From Fundidesulfovibrio soli (lineage in GTDB: Bacteria; Desulfobacterota; Desulfovibrionia; Desulfovibrionales; Desulfovibrionaceae), in the NCBI RefSeq assembly GCF_022808695.1, contig NZ_JAKZKW010000005.1, forward strand, positions 62,001 through 126,000: a stretch of 64,000 nucleotides of DNA, in the 5' to 3' direction. The notes under the pieces were generated by a model. It had not been told where the DNA came from and did not search any database. It saw nothing but the letters and a program-made list of their open reading frames with translations. Made by a program: the position numbers and the translations under genes. This document shows, one piece after another, positions 1 through 64,000 of the stretch (position 1 is its first letter; each line of letters starts with the position of its first letter).

Positions 1-516
1 CACGCCGCCGAGCCCGGCCACGATCTCGGCCATGCGGAAGGGCGAACCCTCGGTGCTGGCGCAACGGCCCGCCGGGCTGGTGGTGGTCTTCTGGCCCACC
101 AGGGTGGTGGGGGCCATCTGGCCGCCGGTCATGCCGTAGACGGTGTTGTTGACGAACACCACGGTGATGCGCTCGCCCCGGTTGGCCGCGTGCATGATCT
201 CGGCCATGCCGATGGAGGCCAGGTCGCCGTCGCCCTGGTAGGTGAAGACCACCTTGTCCGGGCTCACGCGCTTGACGCCCGTGGCCGTGGCCGGGGCGCG
301 GCCGTGGGGGGCCTCGACGGAGTCGAAGCGCAGGTAGTTGTACAGGAAGACCGAGCAGCCGATGGAGGTGACCATGATGGTCTTCTCCGCCAGCTTCTCG
401 GCGTCGAGGTATTCGGCCACCATGCGGTGGGCCACGCCGTGCTGGCACCCGGGGCAGTAGTGCGTGGGGGTGACGGCCACGGAGGGGGTGCGGGTGAAGG
501 CCAGGGTCTCGCTCAT
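1..516 (-). CDS. 2-oxoacid:ferredoxin oxidoreductase beta subunit (3' part outside window)
   Basis: This is the thiamine-pyrophosphate-binding beta subunit of a 2-oxoacid (probably 2-oxoisovalerate type) ferredoxin oxidoreductase, which decarboxylates 2-oxoacids to acyl-CoA and reduces ferredoxin in the cytoplasm. The translated N-terminus has the CPGCQHG iron-sulfur ligand motif, a second cysteine in TSIGCS, and the TPP/Mg motif GDGDLASIG followed by NNTVYGMTGGQ, all typical of the family. The ATG at 514-516 overlaps the stop of the alpha-subunit gene (ATGA), so the two are translationally coupled. The gene runs off the left edge of the window; about 172 codons are visible. Substrate specificity is inferred from the alpha subunit and not proven. 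Confidence 0.93.
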   Translation of the reverse strand, partial: MSETLAFTRTPSVAVTPTHYCPGCQHGVAHRMVAEYLDAEKLAEKTIMVTSIGCSVFLYNYLRFDSVEAPHGRAPATATGVKRVSPDKVVFTYQGDGDLASIGMAEIMHAANRGERITVVFVNNTVYGMTGGQMAPTTLVGQKTTTSPAGRCASTEGSPFRMAEIVAGLGGV

Positions 517-1583
517 TTGGAGCCTCCGGTGAGGGCGGCCTCGATGGCGGCCTCGTATTCGTCCGGCGTGGGGATGGTGCCGGAGAGGGTGCCGTGGAAG
601 GCGCTGTCCGCGATGCCGCACACGGCCAGGCGCACGTCGTCGAGCATCTGGCCCATGTTGTGCTCGATGGTCAGCAGGCGCTTGCCCTGCCTGGCCAGGT
701 CGGCGATGGCCTCGGACGGGAAGGGGAAGAGCGTGATGGGCCTCAGCAGGCCGACCTTGAGCCCCCGGGCGCGCAGCTTGCGGATGGAGGATTTGACGAT
801 GCGCGCGATGGAGCCGAAGGAGACCACCACCAGCTCGGCGTCGTCCGTCATGAAGGATTCGCACCGCGTGAGGGAGGACATGGCCTCGAACTTGGCGCGC
901 AGCCGCTGGTTCACGGCGGTGAGCAGGCCCTCGGCCAGGAACAGGGAGCGGAACACGCGCTGTTCGCGCCCTTTCGCGCCGCTCAGGCCCCAATCGGCCG
1001 ATTCGGCCGGGTCGGCGGGCCTGGGTTCGCCTCGCGTGATGGGCTCCTTCATCTGGCCCAGGATCGCGTCGCCCAGGATCATCACCGGGGTGCGGAAGCG
1101 GAAGGCGATGTCGAAGGCCTCGCGGGTCAGGTCGTAGGCTTCCTGGCAGGTGGAGGGCGCCAGCACCGGGGTGCGGTAGTCGCCGTGGCCGCCGCCGCGC
1201 GTGGCCTGGAAGTAGTCGCCCTGGGCGGTGTTGATGTCGCCCAGGCCGGGGCCGCCGCGCATCATGTTCACCACCACGCAGGGTGTCTCGCTGGCCGCCA
1301 TGTAGGAGAAGGACTCCTGCATGAGCGACACGCCGGGGCTTGAGGACGAGGTCATGGCCCGCGCGCCCGTGGCGGCCGCGCCCAGCACCATGTTGATGGC
1401 CGCCATCTCGCTCTCGGCCTGGACGAACGCGCCCCCGGCCTTGGGCAGATGCAGGCTCATGAACTCGGGAATCTCGTTCTGGGGCGTGATGGGGTAGCCG
1501 AAATAGCCCTTGAGCCCGGCGTCGATGGCCCCCATGGACACGGCCTCGTTGCCTTTGACGAAGATGCGGCCGTCGGCGCTCAT
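513..1583 (-). CDS. vorB: 2-oxoacid:ferredoxin oxidoreductase alpha subunit, VorB type
   Basis: This is a 356-residue alpha subunit of a 2-oxoacid:ferredoxin oxidoreductase. The N-terminal part (KGNEAVSMGAIDAG, FGYPITPQNEIPE) and the TSSSSPGVSLMQE and RGGPGLGDI stretches match the 3-methyl-2-oxobutanoate (branched-chain 2-oxoacid) VorB group better than the pyruvate or 2-oxoglutarate enzymes. The reaction links branched-chain amino acid breakdown or synthesis to the ferredoxin pool, a usual trait of anaerobic sulfate reducers. I chose the ATG at 1583 because the family pattern begins there; a longer reading to 1670 would run through the ferredoxin gene in another frame. It overlaps the ferredoxin stop and the beta-subunit start by 4 bp each. 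Confidence 0.9.
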   Translation of the reverse strand: MSADGRIFVKGNEAVSMGAIDAGLKGYFGYPITPQNEIPEFMSLHLPKAGGAFVQAESEMAAINMVLGAAATGARAMTSSSSPGVSLMQESFSYMAASETPCVVVNMMRGGPGLGDINTAQGDYFQATRGGGHGDYRTPVLAPSTCQEAYDLTREAFDIAFRFRTPVMILGDAILGQMKEPITRGEPRPADPAESADWGLSGAKGREQRVFRSLFLAEGLLTAVNQRLRAKFEAMSSLTRCESFMTDDAELVVVSFGSIARIVKSSIRKLRARGLKVGLLRPITLFPFPSEAIADLARQGKRLLTIEHNMGQMLDDVRLAVCGIADSAFHGTLSGTIPTPDEYEAAIEAALTGGSK

Positions 1584-1816
1584 CGGCTGGCCTCCTTGGC
1601 TTTGACGGTGCGCCAGACCACGATGGCCAGGTCGGGGCACATCTGGGCGCAGGCGGTGCAGCCGGTGCACTCTTCAGCGAGCTCCGGGGCGCACTCGGCC
1701 ACCTTGTATCCTTGCGCGTTCATGCGCGCGGACTGGCGGAGTATGTTCTTGGGGCAGACAACGGTGCAAAGCAGACAGCCTTTGCAACGCTCCTCGTCGA
1801 GGACGATTCGTGACAT
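1580..1816 (-). CDS. 2[4Fe-4S] ferredoxin subunit of the 2-oxoacid oxidoreductase
   Basis: This encodes a 78-residue ferredoxin-type subunit with two cysteine clusters, CKGCLLCTVVCP near residue 11 and CTGCTACAQMCP near residue 50. Each provides ligands for one [4Fe-4S] centre. It corresponds to the delta/VorD subunit that carries electrons from the TPP site to soluble ferredoxin. The stop overlaps the vorB start by 4 bp, so ferredoxin, alpha and beta are one transcription and translation unit. The start at 1816 (MSRIVLDEERCKGC) is chosen because upstream codons overlap the end of queA and do not look like the family. Confidence 0.92.
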   Translation of the reverse strand: MSRIVLDEERCKGCLLCTVVCPKNILRQSARMNAQGYKVAECAPELAEECTGCTACAQMCPDLAIVVWRTVKAKEASR

Positions 1817-1850
1817 CGGGCAGACTCCCTTGGTGTCGGGTTTGGCCGCG

Positions 1851-2939
1851 TCAGCGGATGAGCATGGCGTCGCCGTAAGAAAAGAAACGGTATCCCTCGA
1901 GCACGGCACGGGCGTAGGCGCTAAAAATCGCCTCCCTGCCGGCCAAGGCCGCGACCATAATCACTAGGCTCGAACCGGGCAAATGAAAATTGGTGACCAT
2001 TGCGTCAACTATACCGAACCGGTAGCCGGGAGTGATAAAAATGTCAGTCCACCCGGCGAAGGGGCCGACGCCCCCCAGGGCCTGGAAGGAGCCCTCCAGG
2101 GCCCGGGCCGAGGTGGTGCCCACGGCCACCACGGGGCGGCCCTGGGCCTTGGCCTCGCGGATCTGCTCGGCGGTCTCGGCGGGCACCTCGGCGAATTCGG
2201 CGTGCATCCGGTGCTCGCGGATGTCCTCGGCGCGAACTGGGCTGAAGGTGCCGTAGCCCACATGCAGGCTCACCTCGGCCCAGCCGAAGCCCCGGGCGGC
2301 CAGGTCCGCCCGGAGTTCGGGCGTGAAGTGCAGCCCGGCCGTGGGCGCGGCCACGGAGCCGCGCTTGTCCTGCCGGGAGTGCAGGGTCTGGTAGCGGGCG
2401 CGGTCCGCCTCGGAGTCGGGGCGCTGGATGTAGGGCGGCAGGGGCATGTGCCCGATGCGCTCGAACAACGCGGCCAGGTCGCCCCGCCAGTGCAGGCGCA
2501 CCCGGCTGTGTCCGAAGTCGCCGCGTTCGATGACTTCAATTTCCAGGTCGGGGTCGAAAGTGAGGCGCTGGCCGGGCTTGGGCTTCTTGGAGGCGCGCAG
2601 CAGGCCGTGGGCCTCGGCGTGGAACCAGGAAGAGCCGGGGGTGCCCTCCGCCACGGGGGAGATCAGCGGCAGGGGCGTGAGCAGCAGGAACTCCACGGCC
2701 CCGCCCGTGGGCTTCCTGGCCAGCAGGCGCGCCGGGAGCACGCGGGAGTTGTTGGCCACCAGCAACGCTCCAGGCGGCAAATGCGCGCCCAGGTCCGCGA
2801 AGCGGGCCTCGCCCGACGCCCCACGGCCCCTCTCCACCAGCATCAGGCGCGAGGCGTCGCGCCGGGAGGCGGGCTCCTGGGCGATGAGGGCTTCGGGGAG
2901 GTCGAAGCGGTAGGCGTCGAGTCTGGTTTCGTCGGCCAA
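1851..2939 (-). CDS. queA: S-adenosylmethionine:tRNA ribosyltransferase-isomerase
   Basis: QueA transfers and isomerises the ribose of SAM onto preQ1 in tRNA to form epoxyqueuosine, the penultimate step of queuosine synthesis. The 362-residue product has the family signatures DLPEALIAQEP near the N-terminus, RVLPARLLARK, GSVAAPTAGLHFT and the C-terminal FITPGYRF and TNFHLPGSSL. No ATG lies near the expected start. A TTG at 2939 gives MADETRLDAYRFDLP and falls 5 bp after the glycosyltransferase stop, so I use it, though the Shine-Dalgarno is weak. The gene sits between a GT2 glycosyltransferase and the Vor genes in one minus-strand run, with a 34-bp gap to the ferredoxin. Confidence 0.93.
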   Translation of the reverse strand: MADETRLDAYRFDLPEALIAQEPASRRDASRLMLVERGRGASGEARFADLGAHLPPGALLVANNSRVLPARLLARKPTGGAVEFLLLTPLPLISPVAEGTPGSSWFHAEAHGLLRASKKPKPGQRLTFDPDLEIEVIERGDFGHSRVRLHWRGDLAALFERIGHMPLPPYIQRPDSEADRARYQTLHSRQDKRGSVAAPTAGLHFTPELRADLAARGFGWAEVSLHVGYGTFSPVRAEDIREHRMHAEFAEVPAETAEQIREAKAQGRPVVAVGTTSARALEGSFQALGGVGPFAGWTDIFITPGYRFGIVDAMVTNFHLPGSSLVIMVAALAGREAIFSAYARAVLEGYRFFSYGDAMLIR

Positions 2940-2944
2940 TGTTT

Positions 2945-3643
2945 TCAGCGGCAGATGCCGAAGCGGAGGATCCAGTAGATGGCGGCCACGCCGTCGCGCC
3001 AGCCGATCTTCTTGCCCTCGTCGTAGGTGCGGCCGTAGTAGGCCACGGGCACCTCGTAGACGCGGGCCTTGAGCCGGGCGCACTTGGCGGTGAGCTCCGG
3101 CTCGATGCCGAAGCGGTCGCAGACCAGGTTCATGCGCGTCAGCAGGTCGCGCCGGAAGACCTTGTAGCAGACCTCCATGTCCGTGAGGTTGAGCCCCGTG
3201 AACACGTTGGACAGAAGCGTCAGGAAGCGGTTGGCCAGATAGTGCCAGAAGTAGAGCACCCGGTGCGTGCCGCCCAGGAAGCGCGAGCCGTACACCGCGT
3301 CGGCCCGGCCGCGCAGGATGGGGTCGAGCAGGTGCGGGTAGTCGGCAGGGTCGTACTCCAGGTCGGCGTCCTGGACGAGCACGATGTCCTTGGTGGCGGC
3401 GGCGAAGCCGGTGCGCAGGGCCGCGCCCTTGCCCCTGTTGCGGGGATGGTAGAGCACCGTGACCTTCTCAATGCCCTCCAGGGTGCGCAGCACGTCTCGC
3501 GTGCCGTCGGTGGAGAAGTCGTCCACCAGCACCACCTCGTCGACCGCCGGCTGCGCGAGCACCAGCTCCAGGATCTCGCGGATGGTGGCCTTCTCATTGT
3601 AGACGGGGATGACGACGGAGAGCGTCATGGCGAAGCCGTTCAT
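2945..3643 (-). CDS. GT2-family glycosyltransferase (dolichol-phosphate mannosyltransferase-like)
   Basis: This is a 232-residue GT-A-fold family 2 glycosyltransferase. The sequence begins [15 protein letters not shown], has the nucleotide-binding [10 protein letters not shown] and the DxD-type [10 protein letters not shown]. It has no membrane segments, so it resembles cytosolic polyprenyl-phosphate sugar transferases such as DPM1 or ArnC without their membrane tail. The ATG at 3643 follows a strong ribosome binding site (AAGGGGGG). It is the first gene of the minus-strand run that continues with queA. The acceptor and sugar cannot be read from the sequence. Confidence 0.88.
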
Positions 3644-3759
3644 AGGAGCCCCCCTTATGGTGAATGCCGTGGGGCGTCAAGGCGGCAGGGTTTCATGATC
3701 GTTGCGATATTTCGCCGGGATGGTATGCAGCGTGAAACAAGCCCCAAGCGGAGACACGC

Positions 3760-6700
3760 ATGAGCCAGAACGGTCCCTCCTCCTCTCCCTCCTCGCTCAA
3801 GTCCCTCGTCATCGTGGTGTTGCTCCTCGTGGTGGGGGTGCAGGCCTACTTCCTTTGGGGGGGCAGGCAGTCCGCCCAGGAGCCAGCTCCGGCCCCGGCA
3901 TCGGCCCCCGCGCAGCCCCAGGCCCCCGCGCAGCCCCAGGCCCCGGCGCAAGCTCCGGCCAAGGCGGTGCGCCAGGCTGAGGGGCAGCTCTCCTATTACC
4001 ACACCTGGAACCGGCGGGACACGCTGCACATCATGTTCTCCAAGCCCGTGGGCGACACGGAGTACAACGGCCCCCTCTCCAAGCCCCCCTTCGAGATGGA
4101 CCCGCCCGTGCCCGGCGAGTGGGTCTGGATGGGCCCCTACATACTGAGCTTCAAGACGGCCCAGAAGGGCGGGTTCAACCCCTCCGACTCCTACACGCTC
4201 ACCGCCCGGCCCGAGAACTTCCTGCCCGTGGGCGAGACGCTCTCCGGGGCGCAGTCCTTCACGCTGCAGGGGCAGGCGCTCACCGCGTACGACTTCAGCG
4301 CCGAATCCGAGCCTGTGCCTGGCCGCCCGGGCTGGTACGTGATCAAGGGCACCATCCGCTTCAACGCCGACATCAAGCCCACCGACATGGCCGCCGCCGT
4401 GACCCTGGTGGACCCCAAGCTGGGGGCCGCCCAGCCCGTGCCCCTGGAGGTCGCCAAGGACCAGGGTTACGGCACCTCCGAACTGGCCTTCCAGAGCGCG
4501 CCCGTGCAGGGCGAGGCGAAGACGCGCATGTTCACCCTGCTGGTGGACAAGGCCAAGGCCCAGTCCGAAAAGGGCCTCAAGCTTGAGAAGCCCCTGGTCT
4601 ACTCCATCGCCGTGTCCCACTCCGACACGCTCACCGTGGCCGCGCCCAAGCCCGTGGCGGGCGGCCAGGGCGGCTGGGAGCTGCCCTTCTCCGCCAAGGT
4701 GGACACCGAGGCCCTGCGCCGCAAGCTGGTGATCGAGCCCTCGGTCGATTCCTTCAGCATCGGCTCCGAGCGCGGGCGCAGCGTGGTTCTGGGCGGCGGC
4801 TTCAAGCCCGGAGCCACCTACACCCTGACCATCCCCGCCGGGGTCACGGCCCTGAACGGGGCCGCCCTGGCCAAGGACGCCCGCTTCACCTTCAAGGTGC
4901 CCGACCTCGCCCCCGCGTTGGGCTTCGCGCACCCGGGCATCTTCCTGCCGCGCAGCGGCTCGCGCAACGTGGAGCTGGAGTCCGTGAACGCGGGCAAGGC
5001 CAACGTGCGCATCGAGCGGGTGTTCCGCAACAACATCTTCTTCAGCCTGAGCTACTACGGGGATTCCACCTTCGAGAGCGAAGGCTACGAGGACGTGCTG
5101 CCCTACCTGGGCGACGAGATCGCCAGCTTCGCCGTGAACCTGAAGCGCCCTCGCAACGAGAAGCAGCTCACCCCCATGGACGTGGAGTCCCGCGTGAAGG
5201 ACTCCGAGCCCGGGCTCTACCGCATCACGGTGGAGCAGGCCGAGGGCGGGACCGGCAGGCGCCAGAAGTGGCTCCTGATGACGGATCTGGGCGTGGCGGC
5301 CAAGCGCGGCCAGGACGACCTGCTGGTCTGGGTGGCCTCCTACAAGGACACCGCCCCCGTGGCCGGGGCGCGGGTGAAGGTGATCTCCACCAAGAACCAG
5401 GTGCTCTTCCAGGGCGTCACGGACAAGAACGGGCTCTGGCGCGCCACGGGGCTTGCCAGCCTGCCGCCCGAGCGCGAGCCCTTCATCGTGACCGTGGAGA
5501 AGGACGCCGACTACTCCTTCCTGCACTTCGACCGCTTCCGCACGGACATGACCGGCTTCGACGTCTCGGGCACGGGCGTGCCCGCCGTGGGCTACGTGAG
5601 CACCATCTGGGGCGAGCGCAACATCTACCGCCCCGGCGAGACCGTGAACGGCATCATGGCCGTGCGCGACCCGCAGCTCAAGGCGCCCCCGGCCGGGATG
5701 CCCGTGAAGCTGGTCTGGAGCGACCCCCAGGGCCGCGAGGTGGCCGTGGAGAACGTGAAGACCGACGCCCAGGGCCTGGCCGCGTTCACCCGCGTGATCC
5801 CCGCGCATTTCATGACCGGCGCCTACCTGATGGAGCCGCGCGTGGGCGACGAGTCCATCGGCCAGTACCGCTTCGAGGTGGAGGACTTCAAGCCCGACCG
5901 CATCAGCACCTCCATCGAGCCCGGCTCCGAGCGCGCCTCCCCCGGCGCGGACCTGGCCTTCACCGTGGAGTCACGCTACCTCTTCGGCGCCCCCGCCGCT
6001 GGCCTGGCCGCCGAGGCCCAGGTGATGCTCGTGCCCGCGCCGTTTACGCCCAAGGGCTTCGAGGAGTACACCTTCGGCGACCCGGACCGCTCCTTCGAGA
6101 CCCAGGTCATCACCCTTGAGCCCGGCAACCTGGACGAGCAGGGCCGCCTGGGCTTCAAGGCGGCCATCCCGGACGGGCTCAAGCCCCCGGCGGCGCTCTC
6201 GGCGGTGATCACCGCGCGCGTCAGCGAGGCGGGCGGGCGCGGCGTGGCCGCCAGGCTCAAGATGCCCGTGGACGCCTACGCCGTGTACCCGGGCCTGAAG
6301 AAGCTGGGCGAGTCCGGCCTGACGCCGGGGCAGGCCCACGCCTTCGACTACGTGGTGGTGGACGGCATGGGCAAACCGGCCAAGTCCTCCGGGCTGCTGG
6401 CCGAATTCTTCGAGGACCGCTGGCAGACCGTGCTGCGCCGCGCCGACGACGGCTCCCTCAAGTACGAGACCAAGCGCGACTCCCGCCTGGTGGAGCGGCG
6501 CGAGCTGCCCAATCCGGGCGAGAAGGGCCAGGTGGCCTTCACCCCGCCCAAGGTTGGCTCCTACCGCGTGGTGCTCACGGACGTGGCCTCGGGCTCGGCC
6601 TCGCAGCTGAGCCTCTGGGCCTCGGGCGAGGGCTACAACCCCTGGGCCATGGAGAACCCGGCCAAGCTGGAGCTGGTGCCCTCCAAGGCCGACTACCTTG

Positions 6701-9264
6701 CGGGCGAGACGGCCCGCTTCCAGGTGCGCGCGCCCTTCGCGGGCAAGCTGCTGCTCACGGTGGAGTCCATCGGCGTGATGGACAGCTTCGTGGTGGACAT
6801 GCCCTCCAACACAGCGGAGGTGAGCGTGCCCATGAAGCAGGGCTACAGCCCCAACGTGTACGTCACGGGCGTGCTGGTGCGTAAGGGCGGAGACATCCGT
6901 CCCGGCCAGGCCGGGCGCGCCTTCGGCACGGTCAGCGTGGGCGTGGCCCGCGAGGCCGGGCGCCAGAACGTGACCATCCTGGCCCCCGAGCTCATCAAGC
7001 CCAAGACCAAGCTGACCATCACGGCCAAGGCCGACCCCGGCGCGGTGGTGACCCTGGCCGCAGTTGACGAGGGCATCCTGCAGCTCATCGCCCAGAAAAC
7101 CCCCGACCCCTGGGGCGAGCTGTACGCCAAGCGCAGCCTGGGCGTGACCTCCTTCGACACCTGGATGATGCTCCTGCCGGAAGTGAAGGCGCTCACGGGC
7201 AAGTCGCCCGCTGGCGGCGACGAGATGGGGCGCTACCTGCGCACCGAGTCGCCCCAGGGCGACAAGTCCGTGGCCTTCTGGTCCGGCCCGCTCAAGGCCG
7301 ACACCCAGGGCCGCGTGCAGTGGACCATCGACGTGCCCCTGTTCCAGGGCGCGCTTCGGATCATGGCCGTGGCCGTGAACGGCAACCGCTTCGGCTCGAG
7401 CCAGCACTTCACCCGGGTCAGGAGCCCGCTGTCCATCCTGCCCACGTTCCCGCGCTTCGCCCAGCTGGGCGACGGGCTGCGCCTGCCCGTCACCGTGCGC
7501 AACGACACCGACAAGGACGGCAGCTTCCAACTGGCCCTGGCCGCGTCCGGGGCCGTGAGCAGCGCGGAGCAGCCCCGCACGCTGGACATCCCCAAGGGCA
7601 AGGACCGCACCGTGTTCCTGGCCGTCACCGCCGGAGCGCAGGAGGGCACGGGCACGCTTGCGCTATCGGCAACCGGCAACGGCGAAAGCTACGAGGTGCG
7701 CTCCGAGTTCCTGGTGCGCTCGCCGCTTCCGGCCGTGAGCCGCATACAGGCCGGGGCCAACGGGACAGGGCCAGTCGAGTTCGGGGAGGATGCCTCGGGC
7801 CTGCTGCCCGGCTCCGTCAGCCGGGATCTGCGCCTGGGCCGCTACCCCGTGGTGCGCTTCAGCGGCAAGCTGGAGAGCCTGCTGGGCTACCCCTACGGCT
7901 GCCTGGAGCAGAGCGTGTCGCGCAGCTTCCCTCTGCTGTACTTCGCCAACCTGGCGCGGGAGCTGGAGCCCGAGGCCCTGGCCAAGGCCTCGCCCGAGTC
8001 CCTGGTGCAGGTGGGCATCAGCCGGGTGTACTCCATGCAGCTGCCCTCGGGCGGGTTCGGGCTGTGGCCCGGGGCCCAGCGCGAGCACGCCTGGAGCTCG
8101 GTGTACGCCATCCACTTCCTGCTGGAGGCCTCCAAGGCGGGCTTCCAGGTCACAGGCCCGTCCATGACCCAGGCCCTGGAGTGGCTGGCGGACTTCGTCA
8201 AGCAGGAGCAGCCCGTGGGCCTCATCAAGGCCCAGGCCTACGGCCTGTACGTGCTGGCCCGGGCGGGCAAGCCGGACAAGGGCATGATGGACCACCTCAC
8301 GGGCAAGCTCGCGGGCAAGCTGGGAGCCGACGCCAAGGCCCTGCTGGCGGCCGCCTACGTGGCCACGGGCAACGCCAAGGGCTCTGACAGGCTGCTCACG
8401 GGCCTGGGCCAGCCCGTTCCCGCGCCCGCGGCCGACGACATCCTGGATTCGCCGCTGCGCGCCCAGGCGCTCATGCTGGCCGCCCTGGTGGACGCCGCGC
8501 CGGATAATCCCGCGACCGCGCAGGCCGCGCGCGAGGTCTCCCGTCTGCTGGAGGCCAAGGGCCCCTGCTCCACGCAGGAGGCGGGCATGGCCTTCATGGC
8601 CCTGGGCAAGCTCTTCGCGCGCCAGCAGGCGGGCGAGCCCTGCACGGCCCAGGTCATGGCCGGGCAGAGCTCCCTGGCTGCCTACGACGGCGTGAAGACG
8701 CTCACGCTCAAGCGCATCAAGGCCGCGGGGCCGCTGCGCATCGCCACCGGGGCGGACTGCAAGCCCGGCGCGCTGTTCTACAGCCTGGATACGCGCGGCA
8801 TCCCCGAGGCCTCCAGCTACGCGCCCTTCGCCAAGGGCCTGGAGGTCAAGCGGGAGTTCCTGGGCCGCGACGGCAAGCCCCTGGACGTGGCCAAGCTGCC
8901 CCAGGGCGCGCCGGTGGTGGTCAAGACCTCGGTGCGGGCCACGGCCGGGCCGGTGGCCCATGTGGTGCTCACCCAGCTGCTGCCCTCCGGGCTGGAGGTG
9001 GAGAACCCCAGGCTCGCCACCACGGACAAGCTGTCCTGGATGGAGTCCGAGCCCGCGCAGACTACCTACGCCGACTACCGGGCGGACCGGGTCAACGTGT
9101 TCCTGGACCTGCCGGGCGACAAGTGGGTGGACGTGTACACCCTGTGCCGGGCCGTGATTCCGGGAACCTACGCCCTGCCGCCCGTGCAGGCCGAGGCCAT
9201 GTACGCCCCTGAGCTGCAGGCGGGCACGGCGCTCGGCAGGATCACGGTGGAAGGCGGGCAATGA
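3760..9264 (+). CDS. Bacterial alpha-2-macroglobulin, lipid-independent anchored, thioester type
   Basis: This 1834-residue protein is a bacterial alpha-2-macroglobulin (YfhM/MagD-like), a periplasmic protease trap. A single hydrophobic segment at about residues 12-34 with no lipobox cysteine suggests an uncleaved membrane anchor. An Ala/Pro/Gln-rich linker (about 40-70) leads into repeated macroglobulin beta domains, including IYRPGETVNGIMAVRD of the conserved bait-side domain. The thioester motif CLEQ is present with Cys1381 (codon at 7900), followed by an alpha-helical thioester domain, so this is the reactive form. The last codon overlaps the pbpC start (ATGA). Pairing with PBP1C is well known and suggests protection of the cell when the wall is breached. 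GC content and codon use are those of the core genome. Confidence 0.95.
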   Translation: MSQNGPSSSPSSLKSLVIVVLLLVVGVQAYFLWGGRQSAQEPAPAPASAPAQPQAPAQPQAPAQAPAKAVRQAEGQLSYYHTWNRRDTLHIMFSKPVGDTEYNGPLSKPPFEMDPPVPGEWVWMGPYILSFKTAQKGGFNPSDSYTLTARPENFLPVGETLSGAQSFTLQGQALTAYDFSAESEPVPGRPGWYVIKGTIRFNADIKPTDMAAAVTLVDPKLGAAQPVPLEVAKDQGYGTSELAFQSAPVQGEAKTRMFTLLVDKAKAQSEKGLKLEKPLVYSIAVSHSDTLTVAAPKPVAGGQGGWELPFSAKVDTEALRRKLVIEPSVDSFSIGSERGRSVVLGGGFKPGATYTLTIPAGVTALNGAALAKDARFTFKVPDLAPALGFAHPGIFLPRSGSRNVELESVNAGKANVRIERVFRNNIFFSLSYYGDSTFESEGYEDVLPYLGDEIASFAVNLKRPRNEKQLTPMDVESRVKDSEPGLYRITVEQAEGGTGRRQKWLLMTDLGVAAKRGQDDLLVWVASYKDTAPVAGARVKVISTKNQVLFQGVTDKNGLWRATGLASLPPEREPFIVTVEKDADYSFLHFDRFRTDMTGFDVSGTGVPAVGYVSTIWGERNIYRPGETVNGIMAVRDPQLKAPPAGMPVKLVWSDPQGREVAVENVKTDAQGLAAFTRVIPAHFMTGAYLMEPRVGDESIGQYRFEVEDFKPDRISTSIEPGSERASPGADLAFTVESRYLFGAPAAGLAAEAQVMLVPAPFTPKGFEEYTFGDPDRSFETQVITLEPGNLDEQGRLGFKAAIPDGLKPPAALSAVITARVSEAGGRGVAARLKMPVDAYAVYPGLKKLGESGLTPGQAHAFDYVVVDGMGKPAKSSGLLAEFFEDRWQTVLRRADDGSLKYETKRDSRLVERRELPNPGEKGQVAFTPPKVGSYRVVLTDVASGSASQLSLWASGEGYNPWAMENPAKLELVPSKADYLAGETARFQVRAPFAGKLLLTVESIGVMDSFVVDMPSNTAEVSVPMKQGYSPNVYVTGVLVRKGGDIRPGQAGRAFGTVSVGVAREAGRQNVTILAPELIKPKTKLTITAKADPGAVVTLAAVDEGILQLIAQKTPDPWGELYAKRSLGVTSFDTWMMLLPEVKALTGKSPAGGDEMGRYLRTESPQGDKSVAFWSGPLKADTQGRVQWTIDVPLFQGALRIMAVAVNGNRFGSSQHFTRVRSPLSILPTFPRFAQLGDGLRLPVTVRNDTDKDGSFQLALAASGAVSSAEQPRTLDIPKGKDRTVFLAVTAGAQEGTGTLALSATGNGESYEVRSEFLVRSPLPAVSRIQAGANGTGPVEFGEDASGLLPGSVSRDLRLGRYPVVRFSGKLESLLGYPYGCLEQSVSRSFPLLYFANLARELEPEALAKASPESLVQVGISRVYSMQLPSGGFGLWPGAQREHAWSSVYAIHFLLEASKAGFQVTGPSMTQALEWLADFVKQEQPVGLIKAQAYGLYVLARAGKPDKGMMDHLTGKLAGKLGADAKALLAAAYVATGNAKGSDRLLTGLGQPVPAPAADDILDSPLRAQALMLAALVDAAPDNPATAQAAREVSRLLEAKGPCSTQEAGMAFMALGKLFARQQAGEPCTAQVMAGQSSLAAYDGVKTLTLKRIKAAGPLRIATGADCKPGALFYSLDTRGIPEASSYAPFAKGLEVKREFLGRDGKPLDVAKLPQGAPVVVKTSVRATAGPVAHVVLTQLLPSGLEVENPRLATTDKLSWMESEPAQTTYADYRADRVNVFLDLPGDKWVDVYTLCRAVIPGTYALPPVQAEAMYAPELQAGTALGRITVEGGQ

Positions 9265-11714
9265 AGCAAGGTTTGAGGGGAGGGGGCGGCGCGGACCGGA
9301 CGCCCGCCGCCCCCCCCGCCTGTGGAAACCCACCCCCTGGCACCGGGCCGGAGGGGAGGCCGCGCTGGTGGCGGCCAGGCCGCAGCCCTGCCTCGGGGCG
9401 GCGAGCTTGGCGGACGGTCTTGGGCCTGGCGCTGGCCCTGCTGCTCATCTGTGGGGCTTCCTTCGCCGCGCTGGACGCCCTGTTCCCCTTTCCCTGGGAG
9501 CGGCTCGCGCCCCCTGCCTCCACGGTGGTGCTGGGCAACCGGGGCGAGCCCATCCGCTTCTTCCTGGCCAGGGACCAGGCCTGGCGCTTCCCCGTGGCGC
9601 TCGATGAAGTCTCCCCCATCTGCCTGGACACCCTGCTGGCCAGCGAGGACCGCTACTTCTTCAGCCACCCGGGCGTGAACCCGCTCTCCATCCTGCAGGC
9701 CGCGTTGGGCAACATCCAGGCCGGGCGCGTGGTGCGGGGCGGCTCCACCATCACCATGCAGGTGGCCCGGCTGGCCGAGCCCAAGCCGCGCTCCTACTGG
9801 GCCAAGGCCGTGGAGTGCTTCCGGGCCCTGCAGCTGGAGCTGCGCCTGAGCAAGCGCGAGATACTCAATCACTACGTGAACCTGGTGCCCTGCGGCGGCA
9901 ACATCGTGGGCCTGGGCGCGGCCAGCTGGTTCTATTTCGGCAAGACGCCGGACAAGCTCTCCCTGGCGGAATCCGCCCTGCTGGCCGCCATCCCGCGCGC
10001 CCCGGGGCGCTACAACCCGGTGAAGCGCCCGGAGGCGGCCCAGGCCGCCCGCGACCGCGTGCTGGCCGCCGCCCTGGCCGTGGGCGCGGCCACGGCCGAG
10101 GAGGTGGAGCACGCCAGCGCCCAGGGCCTGCCCGAGCGGCTGCGCCGCCCGCCCCTGGTGGGGCCGCACCTGGCCCAGATGGCCGCCCCCGGGCGGGACC
10201 GCCCCGCGCGCGTGCGCACCACCCTGGACAGCCGCGTGCAGGAGCTGGCCCGCCAGGCCATGCGCTCCCGCCTGGTGGAGCTGCGCGCCCAGGGCGTGGA
10301 GAACGCCTCCGTGGTGGTGCTGGACTTGGCCAACCGCGAGGTGCTGGCCCTGGCGGGCTCGGCGGACTTCTTCGACGACGCCCACCACGGCAAGGTCAAC
10401 GCGGCCACGGCCCCGCGCTCCCCCGGCTCGGCGCTCAAGCCCTTCCTCTACGCCCTGGCCTTCGAGAAGGGCCTCATCGCCCCAGAGAGCCTGCTGCTGG
10501 ACATCCCCATCGCCACCGGCACCTACGACCCGCGCAACTACGACGGCAGCTACCGGGGCCGCGTGGAGGCCCAGGAGGCGCTGATCCACTCCCTCAACGC
10601 CCCGGCCGTGCGCCTGCTGGCGGACGTGGGCGCGGAGCCTTTCCACAGGCTGCTGGTCGACGGCGGGCTTCGCACGCTCACGCGGCCCACGGCGCATTAC
10701 GGGCTGTCCCTGGTTCTTGGCGGCGGCGAGGTGAGCCTTCTGGACCTGACCAACCTCTACGCCACCCTGGCCCGGGGCGGCATGCACGGCCCGCCCTCGA
10801 TCCTGGCGGACGGCCGCTCCCCGCGCGAGGCGCGGCTGCTCGGCCCCGAGGCCTGCGCCCTGGTCACGGGCATCATCTCGCGCCTGGAGCGCCCGGACCT
10901 GGCCGCTGGCGTGGAGAAGGCCCGGGGCGTGCCCGCCGTGGCCTGGAAGACGGGCACATCCTTCGGGCACCGCGACGCCTTCGCCCTGGGCTTCTCGGCC
11001 CGCTTGGCCGTGGGCGTGTGGGTGGGCAACGTTGACGGCCGCCCGGTGAAAGGCATCTCGGGCGCGCGCCAGGCCGCGCCCCTGCTCTTCGACGTGTTCC
11101 GCGCCCTGGAGCCCGACGGCATGGGCCTGCCCCGGACCGAGGGCCTGAACCTGGCCGAGGCCGAGGTCTGCGCCCTGTCGCGCCAGCTGCCCGGGCCGGA
11201 CTGCGATAAGCGCGTGCGCATGAGCGTGATCCCGGGTGTGACGCGCCTGGAGCCCTGCCCGGTGCACCGGCGCGTGCTGGTGGACGCGGCCACGGGCTTG
11301 CGCGTCACGGGCGAGTGCCTCACGGGCCGCGAGGTGCGCCAGGAGCTGGTGACGCAGTTCCCGGCGGAGCTGACGGCATGGTGGCGCTCCGGGGGCATGC
11401 CCGCGCCGGGCCTGCCCGAGCCCAGCCCGGACTGCCCCGAGGCCATGGCCGGTCTGGGGCCGCGCATCACCTCGCCCAAGGCGCGGATGGTCTACCAGAT
11501 CAGGCCGGACTCCCCGTCGGGCTTCCAGCGCGTGGGCCTGTGCGCCCAGGCCGGGGCCGACGCCGGGGCGCTGACTTGGTTCCAGGACGGCGCGCACGTG
11601 GCCGCGTCCCAAGTGGGGGAGACGGTGTTCCTGGAGCTGACCCCCGGGGCGCACAGGCTGGTGGTGGTGGACGCCCAGGGCCGCTCGGACGCGCTGCGCT
11701 ACGAGGTGCAATAG
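9261..11714 (+). CDS. pbpC: Penicillin-binding protein 1C
   Basis: This is a bifunctional peptidoglycan glycosyltransferase/transpeptidase of 817 residues. A membrane anchor lies near residues 52-75 after a Pro/Gly-rich cytoplasmic tail. The GT51 domain shows SEDRYF with catalytic Glu129 and GGSTITMQVARL. The transpeptidase domain has SALK (Ser390, Lys393), the SLN motif and KTG at Lys563. A C-terminal domain (about 730-817) fits the BiPBP_C domain of PBP1C. The ATG overlaps the alpha-2-macroglobulin stop by 4 bp, so both are made together. No clear terminator follows in the 184 bp before truA. Confidence 0.95.
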   Translation: MKQGLRGGGGADRTPAAPPACGNPPPGTGPEGRPRWWRPGRSPASGRRAWRTVLGLALALLLICGASFAALDALFPFPWERLAPPASTVVLGNRGEPIRFFLARDQAWRFPVALDEVSPICLDTLLASEDRYFFSHPGVNPLSILQAALGNIQAGRVVRGGSTITMQVARLAEPKPRSYWAKAVECFRALQLELRLSKREILNHYVNLVPCGGNIVGLGAASWFYFGKTPDKLSLAESALLAAIPRAPGRYNPVKRPEAAQAARDRVLAAALAVGAATAEEVEHASAQGLPERLRRPPLVGPHLAQMAAPGRDRPARVRTTLDSRVQELARQAMRSRLVELRAQGVENASVVVLDLANREVLALAGSADFFDDAHHGKVNAATAPRSPGSALKPFLYALAFEKGLIAPESLLLDIPIATGTYDPRNYDGSYRGRVEAQEALIHSLNAPAVRLLADVGAEPFHRLLVDGGLRTLTRPTAHYGLSLVLGGGEVSLLDLTNLYATLARGGMHGPPSILADGRSPREARLLGPEACALVTGIISRLERPDLAAGVEKARGVPAVAWKTGTSFGHRDAFALGFSARLAVGVWVGNVDGRPVKGISGARQAAPLLFDVFRALEPDGMGLPRTEGLNLAEAEVCALSRQLPGPDCDKRVRMSVIPGVTRLEPCPVHRRVLVDAATGLRVTGECLTGREVRQELVTQFPAELTAWWRSGGMPAPGLPEPSPDCPEAMAGLGPRITSPKARMVYQIRPDSPSGFQRVGLCAQAGADAGALTWFQDGAHVAASQVGETVFLELTPGAHRLVVVDAQGRSDALRYEVQ

Positions 11715-11898
11715 GGTCGGCCCAGGCCCTGGCAGCGGGAGGAACGCCCCCAGCGAGGCCATGAACGCCCGCTGCGACGTCCCGGCCATGCCTGGCCGGA
11801 GAAAACCGCTACTTTTGTAATTGAATATCACTTTGCAACATTCGGGGGCGGGGCGCGACGTCTTCCCTCCGGGGCGGGGCCGGTGTAGGGGCAAGCCC

Positions 11899-12765
11899 AT
11901 GACCAAGGACACCATCCGTCTGAAGTTCACCCTGGCCTACCAGGGCACGGAGTTCGCGGGCTGGCAGCTCCAGCCCGAGGGGCAGGGGCGCAGCGTGCAG
12001 GGCTGCCTGGAGCAGGCCCTGGAGCAGCTCTGCGGGCAGTTCGTGCGCGTGCACGGGGCCTCCCGCACGGATTCCGGGGTCCACGCCCTGGGCCAGCACG
12101 CCCACGCCGACATCCCCGCCGACCGGGCGCACCTGCCCTTCCGCCGCGCCCTCAACGCCCTGCTGCCCCGGGACGTCTCCGTGCTCGGCGTGGAGCGGGT
12201 CCCCGCCGATTTCCACTGCCGCATCCACTCCGTGCGCAAGTTCTACGCCTACACCCTCTGGCACGAGGCCGAGTTCATCCTGCCCCAGCGCAGGCCCTTC
12301 GTCTGGCGGGTGGGCCGCCTGGACACCCGGGCCATGCTGGAGGCGGCCAGCCTCCTCATCGGCACCCACGACTTCGCGGGCTTCCAGAACACCGGCACCC
12401 CCGTGCGGGACACCGTGCGCACCGTGGAGTCCATCGCGCCCCACCCCGGCCAGACCCCGCAGGAGACGGTCTGGCGCGTGACCGGGCCGGGCTTCCTCAA
12501 GCAGATGGTGCGCAACATCATGGGCTGCCTGGTGGAGGTGGGCAGGGGTAAAGCCAACGCGGACTTCGTCCGATCTCTCTTAGTTGAGAAGGACAGGAGC
12601 CTGGCCCCGGCCACGGCCCCGGCAAAGGGGCTGTGCCTGGAAGGCATGGAGTTCGCGTACCGTGAGCGATGTGAGGATCAATCCCGCGCAGGAGCAGAGC
12701 GCCCCGAGCTCGACCCAGGTGAAGAAAGCCTGGGCCACGAGGGAGGTGCTGCACCGCGAGGATGA
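11899..12765 (+). CDS. truA: tRNA pseudouridine(38-40) synthase
   Basis: TruA isomerises uridines 38-40 in the anticodon arm of many tRNAs. The 288-residue product has the N-terminal LAYQGTEFAGWQ, the catalytic GASRTDSGVHALGQ with Asp58, and the later RNIMGCLVEVGRGK. The start at 11899 gives the usual N-terminus MTKDTIRLKF; the open frame extends upstream to 11821 but those codons do not match the family. The C-terminal tail of about 40 residues beyond the family core is rich in Glu and Gly and overlaps the next gene by roughly 100 bp in another frame, which is unusual and suggests the real downstream start may lie later. Confidence 0.94.
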   Translation: MTKDTIRLKFTLAYQGTEFAGWQLQPEGQGRSVQGCLEQALEQLCGQFVRVHGASRTDSGVHALGQHAHADIPADRAHLPFRRALNALLPRDVSVLGVERVPADFHCRIHSVRKFYAYTLWHEAEFILPQRRPFVWRVGRLDTRAMLEAASLLIGTHDFAGFQNTGTPVRDTVRTVESIAPHPGQTPQETVWRVTGPGFLKQMVRNIMGCLVEVGRGKANADFVRSLLVEKDRSLAPATAPAKGLCLEGMEFAYRERCEDQSRAGAERPELDPGEESLGHEGGAAPRG

Positions 12766-14731
12766 CTCCGCCGGGACCGGCGGCGGCCTTGCCATTTCAG
12801 ACGCCGTTGGCGCCGGGCTGGAGCGCAGGCTCACGGATTTCGACCATGCCCTGGCGGCCTTCCAGTGGCCAGCCGGGCACACGCCCTGGTTCCAGGCCCG
12901 GCTGGTGACGGGGCCCGAAGCAGCCCGAGGCTATGCGTCTGGCGTGGCCCTGCAGGACGCCCAAGCCACGCCGGAGCTCAAGGCCTTCTCCAGCGGATTC
13001 CAGGCCTGGCAGGCCACGAGCCTGGCCCCGGGCAAGTATTCCTTCAATCTTTCGCTCGGCGGCAAGACCGAGAGCCTCAGCCTGGACGTGGGGGAAAACG
13101 ACACCTGGGGCTCCGTGCTGGCCGGTGTGGCCGCACAGGTGAACCGCGCCGGGCTGCCCGTGCGCGCCGATGTAGCCTGGCAGAACGCCGCCTTCCAGCT
13201 CGGGCCGGACGTGTCCGGGGCGGGCTCAGTGCTGACCTTCTCCATCAACCCCGCCCGCAAGGACCAGGACCTCGCCCTGGCGGACACCTCCGGCGGCCTG
13301 CTCTCCAGGCTCGGCGTGCGGGCCTCGCAGAACGCCATGGGCCCGGCCAGTGAGGGGAACTACATATTCCAGGGGCTGCAGGGCGCCGCGCCCACCGTCT
13401 TCGGCTCAAACCCGGTGGACCCTGGCGCGGCTACCGCCCTGGCCGTGGGCAGGCACGACCTGGCCTTCGCCGTGGGTGACGCCGCGCAGCCCTCGTCCTA
13501 CATTTCCAAGGCCTACGACCCCACCCAGGCCACCACACTGGCCGCCGGGACCTACTCATTCACCTCCACCTACGGCGGGGAGGCCCGCTCCCACTCCGTG
13601 AAGGTGCTCGCGGGCTGGACCTGGAACGACGTGCTCCAGGCCGTGCGCGCCGAGATCACCGGCTCCCCGGCCGTGCTGAACCTCGCCGCCCCGGCCGTGG
13701 CCGGCTCCAGCGGTTTCTCCCAGACCGGGGTGAGCGCCTCGGTGGACCCCTGGACCATCCCCTCGGCCACGTCATCCACCTCCACCAGCAGCGGCAGTTC
13801 GCTCACGGTCACGGGCGCGGCGGGGCAGGATTTCAGCCTCACGGACGGCACCGGCGGGCTGCTCTCGAACCTGGGCCTGACCACGAAGCTCACCGGCACG
13901 CCCGTGAGCTTCAACGTCTACGCGGGCGACACCTGGCGCGACGCCTACCAGCGCATGGCCGTGGCCCTGGGCGGTGCGCAGGATTCCTTCACGGCGGACA
14001 TCAGAGAGACCTCCATCCCCTCCGCGGTGACTCCGGGCCTTGCGCTTACGCACCTGGGCATCACCTTGGAGCTTACCCAGCACAACCAGCGTATCGGCGA
14101 GCGCGTGAATCTTTCGGACGGACGAACCGGGGCGCTGTCGGCCACGGGGTTGCGGGCGCAGAGTCCGGGCGCTGACGGCCTGGCCATCATCAACGGCGCG
14201 CTCCACCGGTCGGAGAACAACCTCTTCAGCCAGGACCAGGGCCGGGTGATCCTGGGCCTGGAGCGCGAGAACGCCAATCCCCTGCCCCTGGCCGTGACTT
14301 CGGCGGTGGACGGGGTGGAGAAGGGCTGGAGCCGGGTCACGGAGGCCTGGAACTCGCTTGCCAAGTACTTAAGCGCCAACGCCGACGCGCTGGAACCCGC
14401 CGTGGGCGCGCGCCTGGAGGCCCCGCTCAAGGCCCAGGCCGCCAACCTTCGCTGGCTGGGCGTGAGCAACGCCGGGCGCAAGGGCCAGCTCTGGACCAAC
14501 GCGAACACCTTCTGGCGCTCACTGGCCGCAAACAAGGACAAGGCCGAGGCAACGCTCTGGCAGGCTCCGGACGGCCTCATCCCGGCCTGGAGGCGAGCCG
14601 TGGAGGAGGTGCGCGGGGCCGGGGTGGCAAGCTGGCTCAAGCCCGCCACGGGCTTCGAGGCCCACCGCCCCAACCTGACCAGCGAGTTCCAGCTGGAGCA
14701 GAAGCACCGGCTGGTGAAACTGCTGGGGTGA
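12662..14731 (+). CDS. Unknown beta-rich repeat protein with FliD/flagellin-like modules
   Basis: I do not recognise this 689-residue protein with certainty. It has internal repeats of two kinds: GKYSFNLSLGGKTESLSLDV (about 13,030-13,150) against GTYSFTSTYGGEARSHSVKV (about 13,546-13,670), each followed by a tryptophan-containing TWxxVL helix, and DLALADTSGGLLSRLGV (13,268) against DFSLTDGTGGLLSNLGL (13,830). Such units resemble the flagellin-hook IN motif and FliD/FlgL repeat regions. The C-terminal 150 residues look helical. No signal peptide is visible, as expected for a flagellar type III substrate. The chosen GTG start at 12662 lies inside truA; a later start is possible. A flagellar or surface role is only an inference. 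Confidence 0.7.
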   Translation: MSDVRINPAQEQSAPSSTQVKKAWATREVLHREDDSAGTGGGLAISDAVGAGLERRLTDFDHALAAFQWPAGHTPWFQARLVTGPEAARGYASGVALQDAQATPELKAFSSGFQAWQATSLAPGKYSFNLSLGGKTESLSLDVGENDTWGSVLAGVAAQVNRAGLPVRADVAWQNAAFQLGPDVSGAGSVLTFSINPARKDQDLALADTSGGLLSRLGVRASQNAMGPASEGNYIFQGLQGAAPTVFGSNPVDPGAATALAVGRHDLAFAVGDAAQPSSYISKAYDPTQATTLAAGTYSFTSTYGGEARSHSVKVLAGWTWNDVLQAVRAEITGSPAVLNLAAPAVAGSSGFSQTGVSASVDPWTIPSATSSTSTSSGSSLTVTGAAGQDFSLTDGTGGLLSNLGLTTKLTGTPVSFNVYAGDTWRDAYQRMAVALGGAQDSFTADIRETSIPSAVTPGLALTHLGITLELTQHNQRIGERVNLSDGRTGALSATGLRAQSPGADGLAIINGALHRSENNLFSQDQGRVILGLERENANPLPLAVTSAVDGVEKGWSRVTEAWNSLAKYLSANADALEPAVGARLEAPLKAQAANLRWLGVSNAGRKGQLWTNANTFWRSLAANKDKAEATLWQAPDGLIPAWRRAVEEVRGAGVASWLKPATGFEAHRPNLTSEFQLEQKHRLVKLLG

Positions 14732-14844
14732 TGCCGATTGAGGTTGCTCCCGTTGTCCTTGTGAGTTATATATCTACCAGCAGATTTCGCCTTGGCTGTA
14801 TTTGGTGCTGTTCGTTCACGGCAAATTGGTTTCTCTCTCGGTGA
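14731..14844 (+). CDS. Possible 37-residue small ORF
   Basis: An ATG at 14731 overlaps the TGA of the preceding gene (TGATG) and opens 37 codons with the sequence MPIEVAPVVLVSYISTS at its start. The end reaches within 11 bp of the next small ORF. Its coding status is doubtful: the support is only the overlap arrangement and the chain of further small ORFs. Nothing in it matches a family I know. Confidence 0.25.
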   Translation: MPIEVAPVVLVSYISTSRFRLGCIWCCSFTANWFLSR

Positions 14845-14854
14845 AGGTGGTGTG

Positions 14855-14971
14855 ATGGGGGAAGATAAACTCCCGGTCTGGAAAAGGGTGGTTCTGAGCG
14901 TGATTCCGTTCCTGGCGGCGTTGCCGGTGAGCGCGCTGATCATCTACTGCATCAGGAGGTTTGTCCTGTGA
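14855..14971 (+). CDS. Small single-pass membrane protein (38 aa)
   Basis: This ORF encodes 38 residues beginning MGEDKLPVWKRVVLSVIP. The first part is charged, followed by one hydrophobic helix (about residues 11-31) and a basic end (CIRRFVL), the layout of a small single-span membrane protein with a positively charged flank. A Shine-Dalgarno-like GTGAAGGTGG lies about 5 bp before the ATG. The stop codon overlaps the GTG start of the next ORF (GTGA). It is too short for usual gene callers. No function can be assigned; candidates include a small membrane regulator or a toxin-like peptide. Confidence 0.5.
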   Translation: MGEDKLPVWKRVVLSVIPFLAALPVSALIIYCIRRFVL

Positions 14972-15093
14972 GGGACATGTACTTTTCTGGAGATGATTAT
15001 GTTTATTTTTTCGTGTCGCGGATGATACAGGCTACGATGATCTATCTGAGTATATATTACGGAGGCATTTCTCCGTGTGAATTTCCCGTGTGA
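14968..15093 (+). CDS. Small ORF of 41 aa overlapping the previous one
   Basis: A GTG start at 14968 overlaps the preceding TGA by 3 bases and is preceded by CAGGAGGT, a strong ribosome binding site at 14952-14958. The 41-residue product has aromatic, moderately hydrophobic stretches (YVYFFVSRMIQATMIYLSIY) and two acidic residues near the N-terminus, and could be membrane-associated. Codon use is more AT-rich than in flanking genes. Function unknown. Confidence 0.45.
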   Translation: MRDMYFSGDDYVYFFVSRMIQATMIYLSIYYGGISPCEFPV

Positions 15094-15101
15094 GGTTTGC
15101 G

Positions 15102-15206
15102 ATGAATGAAAATAATGATATGATTCGAGATTTTGTGATCTACGTTTTTGGGATCGTTGCCCTGTACTTTATCGTGTATAATAAGCACCTTGCAAATTGT
15201 GGCTGA
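15102..15206 (+). CDS. Small single-pass membrane protein (34 aa)
   Basis: This ORF starts 8 bp after the previous stop, with GAGG 6 bp upstream of the ATG. It encodes 34 residues: a polar acidic N-terminus (MNENNDMIRD), one hydrophobic span of about 17 residues (FVIYVFGIVALYFIVY) and a short basic tail. It is the third in a row of tiny, tightly packed ORFs with clear ribosome binding sites. Function unknown; the arrangement suggests a joint operon with the 38- and 41-residue ORFs. Confidence 0.5.
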   Translation: MNENNDMIRDFVIYVFGIVALYFIVYNKHLANCG

Positions 15207-15308
15207 GTGGTCCGTGGCAAGTGGGTCAGTATATGTGGGGATGGCTGGCACTCATGGCAGAGGGCTGGCCCAAAAGCCAGCCCCGTCTCCGAACGATGGA
15301 CCTTAAAG

Positions 15309-15887
15309 CTACGGAGTATTCCCCTCCTTGGTCTGTGCATCTGGTTTCCGAGGTTCATATGATAACCACGGCCACCGGACGTGTTCATTGATTAAATCCT
15401 CGGCACCATAGCCGGCTGCCCATTGACTGAAGAGGTTGCCTGGGGTCACTGAACCGATAAGCGCCCCCGAAAAGCTGCTGACAGCCCCAGGAAGCGGTTT
15501 CCACCTCAGGTACGTGTCGTCCCCAAACCGGACGTCTCCATTCGGCAGGACCTCCGCCCAGGGCCGGACCTTCGGGGGCATCCCTTCCTGATGGATGCGC
15601 TGACCCGCTTCCCTGGCCTCCCGCTCCGCGGGTGTCTGGTACGATGGCGGATAGCCGGGATTGGCTTCCCTGGCTTCGCGCTCAAAGGGGCTCATGCCGT
15701 TCCCGACGTCTTGTTGTCCGCCGCTGACCGGTGAATCGGAGTTGCCGGTTTGCTGCCCGGCCGGTTGGACCCACAGGCCTCCCGGACCGTGTTCCTCCTG
15801 GGCGAACTGGCCCAGCGCCGTTTTGGGCGTATCGTCCGCAAGCCCGTTGTCCATCATGTAGTCGAGAGCGATGGTTTCGCTGCTCAT
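15309..15887 (-). CDS. Conserved-looking protein of unknown function
   Basis: I do not recognise this 192-residue product. It is hydrophilic and rich in Gln, Gly and Pro in its first half, contains a short internal repeat (FEREAREANPG and AEREAREAGQR around residues 67-95), and has a Trp-rich C-terminal part (RWPWLSYEPRKP). No signal peptide or membrane helix is evident. The ATG at 15887 has GGAGA about 6 bp upstream (GAGGAGAATACTG). It lies 59 bp downstream of another unknown minus-strand gene, so the two are probably cotranscribed. The low family resemblance and the neighbouring tiny ORFs suggest a locally variable spot in the core genome. Confidence 0.6.
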   Translation of the reverse strand: MSSETIALDYMMDNGLADDTPKTALGQFAQEEHGPGGLWVQPAGQQTGNSDSPVSGGQQDVGNGMSPFEREAREANPGYPPSYQTPAEREAREAGQRIHQEGMPPKVRPWAEVLPNGDVRFGDDTYLRWKPLPGAVSSFSGALIGSVTPGNLFSQWAAGYGAEDLINEHVRWPWLSYEPRKPDAQTKEGNTP

Positions 15888-15946
15888 CAGTATTCTCCTC
15901 TATGTCGCCGGATATTGCATCCGGGGCTCTGGTTGATGTCTTGGCG

Positions 15947-16315
15947 TTATGCGACGGAAAGCTCCAGATACCGAAGCAGGTCGCCTTCTCTCGCGCCTCC
16001 CGACTTGACCCGGCGGACAAGTTCTCTGCGTTCAGCCTGTTCGGCCTGAGTGAGCTTTCGGCTCTTAAGCCGATTCCCACTTTCCTCTGCGGCAAACCTT
16101 GCGCTGTCCTTTCCGCTGTGGAGGCGTTGGTGGTTCTCGATGATCACGGCGGCCTTGCGCAGATAGCTGTAAAGCGCCGTGAATTCCCTGATCTCGCGTG
16201 CCATGGCGGGCATAGCCAAACGCCTGATGGGCTCGGGGAGCTTGCCGAGGTAGTGCTCCATCACGTGCATGGTCCTCGCATACAGAGGGTCATGGGAACT
16301 CAACGCGCGGACCAC
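15947..16315 (-). CDS. Helical protein of unknown function
   Basis: The product is up to 122 residues, mostly alpha-helical and strongly charged (KSRKLTQAEQAERRELVRRV near the C-terminal third). No family is recognised. The start is uncertain: the frame opens with GTG at 16315, but an ATG at 16270 (MHVMEHYLGKLPEP) with GAGG just before it would give 107 residues. It precedes the 192-residue unknown gene by 59 bp on the same strand. Confidence 0.5.
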   Translation of the reverse strand: MVRALSSHDPLYARTMHVMEHYLGKLPEPIRRLAMPAMAREIREFTALYSYLRKAAVIIENHQRLHSGKDSARFAAEESGNRLKSRKLTQAEQAERRELVRRVKSGGAREGDLLRYLELSVA

Positions 16316-16660
16316 AGTATGGTACGTGTGGTGTTTCAGGTTTCGAGTGGACCGCCCATTTCCTGAATGGACCTAGCCTGTGCCAAAGAGCCGGAGTGGA
16401 TCGCAGTGTTGGGGTGTCTCAAGGGAATGCATGGTGTCTCCTGGAGTTGGTTTCCAGCCAAGGAATTGGCTGGTAACCGGGCATTGTAGTCAGAAAAAAT
16501 CCACTGCACCCCATATAGGGCTATGTAGGGAACTTTCTTCTTGTTCGGGTATTTTCCTGCCAAGCCCCAACCGGTCGCGAGCCTGTTGCGGCTGAAGCCC
16601 CCTCGACACCCGCCCCGCGCGGGAGTAGAACCCGGCCACTCCACACCGGGAGGCATCCCC
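16316..16660 (+). other. Intergenic stretch before panC
   Basis: No convincing gene is seen in these 345 bp. The main element is the long inverted repeat at 16449-16478, listed separately. The panC ribosome binding site (CGGGAGGC) lies at its right end. Confidence 0.5.
16449..16478. repeat. 13-bp inverted repeat with GGAA loop
   Basis: GGTTTCCAGCCAA at 16449-16461 and TTGGCTGGTAACC at 16466-16478 pair over 13 positions with a single mismatch, closed by GGAA. No T-run follows on either strand, so a simple terminator is unlikely. It could be a folded leader, a protein site or a mobile-repeat remnant. Confidence 0.7.
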
Positions 16661-17506
16661 ATGCAGATCATCACAGACCCCAAGGAATTCCAGTCCGTGT
16701 GCTGGTCCTGGCGGGGCCAGGGGCTTACCAGCGCCCTCGTCCCCACCATGGGCTTTTTGCACGCGGGCCACATATCGCTCTTCACCTGGGCCAGGGCCAA
16801 CGCCGAGAAGGTGGCGGCCAGCATCTTTGTCAACCCCACCCAGTTCGGCCCCAATGAAGACCTGGACCGCTACCCCCGCGACCCCGAGGGCGACGCGGCC
16901 AAGGCCCGCGAGGCCGGGGTGGACGTGCTCTTCCTGCCCGAACCCGGGGCCATGTACCCCGAGGGCTTCGCCACCACGGTGAGCGTCGCGGGCCTGACCG
17001 AGGGGCTGTGCGGGGCGTCGCGCCCCGGCCACTTCGACGGCGTGGCCACGGTGGTCGCCAAATTGCTTCTGCTGGCCATGCCCACCACGGCGGTGTTCGG
17101 CCAGAAGGACTGGCAGCAGCTGGCCGTGATCCGGCGCATGGTGCGCGACCTGGACATCCCCGTGGCCATCGAGGGCCGCCCAATCTTCCGCGAGTCCGAC
17201 GGCCTGGCCATGAGCTCGCGCAACGTCTACCTCTCCCCCCAGGACCGCGCCCTGGCCCCGCACGTGCAGAAGGGGCTCCAGGCCGCGCGCGCCTGGAAGG
17301 CCCAGGGAGTAACCTCCGCCCGGGAGCTGACCCAACGACTGACCGCCTATTATAAGGACGCCATCCCCACTGCCCGGCCGGACTACGTGGCCTGCGTGCA
17401 TCCCGAGACCCTGGCCCCCCTGGAGGACGCTTCCGGCCCGGCGCTCATGGCGGTGGCCCTGTTCTTCCCTGGCGCGCGGCTGATCGACAACCTGTTGCTG
17501 GATTGA
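16661..17506 (+). CDS. panC: Pantoate--beta-alanine ligase
   Basis: PanC condenses pantoate with beta-alanine using ATP to make pantothenate, the coenzyme A precursor. The 281-residue protein has the nucleotidyltransferase-type PTMGFLHAGHISL (HxGH), VNPTQFGPNEDL, FGQKDWQQL and the ATP-loop MSSRN. The start at 16661 gives the usual length and follows GGGAGG; an upstream reading to 16541 has no family support. It is followed after 130 bp by metK on the same strand. Confidence 0.96.
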   Translation: MQIITDPKEFQSVCWSWRGQGLTSALVPTMGFLHAGHISLFTWARANAEKVAASIFVNPTQFGPNEDLDRYPRDPEGDAAKAREAGVDVLFLPEPGAMYPEGFATTVSVAGLTEGLCGASRPGHFDGVATVVAKLLLLAMPTTAVFGQKDWQQLAVIRRMVRDLDIPVAIEGRPIFRESDGLAMSSRNVYLSPQDRALAPHVQKGLQAARAWKAQGVTSARELTQRLTAYYKDAIPTARPDYVACVHPETLAPLEDASGPALMAVALFFPGARLIDNLLLD

Positions 17507-17559
17507 AAAAAAAGCCCGGAGGCATTTGACAAGGCTTCCGCAGTTGTGACACATGGCCT

Positions 17560-17578
17560 AGCGGCCTCATAGGCCGCT
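17560..17578. promoter_or_regulatory. Perfect 8-bp palindrome upstream of metK
   Basis: AGCGGCCT (17560-17567) and AGGCCGCT (17571-17578) are exact reverse complements around CAT, 57 bp before the metK start. A weaker overlapping pairing (GGCCTA with TAGGCC) is also possible. A TTGACA at 17526-17531 could be a -35 box. The arrangement fits an operator or a leader hairpin; it does not match a SAM riboswitch that I can recognise. Confidence 0.45.
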
Positions 17579-17635
17579 CCGCATGATTTGCCTTTATCGC
17601 CGCACCGGCGAATATATTCCCTGGGAGGAACCTTC

Positions 17636-18805
17636 ATGTCCGCAGCCAAGGGCAAGTATCTCTTCACTTCCGAGTCCGTCACCGAGGGCCATCCCGACAA
17701 GGTGGCCGACCAGATTTCCGACGCCGTCCTGGACGTCATCTTCAAGCAGGACCCCGAAGCTCGCGTCGCATGCGAAACCCTGGTGACCACCGGCGTGGCC
17801 TTCATCGCGGGCGAGATCACCACCACCGCCTTCGCGGATTTCGCGGGCATCGTGCGCGAGACCGTGAAGAACGTGGGCTACAACAGCTCCCAGATGGGCT
17901 TCGACTGGGAGACCTGCGCCGTCATCTCCTCCGTGGACAAGCAGTCCGCCGACATCGCCCAGGGCGTTGACCGCACCAAGCCCGAGGAGCAGGGCGCAGG
18001 CGACCAGGGCATGATGTTCGGCTTCGCCGTCAACGAGACCGACACCCTGATGCCCGCCCCCATCTACTACGCGCACAAGCTCTCGCGCCGCCTGGCCTAC
18101 GTCCGCAAGGAGAACATCCTGGGCTTCCTGCGCCCCGACGGCAAGACCCAGGTCTGCGTGGAGTACGAGAACGGCAAGCCCGCGCGCATCGACAACATCG
18201 TTGTCTCCTCCCAGCACGATGAGCACATCAGCTACGACGACCTCGTGGACGCCATCAAGCTGGAGGTCATCCACAAGGCCCTGCCGCCCGAGCTGCTGGA
18301 CAAGAACACCAAGATCTACATCAACCCCACCGGCCGCTTCGTCATCGGCGGTCCCCTGGGCGACTGCGGCCTGACCGGGCGCAAGATCATCCAGGACACC
18401 TACGGCGGCATGGGCCACCACGGCGGCGGCGCCTTCTCCGGCAAGGACCCCTCCAAGGTGGACCGCTCCGCGGCCTACTTCGCCCGCTACGTGGCCAAGA
18501 ACGTGGTCGCCTCCGGCGCGGCCGACCGCTGCGAAGTGCAGATCGCCTACGCCATCGGCGTGGCCGAGCCCGTCTCCGTGCTGGTGAGCACCCAGGGCTG
18601 CTCCCGTTTCAGCGACGCCGAGTTGACCAAGGCCGTGCGCGAAGTTTTCGACATGCGCCCCTACTTCGTCACCAAGCGCCTGGACCTCAAGCGCCCCATC
18701 TACGGGCTGACCTCCTGCTACGGCCACTTCGGCCGCGAGCTGCCCGAGTTCACCTGGGAGAAGACCGACGCCGTGGCCGACCTCAAGACCGCGCTGAAGA
18801 TCTAG
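17636..18805 (+). CDS. metK: S-adenosylmethionine synthetase
   Basis: MetK makes SAM from methionine and ATP. The 389-residue product has the N-terminal [17 protein letters not shown], the [10 protein letters not shown] loop, and the phosphate-binding GGGAFSGKD. The ATG at 17636 is preceded by GGGAGGAA at 17623-17630, which decides against the in-frame upstream codons. A perfect Rho-independent terminator follows 25 bp after the stop, so metK ends a transcript. Confidence 0.97.
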
Positions 18806-18830
18806 CTCCGCACCCGCCCCTTGAGCATCA

Positions 18831-18862
18831 AGCGCCCGGACGAAAGCCCGGGCGCTTTTTTG
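18831..18862 (+). terminator. Rho-independent terminator of metK
   Basis: AGCGCCCGG (18831-18839) pairs perfectly with CCGGGCGCT (18848-18856) and is followed by TTTTTTG. Confidence 0.92.
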
Positions 18863-19254
18863 TTTCGGTGCCGCGCGACGGGGAAGGCTTGGGCGTGGTG
18901 GATTCCGGCCAGCGCCTGACGTATCGAGGCGTAACACATTCTCGCGAAGGGCAAAGGGTGCCGGGCGCCCGCCCGCAAGTGGAACCGAGGGGCAGGTGAC
19001 AGTTCTGCAGAGGCCAAAAGAGCACCTTCTTGACAGCAATGGTGCTGGAAGATAGAAGAGTGTATCAAGTAGTAATGTTGTTGCAATTTGCCTTGGCTGG
19101 TTCTGGTGCGAGCATCATGATGTTTCGCACTGTTCCGCACGAGGCATGCTCCAACGCCCAGAGGCAGCAACGCCGTCTGAAGCAGCAGTTGCATTGACAA
19201 TGACAAGTTTCCTGTTTCACCCAGGCAGATACAGCCCATGAAGGATGCCGGAAT
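18863..19254. other. Intergenic region without recognised gene
   Basis: No ORF with family resemblance or good ribosome binding site is seen in these 392 bp. The composition shifts from GC-rich to more balanced toward the lipoprotein gene. AAGGA at 19239 is the probable ribosome binding site of that gene. Confidence 0.4.
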
Positions 19255-19725
19255 ATGGTAAAACAAGTCGTCTTCTCCCTGCTGCTGGCCACGTGCGTTG
19301 TGTCATGCTCGCCAACTCCGCAGGAGCAATTCTTCAAGTCGGAGCTTCATACGCGAAATGATCTGTTTAGATCCTACGGTTCGCTTCTCGGGGTCGTGGA
19401 TACGCTGTTCTCCAAGATCGTGCCCGGGGGTGTCGACCAGAAATCGGGCTCGCCAGAGAGGCAGTTCAGCTTCACCGTCAATGATTTCATTCGCAGCTTG
19501 AAGGCCTACGGGCCCAGTTCGAAGTGGGAAAAGAAAGAGAACAGCTGGATACTCCATGCCGAAGCCAAGGATGCGCTGACCGGGAAAGTGTATACGTCTC
19601 ATGCCCAGTTCGATGTGGACCCCTCCAGCGGCAAGGTGACGCTCACGCGCTATATCGGCATCGACGGGGTGGAGAGTGAGGATATGGATAAGTTGCTGAT
19701 ATCGATTTTATATTCTCCGCAATAA
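19255..19725 (+). CDS. Small lipoprotein of unknown function
   Basis: The 156-residue product starts with a short lipoprotein signal peptide (MVKQVVFSLLLATCVVSC) with a lipobox-like VVSC at residues 15-18, so it is probably lipid-anchored in the periplasm. The mature part is charged, with no motif I recognise. Codon use is less GC-rich than the neighbours, and it stands alone between metK and the next operon, which may indicate later acquisition. Confidence 0.7.
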   Translation: MVKQVVFSLLLATCVVSCSPTPQEQFFKSELHTRNDLFRSYGSLLGVVDTLFSKIVPGGVDQKSGSPERQFSFTVNDFIRSLKAYGPSSKWEKKENSWILHAEAKDALTGKVYTSHAQFDVDPSSGKVTLTRYIGIDGVESEDMDKLLISILYSPQ

Positions 19726-19933
19726 AGAAAGGCTCCCCTCTCCCGGCCTCTTGTTGAGCGGGCCGGGCCGTATCGGGCGCTTTGAAACGTGCTCCATCGA
19801 TATGACGGCTTGCGTTGACCCGGCCGAAAGCTCGCGTCGCGGCCGCCAAGTCCGTTGACCTGAGTGCCGAGGATTCGATTGCGTCCCCGCGCCCTCCCTT
19901 TGACATCCTGCCCAAACGCGTTACGTAGCCCCC

Positions 19934-20440
19934 ATGACGATCAAACTCCCCAAGAACCCCATGAAGCTCCGCGTACAGGTGCTCGAAGAGGAAAAGTCCA
20001 TGACCTTCGGGCCCGGCGAGGAGACCTCCATCGGCGGGGCCTCCGGCAACCTGTTCTTCATCGGCATGGCGGGGGCGGGCAGGCGCGAACTGGCCCGCCT
20101 GGCCGCCGAACAGCTGGGCCTGTCCTACGTCGAGGCCCCGGACCCCCAGGCCCTGGCCCAAGCGGCGGCGGGGTCCGGCCTGAGCGTGGCCGTAACCGGT
20201 GAGGCCCTGGCTGGCCCGGAGCAGGTCCAGGCCATGCGCGCGAGCGGCAAGGTGTTCTTCGTCATGCGCGACATGGCTCACCTGGCCCGCGACCTGGGCG
20301 ACCCGGCCCGCATCGAGGAGTTGGCCGCCGAGACCGCGCGCCTGGAGCCCATGCTCATGGAGGCGGCGCACTTCATCGTCCCCGTGGACGCCACGGCCGA
20401 GGAGCGCATCGAGGACGTGGTCTGGAAGGCGAGGCTCTGA
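19934..20440 (+). CDS. Shikimate-kinase-like protein with altered P-loop
   Basis: The 168-residue product has the layout of a small nucleoside/shikimate-type kinase: a strand LFFIGMAGAGRRELARLAAEQLG near residue 40 followed by helices and a late IVPVDATAEERIEDV. However the Walker A reads GMAGAGRREL, so the invariant Lys-Ser/Thr is replaced by Arg-Arg, and the usual shikimate-binding motifs are not obvious. It may be an inactive or repurposed homologue. The stop overlaps the next start (TGATG), coupling it to the DciA-like gene. Confidence 0.65.
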   Translation: MTIKLPKNPMKLRVQVLEEEKSMTFGPGEETSIGGASGNLFFIGMAGAGRRELARLAAEQLGLSYVEAPDPQALAQAAAGSGLSVAVTGEALAGPEQVQAMRASGKVFFVMRDMAHLARDLGDPARIEELAAETARLEPMLMEAAHFIVPVDATAEERIEDVVWKARL

Positions 20441-20877
20441 TGCAGCCGCTGGGGTCGTTGATCGTTGGCTTCGCCAGCCGCAGCGACGCCGTGCTTGGCT
20501 TCAGGCTGGCCATGCTCTGGCCGCGCTGGCGCGAGGTGCTGGGGGACGTGGCCCCCTTCGCCCACCCCATGGGCCACCGGCGCGGCACGCTGCTGGTGGG
20601 CGTGGACGACCCCATCGCCATGCAGGAGAGCCACTACGAGGCCCCGGACATCCTGCTTGCGGTCAACAAGTTTCTGGGCCAACAAGTCTTTGACAGGGTG
20701 CAGTTCGATTTGCTACAGGGCAAGACCCCTCTGGACGCCGCGAGCGGCGAGGCGCCGACCTTCTGGCGGCCGCCCGCCCCCCGCATCGCCAACCTGGGGA
20801 ACCTGCGACTGGACCCGGACACTGCCGTGGGGCGCTCGTATGCGGCCTACGTCCGCCAGTATGGCCCCGGCAGGTGA
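20440..20877 (+). CDS. DUF721/DciA-like protein
   Basis: The 145-residue product matches the DUF721 (DciA) pattern: LWPRWREVLGDVAPFAHPMG, GTLLVGVDDPIAMQE, then ILLAVNKFLGQQVFDRV. In other bacteria DciA helps load the replicative helicase DnaB. It starts within the stop of the kinase-like gene. Role here is inferred from the family; the C-terminal 35 residues (Pro/Arg-rich) are not part of the domain. Confidence 0.75.
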   Translation: MQPLGSLIVGFASRSDAVLGFRLAMLWPRWREVLGDVAPFAHPMGHRRGTLLVGVDDPIAMQESHYEAPDILLAVNKFLGQQVFDRVQFDLLQGKTPLDAASGEAPTFWRPPAPRIANLGNLRLDPDTAVGRSYAAYVRQYGPGR

Positions 20878-20900
20878 CTATAACTCTTTGGAGGCGGAAA

Positions 20901-21239
20901 ATGGCCGACGAAATCACTCTGGACCTGAAGAAACCCCTGGACAAGATGACCGCCAAGGAACTGCGCGACCTGGTCATCAACCAGATCCCCAGCATCACCG
21001 GCGCCTCTGGCATGGATAAGGACACCCTCGTCAAAGAGATCAAGTCCGTGCTTGGCATCAGCGAGGAAGAGGGCGGCGCGTCCCCCTACAAGGCCCAGAT
21101 CCTGTCCATGAAGGCCCAGATGCGCGAAATGCGCACCAAGAAGGCCGCCGAGGGCGCCTCCCGCAAGGAGAAGGACATCCTGCGCCGCAAGATCAACGGC
21201 CTCAAGAAGCGCACCCGCCACATGGCCCGCACCGCCTAG
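20901..21239 (+). CDS. Small basic protein with Rho-N/SAP-like N-terminus
   Basis: The 112-residue product has an N-terminal helical module (MTAKELRDLVINQIPSITG then DKDTLVKEIKSVLG) that resembles the SAP-like Rho N-terminal fold, and a long, very basic helical C-terminus (RRKINGLKKRTRHMARTA). This suggests nucleic-acid binding, but the family is not certain. The ATG at 20901 follows GGAGGCGG. A strong terminator follows 24 bp after the stop. Confidence 0.65.
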   Translation: MADEITLDLKKPLDKMTAKELRDLVINQIPSITGASGMDKDTLVKEIKSVLGISEEEGGASPYKAQILSMKAQMREMRTKKAAEGASRKEKDILRRKINGLKKRTRHMARTA

Positions 21240-21262
21240 CATTGGCAGACGACGCACTTCGC

Positions 21263-21294
21263 GCCCGGCCGGACAAACTCCGGCCGGGCTTTTT
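21263..21294 (+). terminator. Rho-independent terminator
   Basis: GCCCGGCCGGA (21263-21273) pairs over 11 bp with TCCGGCCGGGC (21279-21289), loop CAAAC, followed by TTTTTG. It ends the kinase-like/DciA/basic-protein transcript. Confidence 0.95.
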
Positions 21295-21323
21295 GCGTTG
21301 GGGCAAGCAAAAGGGAGAGGCCC

Positions 21324-22181
21324 ATGCTTCGAGTGATCGTTTTGTTGTGCGTCTTGGCCGTTGCGCCCGTCTGGAGCGCCCACGGCGGGGAGGGCTCCGG
21401 CCTCGGCGGCCAGGCGGTGGATTTCGCCTCAGCAGGCCAGGATCATCAGCAGGTCAGGGGCTACCTTTCCCTGCCTCCCGGCGAGGGCCCGTTCCCGGCG
21501 GTTGTGCTGCTGCACGGCTGTAGCGGGACGGGAAAATATCTCGGCTTGTGGAAGGATTATTTCCTGCGCGCGGGCTACGCCTGCCTGGTCGTGGACAGCT
21601 TCAGGCCGCGCGGTTTCACGGAAATCTGCACCGATTTCAAGCGGGTTACCGATGCAATGCGCGTGGCGGACGCCTATGGCGCGCTGGAATACCTTGCGGC
21701 GCATCCCAGGCTGAGAGGCGGCTCCGTGCTGGTCGCCGGTTTCAGCCACGGGGCGGGCATCGCGCTGGACGCGGTCTCCACGGTCGGGCTGTCCGGGCGC
21801 GCCCCCGGTTCGCCCGCCTTCACGGCCGCCGTGAGCATCTTTCCCGCGTGCGACCAGAAGAAGCGCATGGAGGCCAAATACCGCGCCCCGGCGCTCATCC
21901 TGATCGGAGAAGCGGACGACTGGACCCCGGCGCGTTTCTGCCGGGAGCTTGTGGACGCGCGCACCGCCGGGGAAGCGCCCGTGGCCCTGAAGGTCTATCC
22001 TGGGGCGCACCACGGGTTCACCACGCCATATCTGCCCCACACCTACCGGCCGGACGTGCTGAACAAGCACAGCCCGACGGGGAAGGGAGCCACCCTGGCG
22101 GGGAGCCCGGAGGCCACGGCGGACGCCCAGGAGCGGATTCTGGAGTTTCTTGTCGGCCTGGCGGCCGCGAAGGCCCCTTGA
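21324..22181 (+). CDS. Exported dienelactone-hydrolase-family alpha/beta hydrolase
   Basis: This 285-residue protein has a signal peptide (about residues 1-21, LRVIVLLCVLAVAPVWSA) and then an alpha/beta-hydrolase core: VVLLHGCSG, VVDSFRPRG, the nucleophile elbow GFSHGAG (Ser141), and a late YPGAHHGF with the probable catalytic His. It is most like dienelactone hydrolase-related esterases. The substrate is unknown. It is a single gene after a terminator; a hairpin at 22295 separates it from the convergent flagellar genes. Confidence 0.85.
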   Translation: MLRVIVLLCVLAVAPVWSAHGGEGSGLGGQAVDFASAGQDHQQVRGYLSLPPGEGPFPAVVLLHGCSGTGKYLGLWKDYFLRAGYACLVVDSFRPRGFTEICTDFKRVTDAMRVADAYGALEYLAAHPRLRGGSVLVAGFSHGAGIALDAVSTVGLSGRAPGSPAFTAAVSIFPACDQKKRMEAKYRAPALILIGEADDWTPARFCRELVDARTAGEAPVALKVYPGAHHGFTTPYLPHTYRPDVLNKHSPTGKGATLAGSPEATADAQERILEFLVGLAAAKAP

Positions 22182-22294
22182 GGGGGAGCTCTTGAAGCGC
22201 GGCGCGGCCGAGGCCGGGCGCAACGGTTGGCCCGTATGGGCCCGACACGGCTTCGGGCGCGGCGTCCATCCCAGTGCCTGTGCGGCCACGCAAA

Positions 22295-22324
22295 AGCCCC
22301 CGCCGGGATGTCCCGGCGGGGGCT
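22295..22324 (-). terminator. Terminator of the fliJ/motE transcript
   Basis: A 14-bp perfect stem (22295-22308 with 22311-22324) with a 2-base centre is followed on the minus strand by TTTTG. It sits between convergent genes. Confidence 0.9.
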
Positions 22325-22348
22325 GTTGCGTCATGATCGGTCCCTGAG

Positions 22349-23107
22349 CTAGGGCCTTTCGGGCAGGTCCTTGCCGGCCTGGAACTTGGTCAGGTCCTCG
22401 GAGAGCTTTGCGGCCTTCTTGGCGGCGACGAAGGTCAGGATCTCCCCGGCCTGGCGCCCCTTCATGCCCGACAGAATCTTGACGGCCACGCCCTCGTCCA
22501 GGGTCTCCAGCACCGAGGCGGCCTGCTTGGGCTTCATGTTGGTGTACATGTCGATGAGGTGGCGCATCTTCTCGTCCTTGACGGACTTGGCCTCGTCCAG
22601 CAGGCCCTTGAGCGAGCTTTCCAGCTCCTTGAGCGAGGCCAGCCGGGCGTTGAGGTCGGCCTCCAGGGTCTTGAGGGCCTGCTCCTGGCGGTCCAGGGCT
22701 TCGGCGCGCTGCCTGAGCACCTGCACGGAGAGCACGGACTCGGGCTGCTGGGCCGGGGGGATGGCCTTCTTGTCAGGAGCGGCAGGGGCGGCTGCGGCCG
22801 CCTGGGCGTGGGCCGGGGCATCATCCAGGATGGAGGCGCGGACCACGGGGGCCGGGCCCGACATCTGGCCCGATATTTGGCCTTGAGCCTGGGCCACGTT
22901 CTGTACCGCGGCGGGGGGCGTGGCCGTGACGGCGGCGACGGGCACCGGCGCGGGCGCGCCGCGCAGGCCCATGGTCAGCAGCAGGCCCAGCTTGGCGGCC
23001 GCGAGCACGGCCACTGCCAGGGCGATTCTAGACAACCGGAGGCTGGTAACGAAGCGTTGCCATCTCGTCGAAGCCTGCCTGCTCTTTTCTGTTCTCTTCC
23101 GCAACAT
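22349..23107 (-). CDS. MotE-family flagellar protein with MgtE-N-like domain
   Basis: This 252-residue product has a membrane helix near residues 28-48 (LSRIALAVAVLAAAKLGLL), an Ala/Pro-rich linker, a coiled coil (about 125-185) and a C-terminal domain (MKPKQAASVLETLDEGVAVK, ILSGMKGRQAGEILTF) like the MgtE intracellular N-domain of MotE. MotE acts at the flagellar motor, likely in the periplasm or at the inner membrane. The chosen ATG at 23107 overlaps fliJ by 80 bp, which is large; a TTG after the fliJ stop is the alternative and would shorten the N-terminus by about 25 residues. Confidence 0.82.
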   Translation of the reverse strand: MLRKRTEKSRQASTRWQRFVTSLRLSRIALAVAVLAAAKLGLLLTMGLRGAPAPVPVAAVTATPPAAVQNVAQAQGQISGQMSGPAPVVRASILDDAPAHAQAAAAAPAAPDKKAIPPAQQPESVLSVQVLRQRAEALDRQEQALKTLEADLNARLASLKELESSLKGLLDEAKSVKDEKMRHLIDMYTNMKPKQAASVLETLDEGVAVKILSGMKGRQAGEILTFVAAKKAAKLSEDLTKFQAGKDLPERP

Positions 23108-23468
23108 GTCTGGCCGCCTGGGTTTCCTTGAGTTTTTCGAGGAGCTTGCGATCCTTGGCGCGGGCCGCCAGCTCTTCGCGCCTGTCATGCACGTCCTGGG
23201 CCAACTCGATGCGCCGCTGTCTGCCCAGGGCCAGGTCCTGCTCCAGGCGCTGGATATAGGAGCGCAGCAGCCAGAGCTCCGCCGCGGTGAGCGCGCTGGA
23301 AGCGAGCTTGTCGCGCTGGATGTCCAGGTCGCCCTCCAGCATCTCCAGGAAACGGTCGTGATCCCGCAAGGCCTGCTGGGCCTTTGACAGGGCGATCTTG
23401 GCCTGGTCCTCCAGCTGGGAGCGGTATTCCAGGACCTTGTCCAGGTTGAAGCGGAAGGGTCTGGGCAT
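23028..23468 (-). CDS. fliJ: Flagellar export chaperone
   Basis: FliJ is the coiled-coil stalk-like chaperone of the flagellar type III export ATPase. The 146-residue product starts MPRPFRFNLDKVLEYRSQLE, the classic FliJ N-terminus, and is almost entirely coiled coil rich in Glu, Gln and Arg. It is upstream of and overlaps the MotE-like gene. The rest of the flagellar operon is not in the window. The Crp/Fnr gene lies upstream with only a 32-bp gap, so the three may share a transcript. Confidence 0.88.
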   Translation of the reverse strand: MPRPFRFNLDKVLEYRSQLEDQAKIALSKAQQALRDHDRFLEMLEGDLDIQRDKLASSALTAAELWLLRSYIQRLEQDLALGRQRRIELAQDVHDRREELAARAKDRKLLEKLKETQAARHVAEENRKEQAGFDEMATLRYQPPVV

Positions 23469-23500
23469 GATGCCAAGACTCCAAGCAAGGACCGGGCCAG

Positions 23501-24205
23501 CTACTTGAGCTTGAGGTCCCCTTCGGAGAGGGCTTCCAGCCGCTCGCGGTCCAGGATGGTGATGGTGCGGTTGTCCATGGAGATCCAGCCCGAATCCTCC
23601 AGGCGGGCCAGCGCGCGGGAGAGGGCCTCGCGCGTGGCCCCCAGCAGCGCGGCCAGGTGGCCCTTGCTCATGTCCAGCACGAAGGTGTCGGACTGCTTCT
23701 CGTCGGCCTGGAGAAGCAGGTAGGCGGCCAGGCGCGCGGGAACCTCGCGCAGGGTGAGCTGGCCGATCATGGAGGCCATCTGCCGCAGCCGCTGGGAGAG
23801 CGCGGCCAGCATGGCCATGGAGAGCCCGGCGTCGCGCTCCATGAGGCGCATGAGCACGGCCTTCTCGGTGTAGAGCACCGTGCTCGGCTGCACGGCCATG
23901 GCGTTGGCCGGGAAGACCCCGCCCTGGAACATGGGCACCTCGGCGAAAGGCTCGCCCGGGCCAAGCATGTGCAGAATCTGCTCCTTGCCTTCCGGCGAGG
24001 CCTTGAAGATCTTCACCTGGCCTTGCAGCAGGATGTAGAGGCCCTTGGCCTCCACGCCTTCGAGGAAGATCACCTGCCCCTTGTCCGCCTTGATCACGGC
24101 GGAGTTCTGTTCGATGGTCTCAAGCTGGGCCGGGCTCAGGTTGGAGAACAGGGGCACCATGCTGAGAAGCGCGCCGGTGGAGGAGGTCTGTTTTTTCATG
24201 GGCAT
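23501..24205 (-). CDS. Crp/Fnr-family transcriptional regulator
   Basis: The 234-residue product has a cyclic-nucleotide-binding-fold sensor domain (about 15-135, LFSNLSPAQLETIE, GQVIFLEGVEAKGLY) and a C-terminal winged helix (GHLAALLGATREALSRALARLE). The sensor lacks the Arg-Ser pair that holds cAMP phosphate and lacks FNR-type cysteines, so its ligand is not cAMP by the usual mode; a haem or redox signal as in the HcpR/DNR groups is possible. The start at 24205 (or 24199) is taken from the family length. It is divergent from a polyferredoxin, with an imperfect CRP-like site between them. Confidence 0.88.
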   Translation of the reverse strand: MPMKKQTSSTGALLSMVPLFSNLSPAQLETIEQNSAVIKADKGQVIFLEGVEAKGLYILLQGQVKIFKASPEGKEQILHMLGPGEPFAEVPMFQGGVFPANAMAVQPSTVLYTEKAVLMRLMERDAGLSMAMLAALSQRLRQMASMIGQLTLREVPARLAAYLLLQADEKQSDTFVLDMSKGHLAALLGATREALSRALARLEDSGWISMDNRTITILDRERLEALSEGDLKLK

Positions 24206-24218
24206 GGAATGACCCGGA

Positions 24219-24234
24219 TTGTGACGCAAATCAA
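24219..24234. promoter_or_regulatory. Candidate Crp/Fnr-family operator
   Basis: TGTGACGCAAATCAAT matches the CRP-family consensus TGTGA-N6-TCACA at 8 of 10 positions and lies between the divergent regulator and polyferredoxin genes. It may serve autoregulation and control of the polyferredoxin gene. Confidence 0.4.
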
Positions 24235-24290
24235 TGCCCCGGTGGGCATCCGTGCTAGAAAACGGGTGAACGCCTTCTGCGGAGCGACAC

Positions 24291-25631
24291 ATGAACCGAT
24301 TCAAGAACGCGGGCCTGGTTGCCCTGGTCGTGCTGGGCGCGCTGATCCCGGCGGCGCACCTCAACCGGTGGCACGGCATCTGGGAGGCACTGGCCTGGCT
24401 GGCACCGGCGGCGTGCCTGATCTTCACCCGGCGCGAATTCCCGCGCCGGGCCAATCAGGCGCTGGCCCTGGCCGGGTCGCTCATCACCGTGGACACCATG
24501 CTGCACTTCGTGCGCCTGCGGCAGGCCACGGGCGAGCCCTGGCTGCGCCTGGCGGTCATCCTTTCGGTTGCGGCCCTGGTCACGGCGCTGGCGGCCTGGG
24601 CCCTGGAGCAACCCCTGTTCGCCCGCAACAGCCGGGCAAAGGCAGATGCGTCCGGCCCCCGCGAGTTCCCCGTGGCCGGGTTCGCGGCCTGGGCCGTGGC
24701 CCTGGCCCTGCTGGCCGTGGTGCAGCTCAAGGTGCGCCCGCCCATGCTGCTGGCGGAGCGTTTCGCGCACGGGGCTGGCTGGCTGGAGATCTCGCTGCTG
24801 GCGCTCTATGCGGGGTTTACGGCCGAGGCCCTGTGCGACCCGCTGCGGGCCTCGAAGGCGCGCAGGCGGGCCTGGGGGCTGTTCTCCCTGGCGTTCTTCG
24901 GGCAGCTGGCCCTGGGCCTGGCCGGATTCAAGGATTTCCTGATGACCGGCGCGCTGCACCTGCCCGTGCCCGCGCTCATCGTGGCCGGGCCGCTGTTCAG
25001 GGGCGAGGGGCTGTTCATGCTGTGCCTGTTCTCGGCCACGGTGCTGCTGGTGGGGCCGGCCTGGTGCAGCCACCTTTGCTATATCGGGGCCTGGGATTCG
25101 GCCATGAGCCAGGCCCGCAAGCGGCCTTCGGCGGCCCCGGCCTGGCTGCGCCGGGGGCGCATCCTGCTGGCGGCGGCGGTGTTCGGCGTGGCCTGGGCGC
25201 TGGGCCGCATGGGGGTTACGTCCATGACGGCGGTCTGGCTGGCTGGCGGGTTCGGGCTGGCGGGCGTGGGGATCATGGCCTTCGCCTCCCGGCGGACGGG
25301 CGTGATGGCCCACTGCTCGGGCTGGTGCCCCATGGGCCTGCTGGCCGGGCTGGCCGGGAAGTTGTCCCCCTGGCGGCTGCGCATCGGGAGCGGCTGCAAA
25401 GGCTGCGGGGTGTGCTCCCTGGCCTGCCGCTACGACGCCCTGCGCCCCGAGGACCTGGGCCGCAAGCGCCCGGGCGTCTCCTGCTCGCTCTGCCGGGACT
25501 GCCTCGGCGCATGCCCCAAATCCGAGATGGAGTTGACCTTCCTGGGGCGCTCCGGGCCGTGGGTCTGGGCGACGTTCAGCGCCGTTGTGGCGGCGCTGCA
25601 CGCGGTGTTCCTGGGGGTGGCCCGGATTTAA
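24291..25631 (+). CDS. Membrane polyferredoxin (NapH/YccM-like 4Fe-4S protein)
   Basis: This 446-residue protein has about ten hydrophobic segments and, in its last third, the paired NapH-type motifs CSHLCYIGAWD and CSGWCPMGLL, followed by two ferredoxin clusters CKGCGVCSLACRY and CSLCRDCLGACPK. Such proteins pass electrons between quinone or periplasmic donors and cytoplasmic or periplasmic oxidoreductases. Partner enzymes are not adjacent. It is transcribed divergently from the Crp/Fnr regulator, suggesting redox control. The stop is followed by a radical SAM gene 100 bp downstream. Confidence 0.85.
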   Translation: MNRFKNAGLVALVVLGALIPAAHLNRWHGIWEALAWLAPAACLIFTRREFPRRANQALALAGSLITVDTMLHFVRLRQATGEPWLRLAVILSVAALVTALAAWALEQPLFARNSRAKADASGPREFPVAGFAAWAVALALLAVVQLKVRPPMLLAERFAHGAGWLEISLLALYAGFTAEALCDPLRASKARRRAWGLFSLAFFGQLALGLAGFKDFLMTGALHLPVPALIVAGPLFRGEGLFMLCLFSATVLLVGPAWCSHLCYIGAWDSAMSQARKRPSAAPAWLRRGRILLAAAVFGVAWALGRMGVTSMTAVWLAGGFGLAGVGIMAFASRRTGVMAHCSGWCPMGLLAGLAGKLSPWRLRIGSGCKGCGVCSLACRYDALRPEDLGRKRPGVSCSLCRDCLGACPKSEMELTFLGRSGPWVWATFSAVVAALHAVFLGVARI

Positions 25632-25731
25632 GGGCTGGCGGCCGGGGCGCTCGGTTGCAAGGCCGGGGGAAACCTCGTACGAAGCCTCAGCGCGGCACAC
25701 CCCGCCAGTGCCCATAGCCCACGGGAGCAGC

Positions 25732-26748
25732 ATGAAGCCCATGTTCGAGAGCCTGATCCTGGAGTTGACCAACGCCTGCAACTTCAGATGCCCCTTCTGT
25801 CCGAGCGAATCCATCACCCGGCCCAAGGGCTTCATGTCCATGGACGTGTTCCGGCGCATCGTCCGGGAGGGGGTCGAAGGCGGCTTCTTCGACACGATCC
25901 AGCTCGGGCTCATGGGCGAACCCTTCATGCACAAGGGGCTGTTCGAGATGGCGGCCCACGCCTCCGAGGCGGGGCTTACGGTGCGCTGCTTCACCAACGG
26001 CAGTCTGCTCTCCGCGAAGAACATCGACAGGTGGGCCGAATCCCGGATCGACGAGCTCTACATCAGCTACAGGGGGATCGACCCCGAGGCCTTCTCCTCG
26101 CTGTCGTCCATGAACCACGAGGCCTACGTGGCGGGCATCCGCGAGCTGCTCACCCGCGCGGCGTCCTGCCCCGAGCGCAAGGTCATCCTCAAGTGCTTCA
26201 AGCCGAGCCTGGTGGACTCCCTGGTCCAGACCGGGGCCATGGCCAAGGACATGAAGGCCGCCCAAAGCGCGGACTACGTGAACCGCCTGCTGGAGAGCAT
26301 CGGCCTGGAGGCGCGGGTGAAGCACAGCGCGGCGGCCTTCCACGACACGGTGCGGCTGAGCCCCAGCCTCTCCGTGCGCCTGGAGAGCATCGCCCGCTGG
26401 AACGACATCCCGGACACATCCAAGGGCGGGCGGTTCCACCACGGGCTTGTGGGGGCCTGCGACGGCATGCGCGGGCATATCGGCGTTCTCTGGAACGGCG
26501 ACGTGACCACCTGCTGCAAGGATTACGACGGCCGGAACGTGATGGGCAACGTGTGCGCCCAGCCCCTGGGGGACATCCTGTCCGGCCCCGAGGCCACGCG
26601 GTTCAGGAAGCTCATGCGCTGGTGCGTGCTGCCCACGCCCTACTGCAGAGTCTGCAGGGGCGGGGAGACGCTGAAGGATTCGCTGGTGAACCAGCTGGGG
26701 AGCATCGCCTACTTCAGGACGCCCTTCTTCGGCTGGAAGGGGCGCTAG
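25732..26748 (+). CDS. Radical SAM protein with SPASM-like C-terminus
   Basis: This 338-residue protein has the CNFRCPFC cluster motif near residue 15 for the SAM-binding [4Fe-4S] centre, and a C-terminal set of cysteines (CDGMRGH, TTCCKDYDG, YCRVCRGG) like SPASM auxiliary clusters. It continues as a (beta/alpha) barrel with MGEPFMHKGL. The start at 25732 follows GGGAGC; the upstream in-frame reading to 25585 overlaps the polyferredoxin and is not used. Its substrate is unknown. It faces the glycan operon and ends 91 bp from it. Confidence 0.85.
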   Translation: MKPMFESLILELTNACNFRCPFCPSESITRPKGFMSMDVFRRIVREGVEGGFFDTIQLGLMGEPFMHKGLFEMAAHASEAGLTVRCFTNGSLLSAKNIDRWAESRIDELYISYRGIDPEAFSSLSSMNHEAYVAGIRELLTRAASCPERKVILKCFKPSLVDSLVQTGAMAKDMKAAQSADYVNRLLESIGLEARVKHSAAAFHDTVRLSPSLSVRLESIARWNDIPDTSKGGRFHHGLVGACDGMRGHIGVLWNGDVTTCCKDYDGRNVMGNVCAQPLGDILSGPEATRFRKLMRWCVLPTPYCRVCRGGETLKDSLVNQLGSIAYFRTPFFGWKGR

Positions 26749-26839
26749 CCCCGCCCCGCCGGGAACAACCGGGCGGCCTCGGGCTCATTCCGGCTGGCTC
26801 ACTGCGGCCGCCCCAAACCGGAAGGCGGAGCCGCGCCGG

Positions 26840-28144
26840 TCAGGGCCTCCTGGCCCCCACCGCCAGATCAAGGATGTCCTGGGTGTAGCAGGCGACCTCT
26901 TTCTTCATGATCGTCCGCCAGTCGTACTCGCGCTCCACCAGCTCGCGCCCGGCCGCGCCCATGCGCCTGCCCAGCTCGCGGTCCTCGATGAGGCGCAGGA
27001 AGGCCGCCGCGTAGGCCGCCACGTCCTCCGAGGGGCAGACCAGCCCGTTCTCGCCGTCCTTCACGATGCGCCCGATGGCCTTGAGCTTCGTGACCACCAC
27101 GGGCAGCCCGCAGGCCCAGTACTCGAAGAGCTTGAAGGAGAGGTAGTTGTCGTGGTTGAGCGTGGCCCGCAGGGTCATGGCGCCCACGTCGCAGGCGTTG
27201 ACGTAGGCCGGGACCTCGTTGTGGGGGATCCAGCCGGGGCTGACGATGTGCCCGGCAAGCCCCAGGCTCTCGATCATGGGCTTGATCACCCCGTCGAAGT
27301 AGGGGCCGCCCCCGCCCAGGATGAGCAGGCGTGTGTCCGGCCGGACCTTGACCACCTCGGCCAGCACGTTCAGGAGCACGTCCACGCCGTCGTCGTGCTT
27401 GATGTCGCCGTGGAAGATGATCAGCGGGGTCTCGTCGGAGATGCCCAGCTTGCGGCGCACGGCGGCCCCGTCCAGGCCCGGGCGGAAGGTCTGGGCGTCG
27501 GTGCCGTCGGGCACCACCACCACCTTCTCGGGCGGCAGGCCCTTGTGGGCGATGAGGTGCTCGCGCATCACGTCGGAGACCACGAACACGTTGCGCGCCC
27601 GGCCCAGCACCAGGTTTTCCAGCCAGACCAGGGGCTTGGCCAGCATGGGCATGTCCGTGCGGGCGATGTCGGAATAGAAGTCCGTGAAGTCGAGGAACAC
27701 GGGCCGCCGGATGAGCCAGCCCGCCACCACGGCGGCCATGCCCGCCAGGGGGTTCCAGGCGTGCACGGCGCAGAAGCCGCGCGCCCCGGAGCGGCGGTAC
27801 CAGACCTCCAGCACCACGATGGAGATGATGGAGGCCAGGAAGTGCCACAGCCGCACCGGCAGCCTGAAGGCCCCGTAGAGCGACTTGCCGAAGCCGGGGT
27901 ACTGGTTCATCCAGATCCACTCGGTGAAGTAGGAGGCCCTGGAGCCCAGGTCCCGGCTGGGGGCGATCATGTTCACCAGGGCCTTCTTCTGGGCCAGGAT
28001 CTCACGGGCCAGCCAGTACATGCGCAGGTTGGCGCGCGACACCGGCGGGATGGTGGTCTCCACGATGATCGCCACCTTGGGGTGGCTCTCCAGGTCGAAC
28101 CCGTCGGGCACGTTGCGGGCGGCTGTCTTGCGGAATGAGGTCAT
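26840..28144 (-). CDS. GT4-family glycosyltransferase
   Basis: A 434-residue glycosyltransferase of the GT-B fold, family 4. It shows the donor-binding region VVVVPDGTD, LIIFHGDIKHDDGVDVLL, LLILGGGGPY and the C-terminal FKLFEYWACGLPVVVTK glutamates typical of the family. It contains one hydrophobic stretch in the N-terminal half (around residues 85-105, LASIISIVVLEVW) that may be membrane-associated. It is the last gene of the five-gene minus-strand operon, 3 bp after the B12-radical SAM stop. Sugar and acceptor are unknown. Confidence 0.88.
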   Translation of the reverse strand: MTSFRKTAARNVPDGFDLESHPKVAIIVETTIPPVSRANLRMYWLAREILAQKKALVNMIAPSRDLGSRASYFTEWIWMNQYPGFGKSLYGAFRLPVRLWHFLASIISIVVLEVWYRRSGARGFCAVHAWNPLAGMAAVVAGWLIRRPVFLDFTDFYSDIARTDMPMLAKPLVWLENLVLGRARNVFVVSDVMREHLIAHKGLPPEKVVVVPDGTDAQTFRPGLDGAAVRRKLGISDETPLIIFHGDIKHDDGVDVLLNVLAEVVKVRPDTRLLILGGGGPYFDGVIKPMIESLGLAGHIVSPGWIPHNEVPAYVNACDVGAMTLRATLNHDNYLSFKLFEYWACGLPVVVTKLKAIGRIVKDGENGLVCPSEDVAAYAAAFLRLIEDRELGRRMGAAGRELVEREYDWRTIMKKEVACYTQDILDLAVGARRP

Positions 28145-28147
28145 GGT

Positions 28148-29557
28148 TTACTCTGTGAGGCTCACGGTGGAGTGGCCCTTGCGGATCATGCTGATGAACT
28201 CGCGGATGTCCTCAAGCAGGTACTTGGGGTTGAGCAGATCGCGCTTGAGGCGCGCCAGGATGTATTCCGGGCGCAGGTAGTACTTGAGGTAGCCCTGCTT
28301 CTTGAGCTCCAGCACCCGCTCCTTCGTGATCCCGTCGGGGTAGTACTTGGGCCAGACGGAGAAGAAGTCCTCGCCGTACTCGAAGTTGATGTAGCGGTCG
28401 ATGAAGTCGGGCGGGATCTTGCCCTCGTCCAGGGCGATCTTCCACAGCCGCGAGCCCGGCATGGGCACGGCCAGCTTGAAGCCCACCTGGGTCAGGCACT
28501 TGACGCCCATGCTCTTGAGCTTGGCCGGGAAGAAGCAGGTCTGGGCCAGCTCCTCCTCGGTCTCGGTGGGGTGGCCCAGCACGAAGGATGCCTCCACCTC
28601 GAAGGGGTGGCGGTCGAGTATCTTGAAGGATTCGAAGATCTGCTTGTCGCTGATGCGCTTGCCCACGATCTCCTTGCGCACGCGCTCGCTGCCGGTCTCC
28701 ACGCCCACGAAGAAGTCCCTGCACCCGGCCTTCCACATCAGGTCCAGCACGTCGGGGTTGATCTGGTCCAGCCGGATGCCCCCGGCGGTCCAGCGCACGG
28801 GCTTGCCCCACCGGATGAGCCCCTCGCAGAACTCGATCACGTTCCTTTCCCGCAGGGTGAAGCTCTCGTCCAGGAAGCCGTAGCGCCCGCCGAAGACGTC
28901 GTAGCCGCGCTTCATCTCCTCCAGCAGGTTCTCCGCCGAGCGGAAGCGCACCTTGCGCGACATGGGCGAGCGCGAGCAGAACACGCAGTTGAACGGGCAG
29001 CCCCGGGTGCCGAGCAGGGGGTAGTACTTGAGCCCGACCTGCTTGTAGTTGTCCAGCGGGGTGAGGTCGTAGGCCGGGAAGGGCATGTCGTCCAGGCTGG
29101 CGGTCATGGTGCCGGTGAAGGTGCCGCGCACCTTCTCGCCGCCGACCACCCGCTGGGCGATCTCCGTGAAGGTGATGTCCCCGTCGCCGATGACCCCGAT
29201 GTCGATCTGGGGGTAGCGCTCCAGGAAGGTGGCGTCGTTGCTGATGTGGAAGCCGCCCAGGGCGATGGTCAGGTCCTGGCCGAAGCGCTCGCGCAGCCCC
29301 CTGACGATCCGCATGGTGTTGTGGATCTGCGGGGAGTTGGAGGAGAAGCCCACCAGGGGGATGTTCTCCCGGGCCACGATGTCGCCGATCAGCTCCGTGG
29401 TCAGGGGCTCGATGCCCAGGTCCACGATCTTGGGGCGCAGCCCTTTGAGGCGCAGGGAGGCCGCGAGGTAGTTGAGCCCGATGGGCGGGTAGAACTGGAT
29501 GCCCCGGGCCACCCGCCCGTAGGTGAAGGATGAGTTGATCAGCAGGACGTCGGTCAT
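28148..29557 (-). CDS. B12-binding-domain radical SAM protein
   Basis: This 469-residue protein begins with a cobalamin-binding Rossmann domain (MTDVLLINSSFTYG, PIGLNYLAASLRLKG) and then a radical SAM domain with GTRGCPFNCVFCSRSP. The class B layout is common in surface-glycan, antibiotic and lipid methylation or rearrangement. The start overlaps the methyltransferase stop (ATGA). In an operon with two GT4 enzymes, a methyltransferase and a membrane glycosyltransferase-like protein, it probably modifies a sugar or lipid carrier. The exact reaction is not known. Confidence 0.87.
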   Translation of the reverse strand: MTDVLLINSSFTYGRVARGIQFYPPIGLNYLAASLRLKGLRPKIVDLGIEPLTTELIGDIVARENIPLVGFSSNSPQIHNTMRIVRGLRERFGQDLTIALGGFHISNDATFLERYPQIDIGVIGDGDITFTEIAQRVVGGEKVRGTFTGTMTASLDDMPFPAYDLTPLDNYKQVGLKYYPLLGTRGCPFNCVFCSRSPMSRKVRFRSAENLLEEMKRGYDVFGGRYGFLDESFTLRERNVIEFCEGLIRWGKPVRWTAGGIRLDQINPDVLDLMWKAGCRDFFVGVETGSERVRKEIVGKRISDKQIFESFKILDRHPFEVEASFVLGHPTETEEELAQTCFFPAKLKSMGVKCLTQVGFKLAVPMPGSRLWKIALDEGKIPPDFIDRYINFEYGEDFFSVWPKYYPDGITKERVLELKKQGYLKYYLRPEYILARLKRDLLNPKYLLEDIREFISMIRKGHSTVSLTE

Positions 29558-30429
29558 CGGGGTTCCTTTTTGCGGGCCACGGCCACCAGGTTGCCGCCGC
29601 CCAGCGGCCCCTGCAGCTTGAGCCCGCCCACGACCAGGGCCATGAGGTGGGTCCAGGGCGAGGTGTAGTGCACGCCGCGCACGAAGCGGTGCGGGTCGCC
29701 CATGCCCTCGATGCGGATGGAGAGCGGCGCGAAGCCGGAGCCTTCGAGCGCGCGGGTCATGGACTTGGCCTCGAAGTAGCAGAGGTGCTCCAGCATGTAG
29801 TGCACCGCGAAATCCTTGCGGCCCAGCAGGTTGGAGAGGGTGTTCTGCAGGTTGGACTGCCGGGGCACCTCGCAGTAGAGCACGCCCCCGGGCTTGAGCA
29901 GGCCCCACACGCGGCTCAGGGCCTCCATGGGCTCGAAGAAGTGCTCCAGCACGTGGTTGAGGTGCACCAGGTCGAAGGACGCGTCCGGGAAGGGGCACTC
30001 CTCCGGGAACACGCCGTAGGCCAGCTCGGCCGCCGGCACGGTGCCCTTCAGCACCTCCACGGTCTGCTCGGCGAACTCCTGGCCGCAGGCGCTCCAGCCG
30101 CGCTCCAGGGCCGCCTCCAGGAACTGCCCGCGCCCGCAGCCCACCTCCAGCACGCGGCCCGGCCCGCCCGTGAGGGGCTCCAGGGCGGCCAGGCGGTGGG
30201 CGAACATGGCCTTGCGCTCGGCGAACTGGGCCGGGAAGTACTGGCCGTCGTAATATTCCTGCGAGGCGTAGAGCGCGCTCAGGGCCTCCAGCGTGGGCAT
30301 GGGGCTCTGGTACTTGAGCCCGCAGCTTGCGCAGCGCACAAGGCGCACGCGGGAGTCCTGGTGGTACTGCGTGGCGCGGTCGCAGCGGCAGACGGGGCAG
30401 ACGGAGACGGGCGGGGAGGCGTGGTTCAT
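29554..30429 (-). CDS. Class I SAM methyltransferase with N-terminal zinc-ribbon motif
   Basis: The 291-residue product has an N-terminal CPVCRCD ... CASCG motif (residues about 11-36), likely binding zinc, followed by a class I methyltransferase domain with VLEVGCGRGQFLEAAL (motif I) and DLVHLNHVLEHF. Such Methyltransf_23-type enzymes with the CxxC pairs occur in O-antigen and capsule clusters. It overlaps the B12-radical SAM start and is 33 bp after the preceding GT4. Acceptor unknown. Confidence 0.87.
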   Translation of the reverse strand: MNHASPPVSVCPVCRCDRATQYHQDSRVRLVRCASCGLKYQSPMPTLEALSALYASQEYYDGQYFPAQFAERKAMFAHRLAALEPLTGGPGRVLEVGCGRGQFLEAALERGWSACGQEFAEQTVEVLKGTVPAAELAYGVFPEECPFPDASFDLVHLNHVLEHFFEPMEALSRVWGLLKPGGVLYCEVPRQSNLQNTLSNLLGRKDFAVHYMLEHLCYFEAKSMTRALEGSGFAPLSIRIEGMGDPHRFVRGVHYTSPWTHLMALVVGGLKLQGPLGGGNLVAVARKKEPR

Positions 30430-30462
30430 TTGGGCGAGCCTAGCGTTTGACCGCGAAGGGGG

Positions 30463-31704
30463 TCAAGCGGGTCCTGGGCCGTAGCCCATGGCGGCCAGGG
30501 TCCGGCCGTAGATGTTGTCCCAGAGGTTCTCGCGCGACGCGGCCACCACATTGGCCCGCACCGCGAAGTAGGCCGCCGGGTCAGAGAGCAGTTCGACCAC
30601 CGCGCCTGTCAGGGCCTCGGGGGAATACTCGATGACGCGGCCCAGGTTCTTCTCGCGCACCTCCCGGTGGGAGGGCGGCACCTCGGTGGTTATTATGGGC
30701 AGGCCGCAGCCGATGGCCTCGCGGATCTTGATCACGTCCCCGAAGCGCTTCACGCTGTTCTCCAGCGGGGCGTAGGGCGCCAGGGCCAGCCCCGCGCCCA
30801 GCTGGGCGTCCAGGATGCGCCTGCGGTCCGTGACGTAGCCGTGCCAGGTCACCGCGCCGCCAACGCCCAGGGCCTCGGCCCGGGCCTTGAGGCGGGGAAG
30901 GTCCGGCCCGTCGCCCAGCACGTCCAGGCGAATCTCCGGCAGGGCCGCGCGGATGGCGGGCATGGCCTCCACGATGACATCCAGCCCGTTCTCGGGGCCG
31001 ATGCCTCCACAGAACACCAGACGGTTCAAGTCCACCGCGCTGTCGGGGGGGATCGCCACCCCGTCGGGGATGAAGCCGAAGGGCACCCAGTGCTGCTGGC
31101 CGAATTTTGAGTCGTCGAAGTGCAGGATGTCGCGCCGGGCGTCAGCGATGGCGTAAGTGTAGTTCCAGATGTGGCTGCTCAGGCGGCAGGCGGCCTTGTC
31201 CATCTCCAGGTAGACGCGGTTGAGCGCCTTGTTGGAGAACTTCCAAGGCGACCAGTCCGAGATGTAGTAGACCGACTCGTCCACGAGCCTGAGTTTGCGC
31301 AGCATCCCGCCCAGGATGGCCAGCAGGGACTCCACGCCGATGAACAGGTCGTAGCGGCGGTTGAAAGCTTGTGCCGCCCAGAGGCAGGCCAGCAGGTCGC
31401 GGACCTTGAGGCGCATGTAGGTGCGCGGCCCGGCCTCGCCCTCGGCCACGAGGAAGGGCCGGGTGGCCAGCGGCCCCCAGGTTTTGAAGGCCGTGCGCCG
31501 TCCGTTCTCGAACAGGCTCAGCTGCGGGCGGCAGACCATGCCCTTGCGCGGCAGGGACAGCTCCAGCAGCGCGAGCGTGCGGCAGCGCCTGGAGAAATAG
31601 TCCATCATGGGCCAGGCCGGGCTGTTGTGGCGGATGGCCTCGCCGGACTCGTCCAGGATGTCGGAGCAGGTGGCGATCAGCGCGGAGTCGAGTCGCTTGG
31701 GCAT
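30463..31704 (-). CDS. GT4-family glycosyltransferase
   Basis: A 413-residue GT-B fold glycosyltransferase. The first domain is less conserved; the donor domain shows LVFCGGIGPENGLDVIVEA, LDVLGDGPDLPRL and GDVIKIREAIGCGLPIITTE with the acidic residues of family 4. The ATG at 31704 (MPKRLDSALIATCS) follows the upstream stop by 8 bp and is in the minus-strand operon. The longer open reading upstream runs antisense-frame through the membrane gene and is not used. Confidence 0.87.
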   Translation of the reverse strand: MPKRLDSALIATCSDILDESGEAIRHNSPAWPMMDYFSRRCRTLALLELSLPRKGMVCRPQLSLFENGRRTAFKTWGPLATRPFLVAEGEAGPRTYMRLKVRDLLACLWAAQAFNRRYDLFIGVESLLAILGGMLRKLRLVDESVYYISDWSPWKFSNKALNRVYLEMDKAACRLSSHIWNYTYAIADARRDILHFDDSKFGQQHWVPFGFIPDGVAIPPDSAVDLNRLVFCGGIGPENGLDVIVEAMPAIRAALPEIRLDVLGDGPDLPRLKARAEALGVGGAVTWHGYVTDRRRILDAQLGAGLALAPYAPLENSVKRFGDVIKIREAIGCGLPIITTEVPPSHREVREKNLGRVIEYSPEALTGAVVELLSDPAAYFAVRANVVAASRENLWDNIYGRTLAAMGYGPGPA

Positions 31705-31712
31705 GGCTGTCC

Positions 31713-33227
31713 TTACGCGTCCGCCTTCTCGAAGAGGATCAGGTTGTCCTGCCGGAAAGTGATCTCGTAGCCGGGCAGGTCCAGCTCCTCGGGCTTGACG
31801 AAGTTTGTGCTCACCAGGAAGGCGTTGAGCTGGTACTTCTCCGCGATTTCCGTCAGCGGCTTGGTGATGAGCGGGAACCAGTCCACCAACTCCCACACGC
31901 CCACCGAGTTGTCGGAGAGCAGCACCTGGCCGTTCTCCAGGAAGTAGGTCACGGCGTCGGCCAGCCCGTGGGGCAGGCAGGCCAGGCGCACCGGGCGCGG
32001 GCGCGAGTTGAGGTGGGCGATGAGCGCGCGCAGGGCCGGTGTGATGGACTTGTCCGGGTTCTTCACCACCAGCTTGAGCTGGAAGAAGAGCACCAGGGCC
32101 AGGCAGCCAAGGCCCAGGATGCAGGGCACGGAGCGCACCACGCCCCAGACCTCGGGGTTGTGCTGGAACTTGAGGATCATGGTTCCGGCCACGGCGGCGG
32201 CGGCCGAGGTGCCGAACTCCAGGTAGCGCTGGCCCTCGCCCAAAAAGCGCAGGAGCGGCAGGTTGAACAGGATGCCCAGGAAGAAGAGCGTCACGCTCCA
32301 GAGCACGAAGGTCTTCATCCAGGGGTCCACACCCCCCGTTGTCCCGGCCATGGGCAGCACGCTGAACACGGCGCAGAAGCTGTAGAGTATCCAGGGGTTC
32401 ACGGCCAGGAAGGGCGCGACGGGTATCTTCCAGATCAGGTATTCGATGCGGCGAACGAAGTCCGTGTGCTTGCGCTCGGCCGTGGGGTTGCCGCGCACCT
32501 GGTGGGCCAGCCGGTTGTGGATGTTGTACATCCAGAAGCAGATCATGAGCATGTGCCCGCGCAGGTAGCGCAGGTAGAGCCCCTTGGTGCAGAACACCGC
32601 CGCCAGCGCGCCCAGGGCGAACACCAGCAGGTGGTGAACGTCGCCGGTCACCATGCTCATCCAGAACAGGGTGAAGAAGAAGACCTGCATGGCCATGCGG
32701 TGCGTCATGGAGAGCAGCACCACGCCCGCCACGCCCACCAGCATGGTCCACCAGGCGGGGTGCAGCACGTAGCTCTGCACCATGAGCATGGACCAGGTGA
32801 AGATCAGGCCGCCCAGGGTGCGCAGGCTCAGGTTGGAGGCCTCCAGGGGCACCACCGGGGTGAGCAGATAGGCCATCTGGGCGTAGTGCCCGCCCGCGGC
32901 CTGCCCCGAGGCGGCCAGGCCCATGAAGTAGACCGTCAGGCTGGTCAGGATGTCGAACGCCGGGGAGATCAGGCCCTGGTTGCGGTCCAGCCAGTCCTTG
33001 GGCAGCAGCGAGCAGAGCCAGGGCAACAGCGGCGGGTTGTCCACGGAGCCGGGCACGATGTACTTGTGCGGCAGGCTCTCGGGGAGCTTCCTGTTATCCC
33101 TGATGTATTGGGCCAGCAGGGTGAAGCGCCAGGTGTCGATGCCGAAATAGCGGTTGATGAGCCGGGGCCAGACCTGGAGGGCGAAACCCGCCAGGCTGAT
33201 TCCCAGCGCGATGAGAATGTCTTGCAT
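31713..33227 (-). CDS. Multi-pass membrane protein, possibly GT-C-type glycosyltransferase
   Basis: This 504-residue protein has about nine or more hydrophobic helices in its first 380 residues and a soluble C-terminal part of about 110 residues (ALRALIAHLNSRPRP onward). An early exposed loop contains FGIDTWRFTLLAQYIRDN and SVDNPPLLPWL; acidic residues in the first loop are typical of GT-C polyprenol-sugar-using enzymes, but the match is not strong. It is the first gene of the five-gene operon, with GGAGA before the ATG. Its place suggests transfer or flipping of a lipid-linked sugar at the membrane. Confidence 0.75.
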   Translation of the reverse strand: MQDILIALGISLAGFALQVWPRLINRYFGIDTWRFTLLAQYIRDNRKLPESLPHKYIVPGSVDNPPLLPWLCSLLPKDWLDRNQGLISPAFDILTSLTVYFMGLAASGQAAGGHYAQMAYLLTPVVPLEASNLSLRTLGGLIFTWSMLMVQSYVLHPAWWTMLVGVAGVVLLSMTHRMAMQVFFFTLFWMSMVTGDVHHLLVFALGALAAVFCTKGLYLRYLRGHMLMICFWMYNIHNRLAHQVRGNPTAERKHTDFVRRIEYLIWKIPVAPFLAVNPWILYSFCAVFSVLPMAGTTGGVDPWMKTFVLWSVTLFFLGILFNLPLLRFLGEGQRYLEFGTSAAAAVAGTMILKFQHNPEVWGVVRSVPCILGLGCLALVLFFQLKLVVKNPDKSITPALRALIAHLNSRPRPVRLACLPHGLADAVTYFLENGQVLLSDNSVGVWELVDWFPLITKPLTEIAEKYQLNAFLVSTNFVKPEELDLPGYEITFRQDNLILFEKADA

Positions 33228-33325
33228 GGGGTCTCCGCAGAGGGGGAAGTGAAAACAGGCAAGGGCTTACGGCCGAAGAGGGGCGAAGTCAATGCGGGCG
33301 CGGGCGGGCCGTGGCTCCCGGCTGG

Positions 33326-34582
33326 TCAGCAGTGGTCCGGGTGCTGTTCGAACCCGGCGGAGCCCCCCCTGCTCAGGGGCAGGCGGATGATGAAGCGGGC
33401 GCCGTTGCCGGGGGACGAATCCACCTCGATGCTGCCCTTGTGGTTGTTGGTCACGATGAAATAGGAGACCGAGAGCCCGAGCCCCGTGCCGCTGCCGACG
33501 GGCTTGGTGGTGAAGAAGGGCTCGAAGATCTTGCGCCGGGTGGGCTCGTCCATGCCGGGGCCGTTGTCCTGCACTTCGATGCGCACGGCGTCGCCGTCGA
33601 GCAGCGTGCGCAGCACGATGGCGGGCTGCGGCGTTCCCCGCAGGGCGTAGGCCGCATTGCCCAGCAGGTTCATGATCACCTGCTGTATCTGCGTCCTGGA
33701 GCAGGGCACCTGGGGCAGCCCGCTCTCGAACCGGCGCTCCAGGCGGATGTTCCTGAAGTCGTACTTGTTGTTGAGGTCGTAGTCGGTGGAGTAGAGCTCC
33801 ACGGTCTTTTCCAGCAGGTCGTTGATATCGGCGGGGGCGTTGGTCGATTCGCTCCTGCGGCTGAACTCCAGCATGTTCCTGACCACCTGGGCCACGCGCA
33901 CGCTGGACTCCCGGATGCTGTTCAGGCCTGTGAGGATGCCCCTGCGCTCCATGTAGCCGGTCACGGAATCCAGGGTGCAGCCGGACTCCCGCGCGGCCAT
34001 CGCGTTCGGCCCGTTGGGCTCGCCCAGGCGGCGCATGATGACCTGGATGCTCTGCAGGATGCCGCTCAAGGGGTTGTTGATCTCGTGGGCCATGCCCGCG
34101 GCCAGGCCGCCAACGGACATCATCTTCTCCGTCTGGACCATGAGCTCCTGCATGCGGGTGCGTTCGGTGATGTCGTTGATGGAGCCGTAGAGGCGCAGCT
34201 GGTGGACGTGCTCGCCCTGCTCGCAGAGGTACGTCTCGCGGACGTGGCGCACGCCGCCGTCCTTGTGGATCAGCCGGAACTCGATCTCGCCCGCGTCGCC
34301 CGCCTTCAGGCGCATCAGGTGCGCGCCGACGCGCTCCTGGTCCTCCTGGTGGACGAAAGTCAGCCAACAGCCGGTGGTGAGTATTTCGAGTGAGTTGTAC
34401 CCGGTGACCTTCTCGTAGGCCCCGCCCAGCCAGGTGACGCGGAAGGGTTCGAGCCCCTCGCGCTCGCAGGCGTGGGTGAAGTCGCAGGACACGGCCGCGA
34501 GCTTGCGGCGCAGCCTTTCGCTGCTGCGCAACTCCAGCAACTCGGCCAGAAGCTGTTCCCTGGTCTTCCCGGAATCCGGCAT
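33326..34582 (-). CDS. PAS-domain sensor histidine kinase
   Basis: This 418-residue cytosolic kinase has an N-terminal coiled start, a PAS/PAC domain (about 35-150; [16 protein letters not shown] and [11 protein letters not shown]) and a histidine kinase core: [14 protein letters not shown] with His166, [20 protein letters not shown] and [13 protein letters not shown]. No transmembrane helix is seen, so it senses an internal signal. The partner response regulator is not adjacent. The start at 34582 ([19 protein letters not shown]) is chosen because the next upstream ATG at 34684 adds an atypical, Arg/Cys-rich segment; the latter is possible. Confidence 0.9.
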
Positions 34583-34810
34583 GAAAGCCCCGCAACCGCG
34601 GGCGAAAAACCCCGCGCACGACTCAGACCTGATAAACAGAAGCCAGGCTTTCGGCCGGATGGCCGTCCGCTCTCCGTGCCACACCAGGATGCCCGATATC
34701 CGGGGGCCTCACCCGCGCCGTGTCAGGCGGGATGTCCAATTCGCATTACGCGATGTCCTGAATTGAAGACGTGACAACTTCTCACACTTTACGGGCCGAG
34801 CGCAAGCCTG

Positions 34811-35419
34811 TCAGCCATCCGAAGTGATCCCCCCGCGCTGTTTCCTTCCCACCAGGACCCGCTCGATGCGCTGGTCCGGCACGAGCCAGATCAGGGCCAC
34901 CAGCACGTAGATGGCGTCGGCGATCCACTGGGCCAGGAACGCCGAGGGGATTGCCAAAAGGTAGAGCACCGGGGAGAGTTTGCCCTTGAGGTCGCGCCCC
35001 ACAGCCGCCTTGAGCAGGGAGTCCGGCCCCTGGGCGTTCATGATGGTGCGCTGCAGCATCCAGTAGGCGATGGCGGCCATGAGCAGCACCACGCCGTAGA
35101 GCGCGGTGGGCGCGGGCGCGAAGTGGTTCTCGCCCATCCAGCCCGTGACGAAGGGGATCAGCGAGAGCCAGAACAGCAGGTGCTGGTTGGCCCAGAGCAT
35201 CCCGCCGCTCACCCGCTGCACCGTGTGGAGCATGTGGTGGTGGTTGTTCCAGTAGATGCCGACGTAGACGAAGCTCAAGACGTAGCACAAAAACGTGGGG
35301 ATGAGCGGGAGCAGGGCGGCGAACGTGTCTCCGCGCGGGACCTTCAGCTCCAGGACCATGATGGTGATGATGATGGCGATGACGCCGTCGCTGAAGGCTT
35401 CCAGCCTGTTCTTGCCCAT
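34811..35419 (-). CDS. TMEM175-family (DUF1211) ion channel
   Basis: This 202-residue membrane protein has the family hallmark RLEAFSDGVIAIIITIMVLE at the very N-terminus (FSD motif of the pore-lining helix), followed by five further hydrophobic helices. Bacterial TMEM175 proteins form potassium-permeable channels. The ATG at 35419 (MGKNRLEAF) has GAGGGG upstream and gives the family N-terminus; an ATG at 35464 would add 15 residues. It stands alone between the histidine kinase and a divergent small gene. Confidence 0.88.
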   Translation of the reverse strand: MGKNRLEAFSDGVIAIIITIMVLELKVPRGDTFAALLPLIPTFLCYVLSFVYVGIYWNNHHHMLHTVQRVSGGMLWANQHLLFWLSLIPFVTGWMGENHFAPAPTALYGVVLLMAAIAYWMLQRTIMNAQGPDSLLKAAVGRDLKGKLSPVLYLLAIPSAFLAQWIADAIYVLVALIWLVPDQRIERVLVGRKQRGGITSDG

Positions 35420-35783
35420 GTGCCCCTCGGTGCGCCCGCAGCGCTCTTCACGATCCTCCATCAATAGGCGAATCCGGGGGCCGCGACAACATTCCGGCTG
35501 TCCGGGCGGGCCGGAATTCCCGAAGGATTGCGCGCAAACCTGGCGCGGGGCGTGAACTTCACTTGATACTCGTCGAGCCTTCCTTCATAACCAAGGAGGC
35601 AACGTGGCGCATTCCCCGCGACTCAATCCATTTCTTCGTTCTCCGATCAAGAATGAGCCGGACACGCGGGCTGCCTCCCGATGCGTCCGCGATGCAGCTG
35701 GACTCGGTATTCGCCCTGTTGCCCGCGTCGGGGGGTCGCCCCTGGCGAGTGTGTTTCCTCCACTCTTTAACACAAGGTTGACC
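35420..35783 (+). other. Long leader-like intergenic region
   Basis: These 364 bp separate the divergent TMEM175 gene from a small basic ORF. A strong AAGGAGG at 35593-35599 is followed after 4 bases by GTG at 35604, which is in frame with the small ORF at 35784. Whether this is an alternate longer start (112 residues) or a leader with a decoy initiation site cannot be decided by eye. The residues it would add are Pro/Arg-rich and look non-conserved. Confidence 0.35.
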
Positions 35784-35942
35784 GTGGCTAAAAAACCTAA
35801 CTATTCATTTGAGAAGCGCGCCAGAGAGGCTGCGAAGAATAAGAAGAAGGAAGAGAAGCTCCAGCGCAAGCGGGAGAAGAGCGCCTCAGGCGCGGAGGGC
35901 GACCAGGAAGAGCCCTCGCAGGAGCCGGCTCCGGCGGAATAA
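35784..35942 (+). CDS. Small basic, lysine/glutamate-rich protein
   Basis: The 52-residue reading from GTG at 35784 begins VAKKPNYSFEKRAREAAKNK and is followed by a lysine-rich helix and an acidic Pro/Gln tail. This pattern (YSFEKRxRExAKxKKKEEK) is a widespread small bacterial protein of unknown function. AAGG lies 6 bp upstream. An in-frame GTG at 35604 with a much better ribosome binding site would give a 112-residue product, so the N-terminus is uncertain. Confidence 0.6.
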   Translation: MAKKPNYSFEKRAREAAKNKKKEEKLQRKREKSASGAEGDQEEPSQEPAPAE

Positions 35943-36102
35943 GCCCCGGACCGGTTTGGTCCTCGCGCCGAGACGGCCAATGGTGTGCAGATTCATCGGC
36001 CGGACAGGGACCCGAGCCGGGCGCGGAGCGCCTCGCCGAACGGCGCGGCTGCCCGCTCGGCCGCGGTCCAGATGGCTTCCGCTCACCCCGCGCATCTTCA
36101 GA

Positions 36103-36145
36103 CGCCAGGGAGCCCCCGCACAGCCGGGGCGCCCTGGCGCTTTTC
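36103..36145 (+). terminator. Probable terminator between convergent genes
   Basis: CGCCAGGG (36103-36110) pairs with CCCTGGCG (36132-36139), with further CCCC/GGGG pairing inside, then CTTTTCC. It could end the small basic gene transcript. Confidence 0.6.
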
Positions 36146-36176
36146 CGTCACGTCCGCCGGGCAAGGCCCCGGGCGG

Positions 36177-36752
36177 CTAGAAGTTCCACTCGCAGACCTG
36201 GAAGTAGGCCTGGGGATGCATGCAGGCGGGGCAGCTCACCGGGGCGGCGTCTCCCTTGTGGTTGTAGCCGCAGTTGCGGCACTTCCAGGTGGTCTCGCAG
36301 GTCTTCTTGAACACGGTGCCGTTCTCCACGTCGGCGGCCAGGGCCTTGTAGCGCTTCTCGTGGAACTCCTCCACGGTGCTGATGGCCTCGAAGACCAGGG
36401 CCACGGCCTCGAAACCCTCCTCGCGGGCCACGGCTGCGGCGGCCGGGTAGAGCACGGTGTGCTCCTCGTGCTCGCCGGCGGCGGCGTGCTTGAGGTTCTC
36501 AAGCGTGGTGCCGATGCGCCCTGCGGGGTAGGTGGCGGTGATCTCCACGTCGCCGCCCTCCAAGAACTTGAAGAAGCGCTTGGCGTGCTCCTTCTCCTGC
36601 TCGGCGGTCTCGGTGAAGATGGCCGCGATCTGCTCGTAGCCCTCCTTCTTGGCCACGCCGGCGAAGAAGGTGTAGCGGTTGCGGGCCTGGGACTCCCCGG
36701 CGAAGGAGGCCAGGAGGTTCTTCTCGGTCTTGGTTCCTTTGAGCGATTTCAT
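36177..36752 (-). CDS. rbr: Rubrerythrin
   Basis: Rubrerythrin reduces hydrogen peroxide in the cytoplasm of anaerobes. The 191-residue product has the N-terminal di-iron ferritin-like four-helix domain (ESQARNRYTFFAGVAKKEGY, EKEHAKRFFKFLEGG, EHTVLYP, EEFHEKRYKALA with the carboxylate ligands) and a C-terminal rubredoxin-like domain (WKCRNCGY and VSCPACMHP) with its four cysteines. It is a single gene with GGAG before the ATG. Confidence 0.96.
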   Translation of the reverse strand: MKSLKGTKTEKNLLASFAGESQARNRYTFFAGVAKKEGYEQIAAIFTETAEQEKEHAKRFFKFLEGGDVEITATYPAGRIGTTLENLKHAAAGEHEEHTVLYPAAAAVAREEGFEAVALVFEAISTVEEFHEKRYKALAADVENGTVFKKTCETTWKCRNCGYNHKGDAAPVSCPACMHPQAYFQVCEWNF

Positions 36753-36819
36753 GGGGATCTCCGGAGGTTGGGGTATCGGCCGCGCGACGGCGGGGCGAGG
36801 CCTGGAAATGTGCGCCGCC

Positions 36820-38433
36820 TCAGCCCAGCGGCAGGAGGAGCTTCTCGGCCAGGGCGTGCCCCTGTTCGCCGCCGCCCGCCATGCGGCTGAGCTCCTCGCG
36901 CAGGGCCTTGCCCTCCAGGGCGGTGACGGTGGTCTCGGTCTGGCCGTCGGCCACGTGCTTGGCCACCATGAAGTGCCGCCCTGCTAGCGCCGCCAGCTGC
37001 GGCCAGTGGGTGATGAGCAGCATCTGGCGGTGGCGGGCCAGCTCCTTGAGGCGCTCGCCCACGCGGTTCAGCGTCACGCCGCCGATGCCCGCGTCCACTT
37101 CGTCGAAGATCAGCGCGGCCTGGTCGTTCTCGGAGCGCAGGCTGGTGACGGCCAGCAGGAAGCGCGAGAGCTCGCCGCCTGAGGCGATGCGGTCCAGCGG
37201 CTGTGGCGGCTGGCCCGGGTTGGGCGCGAAGAGCAGTTTGGCGGAGAGCTCGCTGAGCGCCGGCATGTCGCCCTCGGCCGGGTAAAGCTCGGTGGGGGTC
37301 AGCTCGAAGAGCACGCGCACATGCTCGGAAAACCCAAGGCTGCGCAGCTCCCCCTCGATACGCGCGCAGAGCCGCCCCGCGGCCTCGGTGCGGGCCGCGT
37401 CCAGGGCGGAGAGCACCTGGGCGGCTTGGGCGCGCAGCTCGCGGGCGCGGCGCTCCAGGCGCTTGAAATCCAGCCCGGCGCTGTCCAGGAAGTTCAGGTT
37501 CTCCTCGATCTCGCGGGCCAGGTCCAGGATGGCGGGCATGTCCAGCTTGAGCTTGCGTTTGAGCTGGGCCAGCTCCCACAGGCGGGACTCCACGGCCTCG
37601 GGGTCCTCCTCCAGGCCGGGCACGCCGGAGCGCAGCCGCTCGGCCAGATCGGAGAGGGCCACCCGGGCCTCGCGCACGGCCGCCTGATCGGCCTCGAAAT
37701 CCCCGCCGGTCTGGGCGAGCACGCCAAGCTCGCGCTCCAGGCGCCCGAGCCCCGCGGGCAGGCCCTGGTCGCCGTAGAGCATGTCCAGGGCGGCCTCCAC
37801 GGCGTCCTTGGCGCGCCGGGCGTGGCGCAGGGCCTGCTGGCGGGCCAGCAGCTCCTCCTCCTCGCCGGGGCGGGGGGCCACCTTGTCGATCTCGGCGCGC
37901 TTGAGCTCCAGAATCTCGCGGCGGTCCTCCAGGTGGGCCAGGCGCTCGTGCAGGGCCTTGGCCTCGCGGGCCACGTCGGCCAGTTCGCGCAGCAGCGCGG
38001 TGCGGCTCCCTGCCAGGGAGTGGTCGGGCAGGAAGTGGTCCAGCAGCTTGGCCTGGAAGGCGGGGGCCAAGAGCTTCTGCTGTCCGTGCTGGCTGGCGTG
38101 CAGCAGCAGGCGGGGCTTGAGCTCGCGGGCGGTCTCCTGGGTGGCCAGCTGGTCGTTGACGTAGAATCTGGCGCGCCCCGTCTCGGCGGAGAGCTCGCGG
38201 CGCAGCATGAGCTCCTCGCCGTCCAGCACGAACACCGCCTCCACCTGGGCCTTCTGCGCGCCGTGGCGCACCATGTCGGCGCTCAGGCGCTCCCCGGTGA
38301 GGAATTCCAGGGCCTTGAGGATGAAGGTCTTGCCCGCGCCGGTCTCGCCGGTGAGCACGTTGAGCCCCGGGCCGAACTCCAGTTCCACGTCGGCTATCAG
38401 GGCCAGGTTTTTGATGCGCAGAAGATCGATCAC
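36820..38433 (-). CDS. recN: DNA repair protein RecN
   Basis: RecN is an SMC-like ATPase acting in double-strand break repair. The 537-residue product has an N-terminal NVLTGETGAGKTFILKALEF Walker A, a long coiled-coil middle (about 180-350) and a C-terminal ATPase half (FAPNPGQPPQPLDRIASGGE, then ALIFDEVDAGIGG). The GTG at 38433 gives the family N-terminus (LLRIKNLALIADVELEFGPG). It is 50 bp after the dppC-like stop on the same strand, so readthrough from the permease genes is likely. Confidence 0.95.
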   Translation of the reverse strand: MIDLLRIKNLALIADVELEFGPGLNVLTGETGAGKTFILKALEFLTGERLSADMVRHGAQKAQVEAVFVLDGEELMLRRELSAETGRARFYVNDQLATQETARELKPRLLLHASQHGQQKLLAPAFQAKLLDHFLPDHSLAGSRTALLRELADVAREAKALHERLAHLEDRREILELKRAEIDKVAPRPGEEEELLARQQALRHARRAKDAVEAALDMLYGDQGLPAGLGRLERELGVLAQTGGDFEADQAAVREARVALSDLAERLRSGVPGLEEDPEAVESRLWELAQLKRKLKLDMPAILDLAREIEENLNFLDSAGLDFKRLERRARELRAQAAQVLSALDAARTEAAGRLCARIEGELRSLGFSEHVRVLFELTPTELYPAEGDMPALSELSAKLLFAPNPGQPPQPLDRIASGGELSRFLLAVTSLRSENDQAALIFDEVDAGIGGVTLNRVGERLKELARHRQMLLITHWPQLAALAGRHFMVAKHVADGQTETTVTALEGKALREELSRMAGGGEQGHALAEKLLLPLG

Positions 38434-38483
38434 TGCTTGGGGCCTCCGTCGGGCCGGTAGGTGAGCATGCCCGGCGGTCCCTC

Positions 38484-39317
38484 TTACTGCTTGAGCCTGG
38501 GGTCGAGCAAGTCCCGCAGGGATTCGCCCAGCAGGTTGTAGCCCAGCACCGTGAACAGGATGGCCAGCCCCGGGAACACCGAGAGCCAGGGCGCGATCTC
38601 CAGCACCTCCTTGCCTTCCAGGAGCATGTTGCCCCAGGAGGGCATGGGCGGCTGCACCCCGAGCCCCAGGAAGGATAGCGAGGACTCGGTCAGGATGGCC
38701 CCGGCGATGCCCAGGGTGGCCGAGACCAGCACCGGCCCGGCCGCGTTGGGCAGGATGTGGCGCAGCAGGATGCGCGCGCTGCCCGCCCCGGCCAGCCGCG
38801 AGGCCAGCACGAAGTCGCGTCGGGCCAGGGAGAGGGTCTCGGCGCGCACCAGGCGGGCTACGCCCATCCAGGAGGTCAGGCCGATGATGATCATGATGTT
38901 GCCCAGGGAGGGCTCCAGGAAGGCGATGACCGTGAGGATCAGGAAGAAGGAGGGGAAGCAGAGCATCACGTCCACCCCGCGCATGATGACCTCGTCCGCC
39001 AGGCCCCCGAAGTAGCCCGCCACCAGCCCGAAGAACAGTCCCAAGGCCACGGCCAGCCCCACCGCGAGAAAGCCCACCCACAGCGAGACGCGCCCGCCGT
39101 GCAGCATGCGCGAGAGCACGTCGCGCCCCAGGGCGTCGGTGCCCAGGAGGTGTGCGGCGCTGGGCGGCTGGAGCAGGGCGTCCACGTTGAGGGCCGTGGG
39201 GTCGAACGGGGCGATCCAGGGGGCCAGCACCGCCGCCAGGGACATGCCGCCCACCAGCAGGAAGCCCGCCAGGAACATGGGGTGGCGCAGGGCGCTCTGC
39301 CAGAATCCGTCAGTCAT
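38484..39317 (-). CDS. Oligopeptide/dipeptide-type ABC permease, DppC-like
   Basis: The 277-residue protein has six hydrophobic helices and the DppC/OppC hallmarks: a first periplasmic loop with [26 protein letters not shown] written as the usual GTDxLGRD ([17 protein letters not shown]), and the EAA loop [20 protein letters not shown]. It overlaps the dppB-like gene by 8 bp. Peptide or nickel transport is the usual job of such pairs; ATPases and the binding protein are not in the window. Confidence 0.9.
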
Positions 39318-40305
39318 TTCGGGCCCCGGAGCGGATGCGCGGGTCGGCCAGGGAGTAGCCCACGTCCGCCAGCATGTTGCCCGCCAGGGTGAGCACCGCG
39401 CCCAGCACCAGGTTGGCCATGATCAGCGGATAATCGCGGGACATGACCGCCTGGTAGAAGAGCTGGCCCAGGCCCGGCAGCGAGAATATCTGCTCGATGA
39501 TCACCGAGCCGCCGATCAGGCCCGGCACCGAGAGGCCCAGGAGCGTGATCACCGGCAGCAGGGCGTTGCGCAGGGCGTGGCGGTAGATCACCAGGCGCTC
39601 GGGCAGGCCCTTGGCCCGGGCGGTGAGGATGTAGTCCTGCCGCAAGGCCTCCAGCATGGAGGAGCGCATGTAGCGGCTCATGCCCGCCAGGCCGCCGAAC
39701 ACGTAGATGAACATGGGGATGGCCAGGTGGGAGCAGATGTCGGCCGCGCGGCCCCACCAGTCCATGCGGGCGTGGTCCAGCGAGGTGATGCCGGAGATGG
39801 GCAGCACCGGCCAGACGATGCCCAGGAGCAGCATCAGCAGCAGGGCCAGCCAGAATCCGGGCACGGCAAAGCCCAGGAACACGAACACCGTGGAGGCCCT
39901 GTCGAAGAAGCCGTTCTGCCGGGCCGCGGCCGTGACCCCTATGGGGATGGCCAGGGCCAGCGTCAGGACCAGGGCGGCCATGTTCATGCCGAAGGTCAGG
40001 GGCAGGCGCTCCTTGATCTTGTCCCACACGGGGCGGCGGTCGCCGGTGAGGGCGTTGCCGAAGTCCAGGCTGCCCAGGCGCTTCAGCCACAGGCCGTACT
40101 GCACGTGCACGGGCTGGTCCAGGCCGTAGAGCTTCTCCAGCCGGGCGATGGCCTCGGGCGTGATGAGCGGGTTCATGTCGGTCTGGAGGTCGGTGGGCTT
40201 GCCAGGGGCCAGATGGATGACGAAAAAGCTCACCAGGGTGATCCCGAGGAACACCACAGCCAGCCAGATGGACTTGAGGATGAGACGTTTCAGCAGAACA
40301 AGCAC
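39310..40305 (-). CDS. Oligopeptide/dipeptide-type ABC permease, DppB-like
   Basis: This 331-residue permease has an N-terminal membrane helix and a long periplasmic loop ([33 protein letters not shown]), then five helices with the EAA motif [19 protein letters not shown]. It is the first gene of the permease-recN run and overlaps the DppC-like gene. Preferred substrates (peptides, nickel, opines) cannot be told from sequence alone. It lies next to tRNA-Ala on the right. Confidence 0.9.
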
Positions 40306-40395
40306 GTTGGGGCCTCCGGACGCGCAGACAATAGCAGGGCGGACGCCGGGGAGGGAAGGGGTGGAAAAAATTTTTCCGGGTTTGGATTTTTCCTG

Positions 40396-40423
40396 TTGAC
40401 GACCGGCCGAGTTTCGGTCAAAA
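40396..40423 (+). promoter_or_regulatory. Weak candidate promoter of tRNA-Ala
   Basis: TTGACG at 40396-40401 is close to the -35 consensus; a poor -10 (TCAAAA) is 16 bp later at 40418-40423, placing a start a few bases before the tRNA. Confidence 0.3.
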
Positions 40424-40438
40424 GCAGTTCTCCCGTGT

Positions 40439-40514
<76 letters not shown>

Positions 40515-40532
40515 CACATTTCCCAATGAATG

Positions 40533-40570
40533 AGGCCGGTTAGGTAACCCTAGCCGGCCTTCTTCTTTTC
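40533..40570 (+). terminator. Terminator after tRNA-Ala
   Basis: AGGCCGGTTA (40533-40542) pairs with TAGCCGGCCT (40551-40560, one G-U) and is followed by TCTTCTTTTC. Confidence 0.75.
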
Positions 40571-40584
40571 CCAAATTCAAGCGG

Positions 40585-40621
40585 TGTCACCCATGATGTC
40601 ACCCACCCCCCCGGGTGACAT
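40585..40621. repeat. TGTCACCC repeats, one pair inverted
   Basis: TGTCACCC occurs at 40585-40592 and 40597-40604, and inverted at 40613-40620; ATGTCACCC and GGGTGACAT (40596-40604 and 40613-40621) form a perfect 9-bp inverted repeat around an 8-base C-rich centre. It lies just inside the island, close to the tRNA. Confidence 0.7.
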
Positions 40622-40920
40622 GGAAATCCCAGCGCGTTAGGCCTGGAACTGATTTCCTGGCACCGTGCGCTTGAACGTAATCCCACCGAAAATGCGTTTC
40701 CACGCCATCGAATCATCCTGGTTGACCAATCTAGCAGGGACAACCTAACTAGCACTGATCGCCTTGATAATATGGAGAAAGCCCTGTCTGTGTGACTCCC
40801 GGAATTGTCGAGGCGGAAACGCATTGGGCATTGCCCGGCGCTTCAATGGTTTCAAAATGGCGCTTGTCCACGCCGAATGTGACCGCTGAGAACTGGCGGC
40901 AGCGAATAAGGTGATGATCA

Positions 40921-42739
<1,819 letters not shown>

Positions 42740-42747
<8 letters not shown>

Positions 42748-44059
42748 CTCTTTTAAAGAATACACCGTCAGTCATTTAATTCGTGACGGAATCCTCGAAG
42801 TCGGAGATGGGTATCGGGCTAAGAATTCTGAAATGAGTCCGACAGGTTTACCATTTATTAGGGCTGGAAATTTAAATGGGCAGATAGACACCGAGCATTG
42901 TGAATTACTTGGGTTTGACAGCGTACGACTCGCTGGCAACAAGATAAGTAGATATGGCGATGTTGCCTTGACAACAAAGGGCACAATTGGGCGCATAGCA
43001 TTTGTAGACAGTGACACAAAGAAATTTATCTACTCACCTCAAATATGCTATTGGAGAGTGTTGAAACAAGACAAGTTGTGTCCGCGTTTTTTATTCTACG
43101 CCATGAAAGGGCCTGCCTTCAAACACCAGATGGACTGGTCTTCTGGTCAAACAGACATGGCACCGTATATTTCTCTGACAGATCAGCGCACTGCCTTCAA
43201 AATTGAGTTTCCTTGTATTGAGTACCAACAAGCCATCGCCTCCATCCTCGGCTCCCTCGACGACAAAATCGACCTCAACCGCCGCATGAACGAAACCCTC
43301 GAATCTATGGCCCGCGCCATCTTCAAGGACTGGTTCGTGGATTTCGGCCCCACGCGGGCGAAAATGGAAGGCCGCGCCCCCTACCTCGCGCCGGAGATGT
43401 GGGAGTTGTTCCCGGGTCGGTTAGATGAGGAGGGGAAGCCCGAGGGGTGGCGACTTAAACCAGTATATGACATGGCCGTCTGGACCAATGGTGCTGCTTA
43501 CAGTCAAGAACACTTCAGCGATGATCCGTACGCTTTGCCAATCGTTAAAATTGCAGAGCTTAAATCTGGTATATCTGCAAATACGAAGCATTCCGTTGTT
43601 AACCTTGGAGATAAATACAAAATACACAGCGGAGAGCTTTTGTTTTCGTGGTCAGGAAATCCAGACACATCTATCGATACGTTTATATGGTCGCATGGTG
43701 AAGCGTGGCTCAATCAGCATATATTTTCTGTTCGAGAGAATGGCGAATGCTCCGTGGTGTTGCTGTATAGTTTGCTTAAATACCTCAAACCACGCTTCTC
43801 AGAAATTGCCAGGAATAAGCAAACAACAGGGCTCGGGCACGTAACTAAAAATGATCTTCAGAACCTTTTTATTTGTATTGGTGATTGCCAAACGAGGAAA
43901 GCCTTCGACAGGCTAGTGGGGCCGCTTGATCAGAACCTTCGAAGCAACATCCGCGAGGACAAAACCCTCGCCCGCACCCGCGACCTCCTCCTCCCCAAAC
44001 TCATGTCCGGCGAAATCCGCGTCAAGGACGCCGAGAAAGCCGTGGAGAACGTCCTGTGA
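42740..44059 (+). CDS. hsdS: Type I restriction-modification specificity subunit
   Basis: HsdS sets the DNA target. The 439-residue protein has two target-recognition domains (about residues 5-165 and 235-385), each followed by a conserved helical spacer ([20 protein letters not shown] and the C-terminal [18 protein letters not shown]). The two recognition domains are markedly AT-rich (about 42,760-43,210 and 43,440-43,930) whereas the spacers are GC-rich like hsdM, a mosaic typical of domain exchange. It overlaps hsdM (8 bp) and the next gene (GTGA). Confidence 0.93.
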
Positions 44060-44916
44060 CCCCTACCCCCACGTTCAAGGAAGGCGACTATGTAACCCAC
44101 GCAACCCTCGCCAAGTGGGGCCTGGGCAAGGTTCTGGAACCGCTCAGCGGCGGCATCGTCCGCATCTTCTTCGAGTACGAGGGAGAGAAGAAGATGCGCC
44201 AGGACTTCCTGGCCCCAGCGTCGAAACCCGCCAGCCACCCCGTCCTGGACAGGATCGACCGCCTCCGCACGGTGAAGGGCTTCATCCCCTTCCCCGGCAT
44301 GGAATCGGCGTTCCTCGCCAAGTTCCCCCAAGGGTTCTCAGACCCCGCTTACGTGGAGAACGAGCGCGTCTACAAAGCCAACGCCTCCGCATTCCTGCGG
44401 CAACATCTCTCCCGGGAGTCGCTTCTGCCGTTGATCACGAACGAGGACTTCGAGACCGTTTGCAAACTGGCAAAGAAGGTCGTCAGCAAGACGAACCTGA
44501 TTTTCGCCAACGAGTCCATGGACCTGGCGGACGGGATCAAAAAAGGGGAGGCCGAACGGAGGCTGTTCGCCCTGGCCTTGGTCGACCTCCTGCATGGGGA
44601 GGGCGACCTCGGCCCCCGATTCGACGGTTTCGTGGACGCCCTGGAGGCGCTCGACGCCTGCAAGTGGACCACGGCGACCTACTTCCTCTCGCTGTACGAT
44701 CCAAACCAATACATCTTCGTCAAGCCGTCTTACATCCAGAAGGCCGCCCAGGCCGTCGGCCTCGACATCGGCTATACGACACGGCCAAACTGGGCCTGCT
44801 ACCAGCGGATCCGGGGGCTGATCGACTACATCTCCGGTCAGCTCTCAAAGCGCGACCTGCTTCAGCCCGCAGACCTCATTGACGTGCAGGGTTTTATCTG
44901 GACCTCACTCACCTAA
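44056..44916 (+). CDS. DUF3553-like N-terminal protein of unknown function in the RM operon
   Basis: The 286-residue product begins with a short beta domain (FKEGDYVTHATLAKWGLGKV, then IVRIFFEYEGEKKM, about residues 7-52) resembling DUF3553/CarD-like Tudor-type domains that bind partners or nucleic acid. The remaining 230 residues are mainly helical, without recognised motifs. The GTG start overlaps the hsdS stop, and the gene ends 13 bp before the DUF262 gene, so it is translated within the restriction operon. It is not a standard type I subunit; a regulatory or accessory defence role is an inference. Confidence 0.75.
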   Translation: MTPTPTFKEGDYVTHATLAKWGLGKVLEPLSGGIVRIFFEYEGEKKMRQDFLAPASKPASHPVLDRIDRLRTVKGFIPFPGMESAFLAKFPQGFSDPAYVENERVYKANASAFLRQHLSRESLLPLITNEDFETVCKLAKKVVSKTNLIFANESMDLADGIKKGEAERRLFALALVDLLHGEGDLGPRFDGFVDALEALDACKWTTATYFLSLYDPNQYIFVKPSYIQKAAQAVGLDIGYTTRPNWACYQRIRGLIDYISGQLSKRDLLQPADLIDVQGFIWTSLT

Positions 44917-44929
44917 GGGACATTCCGTT

Positions 44930-46696
44930 ATGAGCGAACCCAAGACCTGCTTCAAACGAGTGGACTACGACCTCTCCAGCCTGCTCCACTTCATTGACGT
45001 GGGGGACATTGGCCTGCCGGACATCCAGCGTCCGTTCGTCTGGGCCAACGCCAAGGTCCGCGACCTCTTCGACTCCATGTACCGGGGATTCCCGGTGGGC
45101 TACCTGCTGTTCTGGGAGAACGCTAACGTCAATGGCGCGAAGGCCATTGGCTTAGATGCGAAGGCTCATACGGTCCCTGCGCGGTTGATCGTTGATGGGC
45201 AGCAAAGGCTTACCTCCCTGTATGCGGTGTTCAGGGGGAAGCTTGTCCTGGACGCGGATTACAAGGAGCGGCGGATAGAGATCGCCTTCCGGCCACGGGA
45301 CGGCAAGTTTGACGTAGCAGACGCTGCCATCAGGAAGGACCCGGAGTGGATACCCAACATCTCCGAGCTGTGGGTGTCCAGCAAGTCGAGCTATAAGCTG
45401 GTCAGTGAATTCATCCAGATGCTCTCTGCCCGGGCTCCCCTCACGGACGATGAAGAAGAGATGATCGCCCACAACCTGGATAGGTTGTTCGACCTGCAAA
45501 AGTACCCATTCACGGCTCTGGAGATCGCTTCGTCGGTGGACGAGGAGCAGGTGGCGGATATCTTCGTCAGAATCAACAGCGAGGGTGTGAAGCTCAACCA
45601 AGCCGATTTCATCCTGACCCTGCTTTCGGTGTTCTGGGACGAGGGCCGTGCGGCTTTGGAGACGTTTTGTCAAACTTCGCGGTATCCGGCAAAGCCGGGT
45701 GCGGTGGCGTCTCCCTTTAACCACTTCATCCAACCGGACCCGGACCAGCTGCTGCGTGTGAGTGTGGCCTACGGATTCGGAAGGGGCAGGCTCAAGAGTG
45801 TCTATCAGGTTTTACGAGGCAAGGATCTGGAAACGGACATCTACTCCCCGGAACACCGGGAGAAGCAATTCGGTATACTGGCTGTGGCTCAAGCCCAAGT
45901 GCTGGACCTCACCAACTGGCACCAGTTCTTGAGCTCCCTCGTTGGGGCGGGGTTTAGGAGCGCGGAGATGATTTCTTCGCAGAACGCCCTTCTTTACGCC
46001 TATGCGTTCTATCTGATCGGCAGGATTCGCCACAACGTGCCAGAGCATGTTCTGCAAAAGACCATCGGTAGATGGTTCTTCGCGTCCACCTTGACGGGAC
46101 GTTACACGAATTCACCCGAATCGATCATGGACGCGGACCTCAACCGTATCAAGACGGCCAAGACCAGCGATGACTTTGTACGAATTCTCGATGAGATCAT
46201 GTCCAGCGAGCTGACCAACGACTACTGGAGAATAACCTTGCCTGCCGACCTGGACAGTTCATCAGCCCGGAACCCTGGACTGTTCGGTTACGTTGCCGCC
46301 CAGAACAGGCTTGGTGCGCCCGTGCTCTTCTCGCACAAGAAAGTTTCAGACCTGATCGACCCCGCGCTCAAGACTAAGAAGAAGGCCCTTGAGCGCCACC
46401 ACCTGTTCCCGAGGGCGTGGTTGGAACGCCAGGGCGTAGAGGACATGAAGCTCATCAACCAGATGGCAAACTTCGCACTATTGGAATGGCCGGATAACAT
46501 CTCCATTAGTGACACCTCGCCGATGGAATACGTTCCCGAGGTGCGGTCTCGGTTCACTGCTGTCGAGTGGGCTACCATGTGCGAGATGCACGCCTTACCC
46601 GAGAACTGGGAAACACTCTCCTATGATGCGTTCCTCCTGCGTCGGAGGGAGCTGATGGCAGATATCATCCGCCGGGGATACGAAACATTGAGGTAG
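44930..46696 (+). CDS. DUF262/DUF1524 (GmrSD-like) protein
   Basis: This 588-residue protein has the DUF262 signature (DIGLPDIQRPFVWANAKVRD, then LIVDGQQRLTSLYAVF with the DGQQR motif, about residues 25-100) used in nucleotide-dependent restriction enzymes of the GmrSD type and in other defence proteins. Near residue 490 it has LERHHLFPRAWLERQG, an HNH-like (DUF1524) nuclease motif. It may act alone against modified DNA or as part of the adjacent system. Start at 44930 follows AAGGGA; the stop is 3 bp before hsdR. Confidence 0.88.
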   Translation: MSEPKTCFKRVDYDLSSLLHFIDVGDIGLPDIQRPFVWANAKVRDLFDSMYRGFPVGYLLFWENANVNGAKAIGLDAKAHTVPARLIVDGQQRLTSLYAVFRGKLVLDADYKERRIEIAFRPRDGKFDVADAAIRKDPEWIPNISELWVSSKSSYKLVSEFIQMLSARAPLTDDEEEMIAHNLDRLFDLQKYPFTALEIASSVDEEQVADIFVRINSEGVKLNQADFILTLLSVFWDEGRAALETFCQTSRYPAKPGAVASPFNHFIQPDPDQLLRVSVAYGFGRGRLKSVYQVLRGKDLETDIYSPEHREKQFGILAVAQAQVLDLTNWHQFLSSLVGAGFRSAEMISSQNALLYAYAFYLIGRIRHNVPEHVLQKTIGRWFFASTLTGRYTNSPESIMDADLNRIKTAKTSDDFVRILDEIMSSELTNDYWRITLPADLDSSSARNPGLFGYVAAQNRLGAPVLFSHKKVSDLIDPALKTKKKALERHHLFPRAWLERQGVEDMKLINQMANFALLEWPDNISISDTSPMEYVPEVRSRFTAVEWATMCEMHALPENWETLSYDAFLLRRRELMADIIRRGYETLR

Positions 46697-46699
46697 ATC

Positions 46700-49600
46700 A
46701 TGCCGGGAATCGCTGAAAGCCACGTGGAAGAAGCCTCGCTGACATGGCTCCAAGAGCTGGGGTATTCCGTTGATTTCGGACCGGATATCTGCCCCGACGG
46801 TTCCCGGCCAGAACGTGTCGGCTACGACCAAGTAGTCCTCCAAGAGCGACTTTCGGAATCCATTCGCCGGATTAACCCACATCTTCCTGCCGACACTATC
46901 GAAGAGGTCATTCGGAGGATATCCCAAAGCGAAACTCCTTCCCTGGTGGAAGAGAACCGCCGCTTGCACCGGATGGTCGTCGAGGGCGCGGACGTAGAGA
47001 TTGCACGCGAAGATGGAACCATAGGCGGCGACAAGGTTCGCCTCATCGACTTCGAATCTCCCGAGAACAATGATTGGCTTGCGGTGAATCAGTTCACAGT
47101 GATCGAGGGGAAGGTGAATCGCCGTCCTGATGTGGTGGTTTTTATCAACGGCCTGCCCGTGGCGGTCATTGAGCTAAAGAACCCCGGCACCGAGAATGCC
47201 ACCTTGGAGAGCGCCTACAACCAGCTACAGACCTACAAGGATCAGATTTCTTCGTTGTTTCGTACCAACGCGGTTCTGGTCGCCTCGGACGGACTCCAGG
47301 CCCGCATAGGCTCCCTGACGGCCAACCAGGAACGTTTCATGCCCTGGCGCACCACTGACGGGAAGGACGTGGCCCCGAAGGGCCACCCAGAATTGAGTGT
47401 GCTCATCGAGGGTGTTTTCGAGAAGCGCAGGCTCCTGGACCTCATTCGGGACTTCACGGTGTTTGGCGACACCGGGGCCGGAGTGGTCAAGATCGTGGCC
47501 GGATACCATCAGTACCATGCCGTTAAGCATGCCGTTGAGAGCACCGTCGCGGCCACCTCCCCCAAGGGAGATAGGAAGATCGGCGTCATCTGGCATACAC
47601 AGGGGTCGGGAAAGAGCCTCCTGATGGCGTTTTATGCCGGACAGCTGGTTCGGCGGCAGGAGCTGGAGAATCCGACGATTTTGGTCATCACCGACCGAAA
47701 CGACCTGGACGACCAGCTTTTCAACACCTTCTCCATGTGCCGGGAGATCATCAGGCAGACGCCGGTCCAAGCCAACAGCCGCGACGAATTGCAGAAGCTC
47801 TTGAACAGGGCTTCCGGCGGCGTCATCTTCACAACCATTCAGAAGTTTTTTCCGGAGAAGGGCGAGGCGGAGTACCCGCTGCTGACCGAAAGACGCAACG
47901 TGGTGGTCATCGCCGATGAGGCCCATCGAAGCCAGTACGGGTTCAAGGCACGAGTTGCCCAGAAGTCCGGAGAGATGGCCTATGGGTTCGCCAAGTACAT
48001 CCGCGATGCTCTGCCCAATGCTTCATTCATAGGATTCACCGGGACGCCCATTGAGCAGGATGACGTGAACACACCTGCGGTTTTTGGCGACTACATCGAT
48101 ATCTACGACATCAGTCGAGCCGTTGATGACGGGGCCACCGTCCCTCTCTATTATGAAAGCCGCTTAGCCCGGATCGAGCTGCCCGAGGAAGAGAAACCCC
48201 GGATAGACGCTGAGATCGCGGAACTCACTGAAGATGACGCCTTGAGCGAACAAGAACGGCTCAAGCGCAAATGGGCCACGGTGGAATCCTTGGTCGGCGC
48301 ACAGAAACGGTTGAAGTTGGTCGCCCAAGACCTGGTTCGGCACTTTGAGGATCGCGTGGCCGCCATGGACGGCAAGGCCATGATGGTCTGCATGAGTCGG
48401 CGCATTTGCGTGGCCCTATATAACGAACTCGTGGCATTGAGGCCGGAGTGGCATGGCGAGGATGACAATTTCGGTGCGATCAAGGTGGTGATGACCGGCT
48501 CCGCCTCGGACCCGAAAGAGTGGCAGGCCCACATAGGGAACAAGAGCCGCCGAGATTTGCTCGCTAAACGGGCAAAGGACCCTAATGATCCGTTGAAGCT
48601 CATCCTGGTTCGGGACATGTGGCTGACCGGGTTCGATGCGCCTTCGATGCATACCATGTATGTGGACAAGCCCATGAAGGGCCATGGTCTCATGCAGGCG
48701 ATAGCCCGCGTTAACCGGGTATTTCGGGACAAACCAGCCGGGCTCATCGTGGACTATATCGGGATCGGCCAGAATCTGAAGAATGCCTTGGGACAGTATT
48801 CGGACTCTGATCGTAGGCAGGCCGGGATTGATGAGGCAGAAGCCGTTGCGGTCATGATCGAGAAGTTCGAGGTGGTGAAGGCCATGTTCCACGGCTTTGA
48901 CTACCAAAAGGGGCTTTTCGGAACTCCACATGAACGATTGCTGGCCTTGGCTGGCGCAATCGAGTGGATTTTGGATAAGCAGAACAAGGCGGCGGCCAAG
49001 GAAAAGACAGAGGACGCCAAGAAGCTTGCTAACCGCCGGTTTCAAGACGCGGTTCTCGCTCTATCCAAGGCGTTTGCCCTGGCTGGGGCCAGTGATGAGG
49101 CGCGGGCTATCCGTGACGAGGTAGGCTTCTTCCAGACAGTACGAGTGGCACTGGTTAAGTCGGTTCCGGGCTCAGGCGTATCTGCCACCAACAAGGAGTT
49201 CGCGATCCAGCAAATAGTGAATCGGGCCGTTGTTTCCACGGATATCGTGGACATCCTCGCTGCTGCGGGCCTGACCTCGCCGGACATCTCGATCTTTTCT
49301 GATGAGTTCTTGGCCGAAGTTCAGCAGATGGAGAAAAAGAACCTCGCGCTGGAGGGCCTGAAAAAACTACTCAATGACGAGATTCGGTCCCGAAGCCGGT
49401 CGAACATTGTTGAGACCAAGAAATTCTCCGAGTGCCTGGAGCAGGCGATCAAGCGCTACCATAACAATGCGATCAGCACGGTAGAAGTGATTCAGGAACT
49501 CATCGAGTTGGCCCGGGAGATACGGGAGGCGAGAAAGCGCGGAGAGGAATCTGGATTAAGCGACGAAGAGATCGCCTTCTACGACGCCCTGGCAGAAAAC

Positions 49601-49840
49601 CAGAGCGCCATGGAAGTGATGGGGGATGCCTCGTTGAAAGTCATCGCTCATGAACTCATGACAACCCTGAAGAAGAGCGTGACCATCGACTGGGTCCACA
49701 AGGCCAGCGCCAGGGCAAAGATGCGGGTCTTGGTCAAGCGTATCCTTCGAAAATACGGATATCCGCCAGACCTTCAGGACGCCGCTATCCAAACAGTACT
49801 TCAGCAGGCCGAGGTCTTGTCGGCGCAGTGGGCGGCGTGA
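46700..49840 (+). CDS. hsdR: Type I restriction endonuclease subunit
   Basis: HsdR cuts DNA after ATP-driven translocation. The 1046-residue protein has an N-terminal nuclease domain with [19 protein letters not shown] (PD-D/E-x-K), the helicase motif [14 protein letters not shown], the DEAH-type [29 protein letters not shown] and motif VI-like [17 protein letters not shown]. All usual catalytic motifs are intact. It is the last gene of the operon hsdM-hsdS-44056-44930-hsdR. Composition is moderate GC, lower than the core genome. Confidence 0.97.
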
Positions 49841-50592
49841 CCGCAAAAGCTGTCGTTACGCACGTATAGGTGGTATTGCCGGGGACCTTGCCGCTGCCTA
49901 TTGGTCAGCTTCGTGCGATTCCGATCTTTTTTTGGAAAAAAACCCCAGCACCCTCTCGACATCCGTCCTGGGTTGGTTATATGGCTCCTTCGAGCGCTGT
50001 TGATAAGGTTCTTTGACAAGGCCACGGCGGGTGTTGCGCCCCTGCCAATCGGCAGGGTACCGCCCTGCCGAGAACTGGCACCGCCTCAAAGCGGCGAAAG
50101 TGTGATGCGACTCACCCCTTTGTCATAGCAATTATGCTGAAGAGAGGCCGCTGTCTTTTGCTCGCTGCGAGTTGCACGCGTTAGGTCAAGCTTCTTGTTC
50201 TCAACACGTCCTTTTGGTTTCGCTTTTTCGCAGGAATTCACTGCCCGTTACATGCTACTTTTCAAAGATCTGCCGACGCTTCACACCTCTTAGTGGCGAA
50301 TCAGCCACACATTATCCAAACAAAATTGTTCATTTCGCGACCACTGTTTCCTTGATCTGCATCACCGCACAGCGCGCGTAAGTTTTTATTGTACGCTTGC
50401 GCTTGTCGCTGTTTTACTTCTCAACCAGAAGAAGTGTCCCCAACACCCTCTGTGCGGCTTCCACACCTGACAAGCGGAAGCTGGAATTCCTTCACCGAGG
50501 AGAAATCATTCTCCCTACACGTCGACATGAGGCATGTGGCACGATCCACTGTGGGTCGCGCCTAAAAACATAATGAGAACAGGAGCTAGCCG
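49841..50592. other. Non-coding region after the restriction operon
   Basis: No gene is recognised in 752 bp. A hairpin CCCTGCC-AATC-GGCAGGG lies at 50040-50057 and the same CCCTGCC recurs at 50063-50069. An AGGAG at 50581 serves the next gene. The sequence has mixed composition and short T-runs; it may include the joint between two mobile elements. Confidence 0.4.
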
Positions 50593-51294
50593 ATGGCTAC
50601 AAAGATTTCGTGGACTGATGATACCTGGAACCCCGTCACAGGATGCACGAAGCACAGTGCCGGGTGTGACAACTGCTACGCGGAGCGTATGGCCCCGCGT
50701 TTGAGAGGCATGGCAAACCAGAATGGGAAGTACCGGAACGGTTTTGAAGTGACCTGCCACCCCGAGGTTCTCTCGAAACCGCAGAGGAGCCACGTAAGGC
50801 GCATGTTTGTAAACAGCATGAGCGACCTCTTCCATAAGGATGTCTCGCTGTCGTTCATCACCCAGGTATTTGAAGTCATGGGGCAGGTGCCAGCGATAAC
50901 ATTCCAGATCCTGACGAAACGCGCGGAGCGCTTGGTGGAATTGGCTCCTCAACTTACTTGGCACCCAAATGTTTGGATGGGGGTCACGATTGAGGCCGAC
51001 GACTACACCTTCCGTGCCGACTTGCTGAAGCAGACTGCGGCAGCGGTCAAATTCGTTTCACTTGAACCCTTGCTGGGTCCCTTGCCAAGTCTTGATGTCG
51101 CTGGCTTGGACTGGGTGATCGTTGGCGGAGAAACCGGACCCGGAGCAAGGCCGATGCTTGAGCCCTGGGTGCTGGACATCCGTGATCGCGTTGTCAGCGC
51201 AGGCATCCCGTTCTTCTTCAAGCAATGGGGCGGCCGTGGCAACAAGACACGTGGAAAGATGCTCCAGGGAAAGCTCTGGCACCAGTTCCCGTAG
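50593..51294 (+). CDS. DUF5131 (phage Gp37/Gp68) family protein
   Basis: The 233-residue protein starts with the hallmark KISWTDDTWNPVTGCTKHSA and the three-cysteine pattern CTKHSAGCDNCYAERM (near residue 18-34), typical of phage Gp37/Gp68 proteins that are related to radical SAM enzymes. Later parts (QILTKRAERL, FVSLEPLLGPLP, WVIVGGETGPGARPM) also match. Such proteins are carried by phages and integrative elements; a three-Cys-motif partner (TcmP) is often adjacent but is not seen here. Start at 50593 follows AGGAGC. Confidence 0.88.
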   Translation: MATKISWTDDTWNPVTGCTKHSAGCDNCYAERMAPRLRGMANQNGKYRNGFEVTCHPEVLSKPQRSHVRRMFVNSMSDLFHKDVSLSFITQVFEVMGQVPAITFQILTKRAERLVELAPQLTWHPNVWMGVTIEADDYTFRADLLKQTAAAVKFVSLEPLLGPLPSLDVAGLDWVIVGGETGPGARPMLEPWVLDIRDRVVSAGIPFFFKQWGGRGNKTRGKMLQGKLWHQFP

Positions 51295-51379
51295 ACGGCC
51301 TGAGGAATGCGGTTCTTCCGTTTGATCGATGATGAGGCAGGAGCACAGTACGAATAACCTTCTAACAGGAGTGATCACC

Positions 51380-51643
51380 ATGAAAATGTTATCGGTTAAG
51401 AACCCAGATTTGGGCAAGCTTACTAATGATGCTCGCGTGTTTCGGGCAATTGCAGGCGCGAGTAACAACCAGATGAAGTCCATCATGGAAGACGTCCTTG
51501 TCATCCAGGATCTCCAGGAGTGCATCGAAACGCGCATGGCAGTTATGGTCTCCAAGGTCGTTTCCGCGATGGACTACGGCAATGCGTTGGAGGAAGGACT
51601 CGGCAAGACGGTCGAGACTAATGCTGGGTCCATCAAGGGCTAA
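51380..51643 (+). CDS. Small protein of unknown function
   Basis: The 87-residue product is predicted mostly helical (MKMLSVKNPDLGKLTNDARV at the start) with no motif recognised. The ATG at 51380 has ACAGGAG at the proper distance; an in-frame upstream ATG at 51329 has no such site. It is 2 bp before the next small gene, so the two are cotranscribed with the ATPase. Confidence 0.6.
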   Translation: MKMLSVKNPDLGKLTNDARVFRAIAGASNNQMKSIMEDVLVIQDLQECIETRMAVMVSKVVSAMDYGNALEEGLGKTVETNAGSIKG

Positions 51644-51645
51644 CC

Positions 51646-51879
51646 ATGTACGCTGTCCTCTCCGAAGTCGACCACGTCCACGGCATCCCCGTGGACATTA
51701 TACATACCATTATCCGTTGCAACGGACTCCCACATTATTTGTTTGCTGGCCAAACGGCCGTCTTGGTCTCTGATGTCGTCGAGTACGTAGAAGCCCACAA
51801 GCTTGTTCCATCTGGCACTACCCTCGATGAGAACGGCGATCTTGAGATTTGTTATAACTATTCTCACCCCATTAAATAA
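51646..51879 (+). CDS. Small protein of unknown function
   Basis: The 77-residue product contains mixed strand and helix (MYAVLSEVDHVHGIPVDI) and no recognised motif. It begins 2 bp after the preceding gene and ends 11 bp before a terminator-like hairpin, with the ATPase gene immediately beyond. Confidence 0.55.
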   Translation: MYAVLSEVDHVHGIPVDIIHTIIRCNGLPHYLFAGQTAVLVSDVVEYVEAHKLVPSGTTLDENGDLEICYNYSHPIK

Positions 51880-51890
51880 TTAGGAAACCA

Positions 51891-51916
51891 GGGGGAGGCC
51901 AACGCCTCCCCCTTTT
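51891..51916 (+). terminator. Terminator-like hairpin directly before the ATPase gene
   Basis: GGGGGAGGC (51891-51899) pairs perfectly with GCCTCCCCC (51904-51912), loop CAAC, then TTTT. The GGAG ribosome binding site and ATG of the ATPase gene begin only a few bases later, so this hairpin could attenuate its transcription or mask nothing but end the upstream transcript. Confidence 0.8.
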
Positions 51917-51926
51917 GGAGCATACC

Positions 51927-54083
51927 ATGGCCAGAAAAACTTCAACATCGCAAGCGTTTGATACAATCATGAAGGGTATCAAGCTTTTCCCGGATAGGTC
52001 TGGAATGGTCTACGCGAAAGCGTCTGTTCATAATGCAACAGCGTTCATGGACGTTAACGGCGAACAATTTGAGAATTTTCTCAACGCCGAGCTGTATGCT
52101 GCAACGTCGGAATTCCCAGCCCCCACATCGGTCAAGTCTGCAATACGGATCGCCACCTACCTGGGTAAAGCGAATCCCCCTGAAGACGTGTTCCTTCGCT
52201 TCGGCGTGTTGAACAATGTCCACATGCTGGACCTCAGAAACAGTCTTGGTATGGTGGCAGAGATCTCCCCCACTGGATGGACGCTCACTACTACCCCACG
52301 TGTCAACTTCCTCCGCCTCGATGGCGGACTCGAGATCGCCGCGCCTTCACCTTCTGGAAATTACCTGCAAATCCTGGACTACTTGAATCTCGACGAGGAT
52401 GGTAAGTTGCTCACCTTACCCAGCATGCCACTGCTGATGATGGTCAACCTCGAACGTCCCATCATTCAGTTCATCGGCAATGAAGGGTCAGGTAAATCTA
52501 CCGTGGCCAAACGCTTTCGGAAGCTGATGGACCCTGCATGTCCTGAGGTCAACGACGCAAAGGCGGATAAGCGTGAACTTGCTCTGCTGCTCAACGATAA
52601 TGCGATGCCTGTCCTGGACAATCTCACATACCTTCCGAAATTCGTGAGTGACTTCTACTGTGCAGCGTTCTCAGGAGGAGGCGTACAGTTCCGGGCTCAC
52701 TATACCAACGCCGGAGTCTACCGCTTGCACTACAGGAGGGGGGTAGTCATCACCGCCATGGAGTTGCCGACGCTGGCCCGCGATTTCCTTGATCGCTCAA
52801 TTATTGTGGATATGAATCGCGTGCAGGTCTTCGAAGAGGGTTCAGGGGAATGCCTTGAGGCCATGTTCGAGCTGGATCGTCCGAAGATTTTGGGGGGCAT
52901 GCTTGATATCTTGGTCGAGGCCAAGAAAATGCTTACGAAAGTGACGGTGAAGAACCTTCCCCGCTTTACGGACTTTGCCCGCTACGGTGCTGCGATTGCG
53001 GAAATATTGGGCTATGGCGGTCAACGGTATGTCGACGCGATACGTGCTTCGAAGCAGGGTCCTACTCAACAAGCTCGGGCCAACGCTGACCCCGTTGTCG
53101 CGGCGTTCATGGCATTGGCGAAGTCTGGGGTACGCTTCTCTGGGGGCAGCGCGGATCTGCTCTCCGCATTAGGTAGGTACAAACCCCGCAGCATCTCGGG
53201 CCGCACGAAATGGCCGGAGAGTGCAGACCAGCTCGGCAAGGCCATCTCCCGCGTAAAGGATGAACTCGCAGAGTGGGATGTCTTCCTGGAGACCAAGAAC
53301 TCCAAGAAGGGCAGGCGTTATACTGTTGAATATGTACCGCCAGCGCCAGAGGCCGATAATATCGAGGCAACCGAGACCGGCGAGGGTGATGCCCAACAGC
53401 CTCAAAGGCTCGAGATTGTAAACCCGGTCACGGGCGAGGTCACATGCCCCCCCGCGCCGATGCCTTGGGAATCGCCTGAATCGCCTGACTACGTCCCACC
53501 GGCCCCATTCGGTCCTGAGGTGTCTTCGGCGGTCCTGGATGCCTTCTTCGTCGACGGCCTTAGCTTTGAAGCATCGTTGGGTCGGAACCATGTCCCAATG
53601 GCCCCCTTTGCTGTCGTGTCCACTCGCGAACGTCCAACCACTGATGACGTCTGGAGCTACGAGGAGGTTCAGACTACCTATGCCCAACAGACTCATCCGG
53701 GGTCCGGGAGCGATGAGCCTTTACCCACGGGCACAGCGGTACCAGATAACACCCCTACCGCTGAAAATGGCGGAGTGATGTGCAAGGGGTGTATGTACTA
53801 CGATGGCCGCAAACAGGCCTGCTACGATAAGGGCGAGAACGTGCCGATTTCAAGTCCATTTGTGTTTCGTTTCTGCGGAAGGCACCTCAGCACTGATACA
53901 TATGACAGGGAAGAGGCGGAGAGGAAGCTCGCTGAAGCTGAGATTGCTCATCAGAAGAACGTGCAGGACCTTCGGGGTCAGCTTGCTGAGGCTGAAGAGA
54001 GCCTCCGTCTTGCACTGATGACCGAAGAGGAAAGGCGTGCAGAAATTGATGCGTCGTTCGGTTCTGACGGGATCGACTTTTGA
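51927..54083 (+). CDS. P-loop ATPase of the mobile-element helicase/primase type
   Basis: The 718-residue protein has a central ATPase domain with GNEGSGKST (Gly184) and a downstream acidic and Asn-containing segment (MPVLDNLTYLPKFVSDFYCA, SGGGVQFRAHY, VVITAMELPTLARDFLDRSI). This matches the AAA/SF3-like ATPases found in integrative elements and satellites, where they unwind the element origin. The C-terminus has a Pro-rich linker and a cysteine cluster (CKGCMYYDG, then CYDKGENV and FCGRHL) that probably binds zinc, and ends in a coiled coil. It lies next to iteron-like repeats. The ATG at 51927 follows TTTTGGAG. Confidence 0.75.
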   Translation: MARKTSTSQAFDTIMKGIKLFPDRSGMVYAKASVHNATAFMDVNGEQFENFLNAELYAATSEFPAPTSVKSAIRIATYLGKANPPEDVFLRFGVLNNVHMLDLRNSLGMVAEISPTGWTLTTTPRVNFLRLDGGLEIAAPSPSGNYLQILDYLNLDEDGKLLTLPSMPLLMMVNLERPIIQFIGNEGSGKSTVAKRFRKLMDPACPEVNDAKADKRELALLLNDNAMPVLDNLTYLPKFVSDFYCAAFSGGGVQFRAHYTNAGVYRLHYRRGVVITAMELPTLARDFLDRSIIVDMNRVQVFEEGSGECLEAMFELDRPKILGGMLDILVEAKKMLTKVTVKNLPRFTDFARYGAAIAEILGYGGQRYVDAIRASKQGPTQQARANADPVVAAFMALAKSGVRFSGGSADLLSALGRYKPRSISGRTKWPESADQLGKAISRVKDELAEWDVFLETKNSKKGRRYTVEYVPPAPEADNIEATETGEGDAQQPQRLEIVNPVTGEVTCPPAPMPWESPESPDYVPPAPFGPEVSSAVLDAFFVDGLSFEASLGRNHVPMAPFAVVSTRERPTTDDVWSYEEVQTTYAQQTHPGSGSDEPLPTGTAVPDNTPTAENGGVMCKGCMYYDGRKQACYDKGENVPISSPFVFRFCGRHLSTDTYDREEAERKLAEAEIAHQKNVQDLRGQLAEAEESLRLALMTEEERRAEIDASFGSDGIDF

Positions 54084-54138
54084 TGGTTATCCTGGCTTCG
54101 CAATGTGAGTGACCATCTGAAGCCTTATGCTGTCCCAT

Positions 54139-54158
54139 GGGGGGAGCCTTCTCCCCCC
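54139..54158 (+). repeat. G6AG/CTC6 hairpin after the ATPase gene
   Basis: GGGGGGAG (54139-54146) and CTCCCCCC (54151-54158) pair around CCTT. No T-run follows, so termination is uncertain. Confidence 0.6.
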
Positions 54159-54186
54159 CCCTCTGGGATGCCAGTGGACCGGTGTG

Positions 54187-54350
54187 GGTTACCACCCTTC
54201 ACCCAGTTTAAGTGTCTAACATATTGAAATATGTAAATAAATTTACGAGGTGGAGGGTGAAGGATGAACAATGGGATTTATTATTTTATTCAAAATAAAT
54301 ATATAATATAAAATTCAACCCTTCACCCTTCACCCTTCACCGTCCACCCT
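54187..54350. repeat. CCCTTCA iteron cluster
   Basis: Three exact tandem units CCCTTCA lie at 54319-54325, 54326-54332 and 54333-54339, with a degenerate fourth (CCGTCCA). ACCACCCTTCACCCA at 54191-54205 contains the same core, and GGTGGAGGGTGAAGGA at 54249-54264 is its inverted relative. Between them lies an AT-rich stretch (54265-54318) that is almost only A and T. Confidence 0.7.
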
Positions 54351-55259
54351 GTAAAAATGAAATTCTATGTTAACACTCCACGTAATGTTATGGATTCTAA
54401 CAATTTAATCTTGAAGAGTGGTTCTATTGTTTGACTCTGACTACTAGGACAACTAATCTGGATACAATACTACGAACGAGTTCAATCTGACGACTTGATC
54501 AATATTTATGTAGTTATCAAAAATTCAGACGAAATTTGTATGGCTCGGATTTCCATGTTTTGATAGCAATAATTTTGTTAGTCTTGCCAAGTCTATCATG
54601 GCTGTATATTCTCAGGTTATATAGACAAATTATAATACCATACAATCTTGATTTTGCTTAACAAATCTTTCAAGAATATATTTTCAATAATACAGGTTCA
54701 ATTGCTATGGGGGCCTTAATATTTGTCAACGTCAAATGCCACTGCTTTGTGGACGTAGTCTTTAAGATTGCGAGGTCAAAAAATACTGTAGTCTTTAGAT
54801 GTAATAATAACTGATCGTTTCCATCGAATCAATATTCTGAAGATGAGCCTACTTGGTACTGCGCAAACAGGCCAGGGGAATTGGCTGAGACCTGCGAGAC
54901 AGCCCGTAACATTCTGCTTAGGTAGATTGTGAAGCCAAGGTGGCGCACGCGTAGAGCGATGCTCATAGCAAGCAGAAGTTCAATATACGACACGTGTGTA
55001 TGCGATTAGGAGCAGGATGTTTCTGAAGAACGATGACAAAGAACGAAGGGAAGTGATATATCAGTTCCGCGTGCAAACCATTTGGGAGCTCTTCTGGAAG
55101 AGGGTTCAATGATTATCACGGCTGCGTTTCGTAAGGAAACATCGTAAAGTGTGCAAGGAGATATATTGAGAGATTTTGCCGCGCAAGAATCAATCAATAT
55201 TGCAATTCAATAACAACAAACAAAATTAACAATAATCATTAAGCACATTTTACGATTTC

Positions 55260-55437
55260 GCCGGATTCGGGAAAACCGAACATCCGGTGGAGACGGGCGC
55301 TGAGACTGGTGACAGGTTCTTCGACCCTATCTTGAAGCACCCAGTCGGGTCAGAACATCTATTCTGGCCTAGCTGGGTGCTTTGAGGGCCTGTATCTCAG
55401 GAGGCTGACCGCATCTGCGGCTGGCCTCCTTTTTTTG
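55260..55437 (+). ncRNA. Candidate structured small RNA with terminator
   Basis: In the middle of AT-rich DNA a GC-rich block contains a two-part stem: GCACCCAG (55337-55344) with CTGGGTGC (55373-55380), and inside it GGTCAGAA (55348-55355) with TTCTGGCC (55362-55369, one G-U). It is followed by a strong terminator (55399-55437, seven T). No ORF covers it. This fits an independently transcribed small RNA, function unknown; upstream limits are uncertain. Confidence 0.55.
55399..55437 (+). terminator. Rho-independent terminator
   Basis: AGGAGGC (55399-55405) with GCCTCCT (55424-55430), an inner CCGCA/TGCGG stem, then TTTTTTTG. Confidence 0.9.
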
Positions 55438-55760
55438 CGTGGATCCATCTCGCCCTGGAGGCACCGGCAGAGATCCCCACCGCCCAATTCCCATCCCGGG
55501 GGGAGCCCTTCCCCAAAACGGCCCCCTACCGCTCCCAACTGGACCGAGCCAGGGTTTCCCTTCCCCCGTGACCTTGGACCCAGGAGGGGGCAAATATGGC
55601 CCAAAGACTGAATTTGAGGACCGTGAGTGGGCTCAATTCTGATGAAATCGTCGTTTTTTGCGCGTTTTTTTTGCTGTTTTTGCGGCTAATAATGTATTTT
55701 CGACGCAATTATAGAGAAATATGGTGATCAATTACCAAACATCATTACATGGAGAATGTT
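55438..55760. other. GC-rich to AT-rich spacer before the small regulator
   Basis: A Pro/Gly-rich open frame (55439-55642) exists but has no ribosome binding site or homologous look, so I do not call it. The last 100 bp are AT-rich and probably hold the promoter of the next gene. Confidence 0.4.
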
Positions 55761-56123
55761 ATGGCAAAGAAGAAGAACCAAGACGGAAGTGAAGGTTCAT
55801 CCGGCATCCCTGAATCCAGGTACAATGCCAGAGTTCTTCGTGAACTCATCAACGCTGGCGACAGTGCCACTGAGATCATGGAGAAGCTGAACATTCGGCA
55901 CAAGCAGACTTTGAGGCAACACGTTCTCAAGCTTATCAGCGATGATAAGCAATACTACGAAGTTCGAGGTTTATACATGAAGTCCTCTTCAAGACCAAAG
56001 GTCAAGAAGAATGGAGTCCTCTGTATCAACCTGAGCGGCGTGAAGTTCGACGGACGTGACGTTGTCGAGGGAGACGAGTTCGTTGTGAACATCGAATCCG
56101 ACCACATAGTCTTGCGCATGTAA
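55761..56123 (+). CDS. Small DNA-binding protein (HTH plus AbrB-like C-terminus)
   Basis: The 120-residue product has an N-terminal helical region with ATEIMEKLNIRHKQTLRQHV, which looks like a helix-turn-helix, and a C-terminal beta segment (NGVLCINLSGVKFDGRDVVE, then DEFVVNIESD) resembling AbrB-type swapped-hairpin domains. It is likely a regulator of the mobile element. The ATG at 55761 has GGAGA 6 bp upstream. A strong terminator follows. Confidence 0.7.
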   Translation: MAKKKNQDGSEGSSGIPESRYNARVLRELINAGDSATEIMEKLNIRHKQTLRQHVLKLISDDKQYYEVRGLYMKSSSRPKVKKNGVLCINLSGVKFDGRDVVEGDEFVVNIESDHIVLRM

Positions 56124-56143
56124 TGATGCAATTGGAACGTTGT

Positions 56144-56175
56144 GGGTCTCGTTGAAAAACGAGGCCCTCTTTTTG
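56144..56175 (+). terminator. Rho-independent terminator
   Basis: GGGTCTCGTT (56144-56153) pairs with AACGAGGCCC (56158-56167, one G-U), followed by TCTTTTTG. Confidence 0.9.
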
Positions 56176-56327
56176 TTTTTGATGGCGAGCAGAGTTTGAA
56201 TATTGTGCAACTACATAGAGAAATCATCACAATAGGAAAGTACGTTTTGTACTAGAAACGTACTTTCCAGGCATATCTTGGGCTAAGCCTATTGATTTTA
56301 ACGAGTTACCAGGTGTTCTCTGGCAGG

Positions 56328-56372
56328 AGCCCCTGGAGCTGACGTTTTCAATGTCAGTTTCCGGGGCTTTTC
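56328..56372 (+). terminator. Probable terminator upstream of the small integrase
   Basis: AGCCCC-T-GG (56328-56336) pairs with CCGGGGCT (56361-56368) and CTGAC (56339-56343) with GTCAG (56353-56357), followed by TTCC. It lies just before the recombinase gene and could be a leader terminator or a hairpin used in regulation. Confidence 0.6.
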
Positions 56373-56400
56373 CAATTGTAAACATGCATTGGAGGTTGTG

Positions 56401-56958
56401 ATGAAAGTCGAACCGTTCATTGAACTGAAAGACATCAAGAGCATCAAGCGGATGCTCAAGGACAATCCTCGGGATTTTCTGCTCTTCATCATGGGAATTA
56501 ACTCAGGACTGCGAGCACAGGATCTTCTTGAACTTCGGGTGCGAGACATCCAGGACGTCAAGATCGGGTCGCGCATTTCGCTAAGAGAGAAGAAGACGGG
56601 CAAGGAGAACGTCTTGATCATCAACCATGAGATCAAGGCTGCTGCCGATGCCTACTTGGGTACAACCCCGGCAGAACCGGAGCATTACCTGTTCAAATCC
56701 CGCAAGGGAAAGAACTATCCGCTGACTACCTTCGCCGTGACCAAATACGTGAAAACCTGGGCGGCCGCGCTGAACCTGAAAGGCAACTTCGGTGCGCATA
56801 CGCTCCGTAAGACCTGGTGCTTCCATCAAAGGAAGACCTACGGTGTTTCCTGGGAGGTCCTCGCCAAACGGTTGAACCACTCGAGCCCCTCCATCACCCG
56901 CCGGTACCTCGGCATCCAGGAAGAGGAGGTCGAGGAGATCTTGCTCAACATCATCTGA
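56401..56958 (+). CDS. Tyrosine recombinase, catalytic-domain-only
   Basis: The 185-residue protein is a tyrosine recombinase reduced to the catalytic domain. It shows the first active arginine (SGLRAQDLLELRVRD), the HTLRKTW box (His and Arg), the later HSSPSITRRYLG with the nucleophile tyrosine. No arm-binding or core-binding domain precedes it. The ATG at 56401 has GGAGG 6 bp upstream. Such small integrases occur in phages and satellites and may resolve dimers or act with other factors. A terminator follows. Confidence 0.9.
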   Translation: MKVEPFIELKDIKSIKRMLKDNPRDFLLFIMGINSGLRAQDLLELRVRDIQDVKIGSRISLREKKTGKENVLIINHEIKAAADAYLGTTPAEPEHYLFKSRKGKNYPLTTFAVTKYVKTWAAALNLKGNFGAHTLRKTWCFHQRKTYGVSWEVLAKRLNHSSPSITRRYLGIQEEEVEEILLNII

Positions 56959-56964
56959 TCATCA

Positions 56965-56986
56965 GGGGCCATCCGGCCCCTTTTTT
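56965..56986 (+). terminator. Rho-independent terminator
   Basis: GGGGCC (56965-56970) with GGCCCC (56975-56980), loop ATCC, then TTTTTTC. Confidence 0.9.
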
Positions 56987-57100
56987 CGCGGAGGGGCTTT
57001 ACATTTCCATGGAGGGCGCATAAACATTCCCTGCCCGGATTAGCCATAGTGGTTTGTATTAGAACCGCCTATTGCATATTCAACCTCATTCGAGGTGGAT

Positions 57101-57322
57101 ATGTCCCCAGCTCCCGCTTTCCTGACCCAAGCCCAAGCTGCTGAGTACCTGAGCTTCGCGCCCCGCACCTTCCGCGACCTGTCAAAGAAGTATCTCCTGC
57201 CGACCTACGGCCCTAAGCGCAACCGTTTCCGCAAGGAAGACCTGGAGGCGTTCATGTCCAATCCCGTGATTTTTCTGGAAGAGTCGGTGACCATACGCCG
57301 TCCCAGAAAAGCTATCATCTAA
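57101..57322 (+). CDS. Excisionase/MerR-like helix-turn-helix protein
   Basis: The 73-residue protein has a winged-helix excisionase pattern: LTQAQAAEYLSFAPRTFRDL and then YGPKRNRFRKEDLEAFM. Its position 12 bp before the full integrase is the usual xis-int order, so it probably directs excision of the element. ATG at 57101 is preceded by GAGGT; a GTG at 57095 is the alternative. Confidence 0.85.
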   Translation: MSPAPAFLTQAQAAEYLSFAPRTFRDLSKKYLLPTYGPKRNRFRKEDLEAFMSNPVIFLEESVTIRRPRKAII

Positions 57323-57334
57323 GGGAGATGGACC

Positions 57335-58354
57335 ATGATACGTCAAAAGGGAAACTCCTGGTTCGTTCGCTGGCGCGAGAACGGTGCCCAGAAGCAGAAA
57401 CACTTCGGTATCGGTCCTGAGGCGAAGCTCAAGGCTGAACTGTACGAGTCCGAAATCAAACTGGCCAAGAAGCGCGGCGAGGATCTGTCCCAGAAGCGCC
57501 ACCGCCAGGGACTGTTTTTTAATGAACTGGGCCAACTGTACGTTGATAACTTACGGGCAACTGGCCGCTCCGAAAACCACATCAAGAACATGGTCACGCT
57601 CCTGAACAACGTGTTCGTCCCATTGATGCCGGACAGGCCGGTTGCGGAGCTGACCTTTGAGCACCTGCTTACGTTTGCTGGAGAGTTTTCCGGGAGGGCT
57701 CAATCGACCCGGAACCGGTACATGGACTACATCAACGCCATCTTCAATTTCGGCGTGGCGCACAAGCTGATCAGCGAAAATCCCATGGCGAACTGGAAGA
57801 AACCGAAGGAAGCCAAGCGGGACGTCCAGCTCTCCGTGAACGATCTGGGCCGGATCATCCAGCACGCAGAGCCGCATCTTGCATGGGCACTGGAGGTATC
57901 ATTCAATCTCGGTGTCCGCACCGGAGAAAGCGAACTGCTTGCACTCCAATGGAGGCAGGTCGACTTCGGCCAGGGAGAGATCAAGGTATTTGCCCCTAAG
58001 ACCAGGACTCACCGGATAATTCCTATCAAGGCTGAGTTCCTTGAAAGGCTTCGAGGGAAGATGGCCGAATCCGCTTCCAGCTCCGTCGTGGAGTACAAAG
58101 GGAAAGCGGTAAAATCCCTGCGCCGGTCGTTCCGGTCGGCCTGCGAGAAGGCACGGATTGAGTATCCGGTCCGATTCTATGACGTGCGCCACCTGTACTG
58201 CACAACGCTTCTGAACAATGGCGCGGATTTGGCCGCCGTGAGCAAGCTCATGGGCCACAGCACAATTAAGATGACCACGGATTCCTACTACCATACCCAG
58301 AAAATTGAGAAGACCCGTGCAGTGGGCCTCCTCCCCAACATTACTAGCGTTTAG
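57335..58354 (+). CDS. int: Phage-type tyrosine integrase
   Basis: The 339-residue protein has an N-terminal arm/core-binding part (EGFERK-type basic region, LTFEHLLTFAGEF) and a C-terminal catalytic domain with GVRTGESELLALQW (first Arg), VRFYDVRHLYCTTLLNNG (Arg-His box, the first His of the HxxR being Tyr) and MGHSTIKMTTDSYYHTQ with the nucleophilic tyrosine. It is likely the integrase that carries this element, immediately after the xis-like gene. The attachment site used is not visible; no repeat of the tRNA-Ala end was found in the window. Confidence 0.9.
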   Translation: MIRQKGNSWFVRWRENGAQKQKHFGIGPEAKLKAELYESEIKLAKKRGEDLSQKRHRQGLFFNELGQLYVDNLRATGRSENHIKNMVTLLNNVFVPLMPDRPVAELTFEHLLTFAGEFSGRAQSTRNRYMDYINAIFNFGVAHKLISENPMANWKKPKEAKRDVQLSVNDLGRIIQHAEPHLAWALEVSFNLGVRTGESELLALQWRQVDFGQGEIKVFAPKTRTHRIIPIKAEFLERLRGKMAESASSSVVEYKGKAVKSLRRSFRSACEKARIEYPVRFYDVRHLYCTTLLNNGADLAAVSKLMGHSTIKMTTDSYYHTQKIEKTRAVGLLPNITSV

Positions 58355-58366
58355 GGGGATATCTCT

Positions 58367-58846
58367 ATGGCATGGGTAAAGATCAAGAAAGGCTCTTTCG
58401 ATCGCGCTTCGGAATGTCGCGTGAGCATTTCCAAGGGCGGGATTTTGTCCGTGGGCAAGGGGGCCATGAGGCAGTTCGGGTTCACCGGTGGTAAGATCGA
58501 GATGATCGCTGACGACGAGAACCCGGACAGGATCGGCTTCAGGTTCGTTGAGGAAGCCGATGATGAGGCGGATACCGTTTCGTTCCGGGAACTCAAAAAA
58601 GATGATGGCCAGATCACGGGCTATTCAGCTTCAATCGGGTCGTTCTTGTCTGAGTTGGACAAGTTTAAGGTCGAAGAGACGATGAGCTTTCCGCTCCTCA
58701 AGGACGAGACCGAGGGTGTGTTTTATTTCCTGAGGAGCCGGGGTCTTGCTAACTCGCGGAAGAAGGTGCCCGCACCGGATGCGGAGAGCAAGGAGGGCGA
58801 AGAGGTGGATATCGTCAGTGTCGAGGCTGGCGAGCAGTTGCAGTAA
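58367..58846 (+). CDS. Unknown protein linked to the integrase
   Basis: The 159-residue product begins AWVKIKKGSFDRASECRVSI and is predicted mostly beta in the first half with an acidic C-terminus. No family is recognised. It starts 12 bp after the integrase stop with AGGGGG as ribosome binding site, and ends before a terminator, so it belongs to the xis-int operon. A DNA-binding or accessory role is only a guess. Confidence 0.7.
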   Translation: MAWVKIKKGSFDRASECRVSISKGGILSVGKGAMRQFGFTGGKIEMIADDENPDRIGFRFVEEADDEADTVSFRELKKDDGQITGYSASIGSFLSELDKFKVEETMSFPLLKDETEGVFYFLRSRGLANSRKKVPAPDAESKEGEEVDIVSVEAGEQLQ

Positions 58847-58864
58847 GCGGAAGTGAGGGCAGCA

Positions 58865-58892
58865 GGGCCGGGGGGTGACTCCCGGCCCTTTT
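58865..58892 (+). terminator. Rho-independent terminator
   Basis: GGGCCGGG (58865-58872) with CCCGGCCC (58881-58888), then TTTT. It ends the xis-int transcript. Confidence 0.85.
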
Positions 58893-59121
58893 GGCCTGTG
58901 GGGACATAGGGGCGACATAGGTTGTCATTTGTGGCGACGGTAGCCGTTCCAGGGATACAGGTTCATCAAGCCGGTAATAACCTCGATGAGGGGCCGTCAC
59001 GGGCTTCCAGCGCGATGCGTAGTCCAAGATCGAGCGTGAGGTAGGCAACAGCGCCCCTCTCTGTGTGGTGACAACCCGAGTTTTGTCGCGAACGTCACCT
59101 GCTGGCGGCAGGCTGGTGCGC

Positions 59122-59384
59122 CTACCATTGTTTTGCCGTGATCTTCTTCATCACCTCGATTTCGAGGTCACGCTCGACCAGGAGTTTCTTCAGCCTGCGT
59201 TCTCCTGCTCCAACTGGCGGAGCTTTTTCACATCATCAGCGTTCATGCCGTTGAAGCGTTGCCGCCACGTGAAAATGGTCTGCTCGCTGATGCCGTGCCG
59301 CTTGGCCACCTGCGCCACCAGGTCGCGGTCAGCCTCACGCAGGATGCTCACCATCTGCTCTTCTGAAAAGCGTGTCTTCCGCAT
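59122..59384 (-). pseudogene. Decayed IS3-family transposase orfA
   Basis: The reading MRKTRFSEEQMVSILREADR to RQLEQENAG (64 residues) is IS3/IS407-type OrfA with its HTH (AKRHGISEQTIFTWRQRFNG). A single-base change after GCA shifts the frame to an early stop at 59190; the next frame continues RLKKLLVERDLEIEVMKKI to the proper end at 59122. OrfB and clear terminal repeats are missing, so the insertion sequence is a remnant. Confidence 0.85.
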
Positions 59385-59411
59385 GGCTCCCTCTTCTTCG
59401 TCGGGAGCCAC

Positions 59412-59924
59412 CTCCTCAAGTTTCAGCTGGTCCGAAAAGTGCCGATCAGGTCATTCCAATTCGCTCCCTTGGGGATAAAAACTAGAATGTCATCAGGTAC
59501 TCGGAAAGCATGGCTTGAAGCCGGGAGAATTTGCCTGGGTTCGTCCTGGGTACGACTACGACCTGTGAGTTGGATTATGACCAGCAGTCGAGGGCGTTTT
59601 GCTTCTACCTGGGCACCGGTAACATTATGGCGCGCAAAAAGAAGTCCAAGGCCTCCGACGATTTTAAGGAGGCACATGGAGCCAGTGCGGTAAGCCCCGT
59701 GGCCGAGTACGTAGGAGCCAAGGAGGACGTCTCGTAGGGCGTCAGACAACGACCAGATAGCCATGCACGGGGGGAGACATTCGGATATTTAGGGGAACAT
59801 GGTTGACATGGGCTGCACCATGTGGAAAATAAAAATAAAAAAATAATGATTGCACTTGGTTGGGCGGGATACAAATATTTCATAGTATTTGGTTGTGATT
59901 GTAAAAGAGAGGAAGGTTGGAAGT
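59412..59924. other. Spacer before the dynamin genes
   Basis: No reliable gene. A 36-codon reading from ATG at 59627 (MARKKKSKASDDFKEAHGAS) is possible but its ribosome binding site is poor. The last 150 bp become AT-rich and probably carry the promoter of the dynamin pair; AGGAAGG at 59910 is the ribosome binding site of the first gene. Confidence 0.35.
59627..59737 (+). CDS. Doubtful small ORF (36 aa)
   Basis: The frame starts MARKKKSKASDDFKEAHGAS and is lysine-rich at the N-terminus. There is no good ribosome binding site and no family resemblance. Listed only because small basic proteins are common in this region. Confidence 0.2.
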   Translation: MARKKKSKASDDFKEAHGASAVSPVAEYVGAKEDVS

Positions 59925-62450
59925 ATGCTCTTAGAAAAAGTCAAAATGCTTTTAGAAGACAACCTTGCTAAGTGGTGTGAACTAGAAAAGCTGTGTCAGG
60001 AGCACGGTTTTTTTGATGAATTTGATTTTAGCGGCTTATCACCTGACTCTGGCAAGTTGTCTAAAATATACGAATTCCTAAGCTGCCCTCCACTCACATT
60101 AACCGTCGCGGGTACGACTTCTTCTGGCAAAAGTACTGTCCTCAATATGATGCTAAAGGCGCAGTTGCTTCCATCGGACCCGAGGGAAATGAGTGCTGGC
60201 ATAGTAGAGATTGTAGACTCTAAGACAACTGAGTTTGAATGTTATTATGATTTAAAGATTGATGAAAATAGCGCACCATTCCTCAAGTACCATGATATTT
60301 CCCAGGATGATGTTTGCAAAAATCTTGAAATTTACATGAATGATGACAGGGAAAATGGTAGGAACCGGTTTTATCGGGTTAAGCACCCAATGCATGTCAA
60401 AGAGGTTCTTTCTAATGTCGTTTCGAAAAATATCGACATGCGACTTGTCGACTTGCCTGGATGGTCTCATGCCGCACACAATGTTGTTGATGACATCTAT
60501 AGCTTAGTTGATGGGTCACTTTGGCTTTTTTTAATTGATTTTGTAGATCCTGATGAGGAGAAGTTGAAACAAAATGTGCAAAAAATGCTTTCGCGGGTGA
60601 AGCTTTTAGGTGCGTCACTCGACTCTATATTGTTTGTGTTTACGAAGTTTGATGTTTATTTGAAAAATAATATGAAGGGATCTGCTCAAGAGAGCGGTGA
60701 TTCGCGCCTTGTGAAGGCGAAAAACAGCCTTCAAAAAATTATAACGAGTGTGGCAAGGTCGGTCTTCGCACAGGGAAAAGACAACAAAGAGATTGAGTTA
60801 AGTGACATTAGGTTTACTGCGATATCGCCAGAGCCAGCTCTCCATGCTCTTATTTGTGAAGAACTATTGAAAGGTGACCCTGGAGATGACAGGTTGATTG
60901 ACTCGATTAGGTTCTTGCGCGGTAGTTATGCCTGTCTAATTGAAGCTGATTTCTTAGACAATCTACAGGGGAATCCTCGACTCTGGTCGCAGGAAGACAA
61001 AGTTCTGTTTGTTGAGCAGGTTAAGGAGAATAGTGGCGCAAATTCTTTTTATCTGGGTCTTCAGAATCACTTAAGAGATAGTTTTGAGGGTTTGGTCATG
61101 CCCTCATTTTTTAGACTTATCGACTCTGTTGTTGGCGTCGGTGCTTATGATGATATTGATGGTGGCACACTTAATATAGGGCCCCTTGCTCGATTTCAAA
61201 TTTCCCTTGATAACGTGAAAAGCACCTTGGAGCATACAAAGGTAGAAATTTTAGAAAAATTTGAAAAACTACGCGCCAGCATTAATCAGGCTTATGAGAA
61301 AGACAAGGGCGTATTGAAGCAGTTTATAAATAATCTGAAAACTACTGTAAAAGAAAGTCTTAGGGATGACACGGCGACTCTTCGCTTTTCGCAGTCAGTA
61401 AAAGAAGAGGTTGCTAGTTTTCATTTGGCTCACGCAGCCAAATGGGGAATGAACATAAATGATTTATATGTATTTGGAGCATTGCCAGAGCGCCTGGACA
61501 GTAAATACAGGAGCCAAATTGACGTTTTGACAAGACAATTTTCATCACTAGACTTTGACGAACTATTGTCAATTTTTAAAGAGTCTGTTTTGCATGAAAC
61601 ATATATTAAAACAAAAGCAGATTTTGATGTGTTTAAGGGGTTTCTTCAGGGGTCTGCGATCGCGAAAAAGGCATACGAAGAAGGTTTGACTGGACATGTT
61701 GGAACAATTGGAGGCAGGGAGCCAGACCTTGATAAGTATTTAGTGTATTACGATGGAATTCGCAATAACGTTGCATATGCAATTGTCTTTTCTTTCGAGC
61801 AGGCACTTGACAGTATTCACCAAGATCTGAAAAGAGCAGTCACAACCTGTCTTGAGTGTTATCATTTAAATACAGTTACATCGATAAGGCTGTTGGCGAT
61901 CGATCATTGCGTTAATCTTCCTTCATTGCCAACAGTGTCGTTTGATAAGTATGGAGCCATTAAGATACCAAAGTTCAGGCCGAAGTGTTTGATAGAGAGT
62001 GTTATTGAGCCGATGAAGATGTTTATACCCTATGTGGAGAAAGAAAAAAGAACAGTCTATTGGACAATAGATATATTCAAATGGTTCCCTCGAGAGAAAG
62101 TAGTTGAAGTTAATAAGGTAAAAGAGAGCGAAATTACAAAATATACTATTGCGCCAATCAGGAGTCTATTTGATGAAAACGCTGCATATATTAAAAATAG
62201 TAGCTTTGAGATGACCATGATTTTGCTGGATAACATTGTGGCTGCCTTTGAAGAGCAAATAAACAATCATAACACGTCATATGATACTATCATCTCTACA
62301 GTTATACAGGACGCTGTCAGAGAAAGGGAGTCGTTTGAAAATTTAGAGATTGAGCAAAGGCAGTGTTTAATTTCTTCGATAGCCACAAGTTTTGATGCAC
62401 TTTGTGGTTCATATGATATGCTTAAGGGTGAATGCTTGACCGGGTATTAG
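59925..62450 (+). CDS. Large dynamin-like GTPase
   Basis: The 841-residue protein is a dynamin-superfamily GTPase. Motifs are G1 GTTSSGKST (Gly63), the G2-like threonine/serine region around SAGIVEIV (about residue 87), G3 DLPGW (Asp176) and G4 TKFD (Thr240-Asp243). The rest (about 300-841) is mainly helical, as in bacterial dynamin-like membrane-remodelling proteins. It is AT-rich, with codon use unlike the host core, and was probably acquired. It is followed 27 bp later by a second GTPase of the same kind. Antiphage function by analogy to dynamin-based defence is an inference. Confidence 0.88.
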   Translation: MLLEKVKMLLEDNLAKWCELEKLCQEHGFFDEFDFSGLSPDSGKLSKIYEFLSCPPLTLTVAGTTSSGKSTVLNMMLKAQLLPSDPREMSAGIVEIVDSKTTEFECYYDLKIDENSAPFLKYHDISQDDVCKNLEIYMNDDRENGRNRFYRVKHPMHVKEVLSNVVSKNIDMRLVDLPGWSHAAHNVVDDIYSLVDGSLWLFLIDFVDPDEEKLKQNVQKMLSRVKLLGASLDSILFVFTKFDVYLKNNMKGSAQESGDSRLVKAKNSLQKIITSVARSVFAQGKDNKEIELSDIRFTAISPEPALHALICEELLKGDPGDDRLIDSIRFLRGSYACLIEADFLDNLQGNPRLWSQEDKVLFVEQVKENSGANSFYLGLQNHLRDSFEGLVMPSFFRLIDSVVGVGAYDDIDGGTLNIGPLARFQISLDNVKSTLEHTKVEILEKFEKLRASINQAYEKDKGVLKQFINNLKTTVKESLRDDTATLRFSQSVKEEVASFHLAHAAKWGMNINDLYVFGALPERLDSKYRSQIDVLTRQFSSLDFDELLSIFKESVLHETYIKTKADFDVFKGFLQGSAIAKKAYEEGLTGHVGTIGGREPDLDKYLVYYDGIRNNVAYAIVFSFEQALDSIHQDLKRAVTTCLECYHLNTVTSIRLLAIDHCVNLPSLPTVSFDKYGAIKIPKFRPKCLIESVIEPMKMFIPYVEKEKRTVYWTIDIFKWFPREKVVEVNKVKESEITKYTIAPIRSLFDENAAYIKNSSFEMTMILLDNIVAAFEEQINNHNTSYDTIISTVIQDAVRERESFENLEIEQRQCLISSIATSFDALCGSYDMLKGECLTGY

Positions 62451-62477
62451 TGCAAATCTCCCTGGAGGGGTCTTTCT

Positions 62478-64000
62478 ATGAAGGCTTGGCGTGAAGCTTG
62501 TCTTGACCTGGAGAAAGAAACAGCAAAGCTAAAATTGCTGTATCAATTTTTTTGTGATTATTCTGCCAAAAAGGCTACTTACTCAAATTTAGTCAGTGAT
62601 TCTAGATGGTCAGAGGCTTTAAATGCTCTTGAAAGTAGAATTAAGGACAGGCTTTTTAAAATTGCAGTAGTTGGGATGGAGAAGGCTGGCAAAAGTACAT
62701 TTATAAATGCTTGGCTGGGCGATGAAATTTTGCCGTACGCTCCGGAACGTTGTACATATACAACTACAAATATTATATCTGTTGATTCTGACGACAAGCA
62801 AGCGCTTTGTGTAAATTTTCACACACGTGAGTCTTTCGAAGAAATGGTGCAGAATCTGACATGCGAGTCTGGGACTGAAACAGATGAACAAAGGCGAGCG
62901 CTATCTGACTTGAACAACATTAATACTTATAACAAATCCATACACGAGCAATTGAAACTCGCTGAGGCTTCGAATTTCAGTTGGCGTTATGGCTTTACTA
63001 ACTTGTCCAGCATTAAAGATCAGCTTTCTAAGTATGTTTCAAACCCAGAATATATATATGCCGTCAGAGGTGTCACTTTATATACTTCCAGACTTATACA
63101 AGTTCATGATGTGGCCTTTTATGACGTTCCAGGATTAAATTCTGGGCTTAGACGTCACCAGCAAGAAACTAAAGACATCTTGAATGATTGCGATGCAATA
63201 ATCATTGTTCAAGACATAGAGAGGCCAAGTTTAACGGATAGCGAAAAGAGAATCATTCAATACGCAACCGAAAAAGTGTATGGCTCTTCAATTTCAGATA
63301 AGGCGTTTGTTTTTTTATCGAAAACTGATAAAATAAGATCGGGAAGTGTTTTACGCTCAAATTTAGGCATTGCCAAGCAACAGTGGCTTGAGTTGGCGAG
63401 AATACCTGATAATAAAATTTTTTTTGGTTCCCCAGGTGCCCATTTAATTTTGAATACAAATGCGTCTGAGGATTTAATTGAGCAAGTTGGAAGTAAAGAC
63501 AAAATTGCGCATTTCGTTAATTATCTTTCTGACGAATCTGGTTTTTCGAAGGAAGAGATTCTAGGCGTAAGTCGATCAGTTGAAAGGATTAACAACTTTG
63601 TTTTGAATGAAGCAACTCAAAATTTGAAACAATACTTTAACACTATAAAAAGTACCCTAGTTGCAGAAGTTAGCGCTGCTATCATTGATGGAGCTAGGGA
63701 CGCCGAAAGCGCTGAACTTGTATCGCTTACTGATGAAGCTCATTACAAAAGCCTGCTTAAAGCGCATATGATGAACGTCATACGCGCACTCGATGCAAAG
63801 TTACTCAGTGACTTGAACGGCTCGGCAGGTGATGATTCGTTTACAGCTAGAGTTTCTAAATCTATGCACTCTGCGCTGATAAACTTAGTAGAGTCAAATC
63901 CTCTTTTCGCTGAATTTTCTTCGCAGAAGGCTTGCATAACCAATATTTTGCTTTCACTTGAATTGGCTAAGTCTTCTCCTGGTTTAAGTAATGAAGTTGT
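62478..64000 (+). CDS. Second dynamin-like GTPase, cut by the window edge
   Basis: The frame stays open from ATG at 62478 to the end of the window (507 codons seen). It has G1 GMEKAGKST (Gly66), G3 DVPG (Asp216), G4 SKTD (Ser281) and a helical region after about residue 340, so it is a second dynamin-like GTPase. CTGGAGGGG precedes the start. The neighbouring gene is different in sequence beyond the motifs, consistent with a two-protein system in which two dynamins form a hetero-oligomer. The C-terminus and any further partner gene lie outside the window. Confidence 0.88.
   Translation, partial: MKAWREACLDLEKETAKLKLLYQFFCDYSAKKATYSNLVSDSRWSEALNALESRIKDRLFKIAVVGMEKAGKSTFINAWLGDEILPYAPERCTYTTTNIISVDSDDKQALCVNFHTRESFEEMVQNLTCESGTETDEQRRALSDLNNINTYNKSIHEQLKLAEASNFSWRYGFTNLSSIKDQLSKYVSNPEYIYAVRGVTLYTSRLIQVHDVAFYDVPGLNSGLRRHQQETKDILNDCDAIIIVQDIERPSLTDSEKRIIQYATEKVYGSSISDKAFVFLSKTDKIRSGSVLRSNLGIAKQQWLELARIPDNKIFFGSPGAHLILNTNASEDLIEQVGSKDKIAHFVNYLSDESGFSKEEILGVSRSVERINNFVLNEATQNLKQYFNTIKSTLVAEVSAAIIDGARDAESAELVSLTDEAHYKSLLKAHMMNVIRALDAKLLSDLNGSAGDDSFTARVSKSMHSALINLVESNPLFAEFSSQKACITNILLSLELAKSSPGLSNEV

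Follow-up and report, generated by a model that had tools for sequence, protein, structure and literature searches.

A Probable Antiphage Operon Built on a Pair of Dynamin-Like GTPases in an Integrative Element of Fundidesulfovibrio soli

Introduction

Dynamin-like GTPases act in animal cell-autonomous immunity; bacterial dynamins are widespread, and their roles are mostly unknown. Eleos consists of LeoA and LeoBC, the products of two neighbouring dynamin-superfamily genes, and has a reported defence role. Dynamin pairs in bacteria also have non-defence roles.

In the excerpts of the sources cited here, Eleos is called a dynamin-like defence system (PMC11811056), LeoABC is tied to vesicle release (PMC4159319), and DynA of Bacillus subtilis delays phage lysis (PMC8844932). 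Most bacterial dynamin-like proteins (DLPs) are described in another such excerpt as paired in operons, and paired DLPs as tethering membranes (PMC6104087).

Here we describe a dynamin pair from Fundidesulfovibrio soli (assembly GCF_022808695.1). The window, i.e., the whole stretch of DNA analysed, comprises 64,000 nt (contig NZ_JAKZKW010000005.1, positions 62,001–126,000, + strand); extended coordinates continue its numbering past 64,000.

Results

The Operon and the Integrative Element

Four genes on the + strand, in the order DynA, DynB, Hyd (a DUF726 alpha/beta-hydrolase), and P4 (an orphan), form an operon with intergenic gaps of 27, 6, and 3 nt (Table 1). The end of the window cuts it inside DynB, and Hyd and P4 lie wholly beyond. 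The sequence past 64,000, which the first-pass annotation had proposed to inspect, supplied the end of DynB and revealed two further genes and the right border of the element; these genes and the border had been missed because they are outside the window. The AT-richness noted earlier is borne out, the GC content being 38.4% in the operon vs. 67.9% at window positions 1–40438 and 63.3% at extended positions 67500–75999.

Among the cargo genes of a 27-kb element, type I restriction genes included, those of the operon come last. The element is bounded by a 48-nt direct repeat of the tRNA-Ala 3' end (one mismatch), the right copy of which begins 196 nt past P4. With this repeat at both ends and two tyrosine recombinases inside, it is an integrative element; the repeat and the Pfam matches confirm the restriction genes and integrative element that had been reported nearby.

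Table 1. Features of the element and the operon (window coordinates unless marked as extended).
Feature	Position	Strand	Evidence
tRNA-Ala(GGC) gene	40439–40514		ARAGORN
Left repeat, attL-like: 3' part of tRNA-Ala(GGC) + 8 nt	40475–40522	+	ARAGORN, repeat search
HsdM, HsdS, DUF3553 protein, GmrSD_N protein, HsdR	40921–49840	+	Pfam; PADLOC for HsdM, GmrSD_N protein, HsdR
DUF5131 protein, 72% identical to that in the element of sister genome G403	50593–51294	+	Pfam; blastp
Recombination module	56389–58354	+	Pfam for both recombinases
Short tyrosine recombinase	56389–56958	+	Pfam
Small HTH-like protein	57095–57322	+	HTH by eye
Integrase	57335–58354	+	Pfam
Promoter-like site TTGACA-16-GAAAAT, 5' of DynA	59803–59830	+	Consensus match only; scan 25 sites vs. 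shuffle mean 21.5
DynA, 841 aa, dynamin-like GTPase of GTTSSGKS type	59925–62450	+	Pfam, motifs, profile
DynB, 752 aa, dynamin-like GTPase of G[ML]EKAGKS type	62478–64000 in window, end at extended 64736	+	Pfam, motifs, profile
Hyd, 344 aa, Cys-rich N terminus + DUF726 hydrolase	extended 64743–65777	+	Pfam, alignment
P4, 483-aa orphan with RSTIVH motif	extended 65781–67232	+	Sequence search
Right repeat, terminator-like hairpin directly after	extended 67429–67476

DynA and DynB

Both dynamin-like genes are intact, and the G1, G3, and G4 motifs are where the first-pass annotation had placed them. Read from the ATG, DynA has G1 GTTSSGKS at residue 63, G3 DLPG at 176, and G4 TKFD at 240; an alternative upstream TTG at 59889 would yield 853 aa and shift the motifs to 75, 188, and 252. 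In DynB, G1 GMEKAGKS, G3 DVPG, and G4 SKTD are found at residues 66, 216, and 281. Pfam Dynamin_N (cut-off 27 bits) matches DynA with 44.0 bits (E 3.2e-11) and DynB with 70.3 bits (E 2.5e-19), and neither sequence contains a strong transmembrane stretch. The two proteins are as distant from one another as had been supposed: blastp aligns 50 residues at E 0.005–0.006, and the G domains fall on separate branches of the tree.

Some matches run against the first-pass annotation in part. The top NCBIfam match of DynB is DynmDynABac, a general bacterial dynamin model (55.7 bits, residues 45–244, far below the cut-off of 1600), on which it scores higher than on LeoA, and the top PDB match is BDLP 2j68 (E 6e-7, 56 residues); on the other side, the pair recurs elsewhere. 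DynA scores 14.1 bits on DynmDynABac. It also has a weak PADLOC mad8 match (1.2e-4).

Relatives in Other Genomes

A DynA/DynB pair was found in two other genomes, so that a lack of conserved pairing, named in the first-pass annotation as an argument against its reading, does not apply. In a Myxococcota MAG (L043) the pair is adjacent, the DynA-like gene encoding a 308-aa G-domain form, and lies on a 6.9-kb contig whose other genes look ordinary by eye. In the second genome (L069) the pair is split by a single-TM protein, and the stretch also carries a tyrosine integrase and McrBC-like genes; hhalign does not support homology of this single-TM protein with those of L105 and L047, or of the latter two with each other. 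On a Nostoc plasmid, JukB-like and Hma-like genes are neighbours of a fourth A relative. The complete four-gene set was seen at the present locus only, Hyd and P4 not being found with the pair elsewhere.

DynA is 20–24% identical to its L043 and L069 relatives. A profile of three DynA relatives places the window DynA at the top of the 27 dynamins offered (69.3 bits vs. 48.0 for the next), and that of three DynB relatives gives the window DynB 326 bits, the next non-training row having 175. In a tree of 34 G domains, the three A rows group together (95/88), although the long branches that meet at the window DynA and that of L069 call for caution, and the B rows fall inside a 10-row clade (100/99). 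Judged from sequence, DynA and DynB represent separate DLP lineages, each small and patchily distributed, which escape full-length capture by the PADLOC models used.

The DynB profile is matched over most of its length, or up to the point where a contig ends, in 2/235, 1/219, and 1/63 genomes, each count including the genome that supplied a query row or the centre. Two near-identical contigs were counted as one place (DynB alone in L044; L048 cut within DynB). A scan of the family yielded DynB G-domain matches in 9/149 genomes including the present one; these were not counted as pairs because no DynA-type neighbour was seen (the L035 dynamin being outside the frames picked), and Myxococcota GLEKQGKS dynamins, with no DynA-type neighbour seen, were likewise dropped. 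For DynB, two plasmids gave G-domain matches, and no match in viral contigs was confirmed; for DynA, one search each of plasmids and viral contigs gave no relatives, and none of the 26 matches of a pattern search of genome contigs was confirmed.

Hyd and P4

Hyd matches DUF726 (PF05277) with 48.7 bits (cut-off 22.6) over model positions 174–334 of 343. Like DUF726 hydrolases, it has conserved Ser, Asp, and His: S232, D289, and H327 are invariant in all three aligned sequences and may form the catalytic triad. Unlike them, it has a Cys-rich N terminus and is encoded in a dynamin operon. No Hyd relatives were found in plasmids, phages, or viral contigs (the last searched with query A1). Among DynB-bearing genomes, DUF726 is matched in 2/6; the match in G690, on a 4.5-kb contig without a dynamin, was set aside, that in G688 was judged a frame artefact and dropped, and the DUF726 gene of G210 has no dynamin within 17 kb. 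The literature searched contains no report of DUF726 together with a dynamin.

Among 296 further genomes from the class, as among plasmids and viral contigs, no relative of P4 was found. Its RSTIVH motif fits the pattern R-x4-6-H, and motifs of such length are common. An assignment of P4 to the HEPN ribonucleases, first suggested by eye, was not confirmed: HEPN_Apea (PF18739) gave no match in the own genome at E 10, Pfam assigns P4 no HEPN family, the pairwise scores with three HEPN_Apea proteins were equalled by 9, 69, and 124 of 200 shuffles, and hhalign did no better than three shuffles each.

Comparison With Known Systems

As in Eleos, two dynamin-superfamily genes are adjacent in a defence/island setting; unlike Eleos, where the LeoA and LeoBC models have lengths of 559–601, DynA has 841 aa and DynB 752 aa, and a hydrolase and an orphan are added. 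Kinship with LeoABC/Eleos, the comparison drawn in the first-pass annotation, was not supported, and membership was rejected: the stretches that the PADLOC models match are short, lie mostly in the G domain, and score 20–28.5 bits. LeoA is covered at positions 10–80 of 559 by DynA (E 7.2e-5) and at 45–98 by DynB (E 2e-7); LeoBC is covered at 64–162 of 601 by DynB (E 3.6e-5) and gives no match to DynA at E 1. Two Lysinibacillus plasmid dynamins, those run against PADLOC out of three, match over longer spans, positions 103–420 and 103–546 of LeoA, and 52–434 and 65–452 of LeoBC.

DynA and DynB resemble Cj-DLP1/2 in forming a heterologous DLP pair within one operon. In an AlphaFold2 model of the L043 DynB relative, of low confidence (mean pLDDT 69.4, pTM 0.52), long helices come after a mixed core, a possible likeness to paired DLPs of this kind. 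Unlike Cj-DLP1/2, the present pair is mobile, rare, and accompanied by two extra genes. With B. subtilis DynA, linked to phage resistance in the excerpt cited (PMC8844932), they share the dynamin-like character; unlike that single, fused chromosomal protein, they are two separate proteins, encoded with an enzyme and an orphan on a mobile element.

Discussion

We read the locus, with a probability of roughly two in three, as an operon of four genes that moves horizontally and probably acts against phages, with a heterotypic bacterial dynamin-like pair at its core; an antiphage function is likely. In favour of this reading are the recurrence of the pair, the close spacing of the four genes, and their location at the end of a restriction-carrying element. 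Against it count the four-gene set being seen at one locus only, the low identity of DynA to its L043 and L069 relatives, the long branches in the tree, the ordinary-looking surroundings of the L043 pair, the other roles of dynamin pairs, and the lack of a strong transmembrane stretch in DynA or DynB. DynA and DynB would assemble together and act on a membrane, as described for paired Campylobacter DLPs, with GTP-driven assembly set off when a phage enters through the membrane or damages it. Hyd, possibly a lipid esterase, and P4 might be effectors or adaptors, and might limit phage production via an altered membrane or growth arrest. More tentatively, dynamin-gated abortive infection is conceivable, with DynA/DynB sensing, or assembling on, a phage-disturbed membrane and thereby activating two effectors, one of them a lipase; such an architecture was not found described for dynamins in the open-licence literature searched. 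The mobile dynamin-pair and hydrolase operon would be a tractable case for asking whether membrane-remodelling GTPases serve as triggers of bacterial immunity.

An alternative that we consider unlikely is that the two dynamins maintain membranes or form vesicles, in the manner of BDLP pairs, IniAC, or LeoABC in its proposed vesicle role, with the mobile element being incidental and Hyd trimming lipids for repair. The patchy distribution of DynB-profile matches argues against it, as do the placement of the operon in an element that has att repeats at its ends and carries restriction genes, and the McrBC-like and Hma-like genes adjoining DynA relatives; however, it agrees with the usual operon pairing of bacterial DLPs (PMC6104087, excerpt) and the link of LeoABC with vesicle release (PMC4159319, excerpt), with the ordinary-looking surroundings of the L043 pair, and with the general nature of the best NCBIfam model of DynB, although its score is far below the cut-off. 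It is very unlikely that the operon serves the mobile element (stabilisation, transfer, exclusion of rival elements) and not host phage defence, as might be suggested by its position beside the recombination module at the element end and by another dynamin cluster (L013) inside a plasmid transfer region: sister genomes carry relatives of the DUF5131, HTH, and recombinase proteins near the same tRNA, with no relative of the four operon genes found there at E 1e-5 in the frames compared (L097–L103). In the element itself, Pfam was run on 11 proteins, a subset of the frames, and none of them was a transfer protein. A divergent Eleos, suggested by the weak LeoA and LeoBC matches and by the better LeoA match of the Nostoc DynA relative (8.2e-12), is already disfavoured and hardly credible, given the short model stretches against the longer Lysinibacillus spans, and Hyd and P4, which are not known to be part of Eleos.

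The antiphage reading is also favoured by the tRNA site, at which sister genomes carry other defence genes, although the proteins tested for this were a selection. By blastp, G403 and G441 have relatives of both recombinases near the same tRNA, and G463 has relatives of the small protein and the integrase. Near this tRNA, G463 carries a type IIG enzyme, and G403 a retron-type RT and a NERD protein, with a SIR2-STAND protein beyond the second repeat. Six sister proteins chosen by eye (five from G403, one from G463; frames of G441, G480, G491, and G502 left out) were run against PADLOC; two had no match, one matched PglW weakly, and three (RT, type IIG, and SIR2) matched clearly.

The dynamin operon

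The operon headed by DynA and DynB, two adjacent dynamin-like GTPases, is real and rare; it has moved horizontally, joins the pair to two new partners, and lies in an element with restriction genes. Both dynamin genes are intact open frames; past position 64,000, the sequence (read from L009, contig C5:118000–137999) contains the end of DynB and two partner genes. The four same-strand genes, DynA–DynB–Hyd–P4, are separated by gaps of 27, 6, and 3 nt. Each dynamin exceeds the Pfam Dynamin_N cut-off of 27 bits (DynA, 44.0; DynB, 70.3), and the G1, G3, and G4 motifs are found where the first-pass annotation had placed them, at 63, 176, and 240 in DynA (counted from the ATG) and at 66, 216, and 281 in DynB. 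The two proteins are as distant as that annotation had judged, being alike over 50 residues (E 0.005–0.006).

Coordinates of the dynamin genes and of the repeats bounding the element
Feature	Position	Strand	Description
Left repeat	40475–40522		tRNA-Ala(GGC) 3' end and 8 nt beyond
DynA	59889–62450 (ATG at 59925)	+	intact open frame
DynB	62478–64736, crosses window end	+	intact open frame
Right repeat	67429–67476		48-nt copy of left repeat, one mismatch

The third gene product, Hyd (344 aa), is a DUF726 hydrolase (48.7 bits against a Pfam cut-off of 22.6); when Hyd is aligned with two further DUF726 proteins, Ser232 (in AHSLG), Asp289, and His327 are invariant. Cysteine pairs mark its N terminus, which weakly resembles a zinc ribbon (A2L_zn_ribbon, E 0.073, below cut-off). 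No paper in a search of open-licence literature contains both DUF726 and dynamin. Searched at E 1 against Pfam, NCBIfam, and PADLOC, the orphan P4 (483 aa) goes unmatched, and PHROGs gives only a weak match (E 0.0038), to a family of unknown function. It carries an R-x4-H motif that is HEPN-like by eye; the tests lend a HEPN domain no support: PF18739 is unmatched, the motif region alone is unmatched in Pfam, and 9, 69, and 124 of 200 shuffles score as high or higher in pairwise comparison with three HEPN_Apea proteins.

The integrative element and its tRNA locus

The AT-richness noted for the dynamin genes is borne out by a GC content of 38.4% in the operon vs 67.9% and 63.3% in its flanks. 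The right repeat begins 196 nt past the end of P4, and the two repeats enclose HsdM, HsdS, HsdR, a GmrSD_N protein, DUF5131, two tyrosine recombinases, and the four-gene operon, in agreement with the restriction genes and integrative element proposed earlier. Between HsdS and HsdR of the type I restriction genes (40921–49840) lie a DUF3553 protein and the GmrSD_N protein, the latter matching HEC-05 models. An open frame on the minus strand between the recombination module and DynA (59190–59411) resembles, by eye, an IS3-type transposase orfA.

The tRNA-Ala(GGC) locus is present in all seven genomes of the genus search, our own included. In four of the six sister genomes (G403, G441, G463, G502) the same contig has a further repeat copy not preceded by the tRNA 5' half; some sisters have similar 44–45-nt matches on further contigs as well. 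In G403, DUF5131 has a relative (72%), as do the HTH protein at 55749 (42%) and both recombinases (70% and 42%); G441 has relatives of both recombinases, and G463 of the longer one and its small neighbour. DynA, DynB, Hyd, and P4 have no relative in sister loci L097–L103 at E 1e-5. Six sister proteins, picked by eye (five from G403, one from G463), were compared with PADLOC; three match clearly (a retron-type RT and a ThsA-like SIR2-STAND protein in G403, the latter past the second repeat, and a type IIG enzyme in G463), the NERD protein of G403 weakly matches PglW, and two have no match. Given these retron-type RT, NERD, SIR2-STAND, and type IIG proteins, tRNA-Ala(GGC) (window 40439–40514; L097, L098, L101) seems to be a place where defence cargo turns over in the genus.

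Past the right repeat, the sequence is similar to that following the tRNA in five of the six sisters; the similarity extends beyond the repeat by 28–38 nt in L097, L101, and L102 and by some 9 nt in L100 and L103, and is absent in L104. We infer that the element was inserted between the tRNA and older material, with which this flank likeness fits.

Relatives and pairing

Among 394 other genomes sampled in the phylum, two have weak matches to the DynA G domain (E 3e-4 and 5e-4); DynA itself retrieves no relative from the plasmids searched. Within the family, eight of 148 other genomes match DynB, none over more than about 175 residues. Joined DynB stretches, scanned against genome contigs, yield six loci: L043, the near-identical L044 and L048, and three from Riflebacteria, Clostridia, and Ruminococcus MAGs. 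At L043 (Myxococcota by its tree label) the gene after DynB encodes 308 aa and has the DynA-type GTTSSGKS box. In the phylum of this genome, the DynB profile at E 1e-10 finds matches in 11 of the 235 genomes searched, most of the profile being covered in only two, that of L043 and G921. In the G921 locus, L069, a 274-aa single-TM protein stands between a DynA-like protein and DynB, and the same 16-kb stretch also has McrBC-like genes and a tyrosine integrase. Further profile searches add nothing new (1/219, the genome in which the search centre itself lies, with the match clipped by a contig end; 1/63, G921 itself).

The L069 DynA-like protein retrieves one plasmid, from Nostoc (29% identity over 90%), where after the DynA relative come a single-TM protein, a JukB-like protein, and HmaC/HmaB-like genes; no second dynamin is among the annotations of this 20-kb stretch. 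The pairing thus recurs at L043 and L069 besides the window: DynB is present at three of four DynA-type loci, window included. Defence or mobile context is likewise seen at three of four, L043 being ordinary by eye. The Nostoc plasmid (L105 8992–20289) is conjugative.

In a G-domain tree of 34 rows, the three DynA-type proteins form one group (95/88), and the DynB-type proteins fall in a 10-row clade (100/99) with MAG dynamins L045–L047 and Myxococcota GLEKQGKS dynamins (three of the four were entered, all placed here). The tree programme warned of long branches joining the window DynA and its L069 counterpart. Profile rankings give a grouping independent of the tree: with a profile of three other A proteins, the window DynA is first of 27 dynamins (69.3 bits; next, 48.0), and with one of three other B proteins, the window DynB scores 326 bits (next non-training row, 175). 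Tree and rankings together uphold separate branches for DynA and DynB. A model of L043 DynB, built on a six-row alignment including the window part of DynB, has a predicted mixed core followed by long helices (mean pLDDT 69.4, pTM 0.52).

The four GLEKQGKS-box dynamins (L071 3012–5522, L072 7605–10172, L073 9640–12231, L074 4630–7143) come from four genomes of the L043 phylum, with no DynA-type neighbour seen. In the Riflebacteria (L045 940–6345) and Ruminococcus (L047 1075–7408) MAGs, the DynB relative is followed by an unusual GTPase of 904–926 aa with G1 box A-x-KKAGKSV and by small proteins, one of which, in L047, has a single transmembrane stretch.

Comparison with known systems and possible function

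Kinship with LeoABC/Eleos is not supported by profile search. LeoA/LeoBC models match DynA and DynB over short, mostly G-domain, stretches, whereas two Lysinibacillus plasmid dynamins are matched over longer spans; filing under Eleos is therefore not justified. Among NCBIfam models, DynB best matches a general one for bacterial dynamins, far below its cut-off, and its best PDB match is BDLP 2j68 (56 residues); DynA finds nothing in PDB better than E 0.059.

Published work describes LeoABC as dynamins in tandem and ascribes to them a role in vesicles (PMC4159319). According to PMC6104087, most bacterial DLPs are operon pairs, and the Campylobacter pair is a tetramer that tethers liposomes. Delay of phage lysis by B. 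subtilis DynA is reported in PMC8844932, and Eleos is grouped with Dynamins in PMC11811056. For the present operon, the pair and its context are established. It is most likely an antiphage system, still putative, acting at the membrane: DynA and DynB may assemble jointly and would act on the membrane, and Hyd and P4 could have roles within the system.

Clusters of three dynamins are found on plasmids of Photobacterium (L013 4204–10977, within a transfer region) and Lysinibacillus (L014 8821–15861).
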